Assembly: GCF_016937535.1 (NCBI RefSeq)
Contig: NZ_JAFHKK010000006.1
Coordinates: 1 to 64,000 of the forward strand
DNA: 64,000 bases
Source of the DNA: Sulfurospirillum tamanense
GTDB lineage: Bacteria; Campylobacterota; Campylobacteria; Campylobacterales; Campylobacteraceae
Direction: 5' to 3'
The notes under the pieces were generated by a model, which searched no databases, was not told the DNA's origin, and saw only the letters and a program-made list of their open reading frames with translations. Below are positions 1 through 64,000 of this stretch, piece by piece (the first letter of the stretch is position 1; each line of letters begins with the position of its first letter). A program made the translations under genes and the position numbers.

Positions 1-606
1 CACTTCTTTGGGCGTGTCGGGGTGACGGTTGACACTGTGGGGCTTACCAATGAGGTCTTCGACGCGGTGCCCCGTGATTTCTACAAAATTTTTATTGACG
101 TAGGTAATGATACCTTTGGGGTCACTTTTGGTGACGATGGAGCTTTCATTGAGGGCTTTTTTATAATTTTCTAAAAAAGCCGTTACTTTGATGAGGCCTT
201 TGGTGTTAAATACATGGGAAGAGATGTCTGAGATTACGCCTAAAAAATGAATGGCATTGTTATGTTCATCACGTACTACTTGCGTGGTGTCTTCAACCCA
301 CACGTAGTTACCATCGTTTTTGCGCAAACGGTAGGGTTGGTGGGTAAAAACGTCGACCTCTTTGTGTTGAAGCAACTCTTGTTCTACACGGTTAAGGTCT
401 TCAGGGTGAATTAAATCCTTGTAATGAAGAGTTTGTTCTTGGAAAACCCTCGGGTCGTACCCGAGGGTTTTGGCAATGGAAGGGCTAACGAGTAAAACAG
501 AGTGGATAGGGTCGTTGTCCCATTTGAAGTAGACGCTTGGGCTAAAATCTAAAAAACACTTTAACTCTGAAAAAGTAAAGTCGGGATGGTTTTTCGCGAT
601 TGCCAC
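1..606 (-). CDS. PAS-domain sensory protein (C-terminal part missing)
   Basis: The reading frame runs off the left edge, so only about 200 N-terminal residues are seen. They contain two PAS domains: one around residues 15-130 with the PAC-like segment YVWVEDTTQVV, and a second starting near residue 150 (TKSDPKGIITYVNKNF, then ITGH, then LIGKPHSVNRHPD). The second resembles the PAS domains in the CetB-like and c-di-GMP proteins elsewhere in this window. GTG at 606 is chosen because AAGGAG lies 5 nt upstream; an in-frame ATG at 633 has no good ribosome-binding site. The output domain lies outside the window: methyl-accepting, GGDEF or kinase are all possible. The protein probably senses redox or energy state in the cytoplasm. 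Confidence 0.75.
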   Translation of the reverse strand, partial: MAIAKNHPDFTFSELKCFLDFSPSVYFKWDNDPIHSVLLVSPSIAKTLGYDPRVFQEQTLHYKDLIHPEDLNRVEQELLQHKEVDVFTHQPYRLRKNDGNYVWVEDTTQVVRDEHNNAIHFLGVISDISSHVFNTKGLIKVTAFLENYKKALNESSIVTKSDPKGIITYVNKNFVEITGHRVEDLIGKPHSVNRHPDTPKEV

Positions 607-666
607 GTCTGCTCCTTGCGCGTTAAAAAGCATTATTGTAGCAAAAAACCACCCAACTTAAAAGCC

Positions 667-1581
667 CTAACGTAGGCCAGCGGCTAAAACATCGACACTT
701 TTTAGTAACGCATTTTTCCAATCTTTAGATAATGCATCAAGAGGCACGACACTGCCGCCGATTTCTTTGGCAATTACTTGGGCGCTTTTGGTGGAAAATT
801 GTGGCGCGACGAAAATAATATGCACGCCCTCGTGTTTTGCTTCTTTGATTAACGCAGCCAAGGCGGCAGGTTTAGGCTCTTTGCCCTCAATTTCAATGGC
901 AACTTGCTCTAAGTTATAACGCGTGGCAAGGTAGCCTAAATTGGGGTGAAAAATCATAAACTTTCGGTGTGTTAGTCCTGTGAGTTTGGTGCGAATCTGT
1001 GCATCTAGGGCGTCTAATTCTGCTTCAAAATCCTGAAGATTGGCTTCATACAACGCTTTATGCTGGGGAAAAGCGCGTATGAGTGCGTTAGCGATGGTGT
1101 TAGCTTGGATTTTTACCAGCACAGGGTCTAGCCAGATATGTGGGTCAAGGGTGCCCTCTTTGTGCTCGTGTTTGTCTTGATGGTCATGCGCGTGTTTGTG
1201 GTCGTGTTTGTCTCCATGGTCATGTTTGTGTTTGGTATCTTCTTCATGGTCGTGGTCTGCGATGGGTTGTTTTGTCACATCGTGGTCAGTTTCAACCACC
1301 ACTAACGCGGGGTTGGCGCTTTTGAAGCGGGGAATCCATGCCTCTTCAAAGTTAACACCAATGGCAAAATAGAGCGCACTTTTTTCCAGTTGTGCCATTT
1401 GGCTTGGGCGCGGTTCGTAGGTGTGGGGACTGTGGCCTGGCTGGACCATGACATTAATCTCTACAGTATCCCCTGCAATTTTTTCGACGAAATAGTGTTG
1501 AGGCAAGATGCTGACACTCACTACCGGTTTGGCATAGGAAAAGCCAAAAATAAGGCTAAACAACACAAGCAAACGTACCAT
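667..1581 (-). CDS. znuA: Zinc ABC transporter periplasmic binding protein ZnuA
   Basis: Binds Zn(II) in the periplasm and delivers it to a ZnuBC permease, which is not encoded in this window. The roughly 304-residue protein has a signal peptide (residues 1-18). It carries the cluster A-I ligand segment GHSPHTYEP (H50, H53), a His/Asp-rich loop at about 111-145, DPHIWLDP just after it, and HPNLGYLA further on. The charged His-rich loop is typical of zinc rather than manganese binding members. ATG 1581 (MVRLLVLF) is chosen over the upstream ATG because AAGGAG lies 6 nt before it. It is divergent from a Fur-family regulator, and its promoter region holds two copies of a 13-bp palindrome, so zinc-dependent repression is likely. 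Confidence 0.9.
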   Translation of the reverse strand: MVRLLVLFSLIFGFSYAKPVVSVSILPQHYFVEKIAGDTVEINVMVQPGHSPHTYEPRPSQMAQLEKSALYFAIGVNFEEAWIPRFKSANPALVVVETDHDVTKQPIADHDHEEDTKHKHDHGDKHDHKHAHDHQDKHEHKEGTLDPHIWLDPVLVKIQANTIANALIRAFPQHKALYEANLQDFEAELDALDAQIRTKLTGLTHRKFMIFHPNLGYLATRYNLEQVAIEIEGKEPKPAALAALIKEAKHEGVHIIFVAPQFSTKSAQVIAKEIGGSVVPLDALSKDWKNALLKSVDVLAAGLR

Positions 1582-1599
1582 TTTTTCTCCTTTTTTCTC

Positions 1600-1641
1600 G
1601 CAACTAAGTTGCAATAGTATAAGAAAAAGCGACTTAGTTGC
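1600..1641. promoter_or_regulatory. Two candidate Zur/Fur-type operators between znuA and its regulator
   Basis: GCAACTAAGTTGC at 1600-1612 is a palindrome apart from its central base. GCGACTTAGTTGC at 1629-1641 is a second copy with one change in the left arm; the centres are 29 bp apart. The first lies next to a minus-strand -10 candidate (TATACT, 1621-1616) and covers the expected znuA transcription start. The second overlaps the -35 of the regulator promoter. Both directions could therefore be controlled by one repressor. That the adjacent Fur-family protein binds here is inference. Confidence 0.6.
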
Positions 1642-1666
1642 ACCTTAACAAAAAATGCGTTATGAT
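1638..1666 (+). promoter_or_regulatory. Promoter of the Fur-family regulator gene
   Basis: TTGCAC (1638-1643) and TATGAT (1661-1666) are separated by 17 bp, a sigma70-like arrangement. The -35 overlaps the right arm of the operator copy at 1629-1641, suggesting autoregulation. A copy of the TTACATGTAA palindrome (1689-1698) follows in the leader. Confidence 0.55.
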
Positions 1667-1717
1667 GTGGGTTTAAAAGGAAAAAACCTTACATGTAAAA
1701 GGGTTTAAAGAGGAAAA

Positions 1718-2089
1718 ATGAAAGAAGTGTCAACACAGCTTACCGCCCATAACATCAAGCCAACCCCTGCACGTACTGCAATTTTTGATGTGCTACAACA
1801 TGCCTTGTCGCCTCTAAATTATGACCAAATTACAGACCAAATGCCAATGCGCATCAACAAGGCCACCTTTTACCGTGCCATCAGCATCTTTGAAAAAGAG
1901 GGGTTAGTGACTAAGTTTGAATCGGATGACCGTAAATGGTACTTTGAACTCTCACCTGTCAATCATGCCCATTTCATCTGCGAAACCTGTCACGAAGTCC
2001 GCTGTACTAACGTGCCTATTCCAAAAGCCAGCGAGGGCAATGCGGTGAAAAGTGTTATTTTAAAAGGAACATGCAAAGCCTGCCAATAG
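1718..2089 (+). CDS. Fur-family metalloregulator, probably Zur
   Basis: A 123-residue transcriptional repressor of the Fur family. The N-terminal winged helix covers about residues 1-75 (KPTPARTAIFDVL, then NKATFYRAISIFEKEGLV). The short C-terminal metal and dimerisation domain has HAHFICETC (H83, H85, C88, C91) and a second CxxC at 119-122, forming a structural zinc site. It is shorter than typical Fur (about 150 residues) and lacks the full HHDH segment. Its position divergent from znuA, with a shared operator region, makes a zinc-uptake regulator more likely than an iron or peroxide regulator. A purine-rich ribosome-binding site (AGAGG) precedes the ATG. Confidence 0.8.
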   Translation: MKEVSTQLTAHNIKPTPARTAIFDVLQHALSPLNYDQITDQMPMRINKATFYRAISIFEKEGLVTKFESDDRKWYFELSPVNHAHFICETCHEVRCTNVPIPKASEGNAVKSVILKGTCKACQ

Positions 2090-2091
2090 CT

Positions 2092-2487
2092 TTACATGTA
2101 ACGGGCAATCACTGCATCTGGGATGGCCTTGGGGCGCTGGGTTTGTGTGTCGATGTAAACCCACACCGTGCTTGCCTTGGCAATCTCTTCCTCTCCGCGT
2201 AAAAACCGATACAAGCGTACACTTGCCGCTTTACGAAAACTCTCCGCCCAGGTTTGAATGACCAAGGTTTCGCCCTCAAAGGCGGGCTTAAGGTAGTCGA
2301 TAGTGTGGGTTTTAGCCACCCATGTAGAGCCTTCTTCTTGCTGACGCAAGATAGTGTCGCCCACGCTTTGAGAGTGCGCCGTAGCGGCGTCTTGCATCCA
2401 CTGAACGTATAAGACATTGTTAACGTGACCGTTGATGTCGATGGCACTTTTGGGGATGGTGAGGGTGTAGCAAAAACGGGGATTCAT
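2092..2487 (-). CDS. Acyl-CoA thioesterase, 4HBT hotdog family (YbgC/FadM-like)
   Basis: A roughly 131-residue single hotdog-fold protein that probably hydrolyses acyl-CoA thioesters. The N-terminal pattern DINGHVNNVLYVQWMQDA corresponds to the family's catalytic segment, with Asp near residue 15 followed by GHVNN. TIDYLKPAFEGETL matches the central strand region. ATG 2487 (MNPRFCY) is chosen because AAGGA lies upstream at good spacing; the longer frame has none. Its stop overlaps a TTACATGTAA palindrome (2092-2101), which separates it from the convergent regulator gene. The substrate cannot be read from sequence. Confidence 0.8.
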   Translation of the reverse strand: MNPRFCYTLTIPKSAIDINGHVNNVLYVQWMQDAATAHSQSVGDTILRQQEEGSTWVAKTHTIDYLKPAFEGETLVIQTWAESFRKAASVRLYRFLRGEEEIAKASTVWVYIDTQTQRPKAIPDAVIARYM

Positions 2488-2600
2488 GATGTTCCTTTTT
2501 GATAGAAGTATACCCAAAAGTGATAATGCACGTTACAGCTCCTTTAGCCCCTTTTAACCCACCGCACGTTACTATCGTGAAAAATATAGAAGGTAATACT

Positions 2601-3329
2601 ATGAGCCAAACCAAGTGGGATGAAAAAGCGGCCAATTATGTTCGGTTTTCGGCAAAGCCTGATGCCTTCGGGCAGCGCGTGTTTGACACGCTTGAGGCAT
2701 GGGGTGTGGAGTTTGTGGACAAAACCATTCTTGATATTGGGTGCGGTACAGGGGTGTATACCTTGCATCTTGCTAAAGAAGCAACAAATGTAGATGCTCT
2801 TGATTTTTCCAGCGAAATGCTAAATATCCTACAATCCGATGCAAAAAGTAATGGTATTCATAATATTAAAACTATTCATGACCGTTTTGACACCTTACCA
2901 TGTAAGGCACAATACGACCTTGCATTTTGCTCCATGAGTCCTGCAGTGAGCTCTCCTGCTATGTTTGAAAAAATGCACGCGTGCGCTAAAGAAAAAGTCT
3001 TTTTAGGGTGGGGTGGCAAACGCAAGTCTTCGTTGCATGATCCTATTTTTGAAGCCTTTGGTACCCAATACAATGCCCCGCGAGGAGGGGTTGAACTCAA
3101 AGCATGGCTAGAGGCTCAGGGAATTTTCTTTACATGTAAGGTTTTGGAGGAAACGCGTACAAGCTACATGGACGTTGCAAAAAGTGTGGAAAATGTCGCA
3201 TGGCACTTGGGCATCAACGAGGTAACTTTTGACCCAGAAACACTCAGCACTTTGGTTGAAAAACATGCGGATGAAAATGGTATGGTAGAAAATATAATCG
3301 AATCAGAAATGGTGCTAATGGTGTTTTAG
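2601..3329 (+). CDS. Class I SAM-dependent methyltransferase
   Basis: About 242 residues. Motif I is ILDIGCGTGVYTLHLA near residues 38-53, followed by an acidic post-I strand (NVDALDFSSEML) and FCSMSPAV in the motif IV position, so it binds S-adenosylmethionine. The substrate is unknown. ATG 2601 (MSQTKWDEKA) follows AGAAGG; the longer frame from 2499 has no ribosome-binding site and an unlikely N-terminus. A TTACATGTAA palindrome at 3130-3139 lies inside the gene and reads FTCK. It is a single gene, convergent with the membrane protein gene downstream. Confidence 0.8.
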   Translation: MSQTKWDEKAANYVRFSAKPDAFGQRVFDTLEAWGVEFVDKTILDIGCGTGVYTLHLAKEATNVDALDFSSEMLNILQSDAKSNGIHNIKTIHDRFDTLPCKAQYDLAFCSMSPAVSSPAMFEKMHACAKEKVFLGWGGKRKSSLHDPIFEAFGTQYNAPRGGVELKAWLEAQGIFFTCKVLEETRTSYMDVAKSVENVAWHLGINEVTFDPETLSTLVEKHADENGMVENIIESEMVLMVF

Positions 3330-3330
3330 T

Positions 3331-3348
3331 GTGGCGCAGGTGCGCCAC
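3331..3348. terminator. Hairpin between convergent genes
   Basis: GTGGCGC, loop AGGT, GCGCCAC: a perfect 7-bp GC-rich stem in the 23-bp gap between two convergent genes. No long T run follows on either strand, so it is at best a weak bidirectional terminator. Confidence 0.5.
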
Positions 3349-3352
3349 TGTG

Positions 3353-4528
3353 TTATAAAAGTTTTTTACTGAGTGTAAAAAAAGTGCGAACGGTCAACCA
3401 TTGCACCCACACCAAGGGAGCCAAAAGCCCGTAAAATAGTGGCGAATAAAGGCTTACGATGTTGTTAGCAACCAAACCTGTCATCAAAAAGAAAAACCCA
3501 AACACAAACAGTGCTACACCTGGGCAAATGATAGCAAAGCTCACAGGCGAGCGCGTACATCCGTGAATGTAAGTGTTAAAATAGCCCACCTGCTTCATGA
3601 CTCTGTAGCCGATCCAGCCAAACATGAGTTGTAAAGAAAGCACCGTGGAGCCTAACAAAAAGAGAAACCAGTTAGCACCGTGAGATAACCCCATAAAGTT
3701 GTGTGCTACACCAAAGCTAACACGAATAACAGTGATGCCCAAAAGGGTTAAAATAGGAATCATTACCCATAAACTCACACTTGTTTCAGCATGAATTCCC
3801 TGCGCAAATATATCACGCATGGCAAAGACGGTTTTCAAAAACGCCAAAGTAATGGCAAGAACGCTAAAAAAAACAGCACCAAAAATACCCAAAGCAGAGA
3901 CCAAAGGCAAGCTGCTCATGGCGCCAGGCGCGGCAAATCCCACTCCAACCATACTAAAGGCAAAGATAGCAAGCAGTTGGCTAAAATTGTTGTTGGTGGT
4001 TGGGTTAAAGTTGCCCGTGATGATGAGCCGTGTTAAATAGGTGCCATAAACCCTAAGCGCATATAAACCAACCCCTAAAAATGCCAACAATGCCAGAGGA
4101 AAAAGCCACTCAATCACACTCCAAAGATTGGGTACAAAAGTGGCACCCAGTACAAAAGCCACATTGATAGTCATGGCGTAAGTCAAAGGAAGAGCCATCA
4201 ATGAAACTTCGCCGTTAGTTTGCTTAAGTGTTTCAAACGCAGCGGTGTGTTTAAACAGGCGAAATTGGCGGATGTTCCAAAAAAGCAAAGTGATGTGTTT
4301 GTATGCAAAAAAGAGAATTCCAGCAAGCGCGCCCCCAACTAGTGGAAGGTAAGTAGGGTGCGCACTTCCCCAAGAAAACAAAGCATTGGCGGTCACCATG
4401 GGGGTAGTGGGGTGGGGAAGCAAGAAATTGAGGTACATAAAAAATGAGACCGCTAGCCCTCCCGCACCCAACGAGGCGAGAAAATACAAGGGCGAATAAT
4501 CTTCTTTGAGAGTGAGCGATTGCGACAT
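3353..4528 (-). CDS. Polytopic membrane protein, possible TDT/SLAC1-like transporter
   Basis: 391 residues with about ten predicted membrane segments joined by short loops, a size and layout like the tellurite-resistance/dicarboxylate (TDT, SLAC1/TehA) group. I could not identify a defining family motif. Conserved-looking features are FGVAHNFMGLSHGANW and a Cys pair in YIHGCTRSP...AIICPG within the last third. ATG 4528 follows AAGGAG. It is divergent from a MarR-type regulator, and the gap carries two inverted repeats, so ligand-dependent control is plausible. A thiol/selenium-related membrane family described in Campylobacterota is another possibility I cannot settle by eye. Confidence 0.6.
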   Translation of the reverse strand: MSQSLTLKEDYSPLYFLASLGAGGLAVSFFMYLNFLLPHPTTPMVTANALFSWGSAHPTYLPLVGGALAGILFFAYKHITLLFWNIRQFRLFKHTAAFETLKQTNGEVSLMALPLTYAMTINVAFVLGATFVPNLWSVIEWLFPLALLAFLGVGLYALRVYGTYLTRLIITGNFNPTTNNNFSQLLAIFAFSMVGVGFAAPGAMSSLPLVSALGIFGAVFFSVLAITLAFLKTVFAMRDIFAQGIHAETSVSLWVMIPILTLLGITVIRVSFGVAHNFMGLSHGANWFLFLLGSTVLSLQLMFGWIGYRVMKQVGYFNTYIHGCTRSPVSFAIICPGVALFVFGFFFLMTGLVANNIVSLYSPLFYGLLAPLVWVQWLTVRTFFTLSKKLL

Positions 4529-4564
4529 GATGTCTCCTTGGGTGGCATTTAAGCCACGGTATTG

Positions 4565-4619
4565 TAAACTTGGTTGACAGTTTAGCGCGTGAAATGTAGT
4601 TTGTCAAGGAGGTTGACAA
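4565..4619. promoter_or_regulatory. MarR-type operator region with two inverted repeats
   Basis: TAAACT (4565-4570) and AGTTTA (4579-4584) form one inverted repeat with an 8-bp spacer that contains most of a TTGACA -35 (4574-4579). TTGTCAA (4601-4607) and TTGACAA (4613-4619) form a second perfect repeat whose 5-bp spacer is GGAGG, the ribosome-binding site of the regulator gene. The last base is the A of its ATG. Protein binding here, or folding of the mRNA, could control translation and transcription of the regulator and the divergent membrane protein. Confidence 0.55.
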
Positions 4620-5050
4620 TGTGGAGTGGACAACAGGATATAAAATTTTTACTTTTAGATAAGCTCGCGTGGGTGGAAGAGTTTTCGCGCCAAGAGGCAA
4701 AAGCGTACGGGTATGAAGACCACGACATTCTCTCTTCGTCGGGGATACTCACCTTTGTAGATCATGGCGTGGTCACTATTTCATCCATTGCAAAAAAGTT
4801 GGGGATTAGTCGCCAAGCGGTGCATAAAAATGTGCAAGCTTTAGCAAAAAAAGGCTTTTTGTGTTTGTGCGAAGGACAAGACAAGCGGGAAAAAATGATT
4901 TGCATGACACCTCACGGGGAAGCATTGTTGGCGTGCCGTAAAAACGTGATGGTAAAGGTAGAAAAAGCGATTGCGCAAACGCTCGGAGAAGAGGCATTGG
5001 CACAGCTAAAAACACTCCTAGGAAAACACTGGGAAGAAAACAAAGTGTGA
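4619..5050 (+). CDS. MarR-family transcriptional regulator
   Basis: About 143 residues with a winged helix-turn-helix: FVDHGVVTISSIAKKLGISRQAVHKNVQALAKKGFL is the recognition region (about 40-80), followed by the wing (CEGQDKREKMICMTPHGEALL). ATG 4619 is chosen because AAGGAGG lies 6 nt upstream; the frame from 4589 lacks a ribosome-binding site. The inverted repeat around that site suggests autoregulation. The ligand is unknown. The divergent membrane protein is the obvious target. Confidence 0.82.
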   Translation: MWSGQQDIKFLLLDKLAWVEEFSRQEAKAYGYEDHDILSSSGILTFVDHGVVTISSIAKKLGISRQAVHKNVQALAKKGFLCLCEGQDKREKMICMTPHGEALLACRKNVMVKVEKAIAQTLGEEALAQLKTLLGKHWEENKV

Positions 5051-5102
5051 ATGCCATTTTGGGTGAAAAATGTGTAAATGGTGAAGTTGCGGTTTAAAAA
5101 AG

Positions 5103-5177
5103 TGGTGACCCATACGAGACTCGAACTCGTGTTACCGCCGTGAAAGGGCGGTGTCCTAACCGCTAGACGAATGGGCC
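5103..5177 (-). tRNA. tRNA-Glu (UUC), CCA encoded
   Basis: On the minus strand the cloverleaf starts with GGCCCAT (5177-5171), which pairs with ATGGGTC at the 3' end with one G-U pair. The anticodon stem CCGCC/GGCGG encloses CTTTCAC with anticodon TTC. The T arm has GAGTTCGAGTCTC. Discriminator A is followed by an encoded CCA (5105-5103). A -10 candidate TACAAT (5203-5198, minus) lies about 20 nt upstream of the mature 5' end. Confidence 0.95.
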
Positions 5178-5260
5178 GTGTTTTTGTTGAGGATGGAATT
5201 GTACCTCAGTAAAACTTAAAAAAGAATAAAATAATGAGGGTTTTTAAAAGCTTTTTTGGG

Positions 5261-5295
5261 GTGTAAAAAACATTACATGTAAACCTTTTTTACAC
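5261..5295. repeat. Inverted repeat enclosing a TTACATGTAA palindrome
   Basis: GTGTAAAAAA (5261-5270) and TTTTTTACAC (5286-5295) are perfect inverted arms. Their 15-nt spacer holds TTACATGTAA at 5273-5282. A T-rich stretch follows, so it could act as a rightward terminator, but no rightward gene ends nearby other than the MarR gene at 5050. It lies between the tRNA promoter and the lipoprotein promoter (TACAAT, 5333-5338). Confidence 0.5.
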
Positions 5296-5360
5296 GCTTT
5301 TTTACCTCCTAAACGCCTTATTTTTTCTATGCTACAATACCGCCTGAAATGGAGGCGAGC

Positions 5361-5843
5361 ATGAAGCATTGGATACTTTTTTTAAGTCTATTGTTCTTAG
5401 GGGGATGCGCCCTAAAGCCCCTCATTTATGAAACTTCAACCGTTCATCTCACCCTAAAAATACCCCAAATTCGTCTTTCTGATATGGCGTTTGTGCGCCA
5501 CAGCGCTACCACTACAAACATCCAAGTCTTTACTGCTGGTCAAGTGGTTTTAGACCTTGTGGTGGGAGACTCCTTGTGTCTTAATGGCACGTGTTATGAT
5601 AAAACCGCTTTTAATCGCCACTTTTTTAATGCCCCCCATTATCCTGAGCTTTTAGAAGAGATTCTTTTAGGTCGGCCCATTTATGAAAGCAGAGGGCTAG
5701 AGAGAAGCGCGCAAGGGTTTAGCCAACATTTTTCCTTGCGCGGGCGTGAAATTGCGTATGAAGTCACTCCCGCTTACACGTTGTTTCGCGATACACAGCG
5801 GGGAATTTTGATGCGGATGGCATCCCCAAAGGAGAACAAATGA
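5361..5843 (+). CDS. Predicted lipoprotein of unknown function
   Basis: About 160 residues. The N-terminus is a type II signal peptide with lipobox LGGC, so Cys16 would be lipidated and the protein membrane-anchored in the periplasm. The rest is a soluble domain with no motif I recognise; CLNGTCYDK may form a disulfide. ATG 5361 (MKHWILF) is chosen because GGAGG lies 5 nt upstream. Its last codons overlap the start of nfo (ATGA), indicating translational coupling. Confidence 0.75.
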
Positions 5844-6730
5844 AAGCAATCGGTGCCCATGTGAGTGCCAGTGGCGGTGTGTTTAACGCCCCTTTAAATG
5901 CCGAGGCTATCGGTGCAAACGCCTTTGCCCTCTTTACCAAAAACCAACGCCAATGGAACGCAAAACCTTTGGATGCAACAACCATTGAAGCCTTTAAGGC
6001 CAACCTTGCGCGTGTGGGAATTTTACCCAAACATGTCCTTGCCCATGATAGCTACTTGATAAACTTAGGCCACCCCGAAAAAGAGGCGCGCCAAAAATCT
6101 TTGGAGGCGTTTATTGACGAAGTAAAGCGGTGTGACCAGTTGGGGTTAGATAAGCTTAACTTCCATCCCGGGTCCCACTTAAACCAGCTCACTGAAGAGG
6201 CGTGTTTGGATAGTATTGCCGAGAGTTTAAACCGCACCTTAGAGCTTACACAAAATGTAACACTTGTTATCGAAAATACGGCGGGCCAAGGGACGAACTT
6301 GGGTTACAAATGGGAACATTTGGCCCACCTCATCGAAAAAGTCGAAGACAAGGGGCGCATCGGGGTTTGCTTGGACACGTGCCACCTTTTTACAGCAGGT
6401 TATGACATACGAACCTCAGAGGCTTATGCTAAAACTACAAAAGAATTTGATAGCATTGTGGGTTTTTGTTACTTAAAAGGCATGCACTTTAACGACGCCA
6501 AGCCCCCTTTGGGCTCTAGGGTCGACAGGCACCACTCTTTGGGCAAGGGAACCATTGGTCTTGAGGCATTTTGGTATATCATGAATGACCCACGCATGGA
6601 TGACATTCCTTTGGTGTTGGAGACTATCGACACCGCGTTGTGGGCGCAAGAGATTGCGTTGCTTCGGGCAATGCAAGGTGCAGAAAAACCTACAGGTAGC
6701 CAAGACGGTTATGTAAATAAAATACGTTAA
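5840..6730 (+). CDS. nfo: Endonuclease IV (AP endonuclease)
   Basis: 296 residues, full length for Nfo. It cleaves DNA 5' to abasic sites using a trinuclear zinc centre in a TIM barrel. Visible family segments in order: [10 protein letters not shown] at the N-terminus, [68 protein letters not shown] and LVLETID; these contain the metal-binding His, Glu and Asp residues. The start overlaps the upstream lipoprotein gene by 4 nt. Confidence 0.97.
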
Positions 6731-6756
6731 AAATCTAATTTTTACAAAGGAAACAG

Positions 6757-7974
6757 ATGAGACAGACGATGCGCGTTGTAGGTATGAGTATGGCCTGTGC
6801 GGCGGTACTGCAAGCAAGTGGGTATAAAATTCCCGAACAATCCCTAAAGGGAACGGCGTTGGGTGCGGCCAACGTGGCAGCAGTAAATGGCGCGGATGCC
6901 AACTATTACAACCCTGCCAATATGGTGTGGATGGACAATGCTTACCATGTAGAAGGGGCGTTAACTTACATTAACCTCCCCAAAGTAAAGTTTGCTAATT
7001 CGGGCACAGGGGCAGATGGCGAATCCAAAGTAGAACATTTCTTGATGCCTTCTTTACATGTAGTGACCCCTGAGTACTATGAAAACTGGCGCTTTGGTTT
7101 TTCCACGGTAGCCCCAGGTGGTCTTTCTAAGCGGTGGAATAGTCCCTACCAGAAAACCTTTGCAGAAGAGTTTACCTTGCGCATCATCGAAGCCAACCCA
7201 ACGGCTGCGTATAAAATCAACGACCAATTGGCTTTGGGCTTTGGGGTGCGGATGGTGTATACGGATGGGGTGGTGAAGAGTGATGGAAATCTTGGCTTTG
7301 GCGCAGCAAAAAGAGATTTAACGGGAGATTCTATTGACTATGGGTACAACCTTGCGTTAGCTTATCGTCCCACTTCTGAACTTAAACTGGCTGCAACCTA
7401 CCGCTCAAAGGTGGATTTGACGGTTAAAGGAGATGCAAAACTGTATCACCTAAATGCACTACAATACGATGGTTCTGCCAGTGTTACTATCCCTCTTCCT
7501 GCCACATTGGCTTTAGCGGCAGCTTATACCATGGATAAAACAACGGTAGAATTGGTATATGAGCGTGTGTATTGGTCGGCTTATAAGAACTTGGATTTTA
7601 ATTATGGAAGCACTATTGCAAATCCAGTTTTGGTTGCTATGTTTGATAACCCTTCTGCTAAAAATTGGAAAGATTCCAACACCTACCGTCTTGGTATTAC
7701 CCACGAATACAGCGATAAACTAACGCTGATGGCAGGGTATTCTTATGATGAAACTCCTGTTCCAGATAGTAGTCTTGGATTTGAACTTCCCGATGCGGAT
7801 GCCCAGCTTTATTCCTTTGGCTTTAGCTACAAGATACGCCCCGATATTACTGTGGGGTTGGCGTATTTGTACAGTGATAAAAAAGTCCGCAGTGTCAACA
7901 ACACCTATGCGCAAGGAAAATTCACTGGCAGTGGCGCACACTTAGTGACCACGGGCATCACCTACAGGTTCTAG
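6757..7974 (+). CDS. FadL/TodX-family outer membrane transport protein
   Basis: 405 residues with a signal peptide ending near ASG at about residue 22. The FadL plug segment follows: GYKIPEQSLKGTALGAANVAAVNGADANYYNPANM, with the conserved NPA. The remainder is alternating beta-strand sequence ending in aromatic Phe (TGITYRF), typical of an outer membrane barrel. It should admit long-chain fatty acids or other hydrophobic compounds. The acyl-CoA ligase gene begins 2 nt after its stop, so the two likely form an uptake-activation unit. AAAGGA precedes the ATG. Confidence 0.9.
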   Translation: MRQTMRVVGMSMACAAVLQASGYKIPEQSLKGTALGAANVAAVNGADANYYNPANMVWMDNAYHVEGALTYINLPKVKFANSGTGADGESKVEHFLMPSLHVVTPEYYENWRFGFSTVAPGGLSKRWNSPYQKTFAEEFTLRIIEANPTAAYKINDQLALGFGVRMVYTDGVVKSDGNLGFGAAKRDLTGDSIDYGYNLALAYRPTSELKLAATYRSKVDLTVKGDAKLYHLNALQYDGSASVTIPLPATLALAAAYTMDKTTVELVYERVYWSAYKNLDFNYGSTIANPVLVAMFDNPSAKNWKDSNTYRLGITHEYSDKLTLMAGYSYDETPVPDSSLGFELPDADAQLYSFGFSYKIRPDITVGLAYLYSDKKVRSVNNTYAQGKFTGSGAHLVTTGITYRF

Positions 7975-7975
7975 T

Positions 7976-9541
7976 ATGTTAACCTACAAATACCGCAATT
8001 TTTACGAAATGGTCGAACACAACGCCAAGCACCGTCCTAAAGAGACGGTGTTGTTGGTGGATGAGCGCAAGGTTGACCATTTGAGGTTGAAGCAAAAGGT
8101 GGATACTTTTGCACGCTTTTTGGAGTTTAGTTCCATCAAAAATGGCGACAAAGTCGCGCTCATTATCGCAAATTCCGAAGAATTTATCGTCTCTTTTTTG
8201 GCGGTGACCAAGATTGGGGCGGTGGCCGTACCTCTTAACACTTTTTTGAAACGTGAAGAGTTTGAATATATTCTAAGCGATGCCCAAGCCAAACTGCTCA
8301 TCTGTTCTCCCGAATTTGCAGGGGAGACAAGCGGGTTGCTAGAGGCGACTCCTGTGGAAAAAATCGTCTGGACGGGACACTATGACAAGTTGGATGAGCG
8401 TAACTACAGCTTTGTGGAAATCACGGGCAGTATGGAGACCCACGAACAACTTGCCAAGGCGCCAAAGTTGGATGATTTGGCGTGCATCATTTACACTTCT
8501 GGCACCACGGGTAAGCCAAAAGGCGCCATGCTGAGTTACCGTAACATGCTTTCAAATATGGTGAGCGCTGATGAGGTCTTTCAAATCACTGCTAAAGACA
8601 GGTTTATTGTCTATTTACCTATGTTTCACTCCTTTACCTTGACAGTGATGGTGCTGTTGCCTTTGTACGCAGGCAGTTCCATGGTACTCATTAAATCAGT
8701 GTTTCCTTTTAGCAATGTTATGAAGCAAACCTTGCTAAAACGGGTCACGATTTTCTTAGGTGTGCCTACTATCTACAACGCCCTTTTAAAAGCGAAAATC
8801 CCGTGGTATTTTCTGTGGTTTAACAAGGTGCGTTTGTTTATCTCTGGGAGTGCGCCTTTGAGCGAACACGCGTTACAAGCGTTTAATCAACGCTTCAAGC
8901 GCGCGACTTTACTAGAAGGATACGGCCTAAGCGAATGTTCTCCCGCAGTGGCGGTGAATCGTTCCCAGAAGCAAAAACCGCTTTCTGTTGGCCCCGCACT
9001 TCCAGGGTATGAGGTTAAAATTGTGAGCGAAGAGATGATGGAACTTCCCTTAAGGGAAGTGGGGGAAATCATCGTTAAGGGCGATTGTGTGATGAAGGGC
9101 TACTACAACCGTCCTGATGCCACCGATGAGACGATTGTGAATGGCTGGCTTCGCACGGGAGATTTGGGCAAGATGGACGCGGAGGGATTTTTATACATCG
9201 TGGACCGTAAAAAAGACCTCATTATCTCTAAGGGCATCAACATCTACCCGCGCGAAATCGAAGAAGTGCTGTACAAGTTTGAAGGGATTGATGCGTGTGC
9301 CGTCATTGGGGTAAAGGATGAGAGCAATGACGAGGAAGTTTTGGCTTTCATTCAACTCAAAGAAGAGGTGGAAAGTATCCCTGAAATTAAACTCAAGCAG
9401 TATTTAAAATCCCACTTAGCAAATTTTAAAGTACCCAAGCATATTTATACTGTCGAAGAACTGCCTAAAAATGCAACAGGAAAAGTGCTCAAACGCGTGT
9501 TAAAAGAGCATGTTTTGAGTGGCAAATTCCCTCTAAAATAA
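7976..9541 (+). CDS. Long-chain fatty acyl-CoA ligase (AMP-binding)
   Basis: 521 residues of the ANL adenylating superfamily. The P-loop-like motif IIYTSGTTGKPKGAM lies near 170-185 and GYGLSECSP near 310. The hinge and linker GDLGKMDAEGFLYIVDRKKDLIISKGINIYPREIEEVLY is near 400-440, and the catalytic lysine region LPKNATGKVLKRVL is near the C-terminus. It would activate fatty acids as acyl-AMP and then acyl-CoA. It follows the FadL-type porin gene after 1 nt. No beta-oxidation genes are present here, so the acyl-CoA may serve lipid synthesis. Confidence 0.88.
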   Translation: MLTYKYRNFYEMVEHNAKHRPKETVLLVDERKVDHLRLKQKVDTFARFLEFSSIKNGDKVALIIANSEEFIVSFLAVTKIGAVAVPLNTFLKREEFEYILSDAQAKLLICSPEFAGETSGLLEATPVEKIVWTGHYDKLDERNYSFVEITGSMETHEQLAKAPKLDDLACIIYTSGTTGKPKGAMLSYRNMLSNMVSADEVFQITAKDRFIVYLPMFHSFTLTVMVLLPLYAGSSMVLIKSVFPFSNVMKQTLLKRVTIFLGVPTIYNALLKAKIPWYFLWFNKVRLFISGSAPLSEHALQAFNQRFKRATLLEGYGLSECSPAVAVNRSQKQKPLSVGPALPGYEVKIVSEEMMELPLREVGEIIVKGDCVMKGYYNRPDATDETIVNGWLRTGDLGKMDAEGFLYIVDRKKDLIISKGINIYPREIEEVLYKFEGIDACAVIGVKDESNDEEVLAFIQLKEEVESIPEIKLKQYLKSHLANFKVPKHIYTVEELPKNATGKVLKRVLKEHVLSGKFPLK

Positions 9542-9547
9542 CCCCAT

Positions 9548-9575
9548 CCCGAAACTCAAACCCCAGAGTTTCGGG
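9548..9575 (+). terminator. Hairpin after the acyl-CoA ligase gene
   Basis: CCCGAAACTC and GAGTTTCGGG form a perfect 10-bp stem with an 8-nt loop, starting 7 nt after the stop codon. The downstream T run is poor (AATCTCATTGTGATT), so termination may be partial, or the hairpin may stabilise the 3' end. The remaining DNA up to 9707 holds only a probable promoter (TATATT about 9673) for the next gene. Confidence 0.65.
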
Positions 9576-9707
9576 AATCTCATTGTGATTAAAAAATAGA
9601 CAAAATATTGGTATTTAACACTGTAATAATGACTACTTTTTAAGCACTTAATTTATTTAAAAGCCCACTTAGTCTATATTGTTACAAAATTCATCTAAAG
9701 GATACAT

Positions 9708-11348
9708 ATGGTTGAATGGCCAAAAAATAACGATGCTCTTGGAACGGCAAACCGCGGAAATGCGGCAGAATCAGGATTGTGTACTTTGTGTACTTCAGAT
9801 TGCAAGGGTAAATGCGAAACATGGATGTCAAGTATGGTGGGGCGAAAGCTACTCTACCCTAGAGACTTTGGTGCTACCACTTCGGGAGCGCGCAACACGA
9901 CACATGTGGGTGCCAGTTATAACTCTTTGCGTATTCAAGGGTACAACTACGGCTCTTCTGGGCTAAAAAATGGCCTAAGCAACGATCCTGATGATTGTCT
10001 TTTCACGAACGTTTCCCTTGAGGGTTCTTTTGGCGCAACAGAAAAGACAACATTTAAACTGCCCATCATGACAGGTGCGTTGGGCTCTACTGCCATTGCT
10101 AGCAAATATTGGGATTCGTTTTGTATCGGCGCGGCCCTTTCGGGGTACCCCATCGTGGTGGGTGAAAACGTCGTGGGCATTGATAAAGAAGCAGTCATCG
10201 AAAAAGGAAGAATCAAAAAAGCTCCCGAACTTGACCGACGTATTCAAACCTACCAGCGTTATTTTAGTGGCCATGGAGCTATCATTGTCCAACTCAACGT
10301 CGAAGATACGCGCAATGGTGTTGCAGAGTATGTAGTGGAAAAATACGGTGAAAGCGTAGTGATTGAGCTTAAGTGGGGCCAAGGGGCTAAAGACATCGGC
10401 GGAGAGATTCAAGTCAATAGCTTGGAATACGCGTTGTTTCTCAAAGAACGCGGGTATCTTTTAGACCCAGACCCCTCCTGTCCCGAAGCCCAAGAGGCGT
10501 TTGAAAGCGGTGCCATCAAAGCCTTTGCCCGCCACAGCCGTTTGGGCGGAACGAACTTGCAAGACGAAGCAGCCGTGAAGCAAGACTTCATGGAAAGCGT
10601 GGCGTATTTGCGAAAGATTGGGTTTAAGCGTATTTCTCTTAAAACGGGTTCTTATGGCAACGAAGCGTTAGCCATGGCTATCAAATATGCCAGCGAAGCC
10701 AAACTTGACCTTTTGACCATCGACGGTTCGGGCGGAGGTACGGGCATGAGCCCGTGGAACATGATGGAAACGTGGGGCGTGCCCTCCTTGCACCTTCACG
10801 CCCAAGCCTACCGCTACGCCAAAATCCTTGAAGCCCAAGGGGTTAAAGTGGTAGACATGGCTTTTGCAGGTGGTTTGGCCAGAGAGGACCACATCTTTAA
10901 AGCCCTTGCCCTTGGAGCACCTTTTACCAAGCTTATTTGCATGGGGCGTTCTTTAATGATTCCTGCCTTTTTGGGTTCAAACATCGAAGGGGCACTTAAG
11001 CCAGAACACAAAGAGAGAGTCTTTGGCCACTGGGAAAAACTCCCTGCAAGCGTGACAGAAAAAGGCACTCGCCCTGAAGAGATTTTTGCGGGGTATTATG
11101 AGGTGCAAAAGATGGTGGGCAAAACAGAAATGGCGAACATTCCCTATGGTGCTATTGCTTCTTTTACCTTGGCAGACAAGTTAGGCACAGGTCTTCAGCA
11201 GCTCTTGGCAGGTGCGCGCAAATTTAACGTGGGGAATATTGTCCGTGAGGATATTTTTTCTGCCAACGAAGAAACTGCCAAAATAACAGGCATTCCTTTC
11301 ATGCTTGACGTAGATGATGAAAAAGCCGTGGCTATTTTAAAGGCTTAG
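9708..11348 (+). CDS. FMN-binding glutamate-synthase-like protein with N-terminal Cys cluster
   Basis: 546 residues resembling the FMN/3Fe-4S synthase domain of glutamate synthase without the amidotransferase domain. The N-terminus has CTLCTSDCKGKC (C24, C27, C31, C35), which could bind an Fe-S cluster. The barrel has IELKWGQGAKDIGG, LKTGSYGNEALAMAIKYA, LLTIDGSGGGTG (FMN-phosphate region) and MAFAGGLAREDHIFKALALGA. No small subunit (GltD) is nearby, so whether it makes glutamate is doubtful; it may use another donor and substrate. AAAGGA precedes ATG 9708. Its 3' end overlaps the convergent sensor gene by 17 bp. Confidence 0.8.
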   Translation: MVEWPKNNDALGTANRGNAAESGLCTLCTSDCKGKCETWMSSMVGRKLLYPRDFGATTSGARNTTHVGASYNSLRIQGYNYGSSGLKNGLSNDPDDCLFTNVSLEGSFGATEKTTFKLPIMTGALGSTAIASKYWDSFCIGAALSGYPIVVGENVVGIDKEAVIEKGRIKKAPELDRRIQTYQRYFSGHGAIIVQLNVEDTRNGVAEYVVEKYGESVVIELKWGQGAKDIGGEIQVNSLEYALFLKERGYLLDPDPSCPEAQEAFESGAIKAFARHSRLGGTNLQDEAAVKQDFMESVAYLRKIGFKRISLKTGSYGNEALAMAIKYASEAKLDLLTIDGSGGGTGMSPWNMMETWGVPSLHLHAQAYRYAKILEAQGVKVVDMAFAGGLAREDHIFKALALGAPFTKLICMGRSLMIPAFLGSNIEGALKPEHKERVFGHWEKLPASVTEKGTRPEEIFAGYYEVQKMVGKTEMANIPYGAIASFTLADKLGTGLQQLLAGARKFNVGNIVREDIFSANEETAKITGIPFMLDVDDEKAVAILKA

Positions 11349-13974
11349 GTGTTATTACATGTAAAGGTTCAGGGGTATGAAAATAGTACCCCTGACACTT
11401 GGTGATGCCAAGAGCTTGGACATGCTCTAGTACCGTTTTTGAATGCACAAATTCCGCAACAACTTCCATGGAAGACTCTCTGGCAAAGGCCACAATTGCT
11501 GTAACAACTTTTTGGCAGTTGGCATCAACGTCGATGGTGCGTATGAGTGAACCATCGATTTTTATGTAATCGGCTTTGATTTTAAGTAGGTATTCAAAAT
11601 TAGAATAACCTGTGCCAAAATCATCAATAGCAATTTTTACCCCAAGGCGTTTCATGCGTTCAATGAAGGTTGAAATACGCTCAAAAGAGTCCACGCTTTC
11701 TGTTTCCACAATTTCAAGGGTCAATAATCCACCAACGCTAAAATGTGCGATATGCTCTTCTAAAAAGGCGACAAATTCTACATTGTAAACATCTTGGGCG
11801 GTGAGGTTGATAGAAAAAGGAACCCTAAAAGAAGAAAAATGGCCAAAAGAAGCGATGACAATGCGTTTTGTGAGCTCCAAATAAAGATTTGAGCGCTTTG
11901 CCACAGGTAAAAATAACGAAGGGGAGATAATCGTGCCATCTTCCTTTTCAAGACGCATTAATACCTCATAATGGCAAATGCTGTTGGTAGAAAGGTCAAA
12001 AATCCCTTGGGCATAAGCGAGAATTTTGTTATTTTCAAGGGCAGTTTTGATGATGCGTGTCCACTCGATATTGTGTTGATAGATTTGTAAAATACTCAAG
12101 TTGGTATCAAAGACAATCAACTCTTGTCCGTTGGTGCGCGCTTGGTCAAGGGCGGCTTGGGCTTCTTGAAAAGCATGGTCTGTGCCAAAAGCCACTCCAG
12201 CATGGGCGCCAACATCAAAATTAACATGCCCGACGGATTTTGAGGAGGTTTTGAGGTTTTGAATGCATTGGTGGAGAATAAGGAGAAAATCTTCTTTTTT
12301 GGCATGCATGCTTCCTAAAAAGGCAAAGGTGTCAAATGCAAAACGGTAAAGCGTGATGGGCTCTTTGTGGGTAAGGAGTTGAAGTTCTGTGGCACAAAGT
12401 TTTAGGAGTGACTCGGCAATATCTTGGCCGTAAAAACTAGACACATCCTTAAGGCCCGTTACTTTAATAAGCCCAAGTTTGTCGCCAAGTTGGATGCGAA
12501 TATCTTCGCGCAAGCGTTCAATGTTGGAAAGGCCAGTAAGGCGGTCGGTAATTTGCCTTTGGATACGCCGTTCTTGTTCCATTTGTTCTGTGATGTCGAT
12601 GCGCAATGCGATGTACTCTTGGATGTTGCCATGGGTGTCAAGGATGGGCATGATGGTGGAGCTAGCATAAAAGGTGTCACCGTTTTTAGCGCGATTTTTT
12701 AACACCGCTTTGAAAATACGCTTCGCTGTAATGGTTTCCCACAAGTTTTTAAAGGTGCTATCGAGCTCTTCGGGGTGGCGGATGAGGGCGTGGGTTTTTC
12801 CAATGAGCTCTTCCTTGGTGTAGCCGCTAATGCGACAAAATTCATGGTTGACATCTGTAATGACGCCATGGGGATCAGTTTTGGAGTAAATGGTGCTTTC
12901 TATGACGGCGTGTTTGTACTGGGAGAGGGCACTTTCGTGTTTTTTAATCGTCTCTTCATAGAGAGAAACATCCGCGAGTAAGCGTCGATTGAAGTAGCGT
13001 GAAATTGCATAGGCAACAATACTAAAAACAACCAAAAACAACGCCAAGAGGTAAAGATTGAGTTTTAGCCGTTCTAGGCTACGTTTTTTATAGGTCTCAA
13101 TATTTTCATTGAGGTGATCAAAATAAACACCCGTACCAATCACCCAATTCCAAGGCCGATACAATTCTAGGTAAGAGATTTTTTCGCGGGCGCTATTGTC
13201 GGTTTCACTAATGGGGTACACATAACGTGTGATGGCAAACCCTTTCTCTTTGAGTTGCTTAAGATAGTCTTCACGGTAGCGGTTACCAAGCTCATCCTTT
13301 GTATCAGAATCGATACGTAGGCCTTCTTTGTTTGGGTTGATAGGAAGCAAAATTTCTTTGGCAAATTCTTTGCCCCCATCTATGTTGTAAAGCTCCATAA
13401 TAAAGATATATCCACTGTTTTCTTTTCCAAAGCGAATGTAGCGCAGGGTGTCTAGGACACTTTGTTTTACCCGTTTTTCAAAGTAAGAGAGGCTTTGGTG
13501 CCCCAAAACATACACATCAAGCTCAGGAATGTAGTGCAAGTACCCCACTTCGTCTTGTTCTTTGTTGGCGTGATACCCCTCAAGGTCATGGTTAAGGGCA
13601 GCAGAATGAAATGCCAGACGGATGTCGTGATGTTGCGAAAAGCTCTCTGCCATGGTTGCTGCAATTTCTAGGCTCAAAGGCGCTTTGGAGGCCCGCAAGA
13701 GAGCGACAAATGCTTCGGTTTGCTCTTTGAGTGTGTTGCGAAAAGCAGTATGGGTTTCGTTGCGTTTGTGGTCAATGTAGGTGATGGCTTGAGTAATGGC
13801 GCTTTTATTGAGAAAAACACGCGACTGGAGCTCTTGGGTTTTAAATTGGGTAACTTCACTTTCGAGGTTTTGGATTTGGGTGAAAGCAAGCTGTGAACCA
13901 AATAAAATAACAATAGTAAAAATAATTAGCCACGAACTTAGCAAATGCCACCGAGAAAGCTTTTGTGCAAACAT
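11332..13974 (-). CDS. Membrane Cache-PAS-(degenerate GGDEF)-EAL protein, probable c-di-GMP phosphodiesterase
   Basis: About 880 residues. A first membrane helix (about 10-32) is followed by a periplasmic Cache sensor (GKENSGYIFIM and RPWNWVIGTGVYFD), a second helix near 310 and a PAS domain at about 345-465. The GGDEF-like domain has RFAFDTFAF where GGDEF should be, so it should not make c-di-GMP. The C-terminal EAL domain keeps the catalytic set: YEVLMRL, SINLTAQ, LEIVETE, IDDFGTGYSN, IKIDGS, VAEF and QGYYF. It is therefore predicted to hydrolyse c-di-GMP in response to an extracellular ligand. ATG 13974 follows AAGGAG at 5 nt. It is divergent from a related protein with the opposite pattern. 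Confidence 0.88.
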   Translation of the reverse strand: MFAQKLSRWHLLSSWLIIFTIVILFGSQLAFTQIQNLESEVTQFKTQELQSRVFLNKSAITQAITYIDHKRNETHTAFRNTLKEQTEAFVALLRASKAPLSLEIAATMAESFSQHHDIRLAFHSAALNHDLEGYHANKEQDEVGYLHYIPELDVYVLGHQSLSYFEKRVKQSVLDTLRYIRFGKENSGYIFIMELYNIDGGKEFAKEILLPINPNKEGLRIDSDTKDELGNRYREDYLKQLKEKGFAITRYVYPISETDNSAREKISYLELYRPWNWVIGTGVYFDHLNENIETYKKRSLERLKLNLYLLALFLVVFSIVAYAISRYFNRRLLADVSLYEETIKKHESALSQYKHAVIESTIYSKTDPHGVITDVNHEFCRISGYTKEELIGKTHALIRHPEELDSTFKNLWETITAKRIFKAVLKNRAKNGDTFYASSTIMPILDTHGNIQEYIALRIDITEQMEQERRIQRQITDRLTGLSNIERLREDIRIQLGDKLGLIKVTGLKDVSSFYGQDIAESLLKLCATELQLLTHKEPITLYRFAFDTFAFLGSMHAKKEDFLLILHQCIQNLKTSSKSVGHVNFDVGAHAGVAFGTDHAFQEAQAALDQARTNGQELIVFDTNLSILQIYQHNIEWTRIIKTALENNKILAYAQGIFDLSTNSICHYEVLMRLEKEDGTIISPSLFLPVAKRSNLYLELTKRIVIASFGHFSSFRVPFSINLTAQDVYNVEFVAFLEEHIAHFSVGGLLTLEIVETESVDSFERISTFIERMKRLGVKIAIDDFGTGYSNFEYLLKIKADYIKIDGSLIRTIDVDANCQKVVTAIVAFARESSMEVVAEFVHSKTVLEHVQALGITKCQGYYFHTPEPLHVITPKPLK

Positions 13975-14349
13975 CACCACTCCTTTGGCTAGGGGACTAG
14001 GGGAAGAAAACGCAGAAGGTACTTGCGTCGATAAGTGACACGAACTCCTTTTGGTTGTTAATGTGTATTATAACCCAATTTTGACGCAAAAACGAAAGAA
14101 TAATGCGCGCATTGTAGGCTTTACATGTAAAGCACATTGGAGAGAAAGTACTGTTACTTTTTGTAAAAAATATTAAGAAAGAGGATATTTTTAGGACTTT
14201 TTGCGCGTGAGTGAGGTATTTTTTAGCTAAAATTTCCGAGATTTTTTAGATAACTTTCACATATTTTAATCACGCCGCCTTTGTTTACATGTAGAGATAC
14301 TTCTTTTTCTGATGTTGATTCATCGCGCACATTATTAAGGAAATAGAGA
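13975..14349. promoter_or_regulatory. Intergenic region between the two divergent c-di-GMP protein genes
   Basis: 375 bp without a gene. It holds a minus-strand -10 candidate TATAAT (14072-14067) for the EAL protein, a perfect 16-bp palindrome GCTTTACATGTAAAGC (14118-14133), and a near copy TTTACATGTAG at 14284-14294 upstream of the GGDEF protein. A small inverted repeat ACGCA...TGCGT (about 14010-14028) lies in the leftward leader. AAGGA before TTG 14350 marks the rightward start. Confidence 0.55.
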
Positions 14350-17300
14350 TTGAATTGGTTTAAAAACAAGTTGTACTCTTGGAAGATTCACGTGGCGATT
14401 GTGTTGCTTGCTGGGGTTGTAGCTCTTGGTTGGCTCAATCACAACCGCGCCATACAAGAAAAAATCCAATTAGAAAAAAACCAAAGCACCTTTGAGTTGG
14501 CGTACCGTAGTAGCGTCCAGTTGTATGCTTTGATGGCAGAACAAGCGGTCAATTTGGAAATTCAACACCCTGTTGTGTTAAAAACCTTAAGACGCGCCGT
14601 GGAAGAAACAGCCAAACAAACTCGCGAGCAAGTGCGCCAAGAGTTGCAGGTTATGTTAAAAAACATGTACACCAATCTCCAAAAAAACAACCTCACTCAT
14701 GTGCATTTTCATTTACCCAATGGAGAGACTTTGTTGCGTCTTCATGCACCCCAATGGCATGGAGATTTTTTGTTTGAAGTGCGCCCTTTGGTACGCCGCG
14801 CCCATGAGACACGAGAGGCAATCCAAGGATTTGAAGCGGGCAAAACCCTTTTTGGACATCGGTTTATTTACCCGCTTTTTGATGAAGGGCTGTTTTTAGG
14901 GAGCGTTGAAATAGGCGTGCCTACGGCGTCTGTTTTGGGGACTTTGTACCAGTTAGACCCGTGGCGCGGGTATGCTTTTGTGGTCAATAATCACTTGGCG
15001 AAAAAAACGCTAAGCCAAACAAAAGAACACTTGCGTAATCCGATTTTGCTGGATGAGCAGTTTGCGATGGAAGTATTTCAAGACACAGACGCACCTCGCC
15101 CAGAAGGATTGGCAAAACTCAAAGCTATTGGGGCGGCCCTTTCGCAAAAAAAGGTGTTTTTGGAGGGGCTTAAAAAAGGAGAACCTTTTAGTGCGTATGT
15201 GCGGGTAAAAAAGGCCTTTTATGGGGTAACTCTTTTGCCTTTAGGAAAAGGAGAGCGGGGTGTTGAAGGATTTTTTCTCTCCTACCAGCACGATGAAACA
15301 CCGACGCAGTTATGGAAAGATTTTGTACTTGTTTTAGGATTAAGTAGCGCGTGGGGCGGGGTGATTTTTGTACTGCTGCTTGGGATGCAACGGTACGCCA
15401 GACGCTCACGAGCAGAACACAAAAAAATCCAAACCCTCTACGACACCCTCACTGAGGGAGTGTTTGTCATCAATAAAAAAGGGCAGATTGTGGATGTTAA
15501 TGCCGCAACGTGTGTTTTGTTGGGCTACGCCAAAGAAGAAATATTGGGTAAAGAAGCCCATCGCCTTTTTCATGTATCGTCTTCTGCGGGGGTTAACGCT
15601 TTGGACGAGTGCCCCATCTACCTTGCCCTGCTTAAAGAAGAAGTGTTTTCGAGCGACCAAGAAACCTTTACATGTAAAGAAGGGAAAAAGCTTGCCGTGG
15701 AAATTCAAGCCAAACCCCTAAAGCAAGAAAACCAAGAAGTTTTGATGGTGGTCACCTTTTATGACATCACGGCGCGCAGGGCAAACGAACAGCACATGCG
15801 CCTTTTGACCCATGCCCTTGAAGCGAGCGCCAATGCGGTGGTGATTACCAATAAAGAAGCTGTAATTCAGTGGGCAAACCCCGCCTTTGAGCGGATGACA
15901 GGTTTTAGCGCAGGCGAGGCGTTGGGGCGAAAACCCAAAGACTTGCTCAAATCAGGAAAACAAACAGAAGCCTTTTACGAAGCGATGTGGAGTACGATTT
16001 TATCAGGAAACGCGTGGCATGGAGAGTTGATAAATTGTAAAAAAGATGGAAAGTTGTACCACGAAGAGCTTAGTATCACCCCGTTAGTAAGCACTTTGGG
16101 CGAGGTGGAGCATTTTATTGCCATCAAGCAAGACATCACTGCGCGTAAAGAGCACGAAGAGAAGATTCACTCTCTGGCCTTTTACGATGCACTCACGGGG
16201 CTTCCTAATCGCCGTTTGTTAGAAGATAGGCTCAAAAGCGCCCAATCTTTTGCCAAGCGCCATGGCAAATACGCCGCGGTGTTGTTTTTGGATTTGGATA
16301 AATTTAAGCTCCTAAACGATACACGAGGACACGATTGTGGGGATGATTTTTTGCAACAAGTTGGCCAACGCATTCAAGCCGCCTTGCGAGAAAGTGACAC
16401 GGTGGCACGGTTTGGCGGGGATGAGTTTGTAGTGATTTTAGAAGGACTAGACGCTAATTTAGCCCAAGCAACCTTACATGTAAAGACCGTGACAAAAAAT
16501 TTGCACACGGTGTTAAACGCCCCTTATCTGCTCAAAGAAAAAGAGTATAAAGCAACAGTTAGCATTGGGGCAACGTTGTTTTTAGATGAAGGGAAGGATG
16601 AAGTGCTAAAGCGCGCAGACATTGCCTTGTACGAAGCCAAAGATGCCGGACGAGACCAGACGTATGTGTACGACAACGCCTTGCATCAAATAACCAGAGA
16701 ACGTGTGGCTTTGGAGAATGATTTGCGCCAAGCGGCCCAAGAAAAAACAGGTTTCGAGTTACTTTATCAACCCAAAGTAGACAGCCATGATACCATTGTA
16801 GGAGCAGAAGTATTTTTGCGGTGGCGTCACTCCCATCTTGGGTTGCTTGAGCCTAGGAAGTTTTTGATGATTGCAGAAGAGACGGGGTTGATTGAGCCTA
16901 TTGGGGCTTGGGTTTTTGAAGAAGTAGCCAAAGAGATGCAAGGGTGGAAAAACACCCCTTTAGAGCCTTTACATGTAAGCATCAATGTGGGTGAAAAGCA
17001 AATCTGCAGTGATTACCTTGTGCCCCAGGTTTGTCAAGCGTTTGGGGCATTTGATGAGGGACTTTCTCGGGTGCGCTTGGATGTTAAAGAGGCGGTATTT
17101 TTAAAACATGGGTTAGCCATGGAAAAAAATATGCAGCAGTTGTTTGCTATGGGTGTGCGTTTTTCTCTTGATGGCTATGGCGATAGTGTTGCTTTTTTTC
17201 GTCACCTTCGCACCCTTCCTTTTGATGAGGTGAAAGTGGGGCGATTGTTAACAGAGGATACCTCAGAAGAGATGGCTTTGATTTTGCAAACCGTGTTGGC

Positions 17301-17472
17301 GTTGTCTCATAATGCCAAGATGAATATTGTGGCAGAACAGGTAGAAACACCTCAGCAGCGTGAATATTTGGCGCAAAGCGGATGTAAACAGTTCCAAGGA
17401 TATTTGTTTGGAAAGCCGATGAATAAGGTGGCATTTCAAGCAGAAGTGATGGCGCGTCAGGTTTTGGTATAG
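14350..17472 (+). CDS. Membrane sensor-PAS-PAS-GGDEF-(degenerate EAL) protein, probable diguanylate cyclase
   Basis: 1040 residues starting at TTG (AAGGA upstream). A membrane helix at about 15-30 is followed by a periplasmic sensor (THVHFHLPNGETLLRLHAP resembles dCache_3), a second helix near 325, and PAS domains at about 360-480 and 490-605. The GGDEF domain has the intact signature RFGGDEFVVIL and an inhibitory RxxD (RESD) five residues upstream. The EAL-like domain is eroded: EVFLRW for EALLRW, LDVKEA for LExTE, and LDGYGDS for IDDFGTGYS, so phosphodiesterase activity is unlikely. It contains three TTACATGTAA copies (15668, 16474, 16969). Predicted to make c-di-GMP under sensory and product control. 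Confidence 0.88.
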   Translation: MNWFKNKLYSWKIHVAIVLLAGVVALGWLNHNRAIQEKIQLEKNQSTFELAYRSSVQLYALMAEQAVNLEIQHPVVLKTLRRAVEETAKQTREQVRQELQVMLKNMYTNLQKNNLTHVHFHLPNGETLLRLHAPQWHGDFLFEVRPLVRRAHETREAIQGFEAGKTLFGHRFIYPLFDEGLFLGSVEIGVPTASVLGTLYQLDPWRGYAFVVNNHLAKKTLSQTKEHLRNPILLDEQFAMEVFQDTDAPRPEGLAKLKAIGAALSQKKVFLEGLKKGEPFSAYVRVKKAFYGVTLLPLGKGERGVEGFFLSYQHDETPTQLWKDFVLVLGLSSAWGGVIFVLLLGMQRYARRSRAEHKKIQTLYDTLTEGVFVINKKGQIVDVNAATCVLLGYAKEEILGKEAHRLFHVSSSAGVNALDECPIYLALLKEEVFSSDQETFTCKEGKKLAVEIQAKPLKQENQEVLMVVTFYDITARRANEQHMRLLTHALEASANAVVITNKEAVIQWANPAFERMTGFSAGEALGRKPKDLLKSGKQTEAFYEAMWSTILSGNAWHGELINCKKDGKLYHEELSITPLVSTLGEVEHFIAIKQDITARKEHEEKIHSLAFYDALTGLPNRRLLEDRLKSAQSFAKRHGKYAAVLFLDLDKFKLLNDTRGHDCGDDFLQQVGQRIQAALRESDTVARFGGDEFVVILEGLDANLAQATLHVKTVTKNLHTVLNAPYLLKEKEYKATVSIGATLFLDEGKDEVLKRADIALYEAKDAGRDQTYVYDNALHQITRERVALENDLRQAAQEKTGFELLYQPKVDSHDTIVGAEVFLRWRHSHLGLLEPRKFLMIAEETGLIEPIGAWVFEEVAKEMQGWKNTPLEPLHVSINVGEKQICSDYLVPQVCQAFGAFDEGLSRVRLDVKEAVFLKHGLAMEKNMQQLFAMGVRFSLDGYGDSVAFFRHLRTLPFDEVKVGRLLTEDTSEEMALILQTVLALSHNAKMNIVAEQVETPQQREYLAQSGCKQFQGYLFGKPMNKVAFQAEVMARQVLV

Positions 17473-17582
17473 GTAAAAATAGCACAAATGTTCTTTTTTT
17501 CGTGATTTTGCTAAAAAACATTCGTCTTTAAGTTCCTTTTACTTAGAATGGTGTGCAATAAAACTGTGTCAAGGAGTCTACT

Positions 17583-19727
17583 ATGGCAAAAACGCGTTCT
17601 TTAGCCTCAAAAATCTTCATCCCGTTCTTGCTTGCCGGTGCTTTTGGGTTTGTTGCTTCGGTTATTTCAGGTCAATATTTCGTCAACCAAATGAAAGAAG
17701 ATGTTTACGCAAAAGAGAGGCAATCTTTGGTAATTCTTTTGCAGGAACAAATAAAAGCAAAAGATGATGTTTGGCTTACCAACGCTATGCAGTTGGCTAA
17801 AAACCACGATATTCTCACTGCATTTGGACGTCAAGACCGCGATGCGCTTGGTGACATCGTCGCAAACATTGGCCAACTTTACCGCGACAATACACCTTTT
17901 CGTGCGGTGAATGTCCACCTTTTAACCCCTGACCTGCACTCTTATTTTAAATCATGGAACCCAGAGAGTGTTGGCCAAAGCTACGCAAACTCTAAGGTTT
18001 ACCAAGAGGTCGTAAAAACCAAAAAGCCTGTGGTGGCCTTTGAAGAAGCCGCCAATGGATTGCGGTTTAAGAGCGTTTTTCCACTCATGGACGGCGATCG
18101 CTTTTTGGGGTTGTTGGATTTTGATGGAGGGATTAATAACTTTGCAGCCCCTTTAAAAAATGCAGGAATAGAGTTTTTGTATTTTTTGGACAAGTCCCAT
18201 GCAGGTTTGTTTGCCAATGCTAAAAGAGCCAAAGACAGCCATCCGCTTTCAAGCACCCAGCGCATCGATGAAGCTTTCGCCGCTTATGTTTTTAGCGATG
18301 CTTTTAGTTTGCAAGAAGCCATTACAAACCCTTACGTGGTGGATGAACAGTATTTTAGTGTAGCCTTGCCCATTGTTGACGTGGGAGGAAACACGGTAGG
18401 GTATGGATTGCTAGCTAAGTCTACACCTCAAGTTCAAGCAGAAATTACAAGCACGGCAACGATTTTGAATTACCAACTCGCTTTCATTGTGGTGTTGTTG
18501 GTTCTTGTAGTATTGTTTATGCTCTGGACAATTCATACGACAGTGATTAAGCCCATTAAAAACCTTGATAGCATTGCTAAAGAAATCTCTAAAGGCAGTG
18601 CGGACTTGACACGCCGATTGAACTTTCAAAGCAATGATGAAATTGGTGAAGCAGCAGACAGTTTTGATCATTTTTTAGACAAGGTCGAAATCATTGCCAA
18701 GGAAGCTAAAGAAGAAGCTAAGCGCGCCAAAGAAGCCACCACACAAGCCCAAAGCAGTTTTCAAAAATCAATGCTCTTTACCTCTTTGGCAAACCGTCTT
18801 GTGGGCGGGGTGATTTATGATAGTGAAGATGTACAGCAAAACCTCAATAGCAACATTGAAACCATAAAAAGCATTAATGTGGTCAATGAAAATGCCGAAC
18901 AAATCATCCACAGTGTTCAAGAGAGCACAGGGGCGATTGTTTCAAACATCAATGACATTGTGCAGATGGTACACGGCGCGCGCACAAGCTCCGAACAACT
19001 CAACCAAAACGTGGATGAGATTAGCAGTGTCATGGCGCTCATTAAAGATATTTCTGACCAAACTAACCTTTTGGCTCTTAATGCCGCCATTGAAGCGGCG
19101 CGCGCAGGTGAGCACGGGCGCGGGTTTGCTGTGGTGGCTGATGAGGTGCGAAAACTGGCCGAACGCACCCAAAAAGCGACCCAAGAAGTGGAGATGAACA
19201 TCAATGTCTTGCGCCAAAATTCCAACGCCATGCTGGAAAACAACGAGCGGGTCGAGCACTACACCACCGCCTCTTCCACGCGCCTTGAAACCTTTACACA
19301 GACTCTTAACCAGTTGATTGAGACGTCCCGACAAACCAAAGAAGAAAACGAAGCCATTACCCATGAATTGTTTGTCTCTTTGGCTAAAATCGACCACGTG
19401 ATTTACAAAACAAACGGCTATTTGGCGGTCTTTAAAGACGACAAAGAAAAAGTCATGAGCACCAGCAGCACCTGTCGTTTTGGCAAATGGTACCAAAACG
19501 AAGGAAGAGCAACCTTTGGTGAAAATGAAGTGTATGCCACTATCCAAAAGCCTCACGAAGGGGTGCATGAGAACATTGGACGGGTGTTAGAGATTATCAA
19601 AAACAACACCACTATTGAAGAAGCCAACACCATCAAAGCTTTGTTTGACGCAGCAGAAAAAGATTCCAAAACCTTATTTTCACTGCTTAACACTATCTTG
19701 GCATCCAAGCGCAAAACACGCAACTAA
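17583..19727 (+). CDS. Methyl-accepting chemotaxis protein with C-terminal CZB domain
   Basis: 714 residues. The N-terminal helix (about 12-32), a large periplasmic Cache-type sensor (about 35-295) and the second helix (about 300-320) are followed by HAMP ([16 protein letters not shown]). The signalling hairpin is intact ([39 protein letters not shown]). The tail has [20 protein letters not shown] and PHEGVHE, the His/Cys set of the CZB zinc-binding domain, so zinc or hypochlorite-type signals may modulate output. The ligand of the periplasmic domain is unknown. It lies 110 bp after the GGDEF protein gene and is probably transcribed separately. Confidence 0.92.
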
Positions 19728-19738
19728 GCCTTACATGT

Positions 19739-19762
19739 AAAGACTCCCAAGAGGGGGTCTTT
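19739..19762 (+). terminator. Rho-independent terminator after the chemoreceptor gene
   Basis: AAAGACTCCC, loop AAGA, GGGGGTCTTT form a 10-bp stem with one G-U pair, followed by a T-rich stretch (ACTCCTCTTTTT). A TTACATGTAA palindrome (19731-19740) overlaps the foot of the stem. Confidence 0.75.
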
Positions 19763-19858
19763 ACTCCTCTTTTTACATAGTATTTTCCTATATCCAAACA
19801 CAAGCATCATTTTAGTATCATGTGTATTTGCTATGATTCCGCGTCTGCAAGGAAGTAC

Positions 19859-21592
19859 ATGAAGTTTTTAATTGATTTTTTAGAAAATGAAAACATTGAA
19901 GCCACGCAGGTTTTTTCACACCTCAAATGCTCCAAAGCCGAAGCGCTAACATTGCGCTACATGACGTCCCAGTATGTGGGCGGCACACTGGACCTTCAAG
20001 TGTGTGATGTGCTGATGGAACTTTTTGGTACCAAGGCGTATGCCCATTTGGACCATTTGCCTGTAATGAAGAGCTTGATGGATGCAGGCTGGGTGATTCA
20101 AAGCAGCTTTACGGGCCTAAAGATGGGTGAAGTGTCGAGTTTAGAGCTTTTTAACAGCGCTGTGTGCCTAAGCACTACTTTTTTAAAACTCTTGGAAGAG
20201 GGGACGCTGGAGATGATTTTGCCTGAAACAACCCCGTATGCCGATCACCTTGAGTACCTCAAAGACCAATTTTTTCGCATCGAACTGTACCAAAAACTGG
20301 GCGCAACACGTCAAAATGGCCCAGAATTTTCCCACGGATTTAACCGCCTTCAAACCACTCTTGTGATGCTAGAAGCCAAAATAGCCGAACGCATCAAGGC
20401 CACCAAAAACGATATTATCATTGAAGGATTGTTTGAAGAACACGCCCTAGAAGAGAAAGAACAAATCATCTTTTTAGCCCTTTTAAAAGAAGAATACGCA
20501 GGGGAGTTTGAAAGCTTGCGTGAGATGAATACACTGATTTCTTTGGTGAGCTATGACGATTATGAAAAAATTAAAAACCGCGCTCTTTTGGAAGATGGTT
20601 CCAAACTTGTGGAGAGCGGGTTGATTGATTACGATGAAATGCTCACGGCGTTTGGGGGTGTGGCGCGCAGTTTTTACATTCAAGAAGAGATTTTACAAAA
20701 AATCATGCACCCCGATAAAGAGAAAAAAAACAAGAAAATCAAACTCGACATGTTGGTAGAACAACAAGAAATCTTCGAGCTTATCGACCCCAAAACCTCC
20801 CTTGATGATGTGGTCATGCACCCTAAAACTAGGGAACTGATGAATACCCTTTTAAAACAAGTAGACCGCACGGTCGTGGCGCGCTTAAAAGAGTGGGGTA
20901 TCAAGAAAAACAGGCGTGGGATTGACGCGAAAGTGTTGTTGTATGGCCCTCCAGGAACAGGCAAAACCATGACGGCGGTTTCCTTGGCTAAGTCCTTGAA
21001 AAAGCGGGTGCTTAGTTTTGATTGTTCCAAGATTCTCTCCAAATACGTGGGCGAGAGCGAGCAAAACGTGCGCAAGATTTTTGACACATACAAAGAGATG
21101 TGCATCAAAACCAAAAGCGAGCCGGTATTGCTGCTGAACGAAGCGGACCAGTTTTTGAGTGCGAGAAGTGCCGATGGGGGTTCGGGTGCGGACAAGATGC
21201 ACAACCAAATGCAAAATATTTTCCTCGAGCAAATTGAGCGTTTTGAAGGCATTTTGATCGCGACAACCAACTTTTTAGAGAGCTTGGACGTGGCTTTTTC
21301 ACGACGGTTTGATTATAAAATCGCCTTTGAAAAACCCGACTTCAAACAACGTCTGGATTTGTGGCGCAGGGTGCTTCCAGAAAGCGCGGTGTATGAGGCG
21401 GATTTTAGCATCGAGACACTGGCACACTACCCTTTGAGCGGCGGGCAAATTGTGGTGGTGCTTAAAAATACAGCGCTCAAAGTTGCCGTGAAAGAAGAGC
21501 CAATTTTTACCATGGAGGATTTTATTCAAGCGATTACGAGAGAAACAAGCGGTGCTTTTGGCGAGGGGAAAACCATGGGATTTGCCCAATAA
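19859..21592 (+). CDS. AAA-family ATPase of unknown target
   Basis: About 577 residues. The N-terminal 330 residues are alpha-helical and unfamiliar. The C-terminal AAA module has Walker A LLYGPPGTGKTMTA, a Walker B variant PVLLLNEADQFL with Asn where Asp is usual, sensor 1 IATTN, and an arginine-finger segment SRRFDYKIAF. The general type is Cdc48/FtsH-like, probably a hexameric remodelling enzyme, but no protease or partner domain is present. ATG 19859 (MKFLIDFLEN) follows AAGGA; the frame from 19820 has no ribosome-binding site. It stands alone between the chemoreceptor and nuo. Confidence 0.8.
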   Translation: MKFLIDFLENENIEATQVFSHLKCSKAEALTLRYMTSQYVGGTLDLQVCDVLMELFGTKAYAHLDHLPVMKSLMDAGWVIQSSFTGLKMGEVSSLELFNSAVCLSTTFLKLLEEGTLEMILPETTPYADHLEYLKDQFFRIELYQKLGATRQNGPEFSHGFNRLQTTLVMLEAKIAERIKATKNDIIIEGLFEEHALEEKEQIIFLALLKEEYAGEFESLREMNTLISLVSYDDYEKIKNRALLEDGSKLVESGLIDYDEMLTAFGGVARSFYIQEEILQKIMHPDKEKKNKKIKLDMLVEQQEIFELIDPKTSLDDVVMHPKTRELMNTLLKQVDRTVVARLKEWGIKKNRRGIDAKVLLYGPPGTGKTMTAVSLAKSLKKRVLSFDCSKILSKYVGESEQNVRKIFDTYKEMCIKTKSEPVLLLNEADQFLSARSADGGSGADKMHNQMQNIFLEQIERFEGILIATTNFLESLDVAFSRRFDYKIAFEKPDFKQRLDLWRRVLPESAVYEADFSIETLAHYPLSGGQIVVVLKNTALKVAVKEEPIFTMEDFIQAITRETSGAFGEGKTMGFAQ

Positions 21593-21719
21593 GATAATGC
21601 CAAAAGTGTTACATGTAAGGACTATCTAAAAGAACGGGAAAAAAAGAGGACTTTTCAAAGGTTTTCTAAACCATCTTTTTTGTATATTGATTACCTTGTA
21701 CCTTATTTAAAGGATGTTT

Positions 21720-22109
21720 ATGACGCACATGGACTTTGCACACCCCTATTTTGGGGCGTTTGTGATGTTGGTTTTTGCTACGGTTATCTTTTGTGGCATT
21801 GTGTTTTTGGCCCGCACAGTGGGCAATAAATTTGCCAGAAAAGACACAGAAAAATTAAAATTATCCATTTACGAGTGTGGTCCTGAGCCCACCAAGCAAC
21901 CCAACCGCATCTCCGCTCAGTTTTACACCTTCGCCTTGTTGTTTATCTTGTTTGATATTGAGATTATTTTTATGTTTCCGTGGGCAGTGAACTTTAAAGT
22001 TCTTGGATGGTTTGGTTTTGTGGCCATGATTTTCTTTTTGGGATTACTTACCATCGGCTTTTTGTATGAATGGAAAAAAGGAGCGCTTGAATGGCACAGC
22101 ATCAAGTAG
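21720..22109 (+). CDS. nuoA: NADH-quinone oxidoreductase subunit A
   Basis: About 129 residues and three membrane helices; part of the membrane arm at the junction with the peripheral arm of complex I. The loop [40 protein letters not shown] contains the family's conserved Cys and the acidic DIE motif. ATG 21720 is chosen over ATG 21714 because AAAGG is then 6 nt upstream. First gene of the nuo operon; its end overlaps nuoB by 19 nt. Confidence 0.96.
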
Positions 22110-22600
22110 AGTATTTAAACAGTGGCGGGCTTCCCATTGCCCTCACTTCGGTAGATAAATTGGTCCAATGGGGGCGTAGTAACTCCGTGTGGGCACTGAG
22201 CTACGGCTTGGCGTGTTGTGCCATTGAAATGATGGCCGCAGGGGGCAGTCGCTATGACTTTGACCGTTTTGGTACTATCTTTCGTGCCAGTCCTAGACAC
22301 TCGGACGTGATGATTATCGCAGGGACACTCACGAAAAAACACGCCGAATTTACAAGACGTTTGTACGACCAAATGGCAGAGCCCAAGTGGGTCATCAGTA
22401 TGGGAAGCTGTGCCAACACGGGCGGCATGTTTAACACCTACTCTACGGTTCAAGGAGTAGACCGCATCATTCCTGTGGATATTTACCTTCCCGGATGCGC
22501 CCCGCGCCCTGAAACCTTGCAGTACGCCTTAATGTTGTTGCAAAAAAAGATTCGACGGCAAGGGGCTAACCGCAAACAAGCCCTTAAAAGGTTGGTCTAA
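22091..22600 (+). CDS. nuoB: NADH-quinone oxidoreductase subunit B
   Basis: 169 residues. Carries Fe-S cluster N2, the last electron carrier before quinone: [13 protein letters not shown] supplies the tandem cysteines, with further ligands in MGSCANTGG and [15 protein letters not shown] site precedes the ATG, which lies inside the end of nuoA; the stop overlaps the nuoC start (TAATG). Confidence 0.97.
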
Positions 22601-23394
22601 TGCGACGCTATCAAGACAAACACAATGTGCAAAAACAAGCCTACTACACCGACCGTTTTAACGTGCAACCTTCCCTTCCACGCTTTGAAGTAACGGAAGA
22701 TTCTCCCTTTAACGCTACTCTTTTACATGTAAAGGGCTTGGTGGATGTGTTAGAGGCTTATGTGGAAGCAGGTCAGTTGGTGGTATGGGTAACACCCAAG
22801 GCAAACGTGAGTGCGCTGAAAGCTTTTAAAACAGCAGGGTATGAAAACCTTAGTGAAATGAGTGCAGTAGATTTTATCGCCCAAAAGGGCGGTTTTGAAG
22901 TGTTTTATCAGCTGCTATCCATGGAAAAACATGAGCGTGCCAGAGTGAAGTGTTTTGTGCCCCAGGGAGAAACCTTGCATAGCGTAACCGAGGTGTACAA
23001 AAGTGCCAACTGGTCAGAGCGGGAAATGTACGACATGTTCGGGATTTTACTTGAAAACCATCCTTACATGAAACGGCTGTTGATGCCCGATGATTGGCAA
23101 GGGCATCCGCTTCTTAAAACCTACCCTCTCCAGGGGGATGAAGCGGCGCAATGGTACGAAATCGACACCATTTTTGGCAAAGAGTACCGCGAAGTGGTTG
23201 GTCCAGAAAACCGTGACCCCGCGCGTGTAGATGCGCGCAATACGGTTGATTTTTCTCGCATTGGTCATGAGGTTGAAGCAGGCGCACCTTACAGTGCGAC
23301 GCCTACTGCCCAAGAGTACCAAGAAAAAGGCGGCATCGCTGTGGTGAGTAAAATCACTAAAGAGAAAGCAAAGACCTTGAAAGAGAGGCCCTAA
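22600..23394 (+). CDS. nuoC: NADH-quinone oxidoreductase subunit C
   Basis: 264 residues of the 30-kDa subunit in the peripheral arm, separate from NuoD. The signature [41 protein letters not shown] is intact. The C-terminal tail of about 60 residues is less typical. A TTACATGTAA copy at 22733-22742 reads LHVK. Confidence 0.95.
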
Positions 23395-23396
23395 AT

Positions 23397-24629
23397 ATGG
23401 AAAATCAATCCCCCAATAGACTGCGACCCTTTTTTGAAAACATCGCCTTTGAGCGCGAAGACAACCGCATGGTTATCAACATGGGGCCTCAGCACCCTTC
23501 TGCCCACGGCCAATTGCGCCTTATTTTGGAGTTGGATGGCGAAATGATTACCAAAGCCGTTCCTTGTGTGGGCTACATGCACCGAGGCATGGAGAAAATG
23601 GCTGAAAACATGATTTATAATGAGTTTTTGCCCACCACAGACCGCATGGATTATGTGGCGGCTTCTTCCACTAACTACGGCTTTGCTTTGGCAGTAGAAA
23701 AACTTTTAGACATCCAAGCTCCAAGGCGCGCAGAGGTGATTCGTACGATGCTTTTAGAGCTCAATCGCCTTACCTCTCACTTGCTATGGTTGGCAACTCA
23801 CGCCCTAGACGTAGGGGCGATGACTATCTTTTTGTATGCCTTTCGGGAGCGTGAGTACATCTTGGACCTCATTGAAGATTACTGTGGCGCGCGCCTTACG
23901 CATTCGGCTGTTCGCATCGGAGGCGTTCCGCTGGATTTGCCTGAGGGGTGGACAGCAAAATTAGCCGCGTTTTGTGAAAAATTTCCTAGCGATATTGACG
24001 ATTACGAGGGGCTTTTGACTAAAAATCGCATCTGGAAAATGCGCCTTGAAGGTGTAGGTGTGGTGACACCTGAACAAGCTAAAAGTTGGGGTTGTACAGG
24101 GGTGATTTTGCGGGGGTCTGGCGTAGAGTGGGATATTCGAAAAGAAGAACCTTATGCGCTGTACGAAGAGCTAGATTTTGACGTGCCTGTGGCCAAAGAG
24201 GGCGACAGTTATGCCCGCTATTTGGTCTACATGGAAGAGATGCGCCAAAGCACACGAATGCTGAAGCAACTCATCCGCCTCTACCAAGAGAGCGAGCCAG
24301 GCATTATGGCCCACGCCCCTCGGTACCTTAGCGCTCCTAAAGAGCAAATCATGACCCAAAATTACGCCCTTATGCAACACTTTGTGTTGGTGACACAAGG
24401 AATGCGCCCCCCTAAAGGCGAAGTGTATGTGGCAACAGAATCCCCTAAAGGGGAACTTGGTTTTTACATCAATTCTCAGGGCGATCCCTATCCGTATCGT
24501 CTCAAAGTGCGCGCACCCAGTTTTTTCCATTGCGCCTTTTATCAAGAATGGATGGTAGGGCTATATTTGGCGGATGTGGTAACCATCCTTGGAAATTCGA
24601 ACATTATTTTGGGCGAAATCGACCGATAG
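23397..24629 (+). CDS. nuoD: NADH-quinone oxidoreductase subunit D
   Basis: 410 residues, the 49-kDa subunit that lines the quinone site with NuoB. Recognisable segments are [41 protein letters not shown] and the C-terminal [25 protein letters not shown] precedes ATG 23397. Confidence 0.97.
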
Positions 24630-24637
24630 GAGAGGGA

Positions 24638-24868
24638 ATGCAACGCTATGATTTACGACACTTAAAAGACGATTTTTACCCACGCATGGAGGCGATTTTA
24701 GACGAAATAGCGCCCGAAGAGGTGGCCATTTTTATGTTTGAAGTGGGGGATTTTTCACCCGTGCAAAAAAGTGCAGACGTGGTGAAATCTTTGGGGCATG
24801 AACTCATGAATTCGTTGAAGTTTAACGAAGTAGATTGGACGATTGTCGTCAAGAAAAAAGTGAGCTAG
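24638..24868 (+). CDS. Small subunit in the NuoE position (Cj1575/HP1264-like)
   Basis: 76 residues, acidic and soluble, in the place where nuoE sits in other bacteria. It has none of the [2Fe-2S] cysteines of NuoE. Campylobacter jejuni and Helicobacter pylori carry a comparable small unrelated protein here. It is thought to help their complex I accept electrons from a donor other than NADH, such as flavodoxin or ferredoxin. ATG 24638 follows AGGAGAGG; the longer frame from 24530 overlaps nuoD and is rejected. Confidence 0.82.
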   Translation: MQRYDLRHLKDDFYPRMEAILDEIAPEEVAIFMFEVGDFSPVQKSADVVKSLGHELMNSLKFNEVDWTIVVKKKVS

Positions 24869-24869
24869 G

Positions 24870-25685
24870 ATGAAGATAATGAAACTCTCAGAAGCACTGC
24901 ATCACCTTGGGGTGCCTTTGGAAACGTTTGTGCCTCAGCATGCAGATAAGGTGCTTTTGTTTGGCACGCTTATCGGGCGTGACGATGCCTTTTTGCTTGA
25001 TAGGGTGATGGACTCAGGACTTCCTTTTGTGGCACTTTCAGCCTTGGAAGACTCGCGGCTTGGACGTTTTTACAAATACGAGGCAGGGACAGAAGAGGGA
25101 GTGCTTGGCATTCTCACTAAGGCGCTTTATCAAGGCTCAGATGCTTCTCTTGAGCGGTTTTTTGAAGAACTTGATGAGGGGTATTTGAGTGCTGAATGTA
25201 ATTTAGGCGAAGAAGAAGCACTTGAGTTGGCCCAAACACTACAAGAAAAGCGTGTTGTGTGTGTGTTGGGCGCAGATTTGGAACACCATTTTCATGCTCC
25301 TGCTCTTGCCCAGTGGCTAAAGCTTCTTTCTCATGTTGCGAGAATCTCTTATGTTATGGCAGGACACAATGCTACCCTAGCGCAACCCCTTCCACTTGAG
25401 CTACCTCAGGCGCCAGACGTGTTGGAGAGTTTTGATGGGACGGTGACTTATGCGTGCCCTGCGTTAAATAACGAGGAGGCATCACAGCTTTTGGGTTCAC
25501 GCCAATTTGGAGTTGCTGCGAAAGTTAAAAATGGAGATAGGGTTGAGATACACAATGCCTTGGGGGTGCAGGTGCGGACTTTTTGCATGGATGAAACTAT
25601 GAAAGGCACAGTGGCCTTGTTGCCCTACGCCCATGTTCCTGAACATTTTCGTTATGCGCACTCTACAATCAAGCAAGTAGGATAG
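24870..25685 (+). CDS. Subunit in the NuoF position (Cj1574/HP1265-like)
   Basis: 271 residues without the NADH, FMN or Fe-S motifs of NuoF, so it is not a NADH-binding subunit. Its position between the small E-position gene and nuoG matches the Campylobacter/Helicobacter arrangement. Sequence is mostly soluble and acidic; VCVLGADLEHHFHAPALAQWL is a notable segment. ATG 24870 has AGG directly before it; ATG 24879 (MKLSEALHHL) is an equally good start. Predicted to dock an alternative electron donor to complex I; the role in this organism is inference. Confidence 0.8.
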   Translation: MKIMKLSEALHHLGVPLETFVPQHADKVLLFGTLIGRDDAFLLDRVMDSGLPFVALSALEDSRLGRFYKYEAGTEEGVLGILTKALYQGSDASLERFFEELDEGYLSAECNLGEEEALELAQTLQEKRVVCVLGADLEHHFHAPALAQWLKLLSHVARISYVMAGHNATLAQPLPLELPQAPDVLESFDGTVTYACPALNNEEASQLLGSRQFGVAAKVKNGDRVEIHNALGVQVRTFCMDETMKGTVALLPYAHVPEHFRYAHSTIKQVG

Positions 25686-25688
25686 CCA

Positions 25689-28145
25689 ATGATTACAATT
25701 ACAATTGACCAAATCCCTTGTCAAGCAACAGAAGGGGAGTTTGTTTTAAATGTCGCACGACGCAACCGCATTTTTATTCCTGCGCTGTGTTATATCAGCG
25801 GATGTTCGCCCACATTGGCCTGTCGCTTATGCTTGGTGGATGTTGATGGCAAACGTGCGTATGCGTGCAATGCTAAAGCCAAAGAAGGCATGAATGTTAT
25901 AACAAAAACCGAAGAGATTGAGGCCGAGCGCAAGGCCATCATGCAAGTGTATGACATTAATCATCCTCTTGAATGCGGCGTGTGTGACCAAAGTGGGGAG
26001 TGTGAGCTTCAAAACTACACCCTTGAAATGGGCGTAGACCACCAAGCCTTTGCTATTCAAGATACTCACCGCCCTGCCAAAACATGGGGAAAGATTCATT
26101 ATGATCCTTCTTTGTGTATCGTGTGTGAACGGTGCATCACCGTGTGTAAAGATAAAATCGGAGAAGCGGCCCTTAAGACCGTTCCGCGCGGCGGTGAGCC
26201 ACTGGATAAAGAGTGGAAAGAAAAAGTCCCCAAAGATGCCTTTGCCATGTGGAATAAACTGCAAAAATCCCTCATCGGACCCACGCAAGGTGAAACCCTT
26301 TCGTGTACGTTTTGTGGGGAATGTACGGCCGTGTGTCCTGTGGGAGCGTTGGTGGGAACAGACTTTCAGTACCGCGCAAATGCGTGGGAGCTTACAAGAA
26401 TCCCTGCGTCTAACCCCCATAGTAGCGATTGTGCGCTGTTGTATTATGAAGTGAGACACAAAAGCATCCAACACCCGCAAGAGACCATTTACCGTGTCAC
26501 GAATGATATTCATTTTGGCACCTTAAGCGGCGCAGCGCGTTACGGGTATGATTTTGAAAACACGGTGGTGACAAAAGACCAAGAGGCTTTTAAGAGTGTT
26601 GTGCATGCCTTGCAAAGTGGAGAACTAAAAACCGTACGGTTTAATAGCTTTATCACCAATGAAGAAGCCTTTATCTTACAAAAACTCAAAGAAAAACTGG
26701 GTCTTCGCCTCGTGAATCCCGATGCCAAAGCGTACCAAGATTTTTTAGCAGGATTTGCAAGTGCGAGCGGAAAAAGCCTTTATGGTGCCACCCTTGAAAC
26801 CCTCGCCCAGAGTGATTTTATCGTTTCTGTGGGAACGGCCCTTAAAACCGACGCGCCCAACGCGGGTTATGCGCTAAATAATGCCCTGACGATGAATAAA
26901 GGCGCTGGCATTTATTTCCACCCTGTGCCTGACGTGGTAGTTTCAGGGTATTCCAAAAATATGTTAAGCGTGACCCATAAGGTCGGAAGCGAAGAAGCCG
27001 TACTGATGTGGTTGCTTGGCCGTTTTGGAAGAGAGATGCCTGCCTCCATAGCAAATATGCTGGAGGGCTTTTTAGTCAAGGGCACCAAAGAAGTGAGTGA
27101 GGTTGTCAAGGAAGTTGTCACAGAAACGGTGGTTGATGAGGCAACGGGCGAGAGTAAAGAGGTTGAAAAGAGTGTTACTAAGACCGTGACAAAGACCGTA
27201 GAAGTAACACAAAACACCTTATGGGAAACCATGGGGGTAGAAGATTTGGATGAGAGTATCCAAAAGCTTTTAGAGAAAAAAGAACGCTTTAGCCTGATTG
27301 CAGGGGAAGACCTTTATGCCCACCCGCGCGCCAAAGAACTGAGCAAACTCTTGGGGCTTATCGCGAGGTATACCCCTTTTGAGGTGATGCTCATCCCTTC
27401 ACAAACCAATACGTTAGGCGTCGCTTTGTTGTGTGAACTAGACGAAGTCAAAGAAGGCAAAGTGCTTGGCTATAACGAAAAAGGCGACATAGTACTCAGT
27501 GCTCTAGGCAAAGGAACCTTAGACATGCCTGCCCTTAACCAACAAGAAGGCACGTTTACCAACATGGACAAGCGCGTTGTGCCCACTAATGTTGCCCTTC
27601 CTTATCATGGGTATTGCCTCAATGATGTGGCCAGTGCTCTTGGGATTCAAGCGGCGTTAACGGTAGATTATACCGAGCAATTGCCCCAAGATAAAGGGTA
27701 CGAAGCAAGACCTTTTGACACGCTGCCCAATTGTTTTGCCAATGATGGCACACAGCTTCGGGGGTATTGTTTACATGTAAGCGAATGCACGCCTAAAGAG
27801 GAGCTTTCCCCTTTACATGTAAGCGCGCTTGATGAGAGTTTGGTGTACCGTGCGAACCCTGTGCACCAGTTTAGTCCCTTTACTAACAAAGCCCACCAAC
27901 TGAACGAAGCAGGAGCCTTGTATGTCTCTTTGGCGTTTTTAGAAGCCAAGGGGTGGAAAGACGGGCAAATGGTAAAACTAACAAATAAAGAGGGACACAC
28001 GTTAGTAGTGGCAATGAAAGCCGACCCTTTATGGGAGGGTATGATTCCTTATCTGCCCACCTTTGACACCAAGCTTGAAACGGCACCGTTTTTTACAGGA
28101 TACCGTTTTGCGCAGGTAACGTTTGAAGGAGTGAGCCATGAGTAG
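25689..28145 (+). CDS. nuoG: NADH-quinone oxidoreductase subunit G
   Basis: 818 residues. N-terminal [2Fe-2S] motif LCYISGCSPTLACRLC with a later Cys in AYACNAKA, then the His-containing cluster motif HPLECGVCDQSGEC, then two 4Fe-4S motifs (CIVCERCITVC and CTFCGECTAVC). The molybdopterin-like domain follows. An insertion of about 45 residues rich in Val, Thr, Lys and Glu (about residues 464-510, including VTKTVTKTVEV) interrupts it and looks like a low-complexity linker. Two TTACATGTAA copies 42 bp apart (27771, 27813) both read LHVS. Overlaps nuoH by 8 nt. Confidence 0.95.
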   Translation: MITITIDQIPCQATEGEFVLNVARRNRIFIPALCYISGCSPTLACRLCLVDVDGKRAYACNAKAKEGMNVITKTEEIEAERKAIMQVYDINHPLECGVCDQSGECELQNYTLEMGVDHQAFAIQDTHRPAKTWGKIHYDPSLCIVCERCITVCKDKIGEAALKTVPRGGEPLDKEWKEKVPKDAFAMWNKLQKSLIGPTQGETLSCTFCGECTAVCPVGALVGTDFQYRANAWELTRIPASNPHSSDCALLYYEVRHKSIQHPQETIYRVTNDIHFGTLSGAARYGYDFENTVVTKDQEAFKSVVHALQSGELKTVRFNSFITNEEAFILQKLKEKLGLRLVNPDAKAYQDFLAGFASASGKSLYGATLETLAQSDFIVSVGTALKTDAPNAGYALNNALTMNKGAGIYFHPVPDVVVSGYSKNMLSVTHKVGSEEAVLMWLLGRFGREMPASIANMLEGFLVKGTKEVSEVVKEVVTETVVDEATGESKEVEKSVTKTVTKTVEVTQNTLWETMGVEDLDESIQKLLEKKERFSLIAGEDLYAHPRAKELSKLLGLIARYTPFEVMLIPSQTNTLGVALLCELDEVKEGKVLGYNEKGDIVLSALGKGTLDMPALNQQEGTFTNMDKRVVPTNVALPYHGYCLNDVASALGIQAALTVDYTEQLPQDKGYEARPFDTLPNCFANDGTQLRGYCLHVSECTPKEELSPLHVSALDESLVYRANPVHQFSPFTNKAHQLNEAGALYVSLAFLEAKGWKDGQMVKLTNKEGHTLVVAMKADPLWEGMIPYLPTFDTKLETAPFFTGYRFAQVTFEGVSHE

Positions 28146-29133
28146 CGAGATGGCCTATGTGATTGAAACCCTCGTAAAAGCCCTTGTGATTATTGCACTG
28201 TTTTCGGCGTTGGCGGGGTTTGCAACGTACGTGGAGCGAAAGATTTTGGCCTTTATGCAACGCCGCTTGGGACCAATGATGGTGGGGCCTTATGGTGTGT
28301 TGCAATTGGTTGCAGACATGATTAAACTCTTTACCAAAGAGGATGTGGTGCCTAAAAATGTGGTCAAGCCTATCTTTCTCATCGCACCTCTTATTGCGGC
28401 AATTTCAGCGATGACAGCCTTGGCTGCTGTGCCATTATTTCCTGAGTTTACCCTCTTTGGGCATACGGTGCGCCCCATTTTGGCAGATGTGGGCGTGGGT
28501 GTGTTGTTTGTCATGGGGGTGGCTTCGGTGAGCATGTACGCGCCCTTACTAGCAGGGATGAGTAGCTCTAATAAATGGGGATTGCTAGCTTCCGCAAGAG
28601 CGGTGGTGCAACTGCTCTCTTTTGAAGTGGTTTCAGGGTTTGCCCTTTTAGCACCGATTATGATTATTGGGTCGTTGTCGCTCATTGATATTAACAACTA
28701 CCAAATTGGCGGGGTTGCGGAGTGGATTATTTGGAAACAACCTTTGGCCTTTGTCCTCTTTGTCATCGCCATTTTTGCGGAGACTAACCGTACGCCTTTT
28801 GACCTTTTGGAGCACGAAACAGAAATTACCGCAGGATATGGCACGGAGTATTCGGGGATGCGTTGGGGGATGTTCTTCATTGGAGAATACGCCAACATGT
28901 TCACCGCCTCTTTTTTGGTTTCGTTGATTTTCCTCGGTGGGTTTAACCCCATGTGGTTTATTCCTGGTGCTTTGGCGATTATCTTAAAAGTCTGTTTTTT
29001 GATTTTCTTTTTTATGTGGGTGCGGGCCGCGTGGCCCCATATTCGCCCCGATCAGCTCATGTGGTTGTGTTGGAAAGTGCTCATGCCTTTAGCACTTCTT
29101 AACATCCTTATCACGGGCATTGTGCTACTTTAG
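28138..29133 (+). CDS. nuoH: NADH-quinone oxidoreductase subunit H
   Basis: 331 residues with about eight membrane helices; forms much of the quinone entry channel. Signatures: YVERKILAFMQRRLGPMMVGPYG, AETNRTPFDLLEHETEITAGYGTEYSGMRWGMFFIGEYANMF and RPDQLMWLCWKVLMPLAL. Confidence 0.97.
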   Translation: MSSEMAYVIETLVKALVIIALFSALAGFATYVERKILAFMQRRLGPMMVGPYGVLQLVADMIKLFTKEDVVPKNVVKPIFLIAPLIAAISAMTALAAVPLFPEFTLFGHTVRPILADVGVGVLFVMGVASVSMYAPLLAGMSSSNKWGLLASARAVVQLLSFEVVSGFALLAPIMIIGSLSLIDINNYQIGGVAEWIIWKQPLAFVLFVIAIFAETNRTPFDLLEHETEITAGYGTEYSGMRWGMFFIGEYANMFTASFLVSLIFLGGFNPMWFIPGALAIILKVCFLIFFFMWVRAAWPHIRPDQLMWLCWKVLMPLALLNILITGIVLL

Positions 29134-29141
29134 GAGGGATT

Positions 29142-29747
29142 ATGAAACCATTAGACACGCGAAACAGCCCTTACATGTACGTCCACGAAGAAGTGCACCC
29201 CGTTACACCGTGGGAGCAGTTTAAGCAAGTGGTTGCCCGCACTTTTAAGGGCGAGCTTTTTGTGGGACTTTGGATTGTATTTCGAGAAATGATTAAAAAA
29301 GACAGTTGTGCAACCATCCAATATCCTCTTGAAAAAATTGCCATGAGTCCGCGTTATCGCGCGATTCATAAGCTCTTGGTGTTGGTAGAAAGTGGGAATG
29401 AGCGTTGCATTGGTTGTGGGCTATGTGAAAAAATCTGCATCGCTAACTGCATTCGCATGGACACTAAACTAGGCGAAGACGGCCGCAAAAAAGTAAGCGA
29501 GTACACCATCAACTTTGGGCGATGTATCTTTTGTGGGTATTGTGCTGAGGTGTGTCCAGAGCTTGCTATTGTGCATGGGGGAGAGTATGAAAATGCCAGC
29601 GAACAGCGGGCCCATTTTGCACTCAAAGAAGACATGCTAACACCGTTAGAAACATTTCGAGCAAACAAACAACGTGAATACGATGGCTTTGGGGCGCTTT
29701 CAAAAGAAGCAGACCAGTGGGTCACAAAAACGCCGTTGGCATATTAG
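29142..29747 (+). CDS. nuoI: NADH-quinone oxidoreductase subunit I
   Basis: 201 residues with two 4Fe-4S motifs, CIGCGLCEKICIANC and CIFCGYCAEVCPE (clusters N6a and N6b), in the peripheral arm. AGGAGG precedes the ATG. A near copy of the palindrome at 29171 reads Tyr-Met-Tyr. Confidence 0.96.
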   Translation: MKPLDTRNSPYMYVHEEVHPVTPWEQFKQVVARTFKGELFVGLWIVFREMIKKDSCATIQYPLEKIAMSPRYRAIHKLLVLVESGNERCIGCGLCEKICIANCIRMDTKLGEDGRKKVSEYTINFGRCIFCGYCAEVCPELAIVHGGEYENASEQRAHFALKEDMLTPLETFRANKQREYDGFGALSKEADQWVTKTPLAY

Positions 29748-29755
29748 GGGTTACG

Positions 29756-30304
29756 ATGTATGAAGCAATAGCCTTTTACTTTTTTTCGGCACTAACACTG
29801 GGGATGTTTAGCGTCACCGTGTTGAGCAAAAATGCGCTGTACTCCATGAGTGCATTGGCGGGTGGGATGATTTTTATCTCAGGATTCTTTTTTCTCCTAG
29901 ATGCGGAGTTTTTGGGCGTAGTGCAAATTATCGTTTATTCAGGAGCGGTAATGGCCTTGTACGCCTTTGGGATGATGTTTTTTGACACCACCCAAGAAGT
30001 GCGCGAAAAGACCGAATGTAAAAAAACTCTCTATACTCTTTCGTTGTTTAGCGCTGTTTTGATTGTGCTGATTGTGGCCGCTCCTATTATGGGCGCAAAC
30101 ATTGAAGCCACCTATCCTATGAGCGCAGAACTTGGAAACGTCCAAACCATTGGCTTGGTACTCTTTACCAAATACCTTGTTCCTTTTGAACTCGCGGCGG
30201 TGATGTTGCTTGTGGCGATGATTTCGGGGATTATCTTGGTGAGCAAGCGACTAGATCACAGCATCACACTCCACGACGAAGACCCAAAAGAGGAGGCATT
30301 ATGA
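29756..30304 (+). CDS. nuoJ: NADH-quinone oxidoreductase subunit J
   Basis: 182 residues and five predicted membrane helices; conserved segment EFLGVVQIIVYSGAVMALYAFGMM. ATG 29756 follows AGGGG; the longer frame starting at 29717 overlaps nuoI and lacks a site. Ends in a 4-nt overlap with nuoK. Confidence 0.94.
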   Translation: MYEAIAFYFFSALTLGMFSVTVLSKNALYSMSALAGGMIFISGFFFLLDAEFLGVVQIIVYSGAVMALYAFGMMFFDTTQEVREKTECKKTLYTLSLFSAVLIVLIVAAPIMGANIEATYPMSAELGNVQTIGLVLFTKYLVPFELAAVMLLVAMISGIILVSKRLDHSITLHDEDPKEEAL

Positions 30305-30603
30305 TTACCCTAACACACTACCTTGTGGTGGCAGGCGCGATGTTTGCCATTGGTTTGGTGGGGATTATGCGGCGCAAAAACCTCTTGATGCTCTTCTTTT
30401 CCACGGAAATTCTTTTAAATGCGGCCAATGTTGGCTTTGCTGCCGTGTCAAAGTTTTACGGAGATATCACAGGGCAAATCTTTGCCTTTTTTATCATTGC
30501 AGTGGCCGCGAGTGAAGTAGCGGTGGGATTGGGACTGTTGGTCTTATGGTACAAGCGCACGGGCAGTATTGACCTTGATAGCTTGCAGATTATGAAAGGA
30601 TAG
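30301..30603 (+). CDS. nuoK: NADH-quinone oxidoreductase subunit K
   Basis: 100 residues and three membrane helices. The glutamates of the proton path are seen in FSTEILLNAANV and AASEVAVGLGLL. Overlaps nuoJ by 4 nt, so translation is probably coupled. Confidence 0.97.
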   Translation: MITLTHYLVVAGAMFAIGLVGIMRRKNLLMLFFSTEILLNAANVGFAAVSKFYGDITGQIFAFFIIAVAASEVAVGLGLLVLWYKRTGSIDLDSLQIMKG

Positions 30604-30606
30604 CCT

Positions 30607-32460
30607 ATGGAACAACTACTTTACACTGCACTGTTTGCTCCGCTGGTGGGTTCTTTGTTTGCAGCACTTTTCGGCGCACGTCCTAAGATGCTTTTAACCG
30701 GCATTGTCACCTCGTTGCTCTTAGCGGTTTCCATGGTAGCTTCGTTGGTCTTACTCTCCCACGTGGACGCTTCTACCCGTGTACATGTAACGCTTTTTGA
30801 TTGGATAAGCGCGGGAAGCTTTAGCGTGCCTTTTGGGTTTGTGGTAGACCAAGTGTCTGTCATCATGATGGTCACCGTTACGGTGGTCTCCACTGCGGTG
30901 CATGTGTACTCCATCGGTTATATGGACCACGACAAAGGATTTAACCGCTACTTTTCTTACCTTTCACTCTTTGTATTTTCCATGATGATTTTAATCATGA
31001 GCGACAACTTTGTGGGCTTGTTCATCGGCTGGGAGGGAGTAGGTCTGTGTTCATGGTTGTTGATCGGCTTTTGGTACCACAAGCATTCCGCTTCGTGGGC
31101 GGCTAATGAAGCCTTTATTATGAACCGCATTGCCGATCTTGGCATGCTGATGGGGCTTTTTCTCATCTACTGGCAGGTGGGAAGCTTGCAGTATGATGCC
31201 GTATTTGAACGCATCGAATTTGTAGCCCCTTCAGTGGTAGCACTCATTGGCATCTTGCTATTTATCGGCGCAATGGGAAAATCGGCCCAATTTCCCCTGC
31301 ACACCTGGCTAGCGGATGCCATGGAAGGCCCCACGCCAGTTTCTGCGCTCATTCATGCTGCGACGATGGTTACCGCGGGGGTGTATTTGGTCATCCGCGC
31401 CCACCCGATTTATGAAATCATCCCACAAGTTGGGTTTTTCATCGCTTCATTGGGAGCGTTTGTGGCAGTCTTTGCCGCGACGATGGCGCTGGTGAACAAT
31501 GACCTCAAACGCATCATCGCTTACTCAACCTTGTCGCAACTAGGCTACATGTTTGTGGCTGCAGGACTTGGGGCGTATTGGATTGCGTTGTTTCACCTCA
31601 TGACCCATGCGTTTTTTAAATCCCTTTTGTTTTTGGGAGCAGGTAACGTGATGCACGCGATGAACAATGAACTCAACATCAAAAAAATGGGTGGCTTGTA
31701 TGAGAGCATGAAGGTTACGGCTATTTTGATGGTTTTAGCTTCTATTGCTCTGGCAGGGATTTATCCCTTTGCGGGCTTTTTCTCGAAAGATAAAATCCTC
31801 GAAGTCGCCTTTAACGAAGGGGCGTATGTGTTGTGGTTTGCGTTATTTATCGGGGCGGGACTTACGGCATTTTACAGCTTCCGTTTGGTAATGCTTGTCT
31901 TTTTTGGCAAAAAAGAGCATGAAAAAAATGGTGTTCACCCTCATGAAGCCTACACCTATGTGCTCATGGCGATGGCCCCTCTTGGTGTGTTGGCAGTCAT
32001 TGCAGGATTTTTTGAAAAAGGCTTTCACCGTTTTGTGACGACGTTGTTACCTGAATATTCCATGCACATTCCCCATTCAACGGCGTATTTGCTCATTGGT
32101 GGAACCTTGCTCATAGCCCTTAGTGGCATTGGGTTTGCGGTTTACATGTATGGCAAAAAAGGCGGGTTTCCTGTGTGGATGGAAGAGCACTTTTGTTATA
32201 AATTGCTCTCTAACCAATACTACATTCCGCAGTTGTATAAAGAGGGCATCATGAAGCCTTTTACCACCCTTTCTGCCTTTATGTGGAAAAGCGTGGATCA
32301 AAAGCTTGTAGACAAAACGGTGGATGTGATTGCGAGCGGATTGGTGCGCCTTGGAAAAGGTGCTAATGGCATGCAAACGGGCAATCTTTCAACGATGCTA
32401 CGTTGGATGGTTGTGGGCTTGGTGACCTTGTTAGTCTTAGCCGTTTTCTATCGACCTTAA
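30607..32460 (+). CDS. nuoL: NADH-quinone oxidoreductase subunit L
   Basis: 617 residues, the distal antiporter-like proton-pumping subunit with about 16 helices. Signatures: FVGLFIGWEGVGLCSWLLIGFWY, KSAQFPLHTWLADAMEGPTPVSALIHAATMVTAG and the Lys/His-rich LMTHAFFKSLLFLGAGNVMHAM. The C-terminal lateral helix region is present. Confidence 0.97.
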   Translation: MEQLLYTALFAPLVGSLFAALFGARPKMLLTGIVTSLLLAVSMVASLVLLSHVDASTRVHVTLFDWISAGSFSVPFGFVVDQVSVIMMVTVTVVSTAVHVYSIGYMDHDKGFNRYFSYLSLFVFSMMILIMSDNFVGLFIGWEGVGLCSWLLIGFWYHKHSASWAANEAFIMNRIADLGMLMGLFLIYWQVGSLQYDAVFERIEFVAPSVVALIGILLFIGAMGKSAQFPLHTWLADAMEGPTPVSALIHAATMVTAGVYLVIRAHPIYEIIPQVGFFIASLGAFVAVFAATMALVNNDLKRIIAYSTLSQLGYMFVAAGLGAYWIALFHLMTHAFFKSLLFLGAGNVMHAMNNELNIKKMGGLYESMKVTAILMVLASIALAGIYPFAGFFSKDKILEVAFNEGAYVLWFALFIGAGLTAFYSFRLVMLVFFGKKEHEKNGVHPHEAYTYVLMAMAPLGVLAVIAGFFEKGFHRFVTTLLPEYSMHIPHSTAYLLIGGTLLIALSGIGFAVYMYGKKGGFPVWMEEHFCYKLLSNQYYIPQLYKEGIMKPFTTLSAFMWKSVDQKLVDKTVDVIASGLVRLGKGANGMQTGNLSTMLRWMVVGLVTLLVLAVFYRP

Positions 32461-32471
32461 GGAGCCGCTTG

Positions 32472-33998
32472 ATGGATCATATACTTTCACTTATTATCTT
32501 TTTTCCAGCCTTTGCGGGGTTGCTTGGGTTCGTGGTGCATAAAGAAAGCGCCAAGGCGTACGCCATCAGTGTGGCCGCCATTGAATTGTGTTTAACGCTG
32601 TGGCTGTGGGTTGGGTTTGACAATACCAACGCGGGCTTTCAGTTTGTGGAATACGCGCCGCTCATCGCCCAGTTTGGGGTGAGTTATTACCTTGGCGTAG
32701 ATGGCATTTCTCTCTTTTTGGTCATCCTAAGTGCCTTCATGACCCTCATTGCACTCATCGGGCTTAGCGTTAAAGAAGACGTTAAAAACCTCGTGATTTC
32801 CGTGCTCTTTTTGGAAATGACCATGGTGGGTGTGTTTTTAAGCCTTGATGTCATCTTATTTTACGTCTTTTGGGAAATGTCTCTCTTGCCGATGCTTTAC
32901 ATCATTGGGGCGTGGGGCTCGGGAGAGCGTATTTATGCTGCGGTAAAATTTTTCCTCTACACCTTTTTTGGGTCTGTGTTTATGCTTGTGGGTATCTTGT
33001 TTATGGCCTATTTGTATTTTCAAACCACGGGCGTGTGGAGTTTTGCGCTTCCTGATTGGCATTTGCTCCAAGTGCCTTATGACTTCCAGCTGTGGCTTTT
33101 TGGCGCCTTTTTCTTGGGCTTTGCTATCAAGGTGCCCATGGTGCCTTTCCACACGTGGCTTCCCTATGCCCACGGCCAAGCACCGACCATTGGTTCGGTG
33201 ATTTTAGCCGCCGTGCTTTTAAAGATGGGAACCTATGGCTTTGTGCGTTTTTCCCTTCCGTTGTTTCCTGATGCGGCGGTGACCTTTATGATTCCCATTG
33301 CTATTGTGGCCATTGTGATGGTCATTTACGCGGCGATGATTGCGTATGCGCAAGAAGACATGAAGCAAGTCATTGCCTACAGCTCCATCTCTCACATGGG
33401 GATTATCGTGCTAGGCACCTTTGCGCTAAATGCTGAGGGGATTACAGGGTCAATTTTCTTGATGATTTCCCATGGGATTGTGAGTGGCGCGCTGTTTATG
33501 CTCGTGGGCGTGATTTACGAACGGCGCCACACGAAAAAAATGAGCGAGTTTGGAGGCCTGGCTTCGGTGATGCCTGGCTTTGCCACCGTCTTTGGCATCA
33601 TGCTCATGGGTTCGGTGGGCTTGCCGCTTACCATCGGGTTTGTCGGTGAGTTTTTAGCCTTAATGGGCTTTTTCAAGGTGAGCATGGTCCTAACTGCTTT
33701 GGCAGGTACGGGCATCATTCTAGGTGCCATTTACATGCTAACACTATACAAACGCTCTTTCTTTGGAGTAATCACCAACGAGGCTAACCGTGGGCTTTCT
33801 GATCTAAACAGTAGAGAACTAACTGCCTTGGTGCCCCTAGTGGCCCTAGTGGTGCTTTTAGGGGTTTACCCCAAGCCTATTTTAGGGCCAGTGGATGCAA
33901 GTGTAAAGAAAATGATTTCACTCATGGAACAAAAAGCAGAACGCCAAGAGACCAAGTTGCTGCTTAAAGATGTAAATACCGTAGGGGAGGTGCGCTAA
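32472..33998 (+). CDS. nuoM: NADH-quinone oxidoreductase subunit M
   Basis: 508 residues, second antiporter-like subunit. Signatures: YVFWEMSLLPMLYIIGAWG, KVPMVPFHTWLPYAHGQAPTIGSVILAAVLLKMGTYG and AYSSISHMGIIVLG. ATG 32472 follows AAGGAG at 7 nt; the longer frame starting inside nuoL is rejected. Stop and nuoN start overlap (TAATG). Confidence 0.97.
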   Translation: MDHILSLIIFFPAFAGLLGFVVHKESAKAYAISVAAIELCLTLWLWVGFDNTNAGFQFVEYAPLIAQFGVSYYLGVDGISLFLVILSAFMTLIALIGLSVKEDVKNLVISVLFLEMTMVGVFLSLDVILFYVFWEMSLLPMLYIIGAWGSGERIYAAVKFFLYTFFGSVFMLVGILFMAYLYFQTTGVWSFALPDWHLLQVPYDFQLWLFGAFFLGFAIKVPMVPFHTWLPYAHGQAPTIGSVILAAVLLKMGTYGFVRFSLPLFPDAAVTFMIPIAIVAIVMVIYAAMIAYAQEDMKQVIAYSSISHMGIIVLGTFALNAEGITGSIFLMISHGIVSGALFMLVGVIYERRHTKKMSEFGGLASVMPGFATVFGIMLMGSVGLPLTIGFVGEFLALMGFFKVSMVLTALAGTGIILGAIYMLTLYKRSFFGVITNEANRGLSDLNSRELTALVPLVALVVLLGVYPKPILGPVDASVKKMISLMEQKAERQETKLLLKDVNTVGEVR

Positions 33999-35479
33999 TG
34001 CCTATTTCCATTGACCTCGCAACGCTCAATATGGCAACGGTGATGCCAACTTTAATCTTGGTAATTGGTGCCCTTGCGATTTTGTGTATCGACTTGTTTA
34101 AGCGCGACCTCTCGCGCAGTTTTTATACCATGATTGCTGTGTTGGTGATGTTGCTTTCTATTGGAGCAACCTTGGGACTTAGCGGTTCGGAGCGTGGCTT
34201 TTTCGACATGATGCTCATGGATGGCATTGCCGTAATTTCAGGGTTGATTATTTTGGTAACCTCGGTGCTATTTGTCCCTTTAGCCTTGAGTTCTAAACGT
34301 TTTCACGAGTTTACTATGCCTGAATTTTTTGCCCTCTTTTTGTTTATGGTGGCAGGATTTTTATTCATGGTTTCAAGCGACAATTTGATTTTGATTTTTA
34401 TTGGTCTTGAGACAGCATCGTTAGCTTTGTATACGATGATAGCCATGCACAACCGCCTCAAAGCTATTGAAGCAGCCATCAAATACTTTACCATGGGCGC
34501 ACTAGCGGCTGGGTTTTACGCTTTTTCCGCCCTGCTGTTTTATGCGCTCACAGGAAGTGTAGAGATTGGCGTGATTGTCAATGTTCTCTACGAGCGCGGT
34601 TTTGACCCCATGATAGGCGTGCTTGGGGCCACGGTGTTTATGTTGGCGGCCCTTGGGTTTAAACTTTCCATTATTCCCTTTCACACGTGGACACCCGATG
34701 TGTACGAGGGTTCAAGCGCGGCGTTAGCAGGGTATATGTCTATTGTGCCTAAGATTGCAGGTTTTGTCGTGGCGATGCGTTTGTTTGAAATGTTAGCCCA
34801 ATCAGGAGTGGTGTGGCTTGAAGATGTGCTTTTTGTGGCCGTTGTGCTCACTATGACTCTGGCAAACTTAATGGCGTTAGTGCAAACCGATGTCAAACGC
34901 ATGTTAGCCTTTAGCTCCATTTCCCACGCAGGTTTTGTGCTTGCGGCCATTTTGATTGGCACCACGCAAGCGAATGTGGGCTTCTTTTTGTACTGGATGA
35001 TGTTTTTGTTTACCAACCTTGGGGCGTTTTCTATGCTTTGGATTGCGCGCAATAAACAAAACCTGTGGGATGCGAGGTACCAACACCCCTTTACGAAGTT
35101 TTCAGGGATGGTCAAAGTGAGTCCGATGGCAGCTACCATTATGGGTGTATTTATGTTCTCCCTTGCTGGTATTCCGCCTTTTTCTATCTTTTGGGGTAAG
35201 CTCTTTTTGATGAGTGCCGCCGTGAACGCGGGGTACATTGGGTTGGCTGTTATTATGGCGATTAACAGCGCTATTGCGGTTTATTATTACATGAAGTTGG
35301 TAGTGTTTATGTTCTTAAAAGACCCTATTGCCAAAGATGGTAGTGTTTATGCAATTAATGCTTCTACGCCACTAAAAAGCATTATTGGGTTTGCTCTTGT
35401 GATGACTTTGTGTGCTGTACTGTTTGTGGATTCACTCATCGGGTTTATTGCAGAGTATGTCATCGCGAGCGGTTTTTAA
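33998..35479 (+). CDS. nuoN: NADH-quinone oxidoreductase subunit N
   Basis: 493 residues, third antiporter-like subunit, ending the nuo operon. Signatures: FIGLETASLALYTMIA, IIPFHTWTPDVYEGSSAALAGYMSIVPKIAGF and LAFSSISHAGFVLA. The pflA homologue starts 39 bp after the stop with its own promoter. Confidence 0.96.
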   Translation: MPISIDLATLNMATVMPTLILVIGALAILCIDLFKRDLSRSFYTMIAVLVMLLSIGATLGLSGSERGFFDMMLMDGIAVISGLIILVTSVLFVPLALSSKRFHEFTMPEFFALFLFMVAGFLFMVSSDNLILIFIGLETASLALYTMIAMHNRLKAIEAAIKYFTMGALAAGFYAFSALLFYALTGSVEIGVIVNVLYERGFDPMIGVLGATVFMLAALGFKLSIIPFHTWTPDVYEGSSAALAGYMSIVPKIAGFVVAMRLFEMLAQSGVVWLEDVLFVAVVLTMTLANLMALVQTDVKRMLAFSSISHAGFVLAAILIGTTQANVGFFLYWMMFLFTNLGAFSMLWIARNKQNLWDARYQHPFTKFSGMVKVSPMAATIMGVFMFSLAGIPPFSIFWGKLFLMSAAVNAGYIGLAVIMAINSAIAVYYYMKLVVFMFLKDPIAKDGSVYAINASTPLKSIIGFALVMTLCAVLFVDSLIGFIAEYVIASGF

Positions 35480-35505
35480 CCGTTTTTGTTTTCATGGGCA
35501 TGTGC

Positions 35506-35511
35506 TATAAT
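35506..35511 (+). promoter_or_regulatory. -10 element of pflA, placed for a very short or absent leader
   Basis: TATAAT at 35506-35511 ends 7 nt before the pflA ATG (35519), which puts the expected transcription start at or within a base or two of the start codon. No Shine-Dalgarno sequence is visible. A T-rich stretch lies upstream, as in other Campylobacterota promoters. Confidence 0.5.
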
Positions 35512-35518
35512 GGTGCCC

Positions 35519-37903
35519 ATGAAACACCTTCTAATTTTCCTTATTTTTTTTTCATCACTTCATGCGGTGACACTTGTACTTAACAGTGCGCAAGAGAACA
35601 ATCGCCCCTATGCTATTTTACATGTAATGAATGATACGCCTATTGAATGTTTTGTCACAGACCTTCCTTTGGGCCAAAAAAAATACACCTGCCAGTTTGA
35701 TAAAATTTTAACTAACCGCATTACTTCTCAAAAAACTCCCTTAGTACAAATCGATTTTGTAGAAAATGAAGAGAGTTTTGAAATTGTTATTACTCCAACA
35801 TTTGATTCGCAAATGCGAAACATGGACGTGGTGCTTCATGAGAGCATTGAAGTGCCTCTTACGCCAACGTCTCTAGCGAAGCATTGGGCTATTCTTATTT
35901 ACCAAGAACACCCTTTTTCGAACTTAACACAGGAGGAGGGCATTAATTTTCCTGTAACATATCCAAAGTTTCAACGGCCAAGTGTAGGTGCACTTGATTT
36001 AAACGGTGCACCCATTGGGTATGTACGAAGTAGGGATATTAATGCGTACTTGGATGTAAAGCGCGATTATGAGGCGGGGCGTTTTGAAAACGTCATAGAA
36101 CAAGCCCAAGAAGCCATGATGCTTTATCCTCAAACTATTTTTAAAAGTGAATTTGCTTTATATAAAATTCGCGCTATGGATTATTTGTTAGATGCTGAGG
36201 ATGCGGGTTCGCTCTTGGCGCTTGACCGTAATGATGTTATTCAAGAAGGAAAGGCGTGGATGAAAAACTTTTCATCCGATGAAAATATGGCAGAAGCACT
36301 GATGTTAGTAGCTAAAAATTACCTCAAAATGGGCTTTTCAAGTGACGCTAATTATTTTTTAGACATTTTGATTACAGAGTATCCCGAAAGCCGTTTTACA
36401 AAATGGGCCATTTTGCTCTATGCCGATACCCTTTATAATGGCACCAAGCGCGCCGAAGCGCTAAGATTATATAATGATGTGTTATACACTGCTAAAGATT
36501 TAGATATGGCATCAGAAGCTGCCATTCGCTTGGCGCAAAACAGTATTGATTTGGGTAAGGTTAATGAAGCCAAAGAGTACCTTGTAAAAATCCTAAACGC
36601 CAACGCAGAATTTTTATTAAAAGATGAAGAAAATGCTTATGCTTTGGCGGAAAAATTAGCACTCAATCGCCTTCCTGGTATTGCAGCACAAATTTCAGAA
36701 TCTCTCCTTGCCAACAAGACACGCACCCATCCTCTTTACGAAGTGCTTTTAAAAGACACGGGATTGTGGTATGCAGAATCAGGAGAAGTGACCAAGGGGC
36801 ATTTGTATCTTACGCGGTACCAAAGTCAATTTTCTGAAGGAGAGTTTGGCGGGCAAGTTCAAGAAGGATTAGATCGCCTCTTTTTTGAACTTGCCGAAAC
36901 AAACACGACAAAACTAACGCAATACTATGAAACCCTCATGGCGCGCTACGATAACGAAATTTCTCAAAAAGCATTGGTTGAAAAAGCAAAACTTTTTCAC
37001 CAAGAGGCGCGCTATGCCCAAGTGTTAGCCCTTGATGACGCGTTGCGCGCTGTTGCGGAACCAAGCTTGGCGACGGAAGCTAACCAAATACTAACCTTGG
37101 CTGCCTTTGATCAGGCAACAGTGTTGTTGGAGGAAGACCAATGCCAAGGGGCCGTGTTGTTGGTTGAGCGGTATGGTGTGGGCGAGGAGCTAGCAAATAG
37201 AGAAAAGCTCTTTGAATGTTTAATGCGTCTTTCTCGTTTTGACGCAGCAGCAGCAGAGGCAAAAACCCACACGCTAGTACGGGATTTACGTGAACGTCTG
37301 GCGTGGATGATACGCCTTAATAAAGCTTTGTTTGAAGCGGGAAAATGGGCTGATGTGGTGGGAATGAGCGATGATATTATGGAACTTGGTGTTTTAGTAA
37401 AAGTACCAAAAGCAAATGAAGTATTGTACGAAAAGTTTTTTGCCCTGACGCGTCTTGGGGAGCATGAGCGCGCACTGGGTGTGGCCCAAGAGATTATGCG
37501 AACCCTTTCAGAGGTTTATAAAAGTGTGGAAGTGTACAGGGAAGTGATGCGGTATGCAAAAACACAAGGTAACGACTTGTTGCTAGAATTATATGCCAAA
37601 GAAGCCCTTGCTCTGCAGGAGCGTTCCGAACTCTTTTTGTTTACTCCTGAACTTGAATACGAAACCATTCAAGTTCTTCAGCGCTTAGAAAAACCAGAGG
37701 AAGCCCTTGAGGTAGCAGTTGCTTTAATTTCGCGCGTTCAATCTCCTAGCGAGAGAATTCGTGCGCAATATTATGCAGGAGAGATAAGTTCAAAACTCGG
37801 AAAAATTCAAGAGGCAAAGGCGTATTTTAGTCAATGTGCCGATGCTTCAGAAGAGAGCTCTTGGAAGAGTGTGTGCCAACAGCATTTGGAACTCATTCCT
37901 TAG
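35519..37903 (+). CDS. pflA: PflA-like flagellar motor scaffold protein
   Basis: About 794 residues with a signal peptide (MKHLLIFLIFFSSLHA). After an N-terminal beta-rich region (about 20-160) the rest is helical repeats of TPR/Sel1 type, e.g. EYPESRFTKWAILLYADTLYNGTKRAEALRLYNDVLY. In Campylobacter jejuni the gene following nuoN is pflA (788 residues by memory), a periplasmic protein of the flagellar motor disk needed for rotation. Length, export, repeats and position agree. ATG 35519 is chosen from the signal peptide; there is no clear ribosome-binding site. A TTACATGTAA copy lies at 35618-35627. Confidence 0.8.
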   Translation: MKHLLIFLIFFSSLHAVTLVLNSAQENNRPYAILHVMNDTPIECFVTDLPLGQKKYTCQFDKILTNRITSQKTPLVQIDFVENEESFEIVITPTFDSQMRNMDVVLHESIEVPLTPTSLAKHWAILIYQEHPFSNLTQEEGINFPVTYPKFQRPSVGALDLNGAPIGYVRSRDINAYLDVKRDYEAGRFENVIEQAQEAMMLYPQTIFKSEFALYKIRAMDYLLDAEDAGSLLALDRNDVIQEGKAWMKNFSSDENMAEALMLVAKNYLKMGFSSDANYFLDILITEYPESRFTKWAILLYADTLYNGTKRAEALRLYNDVLYTAKDLDMASEAAIRLAQNSIDLGKVNEAKEYLVKILNANAEFLLKDEENAYALAEKLALNRLPGIAAQISESLLANKTRTHPLYEVLLKDTGLWYAESGEVTKGHLYLTRYQSQFSEGEFGGQVQEGLDRLFFELAETNTTKLTQYYETLMARYDNEISQKALVEKAKLFHQEARYAQVLALDDALRAVAEPSLATEANQILTLAAFDQATVLLEEDQCQGAVLLVERYGVGEELANREKLFECLMRLSRFDAAAAEAKTHTLVRDLRERLAWMIRLNKALFEAGKWADVVGMSDDIMELGVLVKVPKANEVLYEKFFALTRLGEHERALGVAQEIMRTLSEVYKSVEVYREVMRYAKTQGNDLLLELYAKEALALQERSELFLFTPELEYETIQVLQRLEKPEEALEVAVALISRVQSPSERIRAQYYAGEISSKLGKIQEAKAYFSQCADASEESSWKSVCQQHLELIP

Positions 37904-37953
37904 GAAAATTTGCTACAATGTAACGCGTGAAAGTTAAAGCAAAGGAGTTGCCA

Positions 37954-38247
37954 ATGAAGATGTATATCGTAAGAGGAACCAGTAGGGGTTTGCGCGAAAT
38001 GATTTTAAGCATTAGTAAAGTGAGGGCCCAAGAGATTTCAGACTTGCGAAAACTTGGTCCAACAACCGTAAAAACCGTTGACAAAAAACCAAAACTCCGT
38101 GTGGCTACTGGTGGAGAAAACGAAATGTTAGACTTTTTAGAATGGAAAGATCCTGACCGCAATCGCTGGCACTCTCAATTTACCATCGACCCCGCACTTT
38201 ATTCTCAATCTGTTTTGGAGATTCTACGACGTGAGGACAACATCTAG
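37954..38247 (+). CDS. Small conserved-looking protein of unknown function
   Basis: 97 residues, basic and soluble, with no signal peptide or known motif. It begins MKMYIVRGTSRGLREMILSISK and ends with a region rich in aromatic residues (FLEWKDPDRNRWHSQFTIDPALYSQS). ATG 37954 follows AAAGGAG at 6 nt, and TACAAT at 37914-37919 gives it a promoter. Codon use resembles its neighbours. Its stop is the first base triplet of a 24-bp palindrome shared with convergent miaA. Confidence 0.65.
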   Translation: MKMYIVRGTSRGLREMILSISKVRAQEISDLRKLGPTTVKTVDKKPKLRVATGGENEMLDFLEWKDPDRNRWHSQFTIDPALYSQSVLEILRREDNI

Positions 38248-38268
38248 CCCTTTACATGTAAAGGGCTA
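38245..38268. terminator. 24-bp perfect palindrome between convergent genes, built on TTACATGTAA
   Basis: TAGCCC, TTTACATGTAAA and GGGCTA form a perfect 24-bp palindrome. It contains the stop codons of the small gene on the left (TAG) and of miaA on the right (TAA on the minus strand). As RNA it could fold into a hairpin in either direction and act as a bidirectional terminator. It is also the longest extension of the palindrome in the window. Confidence 0.6.
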
Positions 38269-39145
38269 TTTGCTCAAAAAGTGCATCAGCAGAATTTTTA
38301 ATAATCTCTTGTTTGAATTGCGTTTTGTTGAAAGTGCGTTGGCGTTTTGCTAGCTGCGTGGTGTGAATGCTAATCGCCTCTTGCATGGATTCATGGCTGC
38401 AATCCCCATCCAAATAAACCAACACTTCCTTAATTCCAATGGCCTTCATGCAAGCAGGTGTTCTACCGTAGCGTTTTTCAAGGGTACGCACTTCTTCTAC
38501 TAAGCCTTGATCCAACATGGCACTTGTGCGTTGTTTAATGCGCTCTTTGAGTATTTCTTTATCCATTTCTACTTCAAATAAAGGCAAATGTTCTATTAGG
38601 GGTGGTTTGCGGGTACGGGCCTGAAAAACGGTAGGAACCTCCCCTGTAGCATAGTACAGCTCTAGCCATTTTTCCAGACGGTAACGGTCAAATTTTTCAG
38701 TGCGGGCTGCAAATGCAGGGTCAAGGCTCTGGGCGAGGGTTTGCACCGCGGCAATATCTTCAAGCTCAGCATGAACACGGGCTTTCACAGAGGGCGAAAT
38801 GGGTGGCTTTTCGCTCATTCCCTCTAGCATTGCTTTGAGGTAAAAGCTTGTTCCTCCTACTAAAATAAGGGGGCTATGGTGTGCTAGGGCAAAAGCTTTT
38901 GCTTGGCAGTAAAGCTCAAAAAAGAGTGTCACATTAAAGGGGGTATCGGGCGTGATGACATCGATGCCAAAATGGGGCACATTGCCCCGTTCTTGTGGTG
39001 TGGGTTTGGCAGAGGCAATGTCAATTTCTTTATAAAGAGCCAAAGAGTCTACTGATAAAATAACACCCTTGTAGTGGTTAGCTAACGCTAACGCTAACGC
39101 TGTTTTACCTGAGGCTGTAGGCCCCAAAATAGCCACTTGTTTCAC
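38252..39145 (-). CDS. miaA: tRNA dimethylallyltransferase
   Basis: About 297 residues. Adds dimethylallyl to A37 of tRNAs reading UNN codons. P-loop GPTASGKTALALALA is at the N-terminus, followed by VDSLALYKEIDIASAKP, the DMAPP/tRNA segment LVGGTSFYLKAMLEG and GRTPACMKAIGIKEV. GTG 39145 is chosen because AAGG lies 6 nt upstream and it overlaps the upstream stop as GTGA; TTG 39151 is less likely. It is translationally coupled to the DadA-like gene. Confidence 0.93.
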   Translation of the reverse strand: MKQVAILGPTASGKTALALALANHYKGVILSVDSLALYKEIDIASAKPTPQERGNVPHFGIDVITPDTPFNVTLFFELYCQAKAFALAHHSPLILVGGTSFYLKAMLEGMSEKPPISPSVKARVHAELEDIAAVQTLAQSLDPAFAARTEKFDRYRLEKWLELYYATGEVPTVFQARTRKPPLIEHLPLFEVEMDKEILKERIKQRTSAMLDQGLVEEVRTLEKRYGRTPACMKAIGIKEVLVYLDGDCSHESMQEAISIHTTQLAKRQRTFNKTQFKQEIIKNSADALFEQIALYM

Positions 39146-40386
39146 AAACAACCTTGGTAAAATCCAGAAAACAAAAGCACGTCATCGCTTTGATGGTTTT
39201 CTAAATCCTCATCAATTAATCGCCCGATAATCTCTCCAAGGGCAGGTCCAAACGTCATGCCAAGCCATCCATACCCCATCCCATAGACCATATTGCGGTA
39301 CGTGCTATCGCGTCCAATAAGAGGCATATCATTTGGCGTAAGGGGGCGAAACCCTGCCCAGTAGCGGGGGTTTTGAAGTTCAAATTTCACGGTATGTGTT
39401 TTAAGGTTGGCAAGAATACTTTGCACACGTTTCATGTTAATGTCAGGATTTGATGTTCCAATTTCTAGCTTGGAGGTGAGGCGCATGTCATGTTGGCGTG
39501 GCGTGGCGATGATGAAAAGGTCATTAAACATGACACATTGTTTAGGTTTAATGCTCTCTTCCATCTCAAAGGTGATGTTGTAGCCTTTGGCGGGAATGAG
39601 CATTAAAGGGGTGCCAAGCTTGGCTGCAAGAGCGGTGTGATGTCCCGAAGCCAGAATAAAAGTATCTGCTTCATAAGTGCGTGTTTTGCTACGTGCGCTT
39701 TTAATCTGTTTTGGGCCAACGTCAAAATCTACAATCTCCTCGCCTGAAACAAAGCAGACGCCTTTGCGTACTAATAAGGCTTTGAGTTGCTCCATGAGGC
39801 GCCCTGGATCAAGGCGTCCGTTACGTTTGAGATGAATCACTCCTTCGATATTGGGTGCAACAAAGCCTAGCCGCTCTTTGGCAGAAGCATAATCCAATAC
39901 TTCATATTTACTAGAATCTGTAGCATGGCGAAGTTTTTCACGGTAGCTTTCAGCCTCAGTGAAGACAAGCATGACGCCATCGTGGTGAAAGTCAAAATCA
40001 AGGCCCTCTTCTTGGGTGAGACGATGGTAAGCTTGGATACTTTGTTCGCCGTAGCGTTCAAATAAAATTAACGTTTTTTTTAGGCGTGCGCGGGTAGTGC
40101 TGGCCATAAAGCGCACGAGCCAGCGGTAAAAATGCGGGTCAAGATTGGGGCGTAGTACGATGGGGCTTTTACCTTGAAGCATCAATTTGAGGGTCTTTGT
40201 GATGACGCCAGGCGCGGCCAAAGGAGCTTTTTCAAAGGCAGAAAGCAATCCTGCATTTCCAAAAGAGGGAGCACTGTTGGTGTCTGTTTGGTTGATGATG
40301 GTGACACGGTGCCCCTTGTTTGCCAGTGTATACGCACTTGTGAGCGCTGCGATTCCACCACCAATAATGACAACTGATTGGCCCAT
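39142..40386 (-). CDS. FAD-dependent D-amino-acid dehydrogenase (DadA-like)
   Basis: 414 residues of the DAO family. The N-terminal Rossmann motif VVIIGGGIAALTSAYTLANKGHRVTII binds FAD. PSFGNAGLLS and the C-terminal YWAGFRPLTPNDMPLIGRDS and GYGWLGMTFGPALG match DadA. It probably oxidises D-amino acids to keto acids and passes electrons to the quinone pool. ATG 40386 follows AAAGGA. The first 17 residues of the longer frame are rejected. No alanine racemase is nearby. Confidence 0.8.
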   Translation of the reverse strand: MGQSVVIIGGGIAALTSAYTLANKGHRVTIINQTDTNSAPSFGNAGLLSAFEKAPLAAPGVITKTLKLMLQGKSPIVLRPNLDPHFYRWLVRFMASTTRARLKKTLILFERYGEQSIQAYHRLTQEEGLDFDFHHDGVMLVFTEAESYREKLRHATDSSKYEVLDYASAKERLGFVAPNIEGVIHLKRNGRLDPGRLMEQLKALLVRKGVCFVSGEEIVDFDVGPKQIKSARSKTRTYEADTFILASGHHTALAAKLGTPLMLIPAKGYNITFEMEESIKPKQCVMFNDLFIIATPRQHDMRLTSKLEIGTSNPDINMKRVQSILANLKTHTVKFELQNPRYWAGFRPLTPNDMPLIGRDSTYRNMVYGMGYGWLGMTFGPALGEIIGRLIDEDLENHQSDDVLLFSGFYQGCL

Positions 40387-40511
40387 AATGTTCCTTTTCG
40401 GCTTTACATGTAAAGGAATTATACCAAGCTTTCTCAAAACAGCTTTTACGTACCCTAAAAACCCTAAAAAATGCTACTATTTCGTGACATATTTGGGGCA
40501 AGGAGTGGGTA

Positions 40512-42209
40512 ATGGTGTGGTGGCAGATTGCGTTACTGGTTATTGTGTTTGGGCTCGTTCAGTTGTTTATTTATGACAAATATGTTCAACGCAAGTCGTC
40601 TTTGTTGATTAATTACCCAGTTTTGGCGCGCATGCGGTACGTGTTTGAATTACTCAGAGAACCTTTGCGTCAGTATTTTGCTGAAGAGACCTTTTATGAG
40701 TCGCGGGATAAGGTCGAATGGGTTTATAAAGCCGCTAAGGATAGAAACCTTTTTCTCTCCTTCTCAGTCGCACAACCTTTTAGCGGGAGTCGGTTTATTA
40801 TCAAAAATGCTAACAGGGTATTAAACACCGAAGAAGTGAGTGAAGATTTTTCGCAAACCTTTGGGAAGGAGTGTCAGATACCCTACGTGAGCCCTTCAGT
40901 CATTGTGCGATCAGCCATGAGTGATGGTGCTCTTAGCCCTGAAGCAACCCGCTCTTTTGCGATGGGTGCTTTAAAGGGAAAATTTCCCGTTAATACAGGC
41001 GAGGGTGGTTTGACGTCTAATTATTTTTTTACCCATCGTCCCACCAGTGAGCGTTTAGCCTACCTTGAAAGTCTGGAAGGCACCGCCCTTCAAAAAGGGC
41101 TTTACCGTCTTGTTAAAAAACTCTTTAACGGGGCGATTGCTTCACGTTTATACCGAAAGCTTGCCCTTGCAGGAACAAAAGCCAAAGATAGCTTTATTCT
41201 TGATACTGATTCGCTTTTGTTGTACCGCATTAATTGGAGCGCTCCTTTGGAGGTGTTTCCTAAAACAGTTCCCGAAGACATTCCTGATATTGTGTTGCAA
41301 ATTGGCTCAGGGTTGTACGGCGTGCGCAAAGAAGACCACAGTTTTGACCCCCAGCGCTACGAAAAAGTGATGCGCTTTTGCAAGATGACGGAAGTAAAAA
41401 TTGCCCAAGGGGCAAAACAAACGGGTGGAAAAATCATAAGTGAAAAAGTCACAGATGATGTCGCCTACTACCGTGGTGTGGAAGCAGGGAAAGACTTGAT
41501 GAGCCCAAACCGTTTTCCTTATGCCAACACTCTGGAGGAACTTTTGGGTTTTGTTGCAACACTTAAAGAGATTTCAAAAAAGCCTGTGGGAATTAAGATT
41601 GTTATCTCTGATGTGGAGCAACTGGATGATTTGATGGTGGCCATTAAAGGGCGCAAAGGTGCAGGTGGTGCTATTCCCGATTTTATCACCGTAGACGGAG
41701 GAGACGGCGGAAGCGCTACCGCTCCTTTGGAGCTTATGGAGAGCGTGGGGTTGAGCCTTATTAATTCTTTGTATTTGTTGGATTTTTATTTGCGTATGCA
41801 CCAACTTCGCGACAAGATAAAAATCATTGGCAGTGGAAAAATCCTCACCCCAGATGATGTGGCAATTGCCCTTTGTATGGGGGCAGACATGGTGGGGATT
41901 GCTAGGGGATTTATGATGAGTGGCGGATGCATTCGTGCGCGCCATTGTTCGGGTGCAGAGGGTAAAAAATGCCCCGTGGGTATGGCAACACAAGACAGAA
42001 AAAAACGTCTTTCTTATTTGGTGTTGCAAAAATCTCACCACATTGCTAACTACCATAGGCAACTCCTTCAAGGGCTTCGAACGATTTTGGCCGTAACGGG
42101 TGAAGCGCACATCTCAAAGCTTTCACGAAAACACCTTGCTTTTCGAGATGTGCGTGGCGAGCTTTTTTTTGATGTTGACACCTATTTCCAAAATAAGTTA
42201 CATGTATAG
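40512..42209 (+). CDS. Membrane-anchored FMN-binding glutamate-synthase-like protein
   Basis: 565 residues. One N-terminal membrane helix (WWQIALLVIVFGLVQLFIY) is followed by a glutamate synthase FMN-barrel domain: GALKGKFPVNTGEGGLTSNYF, VGIKIVISDVEQLDDL, FITVDGGDGGSATAPLELME, IIGSGKILTPDDVAIALCMGAD and RHCSGAEGKKCPVGMAT, which carries Fe-S cysteines. There is no amidotransferase or GltD. This family is common and its substrate is unsettled. AAGGAG precedes ATG 40512. It is a different subgroup from the protein at 9708. Confidence 0.8.
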   Translation: MVWWQIALLVIVFGLVQLFIYDKYVQRKSSLLINYPVLARMRYVFELLREPLRQYFAEETFYESRDKVEWVYKAAKDRNLFLSFSVAQPFSGSRFIIKNANRVLNTEEVSEDFSQTFGKECQIPYVSPSVIVRSAMSDGALSPEATRSFAMGALKGKFPVNTGEGGLTSNYFFTHRPTSERLAYLESLEGTALQKGLYRLVKKLFNGAIASRLYRKLALAGTKAKDSFILDTDSLLLYRINWSAPLEVFPKTVPEDIPDIVLQIGSGLYGVRKEDHSFDPQRYEKVMRFCKMTEVKIAQGAKQTGGKIISEKVTDDVAYYRGVEAGKDLMSPNRFPYANTLEELLGFVATLKEISKKPVGIKIVISDVEQLDDLMVAIKGRKGAGGAIPDFITVDGGDGGSATAPLELMESVGLSLINSLYLLDFYLRMHQLRDKIKIIGSGKILTPDDVAIALCMGADMVGIARGFMMSGGCIRARHCSGAEGKKCPVGMATQDRKKRLSYLVLQKSHHIANYHRQLLQGLRTILAVTGEAHISKLSRKHLAFRDVRGELFFDVDTYFQNKLHV

Positions 42210-42290
42210 ATTCTTTACATGTAAAGCGATAATCTTTGTCTAATGCGCAATCGGGTAGAATCAAGGTTTATTAATTTTCAAAGGAGTGAT

Positions 42291-43166
42291 GTGGAACGTT
42301 TTATGAGGGTGCTTAAAGATATTAATGAGCTTATTATGTTCAAGCATTCAGTGTTTGCACTTCCTTTTATTTTTGTAGCAATGATTGTGGCAAGTCATGT
42401 GCAAAATGGGTCGGTGTGGTTTGGTTGGAAACTTCTCTTTTTTGGGCTCATAGCTGCCGTGAGCGCGCGTAATTTTGCCATGGGATTTAACCGCTACGCA
42501 GACCGTGACATCGACAAAGGCAACCCGCGCACTGCTTCGCGCCCCAGTGTGGATGGACGCATTGGTGTGCGCAATATGCAGCTTTTCATTGCCTTTAATG
42601 GAGGGATTTTTGTGTTGAGTGCGTGGTTGATTAATCCTTTGGCTTTTTATCTCAGTGTTCCTATTTTGTGTGTCCTTGGCGGGTATTCACTCTTTAAACG
42701 CTTTAGCCCTTTGGCGCATTTGGTACTGGGGCTTTCCTTGGGTCTTGCGCCTATTGCGGGAGTGGTGGCGGTCAGTGAGTATATTCCCTTGTGGGCAGGA
42801 TTGCTCTCTTTAGGGGTTGTGTTTTGGGTGGCGGGATTTGATTTACTTTATGCGTTGCAAGACATGGAGTACGACAAGGCAAACAAGCTTCACTCCATCC
42901 CTTCTCATTTTGGCAAAGAGGCTACTTTTTTTATCTCTAAATTATTTCACACACTAGCGGTGCTGTTTTGGGCGCTTTTTGGGTGGGCTGTTGGGCTTGG
43001 GGTGCTTGGGTGGTTGGGTGTGATTGCGTGCGCGGCTATTTTGGCTCAAGAACACCGCATTGTGGCGCGGGATTTTAGTAAAATCGATCGCGCCTTTTTT
43101 ACTCTCAATGGCTATCTTGGCATCTTGTTTTTTTGTTTTGTCTTTTTGGACAGACTAGGAGCTTAA
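42291..43166 (+). CDS. mqnP: UbiA-family prenyltransferase, probably MqnP
   Basis: 291 residues and about eight membrane helices. Aspartate-rich motif 1 is NRYADRDIDKGNPRTASRP and motif 2 is DLLYALQDMEYDKANKLHSIP. It attaches a polyprenyl chain to an aromatic ring. Campylobacterota make menaquinone by the futalosine route, so MqnP is the likely role rather than UbiA. GTG 42291 is chosen because AAAGGAG lies 5 nt upstream; the longer frame has none. Confidence 0.83.
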   Translation: MERFMRVLKDINELIMFKHSVFALPFIFVAMIVASHVQNGSVWFGWKLLFFGLIAAVSARNFAMGFNRYADRDIDKGNPRTASRPSVDGRIGVRNMQLFIAFNGGIFVLSAWLINPLAFYLSVPILCVLGGYSLFKRFSPLAHLVLGLSLGLAPIAGVVAVSEYIPLWAGLLSLGVVFWVAGFDLLYALQDMEYDKANKLHSIPSHFGKEATFFISKLFHTLAVLFWALFGWAVGLGVLGWLGVIACAAILAQEHRIVARDFSKIDRAFFTLNGYLGILFFCFVFLDRLGA

Positions 43167-43167
43167 A

Positions 43168-43689
43168 ATGCCACGCCTTGTTAATGCCCCTTTAAAAATT
43201 GCCTTTGAGCCTGTTGTTGATGAAGCCCTTTACATCAAAGAGTTTGAAAAACTCTCTTTTAGTGATGAAGATCCTGTGGGGCAATGGTTGAAAATTGCCA
43301 AGGCGCGAGGAGAAACAGGGGAAAGTGACCCAGTGCTCCTGACGCTCATGGTGGAGCTTCACCGAAAAATCGATTCTTTAGGCGCTTACGTGCGCAATGA
43401 ACAGACCCAGTACCTTGCTTTGGCCAAACACGCAGAGATTGACCAAATTGGGTTTGAGTATTTTCACCTGGAAGTTCCTGTTTTGGAAACGGGAAAGCGT
43501 TATTACGGTAGGATTTTGATGCCGGTATTCCCCAAGCGGGAATTCCCCCTTTTTTTTGAAGCAGAGGGCAAAGATTTGGCTAAAATGGTGCGATTGCATG
43601 AGGGTGATGAGAGCGATTGGAACGCCTATGTTATGGCGCGCGAACGGATAATGATACGACAAATAAAGGCGAAACGCGATGGATTTTGA
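43168..43689 (+). CDS. Hypothetical soluble protein, possibly PilZ-like
   Basis: 173 residues. The C-terminal half (GFEYFHLEVPVLETGKRYYGRILMPVFPKREFPLFFEAEG) has the alternating strands of a small beta barrel, as in PilZ-type proteins, but the c-di-GMP residues RxxxR and DxSxxG are not evident. The N-terminal half is helical. It starts 1 nt after mqnP and overlaps the next gene by 11 nt, so it belongs to the same transcript. No function assigned. Confidence 0.6.
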   Translation: MPRLVNAPLKIAFEPVVDEALYIKEFEKLSFSDEDPVGQWLKIAKARGETGESDPVLLTLMVELHRKIDSLGAYVRNEQTQYLALAKHAEIDQIGFEYFHLEVPVLETGKRYYGRILMPVFPKREFPLFFEAEGKDLAKMVRLHEGDESDWNAYVMARERIMIRQIKAKRDGF

Positions 43690-44185
43690 CCTTTTAGTGT
43701 ATGCGGGTATTGGGGCATTGTTGCTTCTTATTTTTTTAATGGTCTATTTTAAAGACAGTGAAAGTGCACAAAAATTCTCAAAATTTGAACGCATGGTAGA
43801 AGAGTTAATGCAACAAAACCACCAATTGCGTCGTGAAATGCTAGAGCAAAATAAACAGATAAAAGCCAAAGAAGCGGCATTTGAAGAGTATTTTCACAAA
43901 CGTGTACAAGAAGAGATTAACACCAATGTGATGCCACTGCTTAACTCTTTGCGCGAGATTGAAAACATCATGCAAAACTTTCAAGAAGAGCAACAAGATA
44001 GGCTTAGTTCTCTAGAGGAACGCACTAAAACGATTAACCGCTTTGCTGCTCCTTCGGCTACCTCTAACGAAAAACAAGTGATTACCCTATTTAAAGAGGG
44101 CAAAAAAGAGCACGAGATTGCCAAAGAATTGCGACTTGGTCTTGGTGAGGTGCAGTTTATTTTGAAGATGAATTACCTCAAATGA
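43679..44185 (+). CDS. Membrane-anchored coiled-coil protein with C-terminal HTH-like segment
   Basis: 168 residues. A membrane helix (about 5-24) is followed by a long coiled coil (about 30-125). The end, NEKQVITLFKEGKKEHEIAKELRLGLGEVQFILKM, resembles the helix-turn-helix tail of DUF6115/DUF2802-type proteins, which often neighbour flagellar genes. It overlaps both neighbours (11 nt and 4 nt). Function unknown; a scaffold role is only a guess. Confidence 0.65.
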   Translation: MDFDLLVYAGIGALLLLIFLMVYFKDSESAQKFSKFERMVEELMQQNHQLRREMLEQNKQIKAKEAAFEEYFHKRVQEEINTNVMPLLNSLREIENIMQNFQEEQQDRLSSLEERTKTINRFAAPSATSNEKQVITLFKEGKKEHEIAKELRLGLGEVQFILKMNYLK

Positions 44186-44883
44186 TACACTCCTCATGGG
44201 AGCCAGTCCTCAAAAAAGCGTATAGAGCACTTTCGCCTGATTATCGTGCTTTTTTAGAAAAAAAAGAGGGATACTTTCCTGTGGATTTTTTAGCGGCGTT
44301 TGGCTCTCTTTCGCGGGCTAACACTAAAGCTATTTTGTTTGGACAAGACCCCTATCCTAGGCGTGAAAGTGCTATTGGGTATGCGTTTATTGATGGGGCA
44401 GTGGAGGGGTTGTTTTCACCTTCTGGGTTTTCAAAACCAGTAAACCGTGCCACAAGTTTGCGCAATTTTCTTAAAATGCAACTGCTAGCTCAAGGGCTTT
44501 TATCGCCCGATAATCTCTCTCAATCAGCGATTTCTAACGTAGACAAACAGGGGTTGATTGGCACTATGGAAACGTTGCGCCAAAACTTTGAACATGAGGG
44601 AATTTTGCTTTTAAATACGGCATTAATCTTTACATGTAAAGAAGAAACATCTTTACATGTAAAGATGTTTAAGCCTTTCATGCAAGCTCTTTTGAGCGAG
44701 CTCTCAGGAGATAATAAAGAGTTGATTTTGTTTGGAAATTTAGCCAAAGAGGTGGAAAAGCTTTTACCAACCTCGCACGGCTACACGCTGATTAAAACCC
44801 TGCACCCTTACAACATTGGATTTATCCATGATGCAAAGGTGCAGGCGTATTTTGCTCCAAAGCGCCTTTTGGAAAAGCGCTAG
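44182..44883 (+). CDS. Uracil-DNA-glycosylase-superfamily protein
   Basis: 233 residues. FGQDPYP matches motif A of family 1 uracil-DNA glycosylase (GQDPYH, with the catalytic Asp) but with Pro for His. [10 protein letters not shown] matches the strand carrying the uracil-binding Asn. The last motif reads HPYNIGF instead of HPSPLS, so the DNA-intercalating loop differs. Base specificity is therefore uncertain. Two TTACATGTAA copies (44630 and 44653) read FTCK and LHVK within 12 residues. Overlaps the preceding gene by 4 nt. Confidence 0.72.
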
Positions 44884-46301
44884 AGTTTCTCTTTTTTCTT
44901 CTCTTCCACCATTTGGTCTAGCAAGACAAAGAGTTTAGCACTCGCCTCCTCGGCTTGCTTAAAGCGGTTAACAAATGTGTGCATATTGTCCATAGTATAG
45001 CCATTGGTAGCACTTTGGACGTTATGATTAATGTATTCGTGGACAGCAAGGTGAGGCTCATGGATGAGCCCGTAAGCTCTGGTTTCCTCAAAGCGCTCTT
45101 TTCCTGTGTTTGTATACCATTTTGCAAAGCGACATGCAGTTGCTTCGATTTGTTCTTTATCGCACCGTTCATTAATGACGCAATTGTATGCATTAATTTT
45201 GTAAACAATATGATCAAGTTTTGCAAGAATGGTAAAGGTTTTGTTTTCCATACTGTAAGAGATGGCGGCCGTGTGGTTGGCATTGACGTTGAAATTATTT
45301 AATGTTTCCTCAAACTTCACAACATTTGTTCCTGCTGTTTCGGCAATGCCGTTAATGCGGTCAGAGTTGGCATTGATTTCATTGGTTTCTTGTTGCAAGG
45401 TTTGGATGGTGATGGAGATTTCTTGGGTCGCTTTTTGGGTGCGCTCAGCCAATTTGCGCACTTCATCAGCTACAACGGCAAATCCGCGTCCGTGTTCACC
45501 TGCGCGTGCGGCTTCGATGGCGGCATTGAGGGCTAAAAGGTTTGTTTGGTCAGCAATGTCTTTAATGAGGCTCACCACGGAAGAGATTTCGGCAGTGCGT
45601 TCACTAAGGCTCTTGATGGCTTCATCGGTGCGCGCAATGAGTTGTGTGAGCTCTTGCACATCACTAGCTAGCGCGTTGACCGTAGAGAGGCTCTCGTTGG
45701 ATCTTCTTGCGGTGTCCGTTGCTGTTTCGGTGATGCGAGCCATCTCTTCGATGCTGTAGGTCAAATCTGCCTGCACATTTTCAATGCCTGCATTTCCGTT
45801 GCCCAATTGTCCGAATTTTTCTGAAAGCACACCGCGCACTTTTCCTTTTTGTCCTGCATGAATACCTTCAACACCTTTAGTGAAAGCTTTGGCATTGTTG
45901 GCAAAAAGGCCACGAAACCCTTCGTTAAAAAGATTACGGTACGCCTTGCCTTCGCTGGCCGCTTTAACGGAAGTGTTGGCTTCACGCTGGAGAGCTTCGA
46001 CTTGATCAAGAAGATCGTTGATAGCCCACGCCACCTTACCTAGAGGCTTTTTTGGGTCAATATCTACGATACGAGGTTCGAGATTGCCATTGGCGGCTTC
46101 TTGGGTGACAGCAAGTATTTTTTCATAAATATCCGCGTCTACTTCCATTTTTTTGGTCGAACCAAAAAACCCTCCTGCAAAAAGACCAAGGGCTAAGGTT
46201 CCTCCAAGAAGAGCGTCGCCCCCTAAGGTGCTAAACCCAAAAACAAGAGCCAAAACACCAAGGAGTTTAGGATCGTTGAAGCGCATTAACAAGCTGGTCA
46301 T
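44880..46301 (-). CDS. cetA: CetA-like energy-taxis receptor with CZB domain
   Basis: 473 residues. Two short N-terminal membrane helices (about 13-30 and 32-47) with almost no periplasmic loop, then a cytoplasmic HAMP-like stretch and an intact signalling hairpin ([39 protein letters not shown]). The C-terminus has [20 protein letters not shown] and PHLAVHE of a CZB domain. With no sensor domain of its own it should rely on the PAS protein encoded just upstream, as CetA relies on CetB in C. jejuni. ATG 46301 follows AAGGAG and overlaps cetB by 35 nt. Confidence 0.82.
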
Positions 46302-46779
46302 AGCTCACTCCTTTTGTGTTAAGTAATTGTTTCATGTGGGCTTCTGCAGCTTCAATACCACCGCTTTTTTCTTTAGCAAGGAGCTCCTGATAAAGCGGGA
46401 TAATGGCTTGCAGTGCTTTTGGGTTGGGTTTTCGGCGCACGGAGTAGTACCCAACAGTAGTGCCATTGCGATCAAGAGAAGCCGTCACATTGGCAAAAAC
46501 CCAATAATAGGACCCATCAAAGCTCATGTTTTTCACATAGGCAAAAATTTCCTCTTTGTTTTTGATGCGTTCCCAGAGTAGTTTGAAGATATAACGAGGC
46601 ATGTCAGGATGTCTGACAATGCTGTGGGGCTTGCCGAGTATTTCTTGTTCGGTGGCGCCAACAATTTCAATAAAGGGGAGATTACAATAGGTGATGCGAC
46701 CATGGGTGTCGGTCTTGGAAACCAAGAAGGCGTCATCCCTGACTTGTCGCTCCGTGCTGGTTGGAGTAGGACGTTTCAT
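46267..46779 (-). CDS. cetB: CetB-like PAS protein for energy taxis
   Basis: 170 residues, a single PAS domain of the Aer type: [46 protein letters not shown] and [20 protein letters not shown]. In C. jejuni CetB binds FAD and passes redox state to CetA. Cytoplasmic. The nearest AAAGGA is 11 nt from ATG 46779, a long spacing, and no other in-frame start is available. The gene is followed by cetA with overlap, supporting a two-protein receptor. Confidence 0.82.
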
Positions 46780-46936
46780 GATAAAATTATTCCTTTGATA
46801 AAAATATAAATATAAACAGTCAATTGTAGCTTTGGCAGGATTAAAAGGTGCTTTACTCCAGGCCTAATGGCAAAAATCTTAGGTATAATGCAAAAAAATT
46901 GCGCTAAGCTTTTGAAAAAGAGAACAAAGGTGGAGT

Positions 46937-47905
46937 ATGTTAATTGATGGTCATGGAAGAGAAGTAAGCTATTTAAGGGTCTCTGTTACGGAACGGTGCA
47001 ATTTTCGGTGTCAATATTGCATGCCAGAGAAGCCATTTTCTTGGGTGCCCAAAGAGAAGTTATTGAGTTTTGAAGAACTGTTTTTGTTTATCAAAGTGGC
47101 GATTGATGAGGGGATTAAAAAAATTCGCATCACGGGCGGTGAACCGCTTTTGCGCCACGGACTGGACGAGTTTATTGGGATGATTAATGCTTATAAAAGT
47201 GGCCTAGACATTGCACTGACAACCAACGGTTTTTTACTCGCAGACGTAGCCCAAAAGCTTTATGATGCGGGATTAAAGCGGGTGAATATTTCACTGGATT
47301 CACTGAAGCCTGAAGTGGCAAAACAAGTGGCTCAAAAAGAGGTCCTTGGACGCGTTCTTGGAGGCATTGAAGCTGCCCGTTTGGCAGGTATACATGTAAA
47401 GATTAATACCGTGCCTATGCGGGGTATTAATGACACAGAACTGCTTGACATTATGGAATACGCTAAAGCCCGCAATATGCCCATTCGGTTTATCGAGTAC
47501 ATGGAAAACCACCATGCCAATCCTGACCTTAAGGGCCTTAAGTCTGAGGAGATAAAAGCCATTATTGGCACCAAATATGCCTTTGAAGAGATGGGACGTC
47601 AGGGTGCTAGCCCCGCACAACTCTACCGCCTAGAAGACGGGTACGTCTTTGGCATCATCGACCCGCACAAGCACGATTTTTGCGAAACCTGTAACCGCAT
47701 TCGTTTGACCGCAGAGGGAATGCTCATTCCGTGTTTGTATTTTGATGAAGCCATGAGCATTAAAGACGCGGTACGCAAGGGTGATGTGGCAGGCGCCGCA
47801 GAAGTACTGCGCACGGTGCTTGCGAATAAACCTGAAAAAAACCGCTGGAGCGAAGACCAAGAAAACCAAAGCAGTGACCGCGCCTTTTACCAAACGGGAG
47901 GCTAG
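46937..47905 (+). CDS. moaA: GTP 3',8-cyclase MoaA
   Basis: 322 residues. A radical SAM enzyme for the first step of molybdenum cofactor synthesis. N-terminal 4Fe-4S motif [13 protein letters not shown] region [11 protein letters not shown], and the second cluster [18 protein letters not shown] near the C-terminus. AAAGGTGGAG precedes the ATG. A promoter TATAAT lies at 46884-46889. Confidence 0.96.
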
Positions 47906-48078
47906 TGTGCTATAATGCGCGCTTTTTTACCAAAAATGGCGCATTAGACATCTTCGCAACTATAGTGTATAAGACAAAAAAGCACCAAGGGTGCGCGGGC
48001 CCTGCGCCGAGCAGAACTCAGCGTTAGCGTAGTCTTTGGAGCTTTGCTTCAAAGGCGTATCTAAAAAGAAGGAAAGAC
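47906..48078 (+). promoter_or_regulatory. Structured leader upstream of queF
   Basis: 173 bp, more GC-rich in its second half than its surroundings. A TATAAT (47911-47916) overlaps an inverted repeat TAATGCGC (47913-47920) / GCGCATTA (47939-47946) whose loop has complementary T and A runs. Downstream come three hairpins: GCACC/GGTGC (about 47981-47993), GCGCGGG/CCTGCGC (about 47993-48007) and CTTTGGAGC/GCTTCAAAG (about 48034-48054). It does not match the preQ1-I consensus. It may be a structured regulatory RNA or a dispersed repeat. Confidence 0.45.
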
Positions 48079-48465
48079 GTGAAATACGGAGAGAAAATTA
48101 TTACCACTTTTGATGTGGAAAAAGATTTGGAAGTGTGGCCCAATAAGCACCAAAAAAATTATGTGATTCACATCACCTTGCCCGAATTTTGCTGTTTGTG
48201 TCCGCGCAGTGGGTATCCTGATTTTGCAACCATTAAGCTCGAATACATTCCCGATGCGTTAGTAGTAGAACTCAAAGCCATCAAGCTTTACATCAATAGC
48301 TTCATGACCCGCTCCATCAGCCACGAAGACAGTGCCAATGAAATCTACGACGTGCTAATGACCAAACTTGCGCCAAAATGGCTCAAAGTCGTGGCCGATT
48401 TTAACCCCCGTGGTAACGTGCACACGGTGATTGAGATTGATTCTTCCGTGGTGTCTAAAGGGTAG
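48079..48465 (+). CDS. queF: NADPH-dependent 7-cyano-7-deazaguanine reductase
   Basis: 128 residues, the short unimodular QueF type. Reduces preQ0 to preQ1 in queuosine synthesis. FCCLCPRSGYPDFATI carries the catalytic Cys, and FMTRSISHEDSANEIYDVL the substrate-binding His and Glu. GTG 48079 follows AAGGA. A transporter for queuosine precursors is encoded 2 nt downstream. Confidence 0.93.
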   Translation: MKYGEKIITTFDVEKDLEVWPNKHQKNYVIHITLPEFCCLCPRSGYPDFATIKLEYIPDALVVELKAIKLYINSFMTRSISHEDSANEIYDVLMTKLAPKWLKVVADFNPRGNVHTVIEIDSSVVSKG

Positions 48466-48467
48466 AG

Positions 48468-49016
48468 ATGAGCTTAAAACAGACGTACATGTACGGGGCG
48501 GTTTTTGCCCTGCTCATTGCTTTGGCTAATTACACGGTACAATTTGCTATCAATGAATGGATTACGTACGGGGCATTGTTATACCCTTTTACGTTTTTGA
48601 TGTCCGATATTCTTTCAGAACGCTACACCAAACAAGAAACCCTTAAAGTGGTGCGTGTTGGGGTGGTGCTTGCCATCGTGCCTACCTTGCTCGTAGCTGA
48701 TGGAAGAATCGCTTTTGCGTCCATCGTGACCTTTTTACTCATTCAACAATTTGATGTGGTTATTTTCCATGCTCTTAAGAAAAAATTTGAAAAACTGTGG
48801 TGGTTGCGCAACAACGGCAGCACCTTAACATCCCAACTGTTTGACACGGCGCTGTTTTTTACTTTGGCGTTTGGGGGCACGATGCCCACTTCTATGCTTG
48901 TGAAACTCATCATCGGAGACTATTTAGTCAAGGTTGCCTTAGCCCTTTTAGACACCCCATTTTTTTACCTCTTTGCCATTAAACTACAAAACAAAACCTT
49001 ACGCAAACACCTTTAG
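48468..49016 (+). CDS. Queuosine precursor transporter (VUT/YhhQ family)
   Basis: 182 residues with about six membrane helices. The family segment YGALLYPFTFLMSDILSERY is present, along with an internal basic loop (KKKFEKLWWLRNNGSTLTSQLFDTALFF). Imports preQ0/preQ1-type bases; the pairing with queF supports the role. Convergent with moeA, overlapping by 4 nt. Confidence 0.87.
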   Translation: MSLKQTYMYGAVFALLIALANYTVQFAINEWITYGALLYPFTFLMSDILSERYTKQETLKVVRVGVVLAIVPTLLVADGRIAFASIVTFLLIQQFDVVIFHALKKKFEKLWWLRNNGSTLTSQLFDTALFFTLAFGGTMPTSMLVKLIIGDYLVKVALALLDTPFFYLFAIKLQNKTLRKHL

Positions 49017-50122
49017 CTCCACGCCAAAAACGACCGAAATGTTACGCCCTCACCTGTATTTAGGGGGCGGTTTGTCTCCGTTAGGATAAACCCATTGCAG
49101 TGGTTGAGCACGTTAATCATCCCCGCAGCAATCTGCTTGGGATGAAACGCCCTTCCATCAAAAAAGCCCGGCACGATACTTTGAGAATACGGATGGGCTT
49201 TAATGGAGCTTGCGGTAATCGTAGTAATGAGCCCTTGGGCTTCGTCCATGCCATACAGTTGGCGAATCAGCGCTGCGCCAATCACCTCAAAACCCAGCAA
49301 AGAAGACATAGGAAGGCCAGGAAGGTGCACAACGGGTGTTGTGTCCAAAAAACTCAATGCCGTTAACCCCGCGGGCGCCATGGCAACCCCTTTAAAAAGG
49401 GTGCGCAAAGGGCCAGAATCTAACAAAGAATGCATGGCGTCTTGGGCGCTCATCCCGCCGCTTGTAATAATGGCATCCACATTATGTAATGCACCAAGGG
49501 TAGCTAAAATAGCTTCAGGAGTATCGCTGGTGTGGGTGATGGTAGCCGTGCGCGCGCCCATCATTTCACCACGTGCGGCCATGGTGTAAGCGTTAGAATT
49601 ATAAATGTGACCAGTTTTAGGGGCTTCTTGCACATCGATAAGTTCATCCCCAATGCCCACATACGCAATGCGCGCTTCTTTAATGACACGCAAGGTGTGC
49701 ATCCCTTGGCTGGCAAGATTAGTGATGTCAAAAGGGCCTATTTTTTGCCCTTTTTGCACAAGACACTCGCCTTTGGTGATGTCTTCGCCTTGGGCTTTAA
49801 TGAAACTGTCTTCTGGCACAATCGAGGCAGGGTCGCATGTACTTAAGGCTTCATTTTCCACGATGCATGCGGTGTTTTCAGGCACCCGCCCTCCGGTGGA
49901 AATGGAGGCAAGCCCTTCAAAAGAGGTTAAAGGCAAGGCGCCATAGGGAACAATCTTGCCATCGCGCAAGGAGATAGGAAAAGGGGGCACGGAAAAATGC
50001 GCAAGTACAGGCTCAGCACTGATGCGCCCAAAGGCTTTCATGAGTGGCACGGTTTCGGCGGTTTGTAGTGGGGTGATGCAAGAAGCAATGTGCGCAAGGG
50101 CATCGCTTAGGCTTAGTTTCAC
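49013..50122 (-). CDS. moeA: Molybdopterin molybdenumtransferase
   Basis: 369 residues, slightly short for MoeA. Inserts molybdate into adenylylated molybdopterin. Recognisable segments: ISTGGRVPENTACIVENEAL, GIGDELIDVQEAPKTGHIYNSNAYTMAA, VDAIITSGGMSAQD, and VHLPGLPMSSLLGFEVIGAALIRQL. GTG 50122 follows AAGGAG at 7 nt. It lies near moaA but in the opposite direction, so the two are not cotranscribed. Confidence 0.92.
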   Translation of the reverse strand: MKLSLSDALAHIASCITPLQTAETVPLMKAFGRISAEPVLAHFSVPPFPISLRDGKIVPYGALPLTSFEGLASISTGGRVPENTACIVENEALSTCDPASIVPEDSFIKAQGEDITKGECLVQKGQKIGPFDITNLASQGMHTLRVIKEARIAYVGIGDELIDVQEAPKTGHIYNSNAYTMAARGEMMGARTATITHTSDTPEAILATLGALHNVDAIITSGGMSAQDAMHSLLDSGPLRTLFKGVAMAPAGLTALSFLDTTPVVHLPGLPMSSLLGFEVIGAALIRQLYGMDEAQGLITTITASSIKAHPYSQSIVPGFFDGRAFHPKQIAAGMINVLNHCNGFILTETNRPLNTGEGVTFRSFLAWS

Positions 50123-50184
50123 GCACGGACTCCTTTGGGGATTTTTGGTATTATACCTTTTTCAAAAATACCCAAGGAATAACA

Positions 50185-50589
50185 ATGGATGAATTATTGC
50201 GCATGAGCGTGTTTTTGCACCTTGTGTTTGTAGCACTTACCTTTGCAGTAGCGGCGTTACATGTAAGCCTTTTGTGGTTCATAAAAGAGGCGCAAAGGCT
50301 GGGCAAAAAGATACACACACTTATTCCTGTGTATTACTTTTTGCTCAGTTGTCTTTTTTTTACAGGGCTTATTGCGTGGGCGGCGTTGCATTTTTATTTC
50401 TCCCATGCGGTGGTTACCATGGTGGTAGTGTGGGTGTTGATGCTAGGTGGAAGCATGAAGGCATATAGTCTGTTTAAGCGCACAAAAACCACAAATGCCC
50501 ACGAAGCACAACAGCGCTTTGTGGCGTTTGCTAAAAAGAAATACCTTTTTGACATCTTTGTGCTGGGACTACTTGTTGCCATTGCCTAA
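50185..50589 (+). CDS. Small polytopic membrane protein
   Basis: 134 residues with four predicted membrane helices and a cytoplasmic basic loop (FKRTKTTNAHEAQQRF). No family motif recognised. Conserved His residues early in helix 1 and helix 2 could bind metal or haem. AAGGAA precedes the ATG. A TTACATGTAA copy at 50257-50266 reads LHVS. It is followed 11 nt later by rsmE and probably cotranscribed. Confidence 0.7.
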   Translation: MDELLRMSVFLHLVFVALTFAVAALHVSLLWFIKEAQRLGKKIHTLIPVYYFLLSCLFFTGLIAWAALHFYFSHAVVTMVVVWVLMLGGSMKAYSLFKRTKTTNAHEAQQRFVAFAKKKYLFDIFVLGLLVAIA

Positions 50590-50600
50590 AAGGAATACCC

Positions 50601-51266
50601 ATGCAATTTGTCTATGATGCACGTGCGGGAGAGCGCGTGTTAACCCTTGAGGGCGAAATCTTTACACACCTCTTTAAATCTCGCCGTATGCGCCACGAAG
50701 AGTCTTTACATGTAAGGAATTTGGTGGACGGGAATGCGTACGTTTATCGCCTTGAGGCCATAACGCGAAACAAGGCACACGCCCTTTTGGAACAAACTTT
50801 GCCTTTGCCTGAAATGGCCCAACATGAGGTGAATGTAGGGTGGGCAGTGGTGGAACAAAAAAGCATCGAAAAAGTGTTGCCCATGCTTAATGAAATGGGT
50901 GTCAAAAAAATCGGCTTTGTTCAGAGTGATTTTTCCCAAGGCCGCGTTACGCTAGATATGGCCAGATTGCAACGCATTTTAATCAACTCTTGCCAACAGT
51001 GCGGAAGAGGGGATTTGCTCACATGGGAGCACTTTGAGAGTGTCGAAGCGTGGTGTGAAGCCTACCCTGAGGGGGTGGTTGTGGATTTTTCATCAAACCG
51101 CTTGGGCGAGGCAAAACCCCATGCATTTTTAGTGGGCTGCGAGGGCGGTTTTAGCCCAAAAGAACGGGCTTTGTTTGAGAATAAAACCGTGGTAGGTTTG
51201 GGAAGCCCTTATATTTTACGTAGCGAAAGTGCAGTGGTGGCAATGGCAGCAAAGATTTTGACCTAA
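50601..51266 (+). CDS. rsmE: 16S rRNA (uracil1498-N3)-methyltransferase
   Basis: 221 residues of the SPOUT fold. Signatures: GWAVVEQKSIEKVLPMLNEMGVKKI, LVGCEGGFSPKERALF and LGSPYILRSESAVVAMAAKIL, the trefoil knot that binds SAM. A TTACATGTAA copy at 50706-50715 reads LHVR. First gene of the block shared with C. jejuni. Confidence 0.93.
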   Translation: MQFVYDARAGERVLTLEGEIFTHLFKSRRMRHEESLHVRNLVDGNAYVYRLEAITRNKAHALLEQTLPLPEMAQHEVNVGWAVVEQKSIEKVLPMLNEMGVKKIGFVQSDFSQGRVTLDMARLQRILINSCQQCGRGDLLTWEHFESVEAWCEAYPEGVVVDFSSNRLGEAKPHAFLVGCEGGFSPKERALFENKTVVGLGSPYILRSESAVVAMAAKILT

Positions 51267-51296
51267 AAAAACCTTGAAAAAGGCTGAACTTTCTGT

Positions 51297-51379
51297 TATA
51301 CTTCCACTCCCCTCCCAATAGAGCAGTGGACTGCTTGGTCTATTGCATTTGATTTTACAAGAGAACGAAGGACTATCCG
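51297..51379 (+). promoter_or_regulatory. rpmE promoter and hairpin leader (candidate L31 leader)
   Basis: TATACT (51297-51302) is a -10 element. Starting about 7 nt after the expected transcription start, CAATAGA (51316-51322) pairs with TCTATTG (51339-51345), and inside it GCAG (51323-51326) pairs with CTGC (51331-51334) around a TGGA loop, leaving TTGG bulged on the 3' side. L31 leaders that act as autoregulatory RNAs are known in other phyla; a regulatory role here is inference. Confidence 0.55.
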
Positions 51380-51580
51380 ATGAAAAAAGAAATTCATCCC
51401 CAATACGTAGAATGCACGGTTTCATGTGCATGTGGTAATAGTTTTGTTACAACCTCTAACAAGCCAGAAATGCGCATTGACATCTGTAATGCGTGCCATC
51501 CTTTTTTCACAGGCAGTGAAAAAATTGTAGATGCGGCCGGTCGTGTTGAGAAGTTTAAGCGAAAATACAACCTCCAGTAA
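51380..51580 (+). CDS. rpmE: Ribosomal protein bL31, zinc-binding type
   Basis: 66 residues. Zinc cysteines are in CTVSCACGN and [11 protein letters not shown], so this is the C+ form. A large-subunit protein bridging to the small subunit. AAGGA lies 8 nt before the ATG. The structured leader upstream may provide feedback control. As a zinc-containing bL31 it could be related to zinc supply, but no Zur-type operator like that at 1600-1641 is visible here. Confidence 0.97.
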
Positions 51581-51598
51581 GTGCAGTTGTAACACCTC

Positions 51599-52414
51599 GT
51601 GTTATCATTCATTCCTACGCCGATAGGAAATTTAGAAGACATTTCGCAAAGGAGCCTTCGGCTCCTTGCTTCTGCTACCCTCCTTTTTTGTGAAGACACC
51701 CGCGAAACCAAACGCCTTTTAGCTCTCCTTGTTCAGCGTTATGGAATGGAAAGTTCCCCAAAAACCTTTATTTCCCTTCATTCTCACAATGAAAACGAAG
51801 TTCTAAAAACCCTCGATCCTGCTCTTTTAACCCAGCCTTGCTGTTATGTGAGTGACGCAGGGATGCCTGCCATTAGCGACCCAGGTGCTGCTTTGGTAAA
51901 GTTTTGCCAAGATCATGGCATTGGCTACGAAATCATTCCTGGTGCCAATGCTGCCTTGCTCGCGTATGCTGCAAGCGGTTTTGAAGAGACCGCCTTTAGT
52001 TTTTTTGGATTCTTACCCCACAAGGGCAGAGAGCGAGAAATTGCGCTGGATAAATTGCTTGCCCATGGGTTGAATGTGGTGTTGTATGAGTCGCCCCACC
52101 GCATCGAAAAACTTATGGAAGAGTTGGTTCAAAAAGCGCCCCAGCGCCCCCTTTTTGCCATCAAAGAAGCCACCAAAAAACACGAAAAAATGTTCAAAGG
52201 TTCGGCCTTACATGTAAGCACCCTGATGCAAGAAGCAAACCTTAAAGGCGAGTGGGCATTGGTGATTCAGGCGGTGCCTTCGGAGGCTGCCACAACGCCT
52301 TTGGTGGTTCAAGATATTTTAACACTCTCTCTTCCTCCTAAAGAAAAAGCAAAATTACTCGCCAAAATGACAGGCGAAAGTGTCAAAGTGTGGTACCAAA
52401 GGCTCCAAACGTAG
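51599..52414 (+). CDS. rsmI: 16S rRNA (cytidine1402-2'-O)-methyltransferase
   Basis: 271 residues of the tetrapyrrole-methylase fold. Signatures: IPTPIGNLEDISQRSLRLL, CEDTRETKRLL, YVSDAGMPAISDPGAALV and IPGANAALLAYAASGF. GTG 51599 has no evident ribosome-binding site but is the only start keeping the conserved N-terminus. A TTACATGTAA copy at 52208-52217 reads LHVS. Confidence 0.94.
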   Translation: MLSFIPTPIGNLEDISQRSLRLLASATLLFCEDTRETKRLLALLVQRYGMESSPKTFISLHSHNENEVLKTLDPALLTQPCCYVSDAGMPAISDPGAALVKFCQDHGIGYEIIPGANAALLAYAASGFEETAFSFFGFLPHKGREREIALDKLLAHGLNVVLYESPHRIEKLMEELVQKAPQRPLFAIKEATKKHEKMFKGSALHVSTLMQEANLKGEWALVIQAVPSEAATTPLVVQDILTLSLPPKEKAKLLAKMTGESVKVWYQRLQT

Positions 52415-52461
52415 GCTCCTTATAAGTCAATATTTAAGGGAATTTGGCTACACTCGTCCCC

Positions 52462-53145
52462 ATGATAATCTATGGCAAACAACTCTTTTTTTACCTACTT
52501 GACAACGCTCCTGAGCGGTTGCGTACCCTCTACCTTGCAAAAGAGTGCGAAAAGAAACTCTTCTCTCGCATTGCGGCACTAAAGCGCCCTATTGTGCGGC
52601 TAGACGAGCGCCATGCGCAAGCTTTAGCAAAGGGCGGCAATCATCAAGGGTTCCTCGCGGAAATTACCCCCTTGGAGCCCACGCCTTTGGAGGCGTTAAA
52701 GCAAGGCAACTTTTTGGTCATGCTTTATGGCTTGACAGACATGGGCAACATTGGCGCAATCTGTCGCAGTGCCTATGCGTTTGGTGCGGATGGGGTTATC
52801 GTGGCAAACATCAAGCACCTTGCCCTAGAAAATGTGTTGCGTACCAGTAGTGGCGCAGCGTTTGCTATGCCTATTGCCCACGCGCCAGATGGTCTTGGCA
52901 CGATGAATGAGCTTGTTCAAAGTGGGTTTACTCTTTATGGTGCGGATGCAAAAGGGGAAGATGTGCGCAAGGTTGCTTTAGCGCAAAAGAAAGTTTTGGT
53001 CCTTGGCAGCGAAGGGGAGGGAATTCCCAGTAAAGCCCTGCACCGATGCCACTATAAAGTGGCCATCCCTATGGCGAGAGCCTTTGACTCTCTCAACGTC
53101 AGTGCTGCCGCGGCAGTATTATGTGATAGGATAGCCAATGCGTGA
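52462..53145 (+). CDS. rlmB: 23S rRNA (guanosine-2'-O)-methyltransferase, RlmB-like
   Basis: About 227 residues. N-terminal substrate-binding segment MIIYGKQLFFYLLDN, then the SPOUT domain with DMGNIGAICRSAYAFGADGVIV, VLGSEGEGIPSKALHRCHYKVAIPM and LNVSAAAAVLCDRIA. ATG 52462 is preferred because family members start at this point; TTG 52444 is in frame but too close to its AAGGG. A -10-like TACACT sits just upstream, so the leader may be very short. Overlaps the next gene by 8 nt. Confidence 0.87.
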   Translation: MIIYGKQLFFYLLDNAPERLRTLYLAKECEKKLFSRIAALKRPIVRLDERHAQALAKGGNHQGFLAEITPLEPTPLEALKQGNFLVMLYGLTDMGNIGAICRSAYAFGADGVIVANIKHLALENVLRTSSGAAFAMPIAHAPDGLGTMNELVQSGFTLYGADAKGEDVRKVALAQKKVLVLGSEGEGIPSKALHRCHYKVAIPMARAFDSLNVSAAAAVLCDRIANA

Positions 53146-54076
53146 TATGACAACACTGGAAGAAGTGGGCCTACAAGAAGTTTCCCGTAAGACACATATT
53201 GAAGTCAAGACATTACAGTATATGGTCAACAAAGAGTTTGATAAACTGAGCCGTATCAATACCCTTGGTTTTTTAAAGATCCTAAGCCGCGAGTTTCACT
53301 TGGACTTGAGTGGCTGGCAAGAGGAATTTGAAGAGTACTGGAAAAGTACCAAGGGGCAAGAAGAAACCAAAGAGCCCACGTTTGTACTTAGTAGTTCCAA
53401 GCGTTCATCCAAGCCAATGTGGTTGCTAATACTCCTTCTTGGAGGATTGGGTGCTGGGGTGTGGTATTTTGATGCGTGGGGAAAAATACAAACCTATCTT
53501 GAAAATCAAAATACCGCAAAAGAGGCTCCCATTGCCTTTACGGTAGCGCCCATTGTGGAAGAGACAAAAGAGTCCCTAGAGCTTGTGCAACAAGTTCCAG
53601 CAGAGGCTTTAGAAGAAAACAACCAAACACAAACACTTTTAGTTTCTCCTCAAGGCTCTGAAGAAACATCTTTACATGTAAACACTGTCCAAGAAGAGCC
53701 AGCACCAGAAGTCGCAGTACAAGAGAACCTAGCCCAAGAAAGTAATACACAAGAGCCAGTTCAAGCCTCTTCCGCCCAGAGTGCCACTGTAAACGCTAAA
53801 GAAGGCATCATTCTCCCCAATGTAAACATTTGGGTGGGCGTTGTCTACCTTGACACAAAAAAACGCGCATCTCACTTGAGCCAAGACCCCATCACGTTGG
53901 ATTTTTCAAGAGAGCAAATCATTACAACAGGACACGGGAATTTTACATTCATAAACGGGGAAGAACGCCATGAGTACACCGCCCAGTTACCCAAACGGTT
54001 TCATGTCAAAGACGGAACACTTAGAGAAATAACCCAACAAGAGTTTGTTGCGCTCAATGGGGGCAGCAATTGGTAA
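53138..54076 (+). CDS. RodZ-like membrane protein (Cj0152-type)
   Basis: 312 residues. The N-terminal 60 residues resemble a degenerate helix-turn-helix (VGLQEVSRKTHIEVKTLQYMV, then LGFLKILSREF). A membrane helix at about 91-108 (PMWLLILLLGGLGAGVWYF) is followed by a Glu/Gln/Pro-rich linker and a periplasmic beta domain from about 225. This is the RodZ layout, though the match is weak. In C. jejuni the same position holds a membrane protein. A TTACATGTAA copy at 53672-53681 falls in the linker (LHVN). Confidence 0.68.
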   Translation: MRDMTTLEEVGLQEVSRKTHIEVKTLQYMVNKEFDKLSRINTLGFLKILSREFHLDLSGWQEEFEEYWKSTKGQEETKEPTFVLSSSKRSSKPMWLLILLLGGLGAGVWYFDAWGKIQTYLENQNTAKEAPIAFTVAPIVEETKESLELVQQVPAEALEENNQTQTLLVSPQGSEETSLHVNTVQEEPAPEVAVQENLAQESNTQEPVQASSAQSATVNAKEGIILPNVNIWVGVVYLDTKKRASHLSQDPITLDFSREQIITTGHGNFTFINGEERHEYTAQLPKRFHVKDGTLREITQQEFVALNGGSNW

Positions 54077-54885
54077 AACCCTTTGTTTTGGCGGCAGCAT
54101 TGGTATGCATGCTTAATGCTTCTACACTTGAAAAAACCCTTGTTCAGTTTATGGGAGAAGGAGCATACCAATCTCAACGCAACCTAGTGCGTATTTTGTT
54201 TAACGACGAAGCCCGTTACATGAAAGGGGAGTCTCCCAATACCCTTGAAATATTAAAAACCTTAAAAGAACATGGCCTTTTGCGCCTCATGTACACCGAG
54301 GCGCGCGCTGTGGAGCTTTCGTTTTATGCCACAGAAAACCCCTTGTTGTTCATGCGCATCGTGAACGAATCCCTCCAGGCAATGGGCTACACCTTTTATT
54401 TGACCCAAAAAATGGAAAAAAACAAAGAAGGCATTATGTGGGTCATTGCCATGAATACCCAGCATGTTGTAGATCCTGTGTTGTTGTCGCGTCAAATTGC
54501 CTTACGTGGTGGTACGATTGAGGCAATTAGTAAAGACACACAGGGCCAGTGGCGCTATGTAATTGATTTGAAAGAGGCAAAAGCAAAGGTGGAGCCCCAT
54601 CCTCTAAATACCACTGTAGCTCTAGGTAACCCTATTAACCCCTATTGGGTAAATGTTTCAGAGGCAAACCGCATGACATTGCGTTCCCATGCAGCAGACC
54701 GATGGTTTCCTCGTGTGGCCTTTTTTGATAAAACATTGCACGTTATTGAAGAGGTCCAAGAGGAGAACTCTCGTGCTCAACTTCGACTTAGTATTCCTGA
54801 AAATGCTGCTTATGCACGCATTGAAGACCGTTATACGCTAGACAACATAAAGCGAGGCCTAAGCCTTTACCTTGAGAGGAGATGA
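54070..54885 (+). CDS. Predicted periplasmic protein (Cj0151-type), function unknown
   Basis: 271 residues with a signal peptide (LAAALVCMLNAS). The mature part is mixed alpha-beta without known motifs; NPYWVNVSEANRMTLRSHAADRWFPRVAFFDKTLHVIEE is the most distinctive stretch. TTG 54070 is chosen because GGGGG lies 6 nt upstream and gives an intact signal peptide. It overlaps the RodZ-like gene by 7 nt and the aminotransferase by 4 nt, so the three are coupled. The two envelope proteins may act together. Confidence 0.7.
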   Translation: MVKPFVLAAALVCMLNASTLEKTLVQFMGEGAYQSQRNLVRILFNDEARYMKGESPNTLEILKTLKEHGLLRLMYTEARAVELSFYATENPLLFMRIVNESLQAMGYTFYLTQKMEKNKEGIMWVIAMNTQHVVDPVLLSRQIALRGGTIEAISKDTQGQWRYVIDLKEAKAKVEPHPLNTTVALGNPINPYWVNVSEANRMTLRSHAADRWFPRVAFFDKTLHVIEEVQEENSRAQLRLSIPENAAYARIEDRYTLDNIKRGLSLYLERR

Positions 54886-56108
54886 GTAAGATGTTTGATG
54901 AAATTAGGTTTAACACGATTGAGCGCCTTCCTAACTATGTATTTGCTGAAGTCAATGCCATCAAACTCGCTGCCAGACGTGCAGGCGAAGATATCATCGA
55001 CTTTTCTATGGGAAACCCTGATGGCAGAACGCCTCAGCACATCATTGATAAACTGGTAGAATCTGCCCAAAAAGACAAAACCCACGGCTATTCGGCCAGT
55101 CAGGGGATTTATAAACTCCGTCTTGCGATTTGCAATTGGTATAAGCGCAAATACAATGTGCACTTAGACCCAGAAACAGAAGCAGTTGTTGCCCTTGGAA
55201 GCAAAGAAGGGTTTGTGCACTTGGTGCATGCCATCATTAATCCTGGCGATGTGGCCGTGGTGCCAGAACCCGCCTATCCTATTCATACCCAAGCGTTTAT
55301 CATTGCGGGGGGTAGTGTGCACAAAATGGGAATAGAGTTCAATGAAGCCTTTGAGCTGGATGAAAATGCCTTTTTTGAAAAACTCCAAAAAACTTTTCAC
55401 GATTCTATTCCAAAACCCAAATTTGTTGTGGTGAATTTTCCCCATAATCCCACAACGGTGACAGTAGAGAAGAGTTTTTATGAGCGTTTGGTGGCGATGG
55501 CTAAAAAAGAACGTTTTTATATCATCAGCGACATCGCCTATGCAGATTTGACTTTTGATGGGTATAAAACCCCTTCCATTTTTGAAGTAGAAGGGGCTAA
55601 AGATGTTGCGGTAGAGAGCTACACGCTTTCCAAAAGTTACAACATGGCGGGATGGCGCGTGGGATTTGTGGTGGGCAATAGCAAGCTTATTACGGCCCTT
55701 AAAAAAATTAAATCTTGGTTTGACTATGGGATGTTCACCCCCATTCAAGTAGCTGCAACCGTTGCACTGGATGGGCCGCAAGAGTGTGTGGAGGAGATTA
55801 GAAACACCTATGAAAAGCGCAGGGATATTTTATTAGAAGCTTTTGCGAATGCAGGTTGGGAGATGGCAAAACCCCGTTCAAGCATGTTTATTTGGGCAAA
55901 ACTTCCTCTGTGTGCACAACACCTTGGAAGCCTTGAGTTTTCAAAACAACTTTTAACCAAAGCCAAGGTCGCAGTGAGCCCAGGGGTTGGGTTTGGGGAG
56001 CAAGGTGATGGGTATGTGCGTATTGCACTCATTGAAAACGAAAACCGCATCCGCCAAGCGGCACGCAATGTAAAAAAATACCTCAAAGAATTACAGGAAG
56101 GAAAATAA
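54882..56108 (+). CDS. PLP-dependent class I/II aminotransferase
   Basis: 408 residues, fold type I. IIDFSMGNPDGRTPQHI, HGYSASQGIYKLRLAI, VVVNFPHNPTTVTVEKSFY and the lysine segment SYTLSKSYNMAGWRVGFVVG are clear. The group includes LL-diaminopimelate, alanine and aspartate transaminases, and the product just before homoserine dehydrogenase suggests a role in aspartate-family or alanine metabolism. Exact substrate not determined. ATG 54882 overlaps the previous stop; ATG 54891 is possible. Confidence 0.87.
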   Translation: MSKMFDEIRFNTIERLPNYVFAEVNAIKLAARRAGEDIIDFSMGNPDGRTPQHIIDKLVESAQKDKTHGYSASQGIYKLRLAICNWYKRKYNVHLDPETEAVVALGSKEGFVHLVHAIINPGDVAVVPEPAYPIHTQAFIIAGGSVHKMGIEFNEAFELDENAFFEKLQKTFHDSIPKPKFVVVNFPHNPTTVTVEKSFYERLVAMAKKERFYIISDIAYADLTFDGYKTPSIFEVEGAKDVAVESYTLSKSYNMAGWRVGFVVGNSKLITALKKIKSWFDYGMFTPIQVAATVALDGPQECVEEIRNTYEKRRDILLEAFANAGWEMAKPRSSMFIWAKLPLCAQHLGSLEFSKQLLTKAKVAVSPGVGFGEQGDGYVRIALIENENRIRQAARNVKKYLKELQEGK

Positions 56109-56111
56109 GGC

Positions 56112-57383
56112 ATGATAAAGGTAGCTATCTTAGGCGTTGGTACCGTAGGAACGGCCGTTGCAAATATTTTGCTTAAGAATAAAAGCATTATTAAAGCGCG
56201 CAGCGGCAAAGAGATTGTTCCGGTGATTGGGGTTGTAAAAAATACCACCAAAGCCCGCGATACTTCTTTACCATTAACCGATGACCTTGAGGCAGTGTTG
56301 GCGCGTGAAGATATTGACATTTATGTAGAACTCATGGGCGGCGTTGCCCAAACACACGGTATTGTCAAGCGCATTTTAGCCAAAGGTAAACCTGTTGTCA
56401 CTGCCAACAAAGCACTGCTTGCCTACCACCGTTACGATTTACAAGCAGTGGCTGGTGGCGTTGCTATTGGCTTTGAAGCAAGTGTAGCAGGGGGAATTCC
56501 TATCATCAAGGCATTGCGCGAAGGACTTAGCGCAAACCACATTGAATCCATTCAAGGCATCATGAATGGGACGAGCAATTATATTCTAACCAAAATGATG
56601 CACGAGAAAGTGAGTTTTGCTGCTGTGCTTAAAGAGGCCCAAGAGTTAGGTTATGCTGAAGCAGACCCTACTTTTGATGTGGGTGGGTTTGACGCGGCAC
56701 ACAAGCTGTTGATTTTGGCAAGCATTGCTTATGGCGTGCATGGGGACCCCGAAGACATTTTAATCGAAGGCATTGAGCGTATTAGCCAGGAAGATATCTA
56801 TTTTGCTAAAGAATTTGATTACACCATTAAACTTCTTGGTATCGCAAAACGCCGTGGGTCTCAAGTAGAGTTGCGGGTCCATCCAGCGCTAGTGCCCAGC
56901 GAGAAGATGATTGCTAAAGTGGATGGCGTGATGAACGGCATTAGTGTTATTGGCGATGCGGTAGGTGAGACCATGTATTATGGTCCAGGCGCGGGAGGAA
57001 ATGCCACGGCGAGCGCGGTGATTTCTGATTTGATTGACATTGCCAGAGATGGGCAAGGGTCGCCGATGCTTGGGTTTAAACAGCCCCTTGAAGAGGCGAG
57101 TTTGAGCTTGATGCCAAAAGATGAGATTGAAACCAAATACTATTTGCGGATGCATGTTCGAGATGAAAAAGGGGTGCTTGCTAAGATTGCTACCATCTTG
57201 GGCGAATGCAACATTTCCATTGACAGCTTTTTGCAAAAACCTGACCTAACAAGCCGCAAAGACGTTACTTTGCTGTTTGCAACCCATACATGTAAAGAGT
57301 CAGATGCAAAAAAAGCCATAGAAGCTATTACTCATTTAGATTTTGTGTCTGATATTCCTCATATGATTCGGATTGAGGAGTAG
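56112..57383 (+). CDS. hom: Homoserine dehydrogenase
   Basis: 423 residues. Reduces aspartate semialdehyde to homoserine for threonine and methionine. N-terminal NAD(P) motif ILGVGTVGTAVANILL, VVTANKALLAYH, GIMNGTSNYILTKM and EADPTFDVGGFDAAHKL. A C-terminal ACT domain (about 345-423) suggests threonine feedback. Located 3 nt after the aminotransferase gene. Confidence 0.96.
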   Translation: MIKVAILGVGTVGTAVANILLKNKSIIKARSGKEIVPVIGVVKNTTKARDTSLPLTDDLEAVLAREDIDIYVELMGGVAQTHGIVKRILAKGKPVVTANKALLAYHRYDLQAVAGGVAIGFEASVAGGIPIIKALREGLSANHIESIQGIMNGTSNYILTKMMHEKVSFAAVLKEAQELGYAEADPTFDVGGFDAAHKLLILASIAYGVHGDPEDILIEGIERISQEDIYFAKEFDYTIKLLGIAKRRGSQVELRVHPALVPSEKMIAKVDGVMNGISVIGDAVGETMYYGPGAGGNATASAVISDLIDIARDGQGSPMLGFKQPLEEASLSLMPKDEIETKYYLRMHVRDEKGVLAKIATILGECNISIDSFLQKPDLTSRKDVTLLFATHTCKESDAKKAIEAITHLDFVSDIPHMIRIEE

Positions 57384-57386
57384 GTC

Positions 57387-57707
57387 ATGGGCCTTGGCCA
57401 AGAAGGAGAAGCAAAGGCACGTGCTTTTCTTCTTGACCAAGGCTTAAGCATCATTGCGACGAATTTTCATTCCCGTTTTGGTGAGATAGATATCGTCGCC
57501 AAAAGCACAAAAACCCTTCATTTTATTGAAGTCAAAAGTACCAAACACGAAGATGCCCTTGGGCGCATTACTCCTGCGAAAATGCAAAAAATCCAAAAGA
57601 CAATCGATTACTTTTTGTACAAACATGCCTTTACATGTAACTACCAAATTGACGCAATAATTGTGACAAAAAATGGTCTTGAATGGCTTCAAAACATAAG
57701 CTACTAA
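57387..57707 (+). CDS. yraN: UPF0102 (YraN) family protein
   Basis: 106 residues with a nuclease-like fold: GEAKARAFLLDQG, FGEIDIVAKSTKTLHFIEVKS has the Glu-Ile-Asp and Glu-Val-Lys motif of PD-(D/E)XK enzymes. Function is not established. A TTACATGTAA copy at 57631-57640 reads FTCN. Starts 3 nt after hom. Confidence 0.9.
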   Translation: MGLGQEGEAKARAFLLDQGLSIIATNFHSRFGEIDIVAKSTKTLHFIEVKSTKHEDALGRITPAKMQKIQKTIDYFLYKHAFTCNYQIDAIIVTKNGLEWLQNISY

Positions 57708-57759
57708 AGGGCAAAAGGAGTAATGCCCATCGCTATGGTTTCTTTAAACTTATAGGCGG

Positions 57760-57765
57760 TATAAT
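57760..57765 (+). promoter_or_regulatory. -10 element of the trxA transcript
   Basis: TATAAT at 57760-57765, about 30 nt upstream of the trxA ATG, preceded by a T-rich stretch. A GGGC/GCCC inverted repeat (about 57707-57728) between yraN and this promoter may end the preceding transcript. Confidence 0.6.
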
Positions 57766-57794
57766 GCCTCCTATTGAATACCTAAGGAGAAAAA

Positions 57795-58109
57795 ATGGGA
57801 AAATACATTGATTTAAACGCATCAAATTTTGATATTTCTAAAGAAGGTGTTGCGTTGGTTGACTTTTGGGCCCCTTGGTGTGGACCGTGTCGTATGATCG
57901 CTCCTGTGATTGAAGAGTTGGCAGAGGAGTTTGAAGGTAAGGCAAAAATTTGTAAAGTAAACACAGATGAAGAGCAAGACATTGCCATTCAGTTTGGCAT
58001 TCGCTCTATCCCTACTATCCTCTTTTTTAAAGACGGTGAAATGGTAGACCAAATGGTCGGTGCTTCTTCAAAACAAGTTTTGGCGGATAAGCTTAATTCA
58101 TTGCTCTAA
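57795..58109 (+). CDS. trxA: Thioredoxin
   Basis: 104 residues with active site WCGPC and the cis-proline segment IRSIPTILFF. Cytoplasmic disulfide reductant, reduced by the thioredoxin reductase encoded two genes downstream. CCTAAGGAG precedes the ATG. Its stop overlaps the next start (TAATG). Confidence 0.97.
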   Translation: MGKYIDLNASNFDISKEGVALVDFWAPWCGPCRMIAPVIEELAEEFEGKAKICKVNTDEEQDIAIQFGIRSIPTILFFKDGEMVDQMVGASSKQVLADKLNSLL

Positions 58110-58561
58110 TGAGAAATGTTAGAGGGAGAAGTCCCTTCTCCCTTAATTACCTTTTTGCTTCTTTTTTCGGCGCATTGATGATTGCAAGTGCGTTTGCATA
58201 CTACAACTACCGGTTTTCTGAGTACAAATTCATCGATTTTAGCGAGTGGATTTTTTACCAAAAATCGGAACTATTTCAACCCACTTCCGACCAGTATACC
58301 GTGCTTGTATTGAGCTCAAACAAAGATGATATAAAAGCATTGCTCCCTAAGATTACAACAGAGCATCCCGTGTTGGTAGTGGATTTGTACCAAAAAAGAG
58401 AAGCATCTTCTTCGCAGGTGCAGTATGTGAGTGCAGGCATGAATACCCTTTTGCCTTTTGTGCATCGGTTTGGAATTTATGAAATTCCCTCAGTGTTTGA
58501 AATTACAATAGAGCGTGATTTGCTTTATAAACAAAACAGTCCATTGCGGACGATTCGTTAA
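58109..58561 (+). CDS. Membrane-anchored protein between trxA and trxB, thioredoxin-fold-like
   Basis: 150 residues. One N-terminal helix (NYLFASFFGALMIASAFAYY) is followed by about 105 residues outside. QYTVLVLSSNKDDIKALLPKI and HPVLVVDLYQKRE have the spacing of thioredoxin strands, and FGIYEIPSVFEI resembles the cis-proline loop. There is no CxxC, so it would not be a thiol oxidoreductase. It shares one base with trxA and lies 9 nt before trxB, so it is part of the same transcript. Confidence 0.62.
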   Translation: MRNVRGRSPFSLNYLFASFFGALMIASAFAYYNYRFSEYKFIDFSEWIFYQKSELFQPTSDQYTVLVLSSNKDDIKALLPKITTEHPVLVVDLYQKREASSSQVQYVSAGMNTLLPFVHRFGIYEIPSVFEITIERDLLYKQNSPLRTIR

Positions 58562-58570
58562 GGAGACGTT

Positions 58571-59515
58571 GTGTTAGATTTAGCGATTATTGGGGGTGGC
58601 CCCGCAGGATTAACCGCTGGCTTATACGCCACACGCGGTGGATTAAAAGACGTTGTGATGTTTGAAAAAGGAATGCCTGGCGGACAAATCACACAAAGCA
58701 GTGAAATTGAAAACTACCCAGGCGCACCCAAGGTACTCACAGGGTTGGAGTTTATGGAGTCGTGGCCAGAACAAGCCATGCGGTTTGGATTAAAACATGA
58801 GATGGAAGAAGTGTTGCGCGTAAGCAAACAGCCTAATAATGTTTTTGAGCTTACTTTGGCGGGTGGAAAAACCGTTCATGCTAAAAGTGTGATTGTGTGC
58901 ACAGGAAGCAATCCAAAGCGCGCGGGCTTTGAAGGGGAAGACACATTTTTTGGTAAAGGTGTCAGTACGTGTGCGACATGCGATGGGTTTTTTTACAAAG
59001 GCAAAGAAGTGGCCGTGCTTGGTGGAGGCGATACAGCCTTGGAAGAGGCCTTGCATTTGGCAAAAACATCCAGTAAAATTTACCTGATTCACCGCAGAGA
59101 TGCTTTTCGTGCCTCACCCGCAACTGTTGAAAAAGTAAAAAATACGCCCAACATTGAGTTGGTCTTGAATGCTCAAATTAAAAAAGTGTACGGTGGCCCC
59201 ATGGGTGTTGATGGGGTGATTGTGGCGGATAAAGCAGGCAATGAACGTGACCTTAAGGTGCCTGGTATTTTTACCTTTGTGGGCATGAATGTCAACAATG
59301 GTATTTTACGCCAAGAAAATGGAGACGTGCTGTGCGAACTTAGCAAAGCAGGTGAAGTGATTGTCGATTTATCGATGAAAACAAGTACACCAGGACTATT
59401 TGCCGCGGGAGACATTCGTATCGAAGCGCCCAAACAGGTGGTATGTGCCGCGGGCGATGGAGCAACAGCAGCGCTTAGTGCTATGGGATACCTTGAACAT
59501 TGGGAGAGTAAATAA
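58571..59515 (+). CDS. trxB: Thioredoxin reductase
   Basis: 314 residues. FAD motif [15 protein letters not shown], redox pair CATCDG, NADPH motif [15 protein letters not shown] and FAAGDIR near the C-terminus. Transfers electrons from NADPH to thioredoxin. GTG 58571 follows AAGGAG. Confidence 0.96.
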
Positions 59516-60286
59516 ATGCTAAAAATTGGAATCCATGGTTCTACGGGCCGTATGGGCCGTATGATTATTGAAAACTTAGAAGAAGACTTGGAGGCAAATG
59601 CAGCTGTGTTGCACGCCATCGAAACCTTTTCTTTTGCGCCACCCAAAGAGGCCATAATTACAGATACGGTTACTGCATTGTGTGAACACAGTGATGTGAT
59701 TATTGATTTTACTCTCCCCGTTGGCACCGAAGCTCTGCTTGAAGCAGCGATAAAATCGCCCCGCCCACTTGTTGTTGGAACAACAGGATTAAGTGAGCAT
59801 CAACAAAACTTGCTCAAAGAAGCAGCAACACAAATGCCTATTTTGTATTCGACCAACATGTCTTTAGGGGTGGCGGTGTTGAACCGCTTGGTAGAGCTGG
59901 CTTCTAAAAGTTTGCGTGAATTTGATATTGAGATTGTGGAACAACATCATCGCTACAAAAAAGACGCCCCTAGCGGAACAGCCATGACCTTGGGTGAACA
60001 TGCAGCACGCGGTCGCGGACTTGAGTTAAACGAAGTGCGTGTTAGTGGTCGCAATGGCATGATTGGAGAGCGTACTAAAGATGAAATTGCCATTATGGCC
60101 TTACGTGGTGGTGATATTGTTGGACGCCATACGGTTGGATTTTATAACGATGGCGAGTTTATTGAGATGAACCATACCGCCACGAGCCGCAATACCTTTG
60201 CCAAAGGCGCTATTCGCGCGGCAAAATGGATTGTCAACCAAGAAAATGGTCTTTATCACATCAGTGATTGCCTTGGGCTAAATTAA
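59516..60286 (+). CDS. dapB: 4-hydroxy-tetrahydrodipicolinate reductase
   Basis: 256 residues. Lysine/diaminopimelate synthesis. N-terminal [14 protein letters not shown] binds the cofactor; [11 protein letters not shown] and [20 protein letters not shown] are the substrate and catalytic segments. It starts directly after the trxB stop. Confidence 0.96.
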
Positions 60287-60299
60287 AGGATCGGTATAA

Positions 60300-61637
60300 A
60301 TGTGCGCAGTTGTAGGAATATTTGATTCAAAAGAAGCGGCTAAGGTTGCTTATTATGCGTTGTTTGCCATGCAGCATCGTGGCCAAGAGGCTACAGGCAT
60401 TAGCACAAGTAACGGCAGTTCTATCAAGACAGTAAAGCGACGCGGATTAGTAACGGATGTGTTTGATGAAGAGGCATTTAAACTTCTTCAAGGAGCCATG
60501 GCAGTGGGTCATAATCGCTATTCCACAGCAGGAAGCGCTTCTGTTTTGGATGCGCAACCTGTTACAGCAAGCTACCAGTTGGGTGAAATTTCCATTGTGC
60601 ACAACGGTAATTTAGTCAATAAAAACGAAGTACGCAGTAGATTAATTGAAGAGGGCGCTATTTTTCAATCTTCAATGGACACCGAAAACATCATTCATTT
60701 GATTGCCCGTAGCCAGCAAGAGCGTTTGCAAGACCGCATTGTAGAGGCCCTTGAAGCCATCAAGGGTGCGTATTCACTTTTAATTTTATCGCGCCACAAA
60801 ATGTTTGCCATACGTGACCGCTATGGGGTGCGCCCTCTTTCTCTAGGAAAACTACCTGATGGCGGGTATATTGTTGCCAGTGAAACTTGTGCGTTTGATT
60901 TGGTGGGGGCAGAGTTTGTGCGCGACATTCGTCCTGGAGAAATGGTCATTTTTGAAGAGGGCAAAAAGGCCCCAAGAAGTGTACAACTGTTTGAGCCAGA
61001 CCCTCGTATTTGTGCTTTTGAGTATATCTATTTTGCAAGGCCAGACAGTATCATTGAAGGTAAAAATGTCTACCAAGTGCGTCAACGAATGGGAAGGGCA
61101 CTGGCAAAAGAGTCCGCTTCAAAAGCAGATTTGGTGATTCCTGTGCCAGACAGCGGTGTGGCTGCTGCTTTGGGTTATGCTAAAGAAAGTGGCATTCCTT
61201 TTGAGATGGCAATTGTGCGCAATCACTATGTGGGACGCACATTCATTGAGCCAACACAAAAAATGCGGGATTTAAAAGTCAAGCTCAAACTTTCTCCAAT
61301 GCGTTCTGTATTGGAAGGAAAAAGTGTTGTAGTGATTGATGATAGCATTGTACGCGGCACCACAAGCAAGCAGATTGTGCGTCTTTTAAAGAGTGTTGGT
61401 GTGAAAGAAGTGCACTTAAAAATCGCTGCACCGCCCATTAAACATCCTTGCCGCTATGGTATTGATACGCCAAGTTACGAAGAGCTTATTAGTGCTAATC
61501 ATACCGAAGAAGAAGTGTGTGAGTATGTAGGTGCGGATTCACTCTCGTTTCTCTCTATTGAGGCCCTTATAGAAAGCATTGGTGACAAACAACGCTATTC
61601 GTTGGTAAGTTTTGACGGTAACTACTTTATCCAGTAA
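60300..61637 (+). CDS. purF: Amidophosphoribosyltransferase
   Basis: 445 residues. First step of purine synthesis. The protein begins M-C-A-V-V-G-I-F, so Cys2 is the glutaminase nucleophile after Met removal. MQHRGQEATGIST and VGHNRYSTAG follow, then the PRPP motif VVVIDDSIVRGTTSKQIV. AAAGGA precedes ATG 60300. Confidence 0.96.
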   Translation: MCAVVGIFDSKEAAKVAYYALFAMQHRGQEATGISTSNGSSIKTVKRRGLVTDVFDEEAFKLLQGAMAVGHNRYSTAGSASVLDAQPVTASYQLGEISIVHNGNLVNKNEVRSRLIEEGAIFQSSMDTENIIHLIARSQQERLQDRIVEALEAIKGAYSLLILSRHKMFAIRDRYGVRPLSLGKLPDGGYIVASETCAFDLVGAEFVRDIRPGEMVIFEEGKKAPRSVQLFEPDPRICAFEYIYFARPDSIIEGKNVYQVRQRMGRALAKESASKADLVIPVPDSGVAAALGYAKESGIPFEMAIVRNHYVGRTFIEPTQKMRDLKVKLKLSPMRSVLEGKSVVVIDDSIVRGTTSKQIVRLLKSVGVKEVHLKIAAPPIKHPCRYGIDTPSYEELISANHTEEEVCEYVGADSLSFLSIEALIESIGDKQRYSLVSFDGNYFIQ

Positions 61638-61641
61638 ATCA

Positions 61642-61664
61642 AGCACCTCCTTGAAAGAGGTGCT
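61642..61664 (+). promoter_or_regulatory. Hairpin after purF that includes the next gene's ribosome-binding site
   Basis: AGCACCTC (61642-61649) and GAGGTGCT (61657-61664) form an 8-bp stem with a 7-nt loop, starting 4 nt after the purF stop. GAGG in the right arm is the ribosome-binding site for ATG 61669. It could limit translation of the downstream gene unless the stem is opened. There is no T run after it. Confidence 0.5.
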
Positions 61665-61668
61665 GACT

Positions 61669-62607
61669 ATGGGACGCTATTTTCGGCAAACATTTGGCAC
61701 GAGTGTGTACAAAGTGCCTGTTTCTATTATGGGATTTACATGCCCTAATATCGATGGAACAGTGGCTAAGGGCGGGTGTATTTATTGCGAAAATGAATCT
61801 TTTAGCCCAAACCTTTCGCAAGGAAATTCCTCCCCAAAATTTCGCCTTAGCCATACAAGCCCTAACCCTTTTTTGGAGGAGCAGTTAGCACAATTAGAGG
61901 CACAAGTAGCAGACACTAAGTCTAAGTTGGTGCATAAATTTAAAGCAAAGCAATTTCTTGTTTATTTTCAATCTTTTACCAACACCTATGCCCCTCTTGA
62001 CACCCTTAAAGCCCTGTATGAAAGAGCGTTACGTTTTGAGGGTGTTGTGGGGATTAGTATAGGCACTCGCTCGGACGCTATGACCGAAGAAGTGCTTGAA
62101 TACTTGGGTGGATTGGCGAAAAAATGGGAAATATGGGTAGAGTTTGGTGTGCAGTCGTGTCACGATGAAACCCTAAAGCGCATTAACCGTGGGCATGATT
62201 TTGAAAATGCTAGCTTGTGGATTGAAAAATGTAAGGCAAAAGGGCTTAAGGTTTGTGCCCATGTTATCTTTGGGCTCCCTGGGGAAAACCAAGCTATGAT
62301 GCTTGAGTCTGTGCAAAAAACAGCCGCCTTGGGCATTAATGCCATCAAAATACACCCCTTGTATGTTACTAAGCGTACAGCTCTTGCTAATGAGTATGCC
62401 AAAGGCAGGTTTGTACCCATGGAAGAAGCACTCTATCTTGATACGCTAGTAAAAACACTACACTTGCTTCCTTCTGATGTGGTGGTGCAGCGGATCACAG
62501 CAGGAGTGGATGATGACACATTGATTGCGCCTGCATGGTGTGGAAACCTCAAGCAACAGCGTAAACATATTCGCTTGGCGTTGGAGGAGGCGGGACTGTA
62601 CTATTAG
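61669..62607 (+). CDS. Radical SAM protein, YhcC/TIGR01212 type
   Basis: About 312 residues. GFTCPNIDGTVAKGGCIYCEN carries the 4Fe-4S cysteines in the unusual long spacing of this family. Later segments are IGTRSDAMTEEVLEYLGGL, EFGVQSCHDETLKRINRGH and CAHVIFGLPGENQAMML. The substrate is unknown. ATG 61669 (MGRYFRQTFG) is chosen because it fits the family N-terminus; the frame from 61612 overlaps purF. Confidence 0.85.
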   Translation: MGRYFRQTFGTSVYKVPVSIMGFTCPNIDGTVAKGGCIYCENESFSPNLSQGNSSPKFRLSHTSPNPFLEEQLAQLEAQVADTKSKLVHKFKAKQFLVYFQSFTNTYAPLDTLKALYERALRFEGVVGISIGTRSDAMTEEVLEYLGGLAKKWEIWVEFGVQSCHDETLKRINRGHDFENASLWIEKCKAKGLKVCAHVIFGLPGENQAMMLESVQKTAALGINAIKIHPLYVTKRTALANEYAKGRFVPMEEALYLDTLVKTLHLLPSDVVVQRITAGVDDDTLIAPAWCGNLKQQRKHIRLALEEAGLYY

Positions 62608-63140
62608 CGACAGTGGAGTTTTTGAAAAGTGGTAGTGCGCTGAAAATGGCTTGGATAGGGCATTGATACGCTAAAGTTCCGCAGTTCTTCAGGGCGTAAG
62701 TTTGTTGCAATGGTAAAGGTTTGTGTAACAGTGGATGCCTTCTCGTCCTTTTTTGTCCCAAAAGAAAGTCCAGTGGTAGGTTTAAAGACCTGAGAACCGC
62801 TTAGCCCGCCAGCACTGATAGGATTATTGACAAGTTTAACTTCAAAAAAACACTTTCCAATGGTAAAGTTTCCAATGTTGCGTATTTGGCCTGAAAAGGT
62901 GATTTGTTCAGAGATGAGCACTCTTTTTTGTGTCAAGTTCTCAATAACCGCGCTTTTAGTGTACTTGTCTAAAACCAACATAGAAAATACCATTAACATT
63001 AAAGTAACAAGCGTATTTGAAAAAATCATTGCCCAAAAGACTTTTGGGCGTTTTTCACGGCGCGTTAAAAGTACCAAAAGCACAAAAACACCTAATAAAA
63101 AAAGCAAGGCAATGATATGTAAAATGGTAAAGTATCCCAT
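62604..63140 (-). CDS. Membrane protein of DUF2393 type (copy 1)
   Basis: About 178 residues. Two N-terminal membrane helices (about 5-25 and 35-55) and an external beta domain (ITFSGQIRNIGNFTIGKCFFEVKLVN). Resembles the DUF2393 proteins of Campylobacter and Helicobacter. ATG 63140 shares a base with the preceding stop (TAATG), and GGAG lies 8 nt upstream. Its 3' end overlaps the convergent radical SAM gene by 4 nt. Function unknown. Confidence 0.75.
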   Translation of the reverse strand: MGYFTILHIIALLFLLGVFVLLVLLTRREKRPKVFWAMIFSNTLVTLMLMVFSMLVLDKYTKSAVIENLTQKRVLISEQITFSGQIRNIGNFTIGKCFFEVKLVNNPISAGGLSGSQVFKPTTGLSFGTKKDEKASTVTQTFTIATNLRPEELRNFSVSMPYPSHFQRTTTFQKLHCR

Positions 63141-63682
63141 TAATAACACTCCGCTTTAGTAACTACTTCCATTGTTTCCTCATCCAACCTAAAAGGTTCA
63201 ATTACTGTTTCAAAAGGTACCACCTCTGTACTACTTAGAGGGGTTTGAATGGATATCGACGTTTGGTGTAAAGGTTTTAATGTGGCAAGAAAACGGGATA
63301 ATTCCCCCTCTTTTTTTGGCACTACCATGAAAGAAACGCGGCACCATGCAAAAGGTTTTGGAGAAGTGTTGGCAAGGGAGCCTTGAAGAATAAGGGTTTG
63401 TGAAAAAAGAAGTTGTTGCACATGATTTAGGGTAAGTTGATGGCTTCGCAAGGAGCGGTCAAGGTAGTATTTTATGAAAAAAGGAGCTCCAAAAAGCAGT
63501 GCCAAGTCCAACAAAACGATGATGATAGCAAGCCCAGGGCGTTTTTTGGCAAGTAAAATAGCTAAAAAAATAAATAAAAAAAAGAGAAGAATCAGCCAAG
63601 CAAAGGCGATGTAATCGCCCATTTGAAAATGGCTAATATAAACAAGCAAGGGGTGTTTAGCTGTTTCCATGGTCCCGCGCAT
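63140..63682 (-). CDS. Membrane protein of DUF2393 type (copy 2)
   Basis: 180 residues with the same plan as its neighbour: two membrane helices (about 24-44 and 48-68) and an external domain (LILQGSLANTSPKPFAWCRVSFMVV) with the same strand pattern. The pair are probably tandem paralogues and may form a complex. ATG 63682 or 63670 could be the start; neither has a strong ribosome-binding site. It overlaps the end of hisE. Confidence 0.75.
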   Translation of the reverse strand: MRGTMETAKHPLLVYISHFQMGDYIAFAWLILLFFLFIFLAILLAKKRPGLAIIIVLLDLALLFGAPFFIKYYLDRSLRSHQLTLNHVQQLLFSQTLILQGSLANTSPKPFAWCRVSFMVVPKKEGELSRFLATLKPLHQTSISIQTPLSSTEVVPFETVIEPFRLDEETMEVVTKAECY

Positions 63683-64000
63683 TTTTCTCTTCGATGCCGC
63701 TTAGTCCAAAACGGCGCGCAAGTTCTTGCTTAACCCTATCAGGATGAATGTCGCGGTAGCCTAGGGCTACAAGGGTGTGAAACAGCAAATCGGCCGCTTC
63801 ATAAATAGCTTCTTGAATGTTATTGTCTTTGATAGCAAAGCAAAACTCTGCTGCTTCTTCAGCCACTTTTTTAAGGAGTGTATTTTCGCCCTTGGTGTAG
63901 AGTTTGGCTACGTAAGAGGTTTCAGGATTGGCAAGTTTACGTTCGTTGATGACGTGGTAGAGATGGTCAACAACACCGTACATAGCCACCGTGTCTGCGT
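63657..64000 (-). CDS. hisE: Phosphoribosyl-ATP pyrophosphatase (HisE domain), 5' end open
   Basis: At least 110 residues of the MazG-like HisE fold: ERKLANPETSYVAKLYTKGENTLLKKVAEEAAEFCFAIKD and EAIYEAADLLFHTLVALGYRDI contain the metal-binding Glu and Asp. Second step of histidine synthesis. The frame stays open to the window edge. GTG 63989 or ATG 63983 could be the start, or it could be the C-terminal half of a HisIE fusion. Confidence 0.85.
   Translation of the reverse strand, partial: ADTVAMYGVVDHLYHVINERKLANPETSYVAKLYTKGENTLLKKVAEEAAEFCFAIKDNNIQEAIYEAADLLFHTLVALGYRDIHPDRVKQELARRFGLSGIEEKNARDHGNS

Follow-up and report, generated by a model that had tools for sequence, protein, structure and literature searches.

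A Folded, Probably Mobile Intergenic Repeat of Campylobacterota in the queF Leader of Sulfurospirillum tamanense

Introduction

In Sulfurospirillum tamanense, the queF gene is preceded by 173 bp of hairpin-rich DNA (47906–48078), raising the question of whether this leader is a preQ1-responsive regulator of queF or belongs to a more widespread element. All coordinates refer to the window, the 64,000-nt stretch of DNA that was analyzed; the S. tamanense genome is referred to in the following as G000, and its sister genome as G001. In the window, queF, which has a GTG start (48079–48465, plus strand; TIGR03139, 127.7 bits), and the next gene, which encodes a queuosine precursor transporter (48468–49016, plus strand; TIGR00697, 124.7 bits), are flanked by moaA upstream (46937–47905, plus strand; TIGR02666, 356 bits) and an opposite-strand moeA-like gene, the whole region spanning 46937–50122. 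Known classes of preQ1 riboswitches form an H-type pseudoknot in the leader of a queuosine gene. A preliminary description of the locus found no fit to these classes, offered a regulatory RNA of a new kind and a dispersed intergenic repeat as alternatives, and suggested a search of the genome, a look at other queF leaders and a covariance analysis.

Results and Discussion

The queF Leader Is Composite

When the S. tamanense genome was searched with 47890–48100, there were 38 matches at E ≤ 10, and 18 matches besides the queF locus had E ≤ 1.1e-8. All matches with E < 0.8 other than the queF locus started at query position 82 or beyond (window position 47971 or beyond), which places the inverted repeat that overlaps the TATAAT outside the repeated unit. 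The leader is real but composite, consisting of a promoter-like and inverted-repeat part (47906–47978) and a copy of a dispersed structured repeat with an 86-nt core (47979–48064, plus strand). The earlier reading of all 173 bp as a structured leader therefore holds for the repeated unit, but not for the full length. The core scored 111.2 bits (E 5.9e-22) with the covariance model R1, which was built from 32 copies that in part include the queF-leader copy itself; for this copy, the BLAST matches are the independent evidence.

The upstream part starts with a promoter-like site within the 3′ end of moaA: TTACCA (47887–47892), an 18-nt spacer and TATAAT (47911–47916, plus strand) preceded by TG, identified by consensus match only, with 0.4 such sites expected in the scan. 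The inverted repeat over the TATAAT (47913–47946, plus strand) has the form previously reported, with two 15-nt arms (47913–47927 and 47932–47946) that are 87% complementary. It is also present in G001 and does not belong to the repeat family. Between it and the core lies a possible degenerate 5′ flanking hairpin, CATCTTCGCAAC...GTGTATAAGAC (47949–47975, plus strand), seen by eye in a pairwise alignment with G001, where it is better formed than in G000. The three hairpins noted in the preliminary description were all found within 47982–48056, inside the core.

Distribution of the Repeat

A search with R1 found 21 copies in G000, 32 in G001 and 41 in a further genome, G055, while 12 additional genomes had 3 to 76 copies each, the largest number being in G187. 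The suggestion of a dispersed intergenic repeat was thus correct for S. tamanense, where many copies lie in unrelated intergenic spacers, an outcome that the preliminary description had itself set against a regulatory role for queF. Across the order, R1 detected at least one copy in 136 of 398 genomes and in 29 of 88 genera. About a dozen matches at most were scored per genome in this survey, so that its copy counts are lower bounds, and the 262 genomes with no match serve as a negative control for the search. By BLAST, none of 35 other members of the S. tamanense family had the repeat, and only genus g1 was positive within the family. Among the matches listed in a pattern scan of named genomes, the repeat was found in Sulfurospirillum, Sulfurimonas, Sulfurovum, Sulfuricurvum, Hydrogenimonas and less precisely named Campylobacterota; one metagenome-assembled genome was labeled only Proteobacteria, and the other named matches were Campylobacterota.

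Rfam 15 gave only a tRNA at the gathering threshold in the whole window, no match at E ≤ 5 within 47880–48110, and no match at E ≤ 1 in 12 repeat-bearing loci from other genera. No earlier description of the family was found in the accessible parts of the literature consulted (PMC3733652, PMC2267715, PMC11109978, PMC8632094, PMC6429828), although one of its hairpins, P3 (see below), may be among the GTAG repeats of Sulfurovum NBC37-1 (PMC3733652).

Across two pattern scans, a single viral contig with the repeat was found, the tailed-phage contig IMGVR_UViG_3300032212_000702. Its one copy (locus L318, 5681–5778, minus strand) precedes a head maturation protease gene, in the spacer that separates this gene from a portal gene.

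The Repeat Is Not Specific to queF

QueF protein was present in 135 of 149 genomes, and 30 of the 135 queF loci were examined with R1. A leader copy was found only at the S. tamanense locus. Three other loci had a copy elsewhere in the fetched stretch, a fourth had a chance-level match, and the leaders of the other 29 loci had none. Since the leader copy occurs at 1 of 30 loci, a queF-specific switch is not supported, and with unrelated genes neighboring the copies elsewhere, the proposal of a new regulatory RNA of queF was not upheld.

The same data bear on the idea that queF and the transporter gene are controlled by a new class of preQ1/preQ0 riboswitch. The copy does precede these two genes, and it shares with the known preQ1 riboswitches a predicted H-type pseudoknot in the leader of a queuosine gene. 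It differs from them in having no Rfam match, many unrelated neighbors and no conservation at queF. The absence of a known preQ1 class agrees with the preliminary description as far as Rfam goes, and no Rfam preQ1 class was detected in 13 of the 30 queF loci either. With 20 other copies in G000 and unmatched preQ1 covariance models, comparison at the sequence level does not support a preQ1 switch, and this explanation is so improbable that we rejected it.

One Fold, Kept by Compensatory Changes

The fold was analyzed in two alignments: A1, comprising 32 copies, and A4, comprising 47 divergent copies hand-picked across many genera. Judged from their covariation, the 47 divergent copies have one common fold, in which an H-type pseudoknot is combined with a GNNA mini-hairpin and a long hairpin. 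The queF-leader copy, with all elements on the plus strand, starts with the hairpin P1 (GCACC-AAG-GGTGC, 47982–47994; 86.9% of cells paired in A1). P1 is lost from the second copies of tandem arrays in G000 and G001, and it occurs in at least two forms, the short one above and a long one, GCGC-GGTTYANCT-GCGC. It is followed by P2 (CTGC-GCCGA-GCAG, 48002–48014), in which all four pairs changed on both sides in A1 as well as in A4, with 100% pairing in A4. An upstream G/A covaries with a C/U in the P2 loop in A1 (16 G-C, 14 A-U and 2 exceptions), which indicates an H-type pseudoknot, formed in the queF copy by GGC (47998–48000) and GCC (48006–48008). In A4, the varying pair of this helix was G-C in 25 copies and A-U in 22, with no exceptions. 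The mini-hairpin (GC-GTTA-GC, 48021–48028) has a GNNA loop in 45 of the 47 copies; one closing pair is G-C, and the other covaries (C-G 36, U-A 8, U-G 2, A-U 1). The last element, P3 (48032–48056), has a TTT loop, with the GTA of a GTAG unpaired on the 5′ side and CGTA on the 3′ side, and 10 of its 11 pairs changed on both sides in A4 (97.1% paired).

Overall, 98.4% of 938 cells were paired in A4, compared to 73.4% in shuffles, and 16 of 20 pairs changed on both sides, in a set that was chosen from good matches and in which related rows are counted many times. The suggested covariance analysis thus showed a fold kept through compensatory changes in both alignments, and none of 500 shuffles reached the observed pairing. 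Folding of 47906–48078 alone was unexceptional (−50.2 kcal/mol, z = −1.42; 12 of 200 shuffles folded as well) and was rejected as proof of structure; we consider the fold real because of the compensatory changes between copies, not because of its energy. RNAalifold proposed an outer stem for A1 (14–23/41–52), but its distinctive pairs were less well kept in A4, one being unpaired in 16 of the 47 copies, and the pseudoknot, whose pair had no exceptions, was therefore preferred.

The pairs also reveal the folding strand. A4 contained 74 G·T cells and only 3 A·C cells (41 and 3 once the single G·U-rich pair is set aside), which shows that it is the plus strand that folds, either as RNA or as single-stranded DNA. 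The near-perfect pairing, in an alignment hand-picked from good matches, may reflect selection on an RNA product rather than on mobility, and a general RNA function is possible in view of the precise, RNA-like fold. The core might even be a functional RNA that itself spreads, carried in lineage-specific DNA ends and taking on host functions at some sites. It could, for example, be a ribozyme, a SINE-like RNA spread by retrocopying, or the RNA target of a hitherto undescribed ribonucleoprotein; we regard this reading as unlikely.

Placement Relative to Genes

After merging of arrays, the placement set comprised 139 sites, 122 of which had open reading frames (ORFs) called on both sides and none covering the site. 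These were divided into 55 sense, 29 antisense, 19 divergent and 19 convergent sites. Length was the sole criterion for calling an ORF, and a site that is orthologous between sister genomes enters the counts twice. The ratio of sense to antisense sites was 13:2 in G000, 13:5 in G055 and 9:4 in G001, whereas G212, G401, G039, G187, G076 and others together had 20 sense and 18 antisense sites. Since the sense excess is confined to the first three genomes, the repeat is not the obligatory 5′-leader element that the G000 ratio had hinted at.

These numbers also weigh on a broader cis-regulatory class, in which each copy would be a 5′-UTR element that acts on the gene behind it by binding a common ligand or protein. 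Such a class would account for the pseudoknot and tetraloop, the near-perfect pairing in 47 copies, the sense excess in G000 and the position of the copies, many of which, by eye, finish just upstream of a start codon; at sense sites, the core ended a median of 22 nt before the ORF called downstream. It is distinctly unlikely, however, given the lack of sense bias in other lineages, the convergent sites, the unrelated neighboring genes, the restriction to 29 of 88 genera and the sites that are empty in a sister genome (see below). A role as a terminator in the antisense orientation was rejected, as the A-run before P1 was not enriched at antisense or convergent sites. No replichore bias in orientation was evident by eye in the list of G055 copies.

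Empty Sites, Arrays and Ends

For eight sites in G000, the flanks were joined without the element and searched in G001. Two to three of these sites are repeat-free in G001. Sites L007 and L012 are empty there, the insert at L007 being bounded on both sides by the 7-bp direct repeat TAAGGAA. The two-copy array at L006 is also absent from G001, where AAAGCACC remains, which may be the scar of a deletion. L003 has two copies in G000 and one in G001; the joined flanks of L008 and L010 had no match in G001, and L005 and L002 were uninformative. At queF itself, there is a single copy in G000 and two tandem copies in G001. In the arrays L084, L093, L134 and L096, the core is repeated along with local flank, suggesting that arrays arose via local duplication.

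The ends of the repeat vary by lineage, so that no single moving unit can be delimited. Flanking hairpins or inverted repeats occur at a minority of sites and are lineage-specific. Direct repeats of at least 7 bp flanked 35% of 136 sites and 22% of controls, a weak excess that led us to reject a uniform target-site duplication. Some copies in G076 and G187 are enclosed by TGCCATTAAGTTAA inverted repeats; by a strict motif search, ends of this type were present at 2 of 13 G187 sites and 2 of 7 G076 sites fetched, and at none in other genomes.

Such ends would fit a transposon MITE family that is delimited by terminal inverted repeats and carries the fold as passenger sequence. That the same ends can bound another insert (L343) speaks for this explanation, but the ends are found at few sites, and compensatory pairs are not expected in passenger sequence, so that we consider it quite improbable. 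At L343 (G076 C15:12316–12420), the inverted repeats TGCCATTAAGTTAAGA, which bound some G076 copies, enclose a different structured insert, as though ends and cargo had been swapped.

Relation to REPs and RAYT Transposases

In the way it works, the repeat resembles known small dispersed repeats, but its size and fold set it apart from REPs. ERIC, BOX, MIRU and other small intergenic repeats are of the same size class, intergenic, probably transcribed and have no gene of their own. Simple hairpins are the rule among small dispersed repeats, and ERIC, BOX, MIRU and the like are not known to have a pseudoknot that spans many families of one phylum. The present repeat stands out by its strictly kept pseudoknot and tetraloop, its occurrence in many families of one phylum, where a genome can hold as many as 76 copies, and its lack of an Rfam family.

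Another parallel is provided by GTAG-tagged palindromic repeats (REPs) and REPINs, which, in the accessible part of a 2013 survey (PMC3733652), are likewise dispersed, intergenic and hairpin-based, with a GTAG foot, tandem groups and G·T pairs that hint at RNA. For Sulfurovum NBC37-1, the same survey records repeats of both the GTAG and the CGTC type. The present repeat might be a GTAG-type REP family in which P3 is the REP hairpin and RAYT transposases provide mobility. GTAG does stand at the 5′ foot of P3, with TAG at columns 57–59 in 39 of the 47 A4 copies and CAG in 6. In 44 of the 47, however, its last G forms a pair with C, in contrast to the motif of REPs, which is unpaired as described in the survey (PMC3733652). 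REPs are described there as single hairpins of 20–40 bp that rarely form head-tail dimers, in contrast to the present strand-asymmetric unit of ~86 nt, which combines several helices, including a GNNA mini-hairpin, with a pseudoknot and occurs in head-tail arrays.

RAYT transposases are loosely associated with the repeat. RAYT-like proteins were found in G000, G001, G055 and G039. The best NCBIfam match was NF047646, below the cut-off, in a scan that covered L046 of G001, the near-identical counterpart of the L045 protein of G000, rather than L045 itself. A RAYT-like protein was present in 79 of 136 carriers of the repeat and 68 of 262 non-carriers, an association that ignores phylogeny. The tested RAYT-like protein went unmatched in the other 57 carriers, including G187 with its 76 copies, G212 and G401. 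No repeat was found in the short fetched flanks of six RAYT-like loci, and flanking of RAYT genes by repeats was rejected. Weighing the motif and the shared occurrence against the unit size, the bare RAYT-like loci and the high-copy carriers, we regard a REP family as possible but doubtful. In G000, L045, L049 and L050 are three distinct RAYT-like Y1 transposase genes, none of which adjoins a repeat.

Most likely, the queF-leader element is instead one copy of a family of non-autonomous mobile intergenic repeats of Campylobacterota with a strand-specific folded core of ~86 nt whose RNA-like fold is under selection. The constant part would be this core, comprising P1, the H-type pseudoknot, the GNNA mini-hairpin and the long P3 hairpin. 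A trans-acting recombinase, either a RAYT-like single-strand transposase or another, would recognize the folded strand and copy it into gene-adjacent spacers. What argues against this is that the flanks fetched for the six RAYT-like loci contain no copy and that the high-copy genomes G187, G212 and G401 lack a match to the tested RAYT; the weak direct-repeat excess, the lineage-dependent ends and the possible deletion scar at L006 count against it as well. The queF copy presumably landed between moaA and queF in the genus of G000, before the split from G001. In this position, it probably belongs to the transcribed queF leader, where it may have a side effect on mRNA stability or translation but would sense neither preQ0 nor preQ1. 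Copies with empty sister sites offer a countable natural experiment on how a folded insertion affects adjacent genes, and the fold provides a handle for finding the protein that recognizes it.

Variation among Individual Copies

Degenerate copies are present from 35 bits upward. At one site, L018 in G000 and L035 in G001, the flanks are identical at 112 of 113 positions, but the P2 domain is replaced and preceded by a 7-nt insertion, suggesting local conversion or templated mutation. Such copies fit the birth and decay expected of a mobile repeat. Insertions of ~20–60 nt, partly self-complementary, lie inside loops whose flanking stems are preserved, in the P2 loop (L118, L107 and L129), the P3 loop (L127) and the mini-hairpin (L017 and L166). 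In one G001 copy (L026:1500–1585), the 5′ arm of P3 has been incorporated into a perfect inverted repeat, TTAGATACGCCTTTGAAGC / GCTTCAAAGGCGTATCTAA, a feature that sets this copy apart from others.
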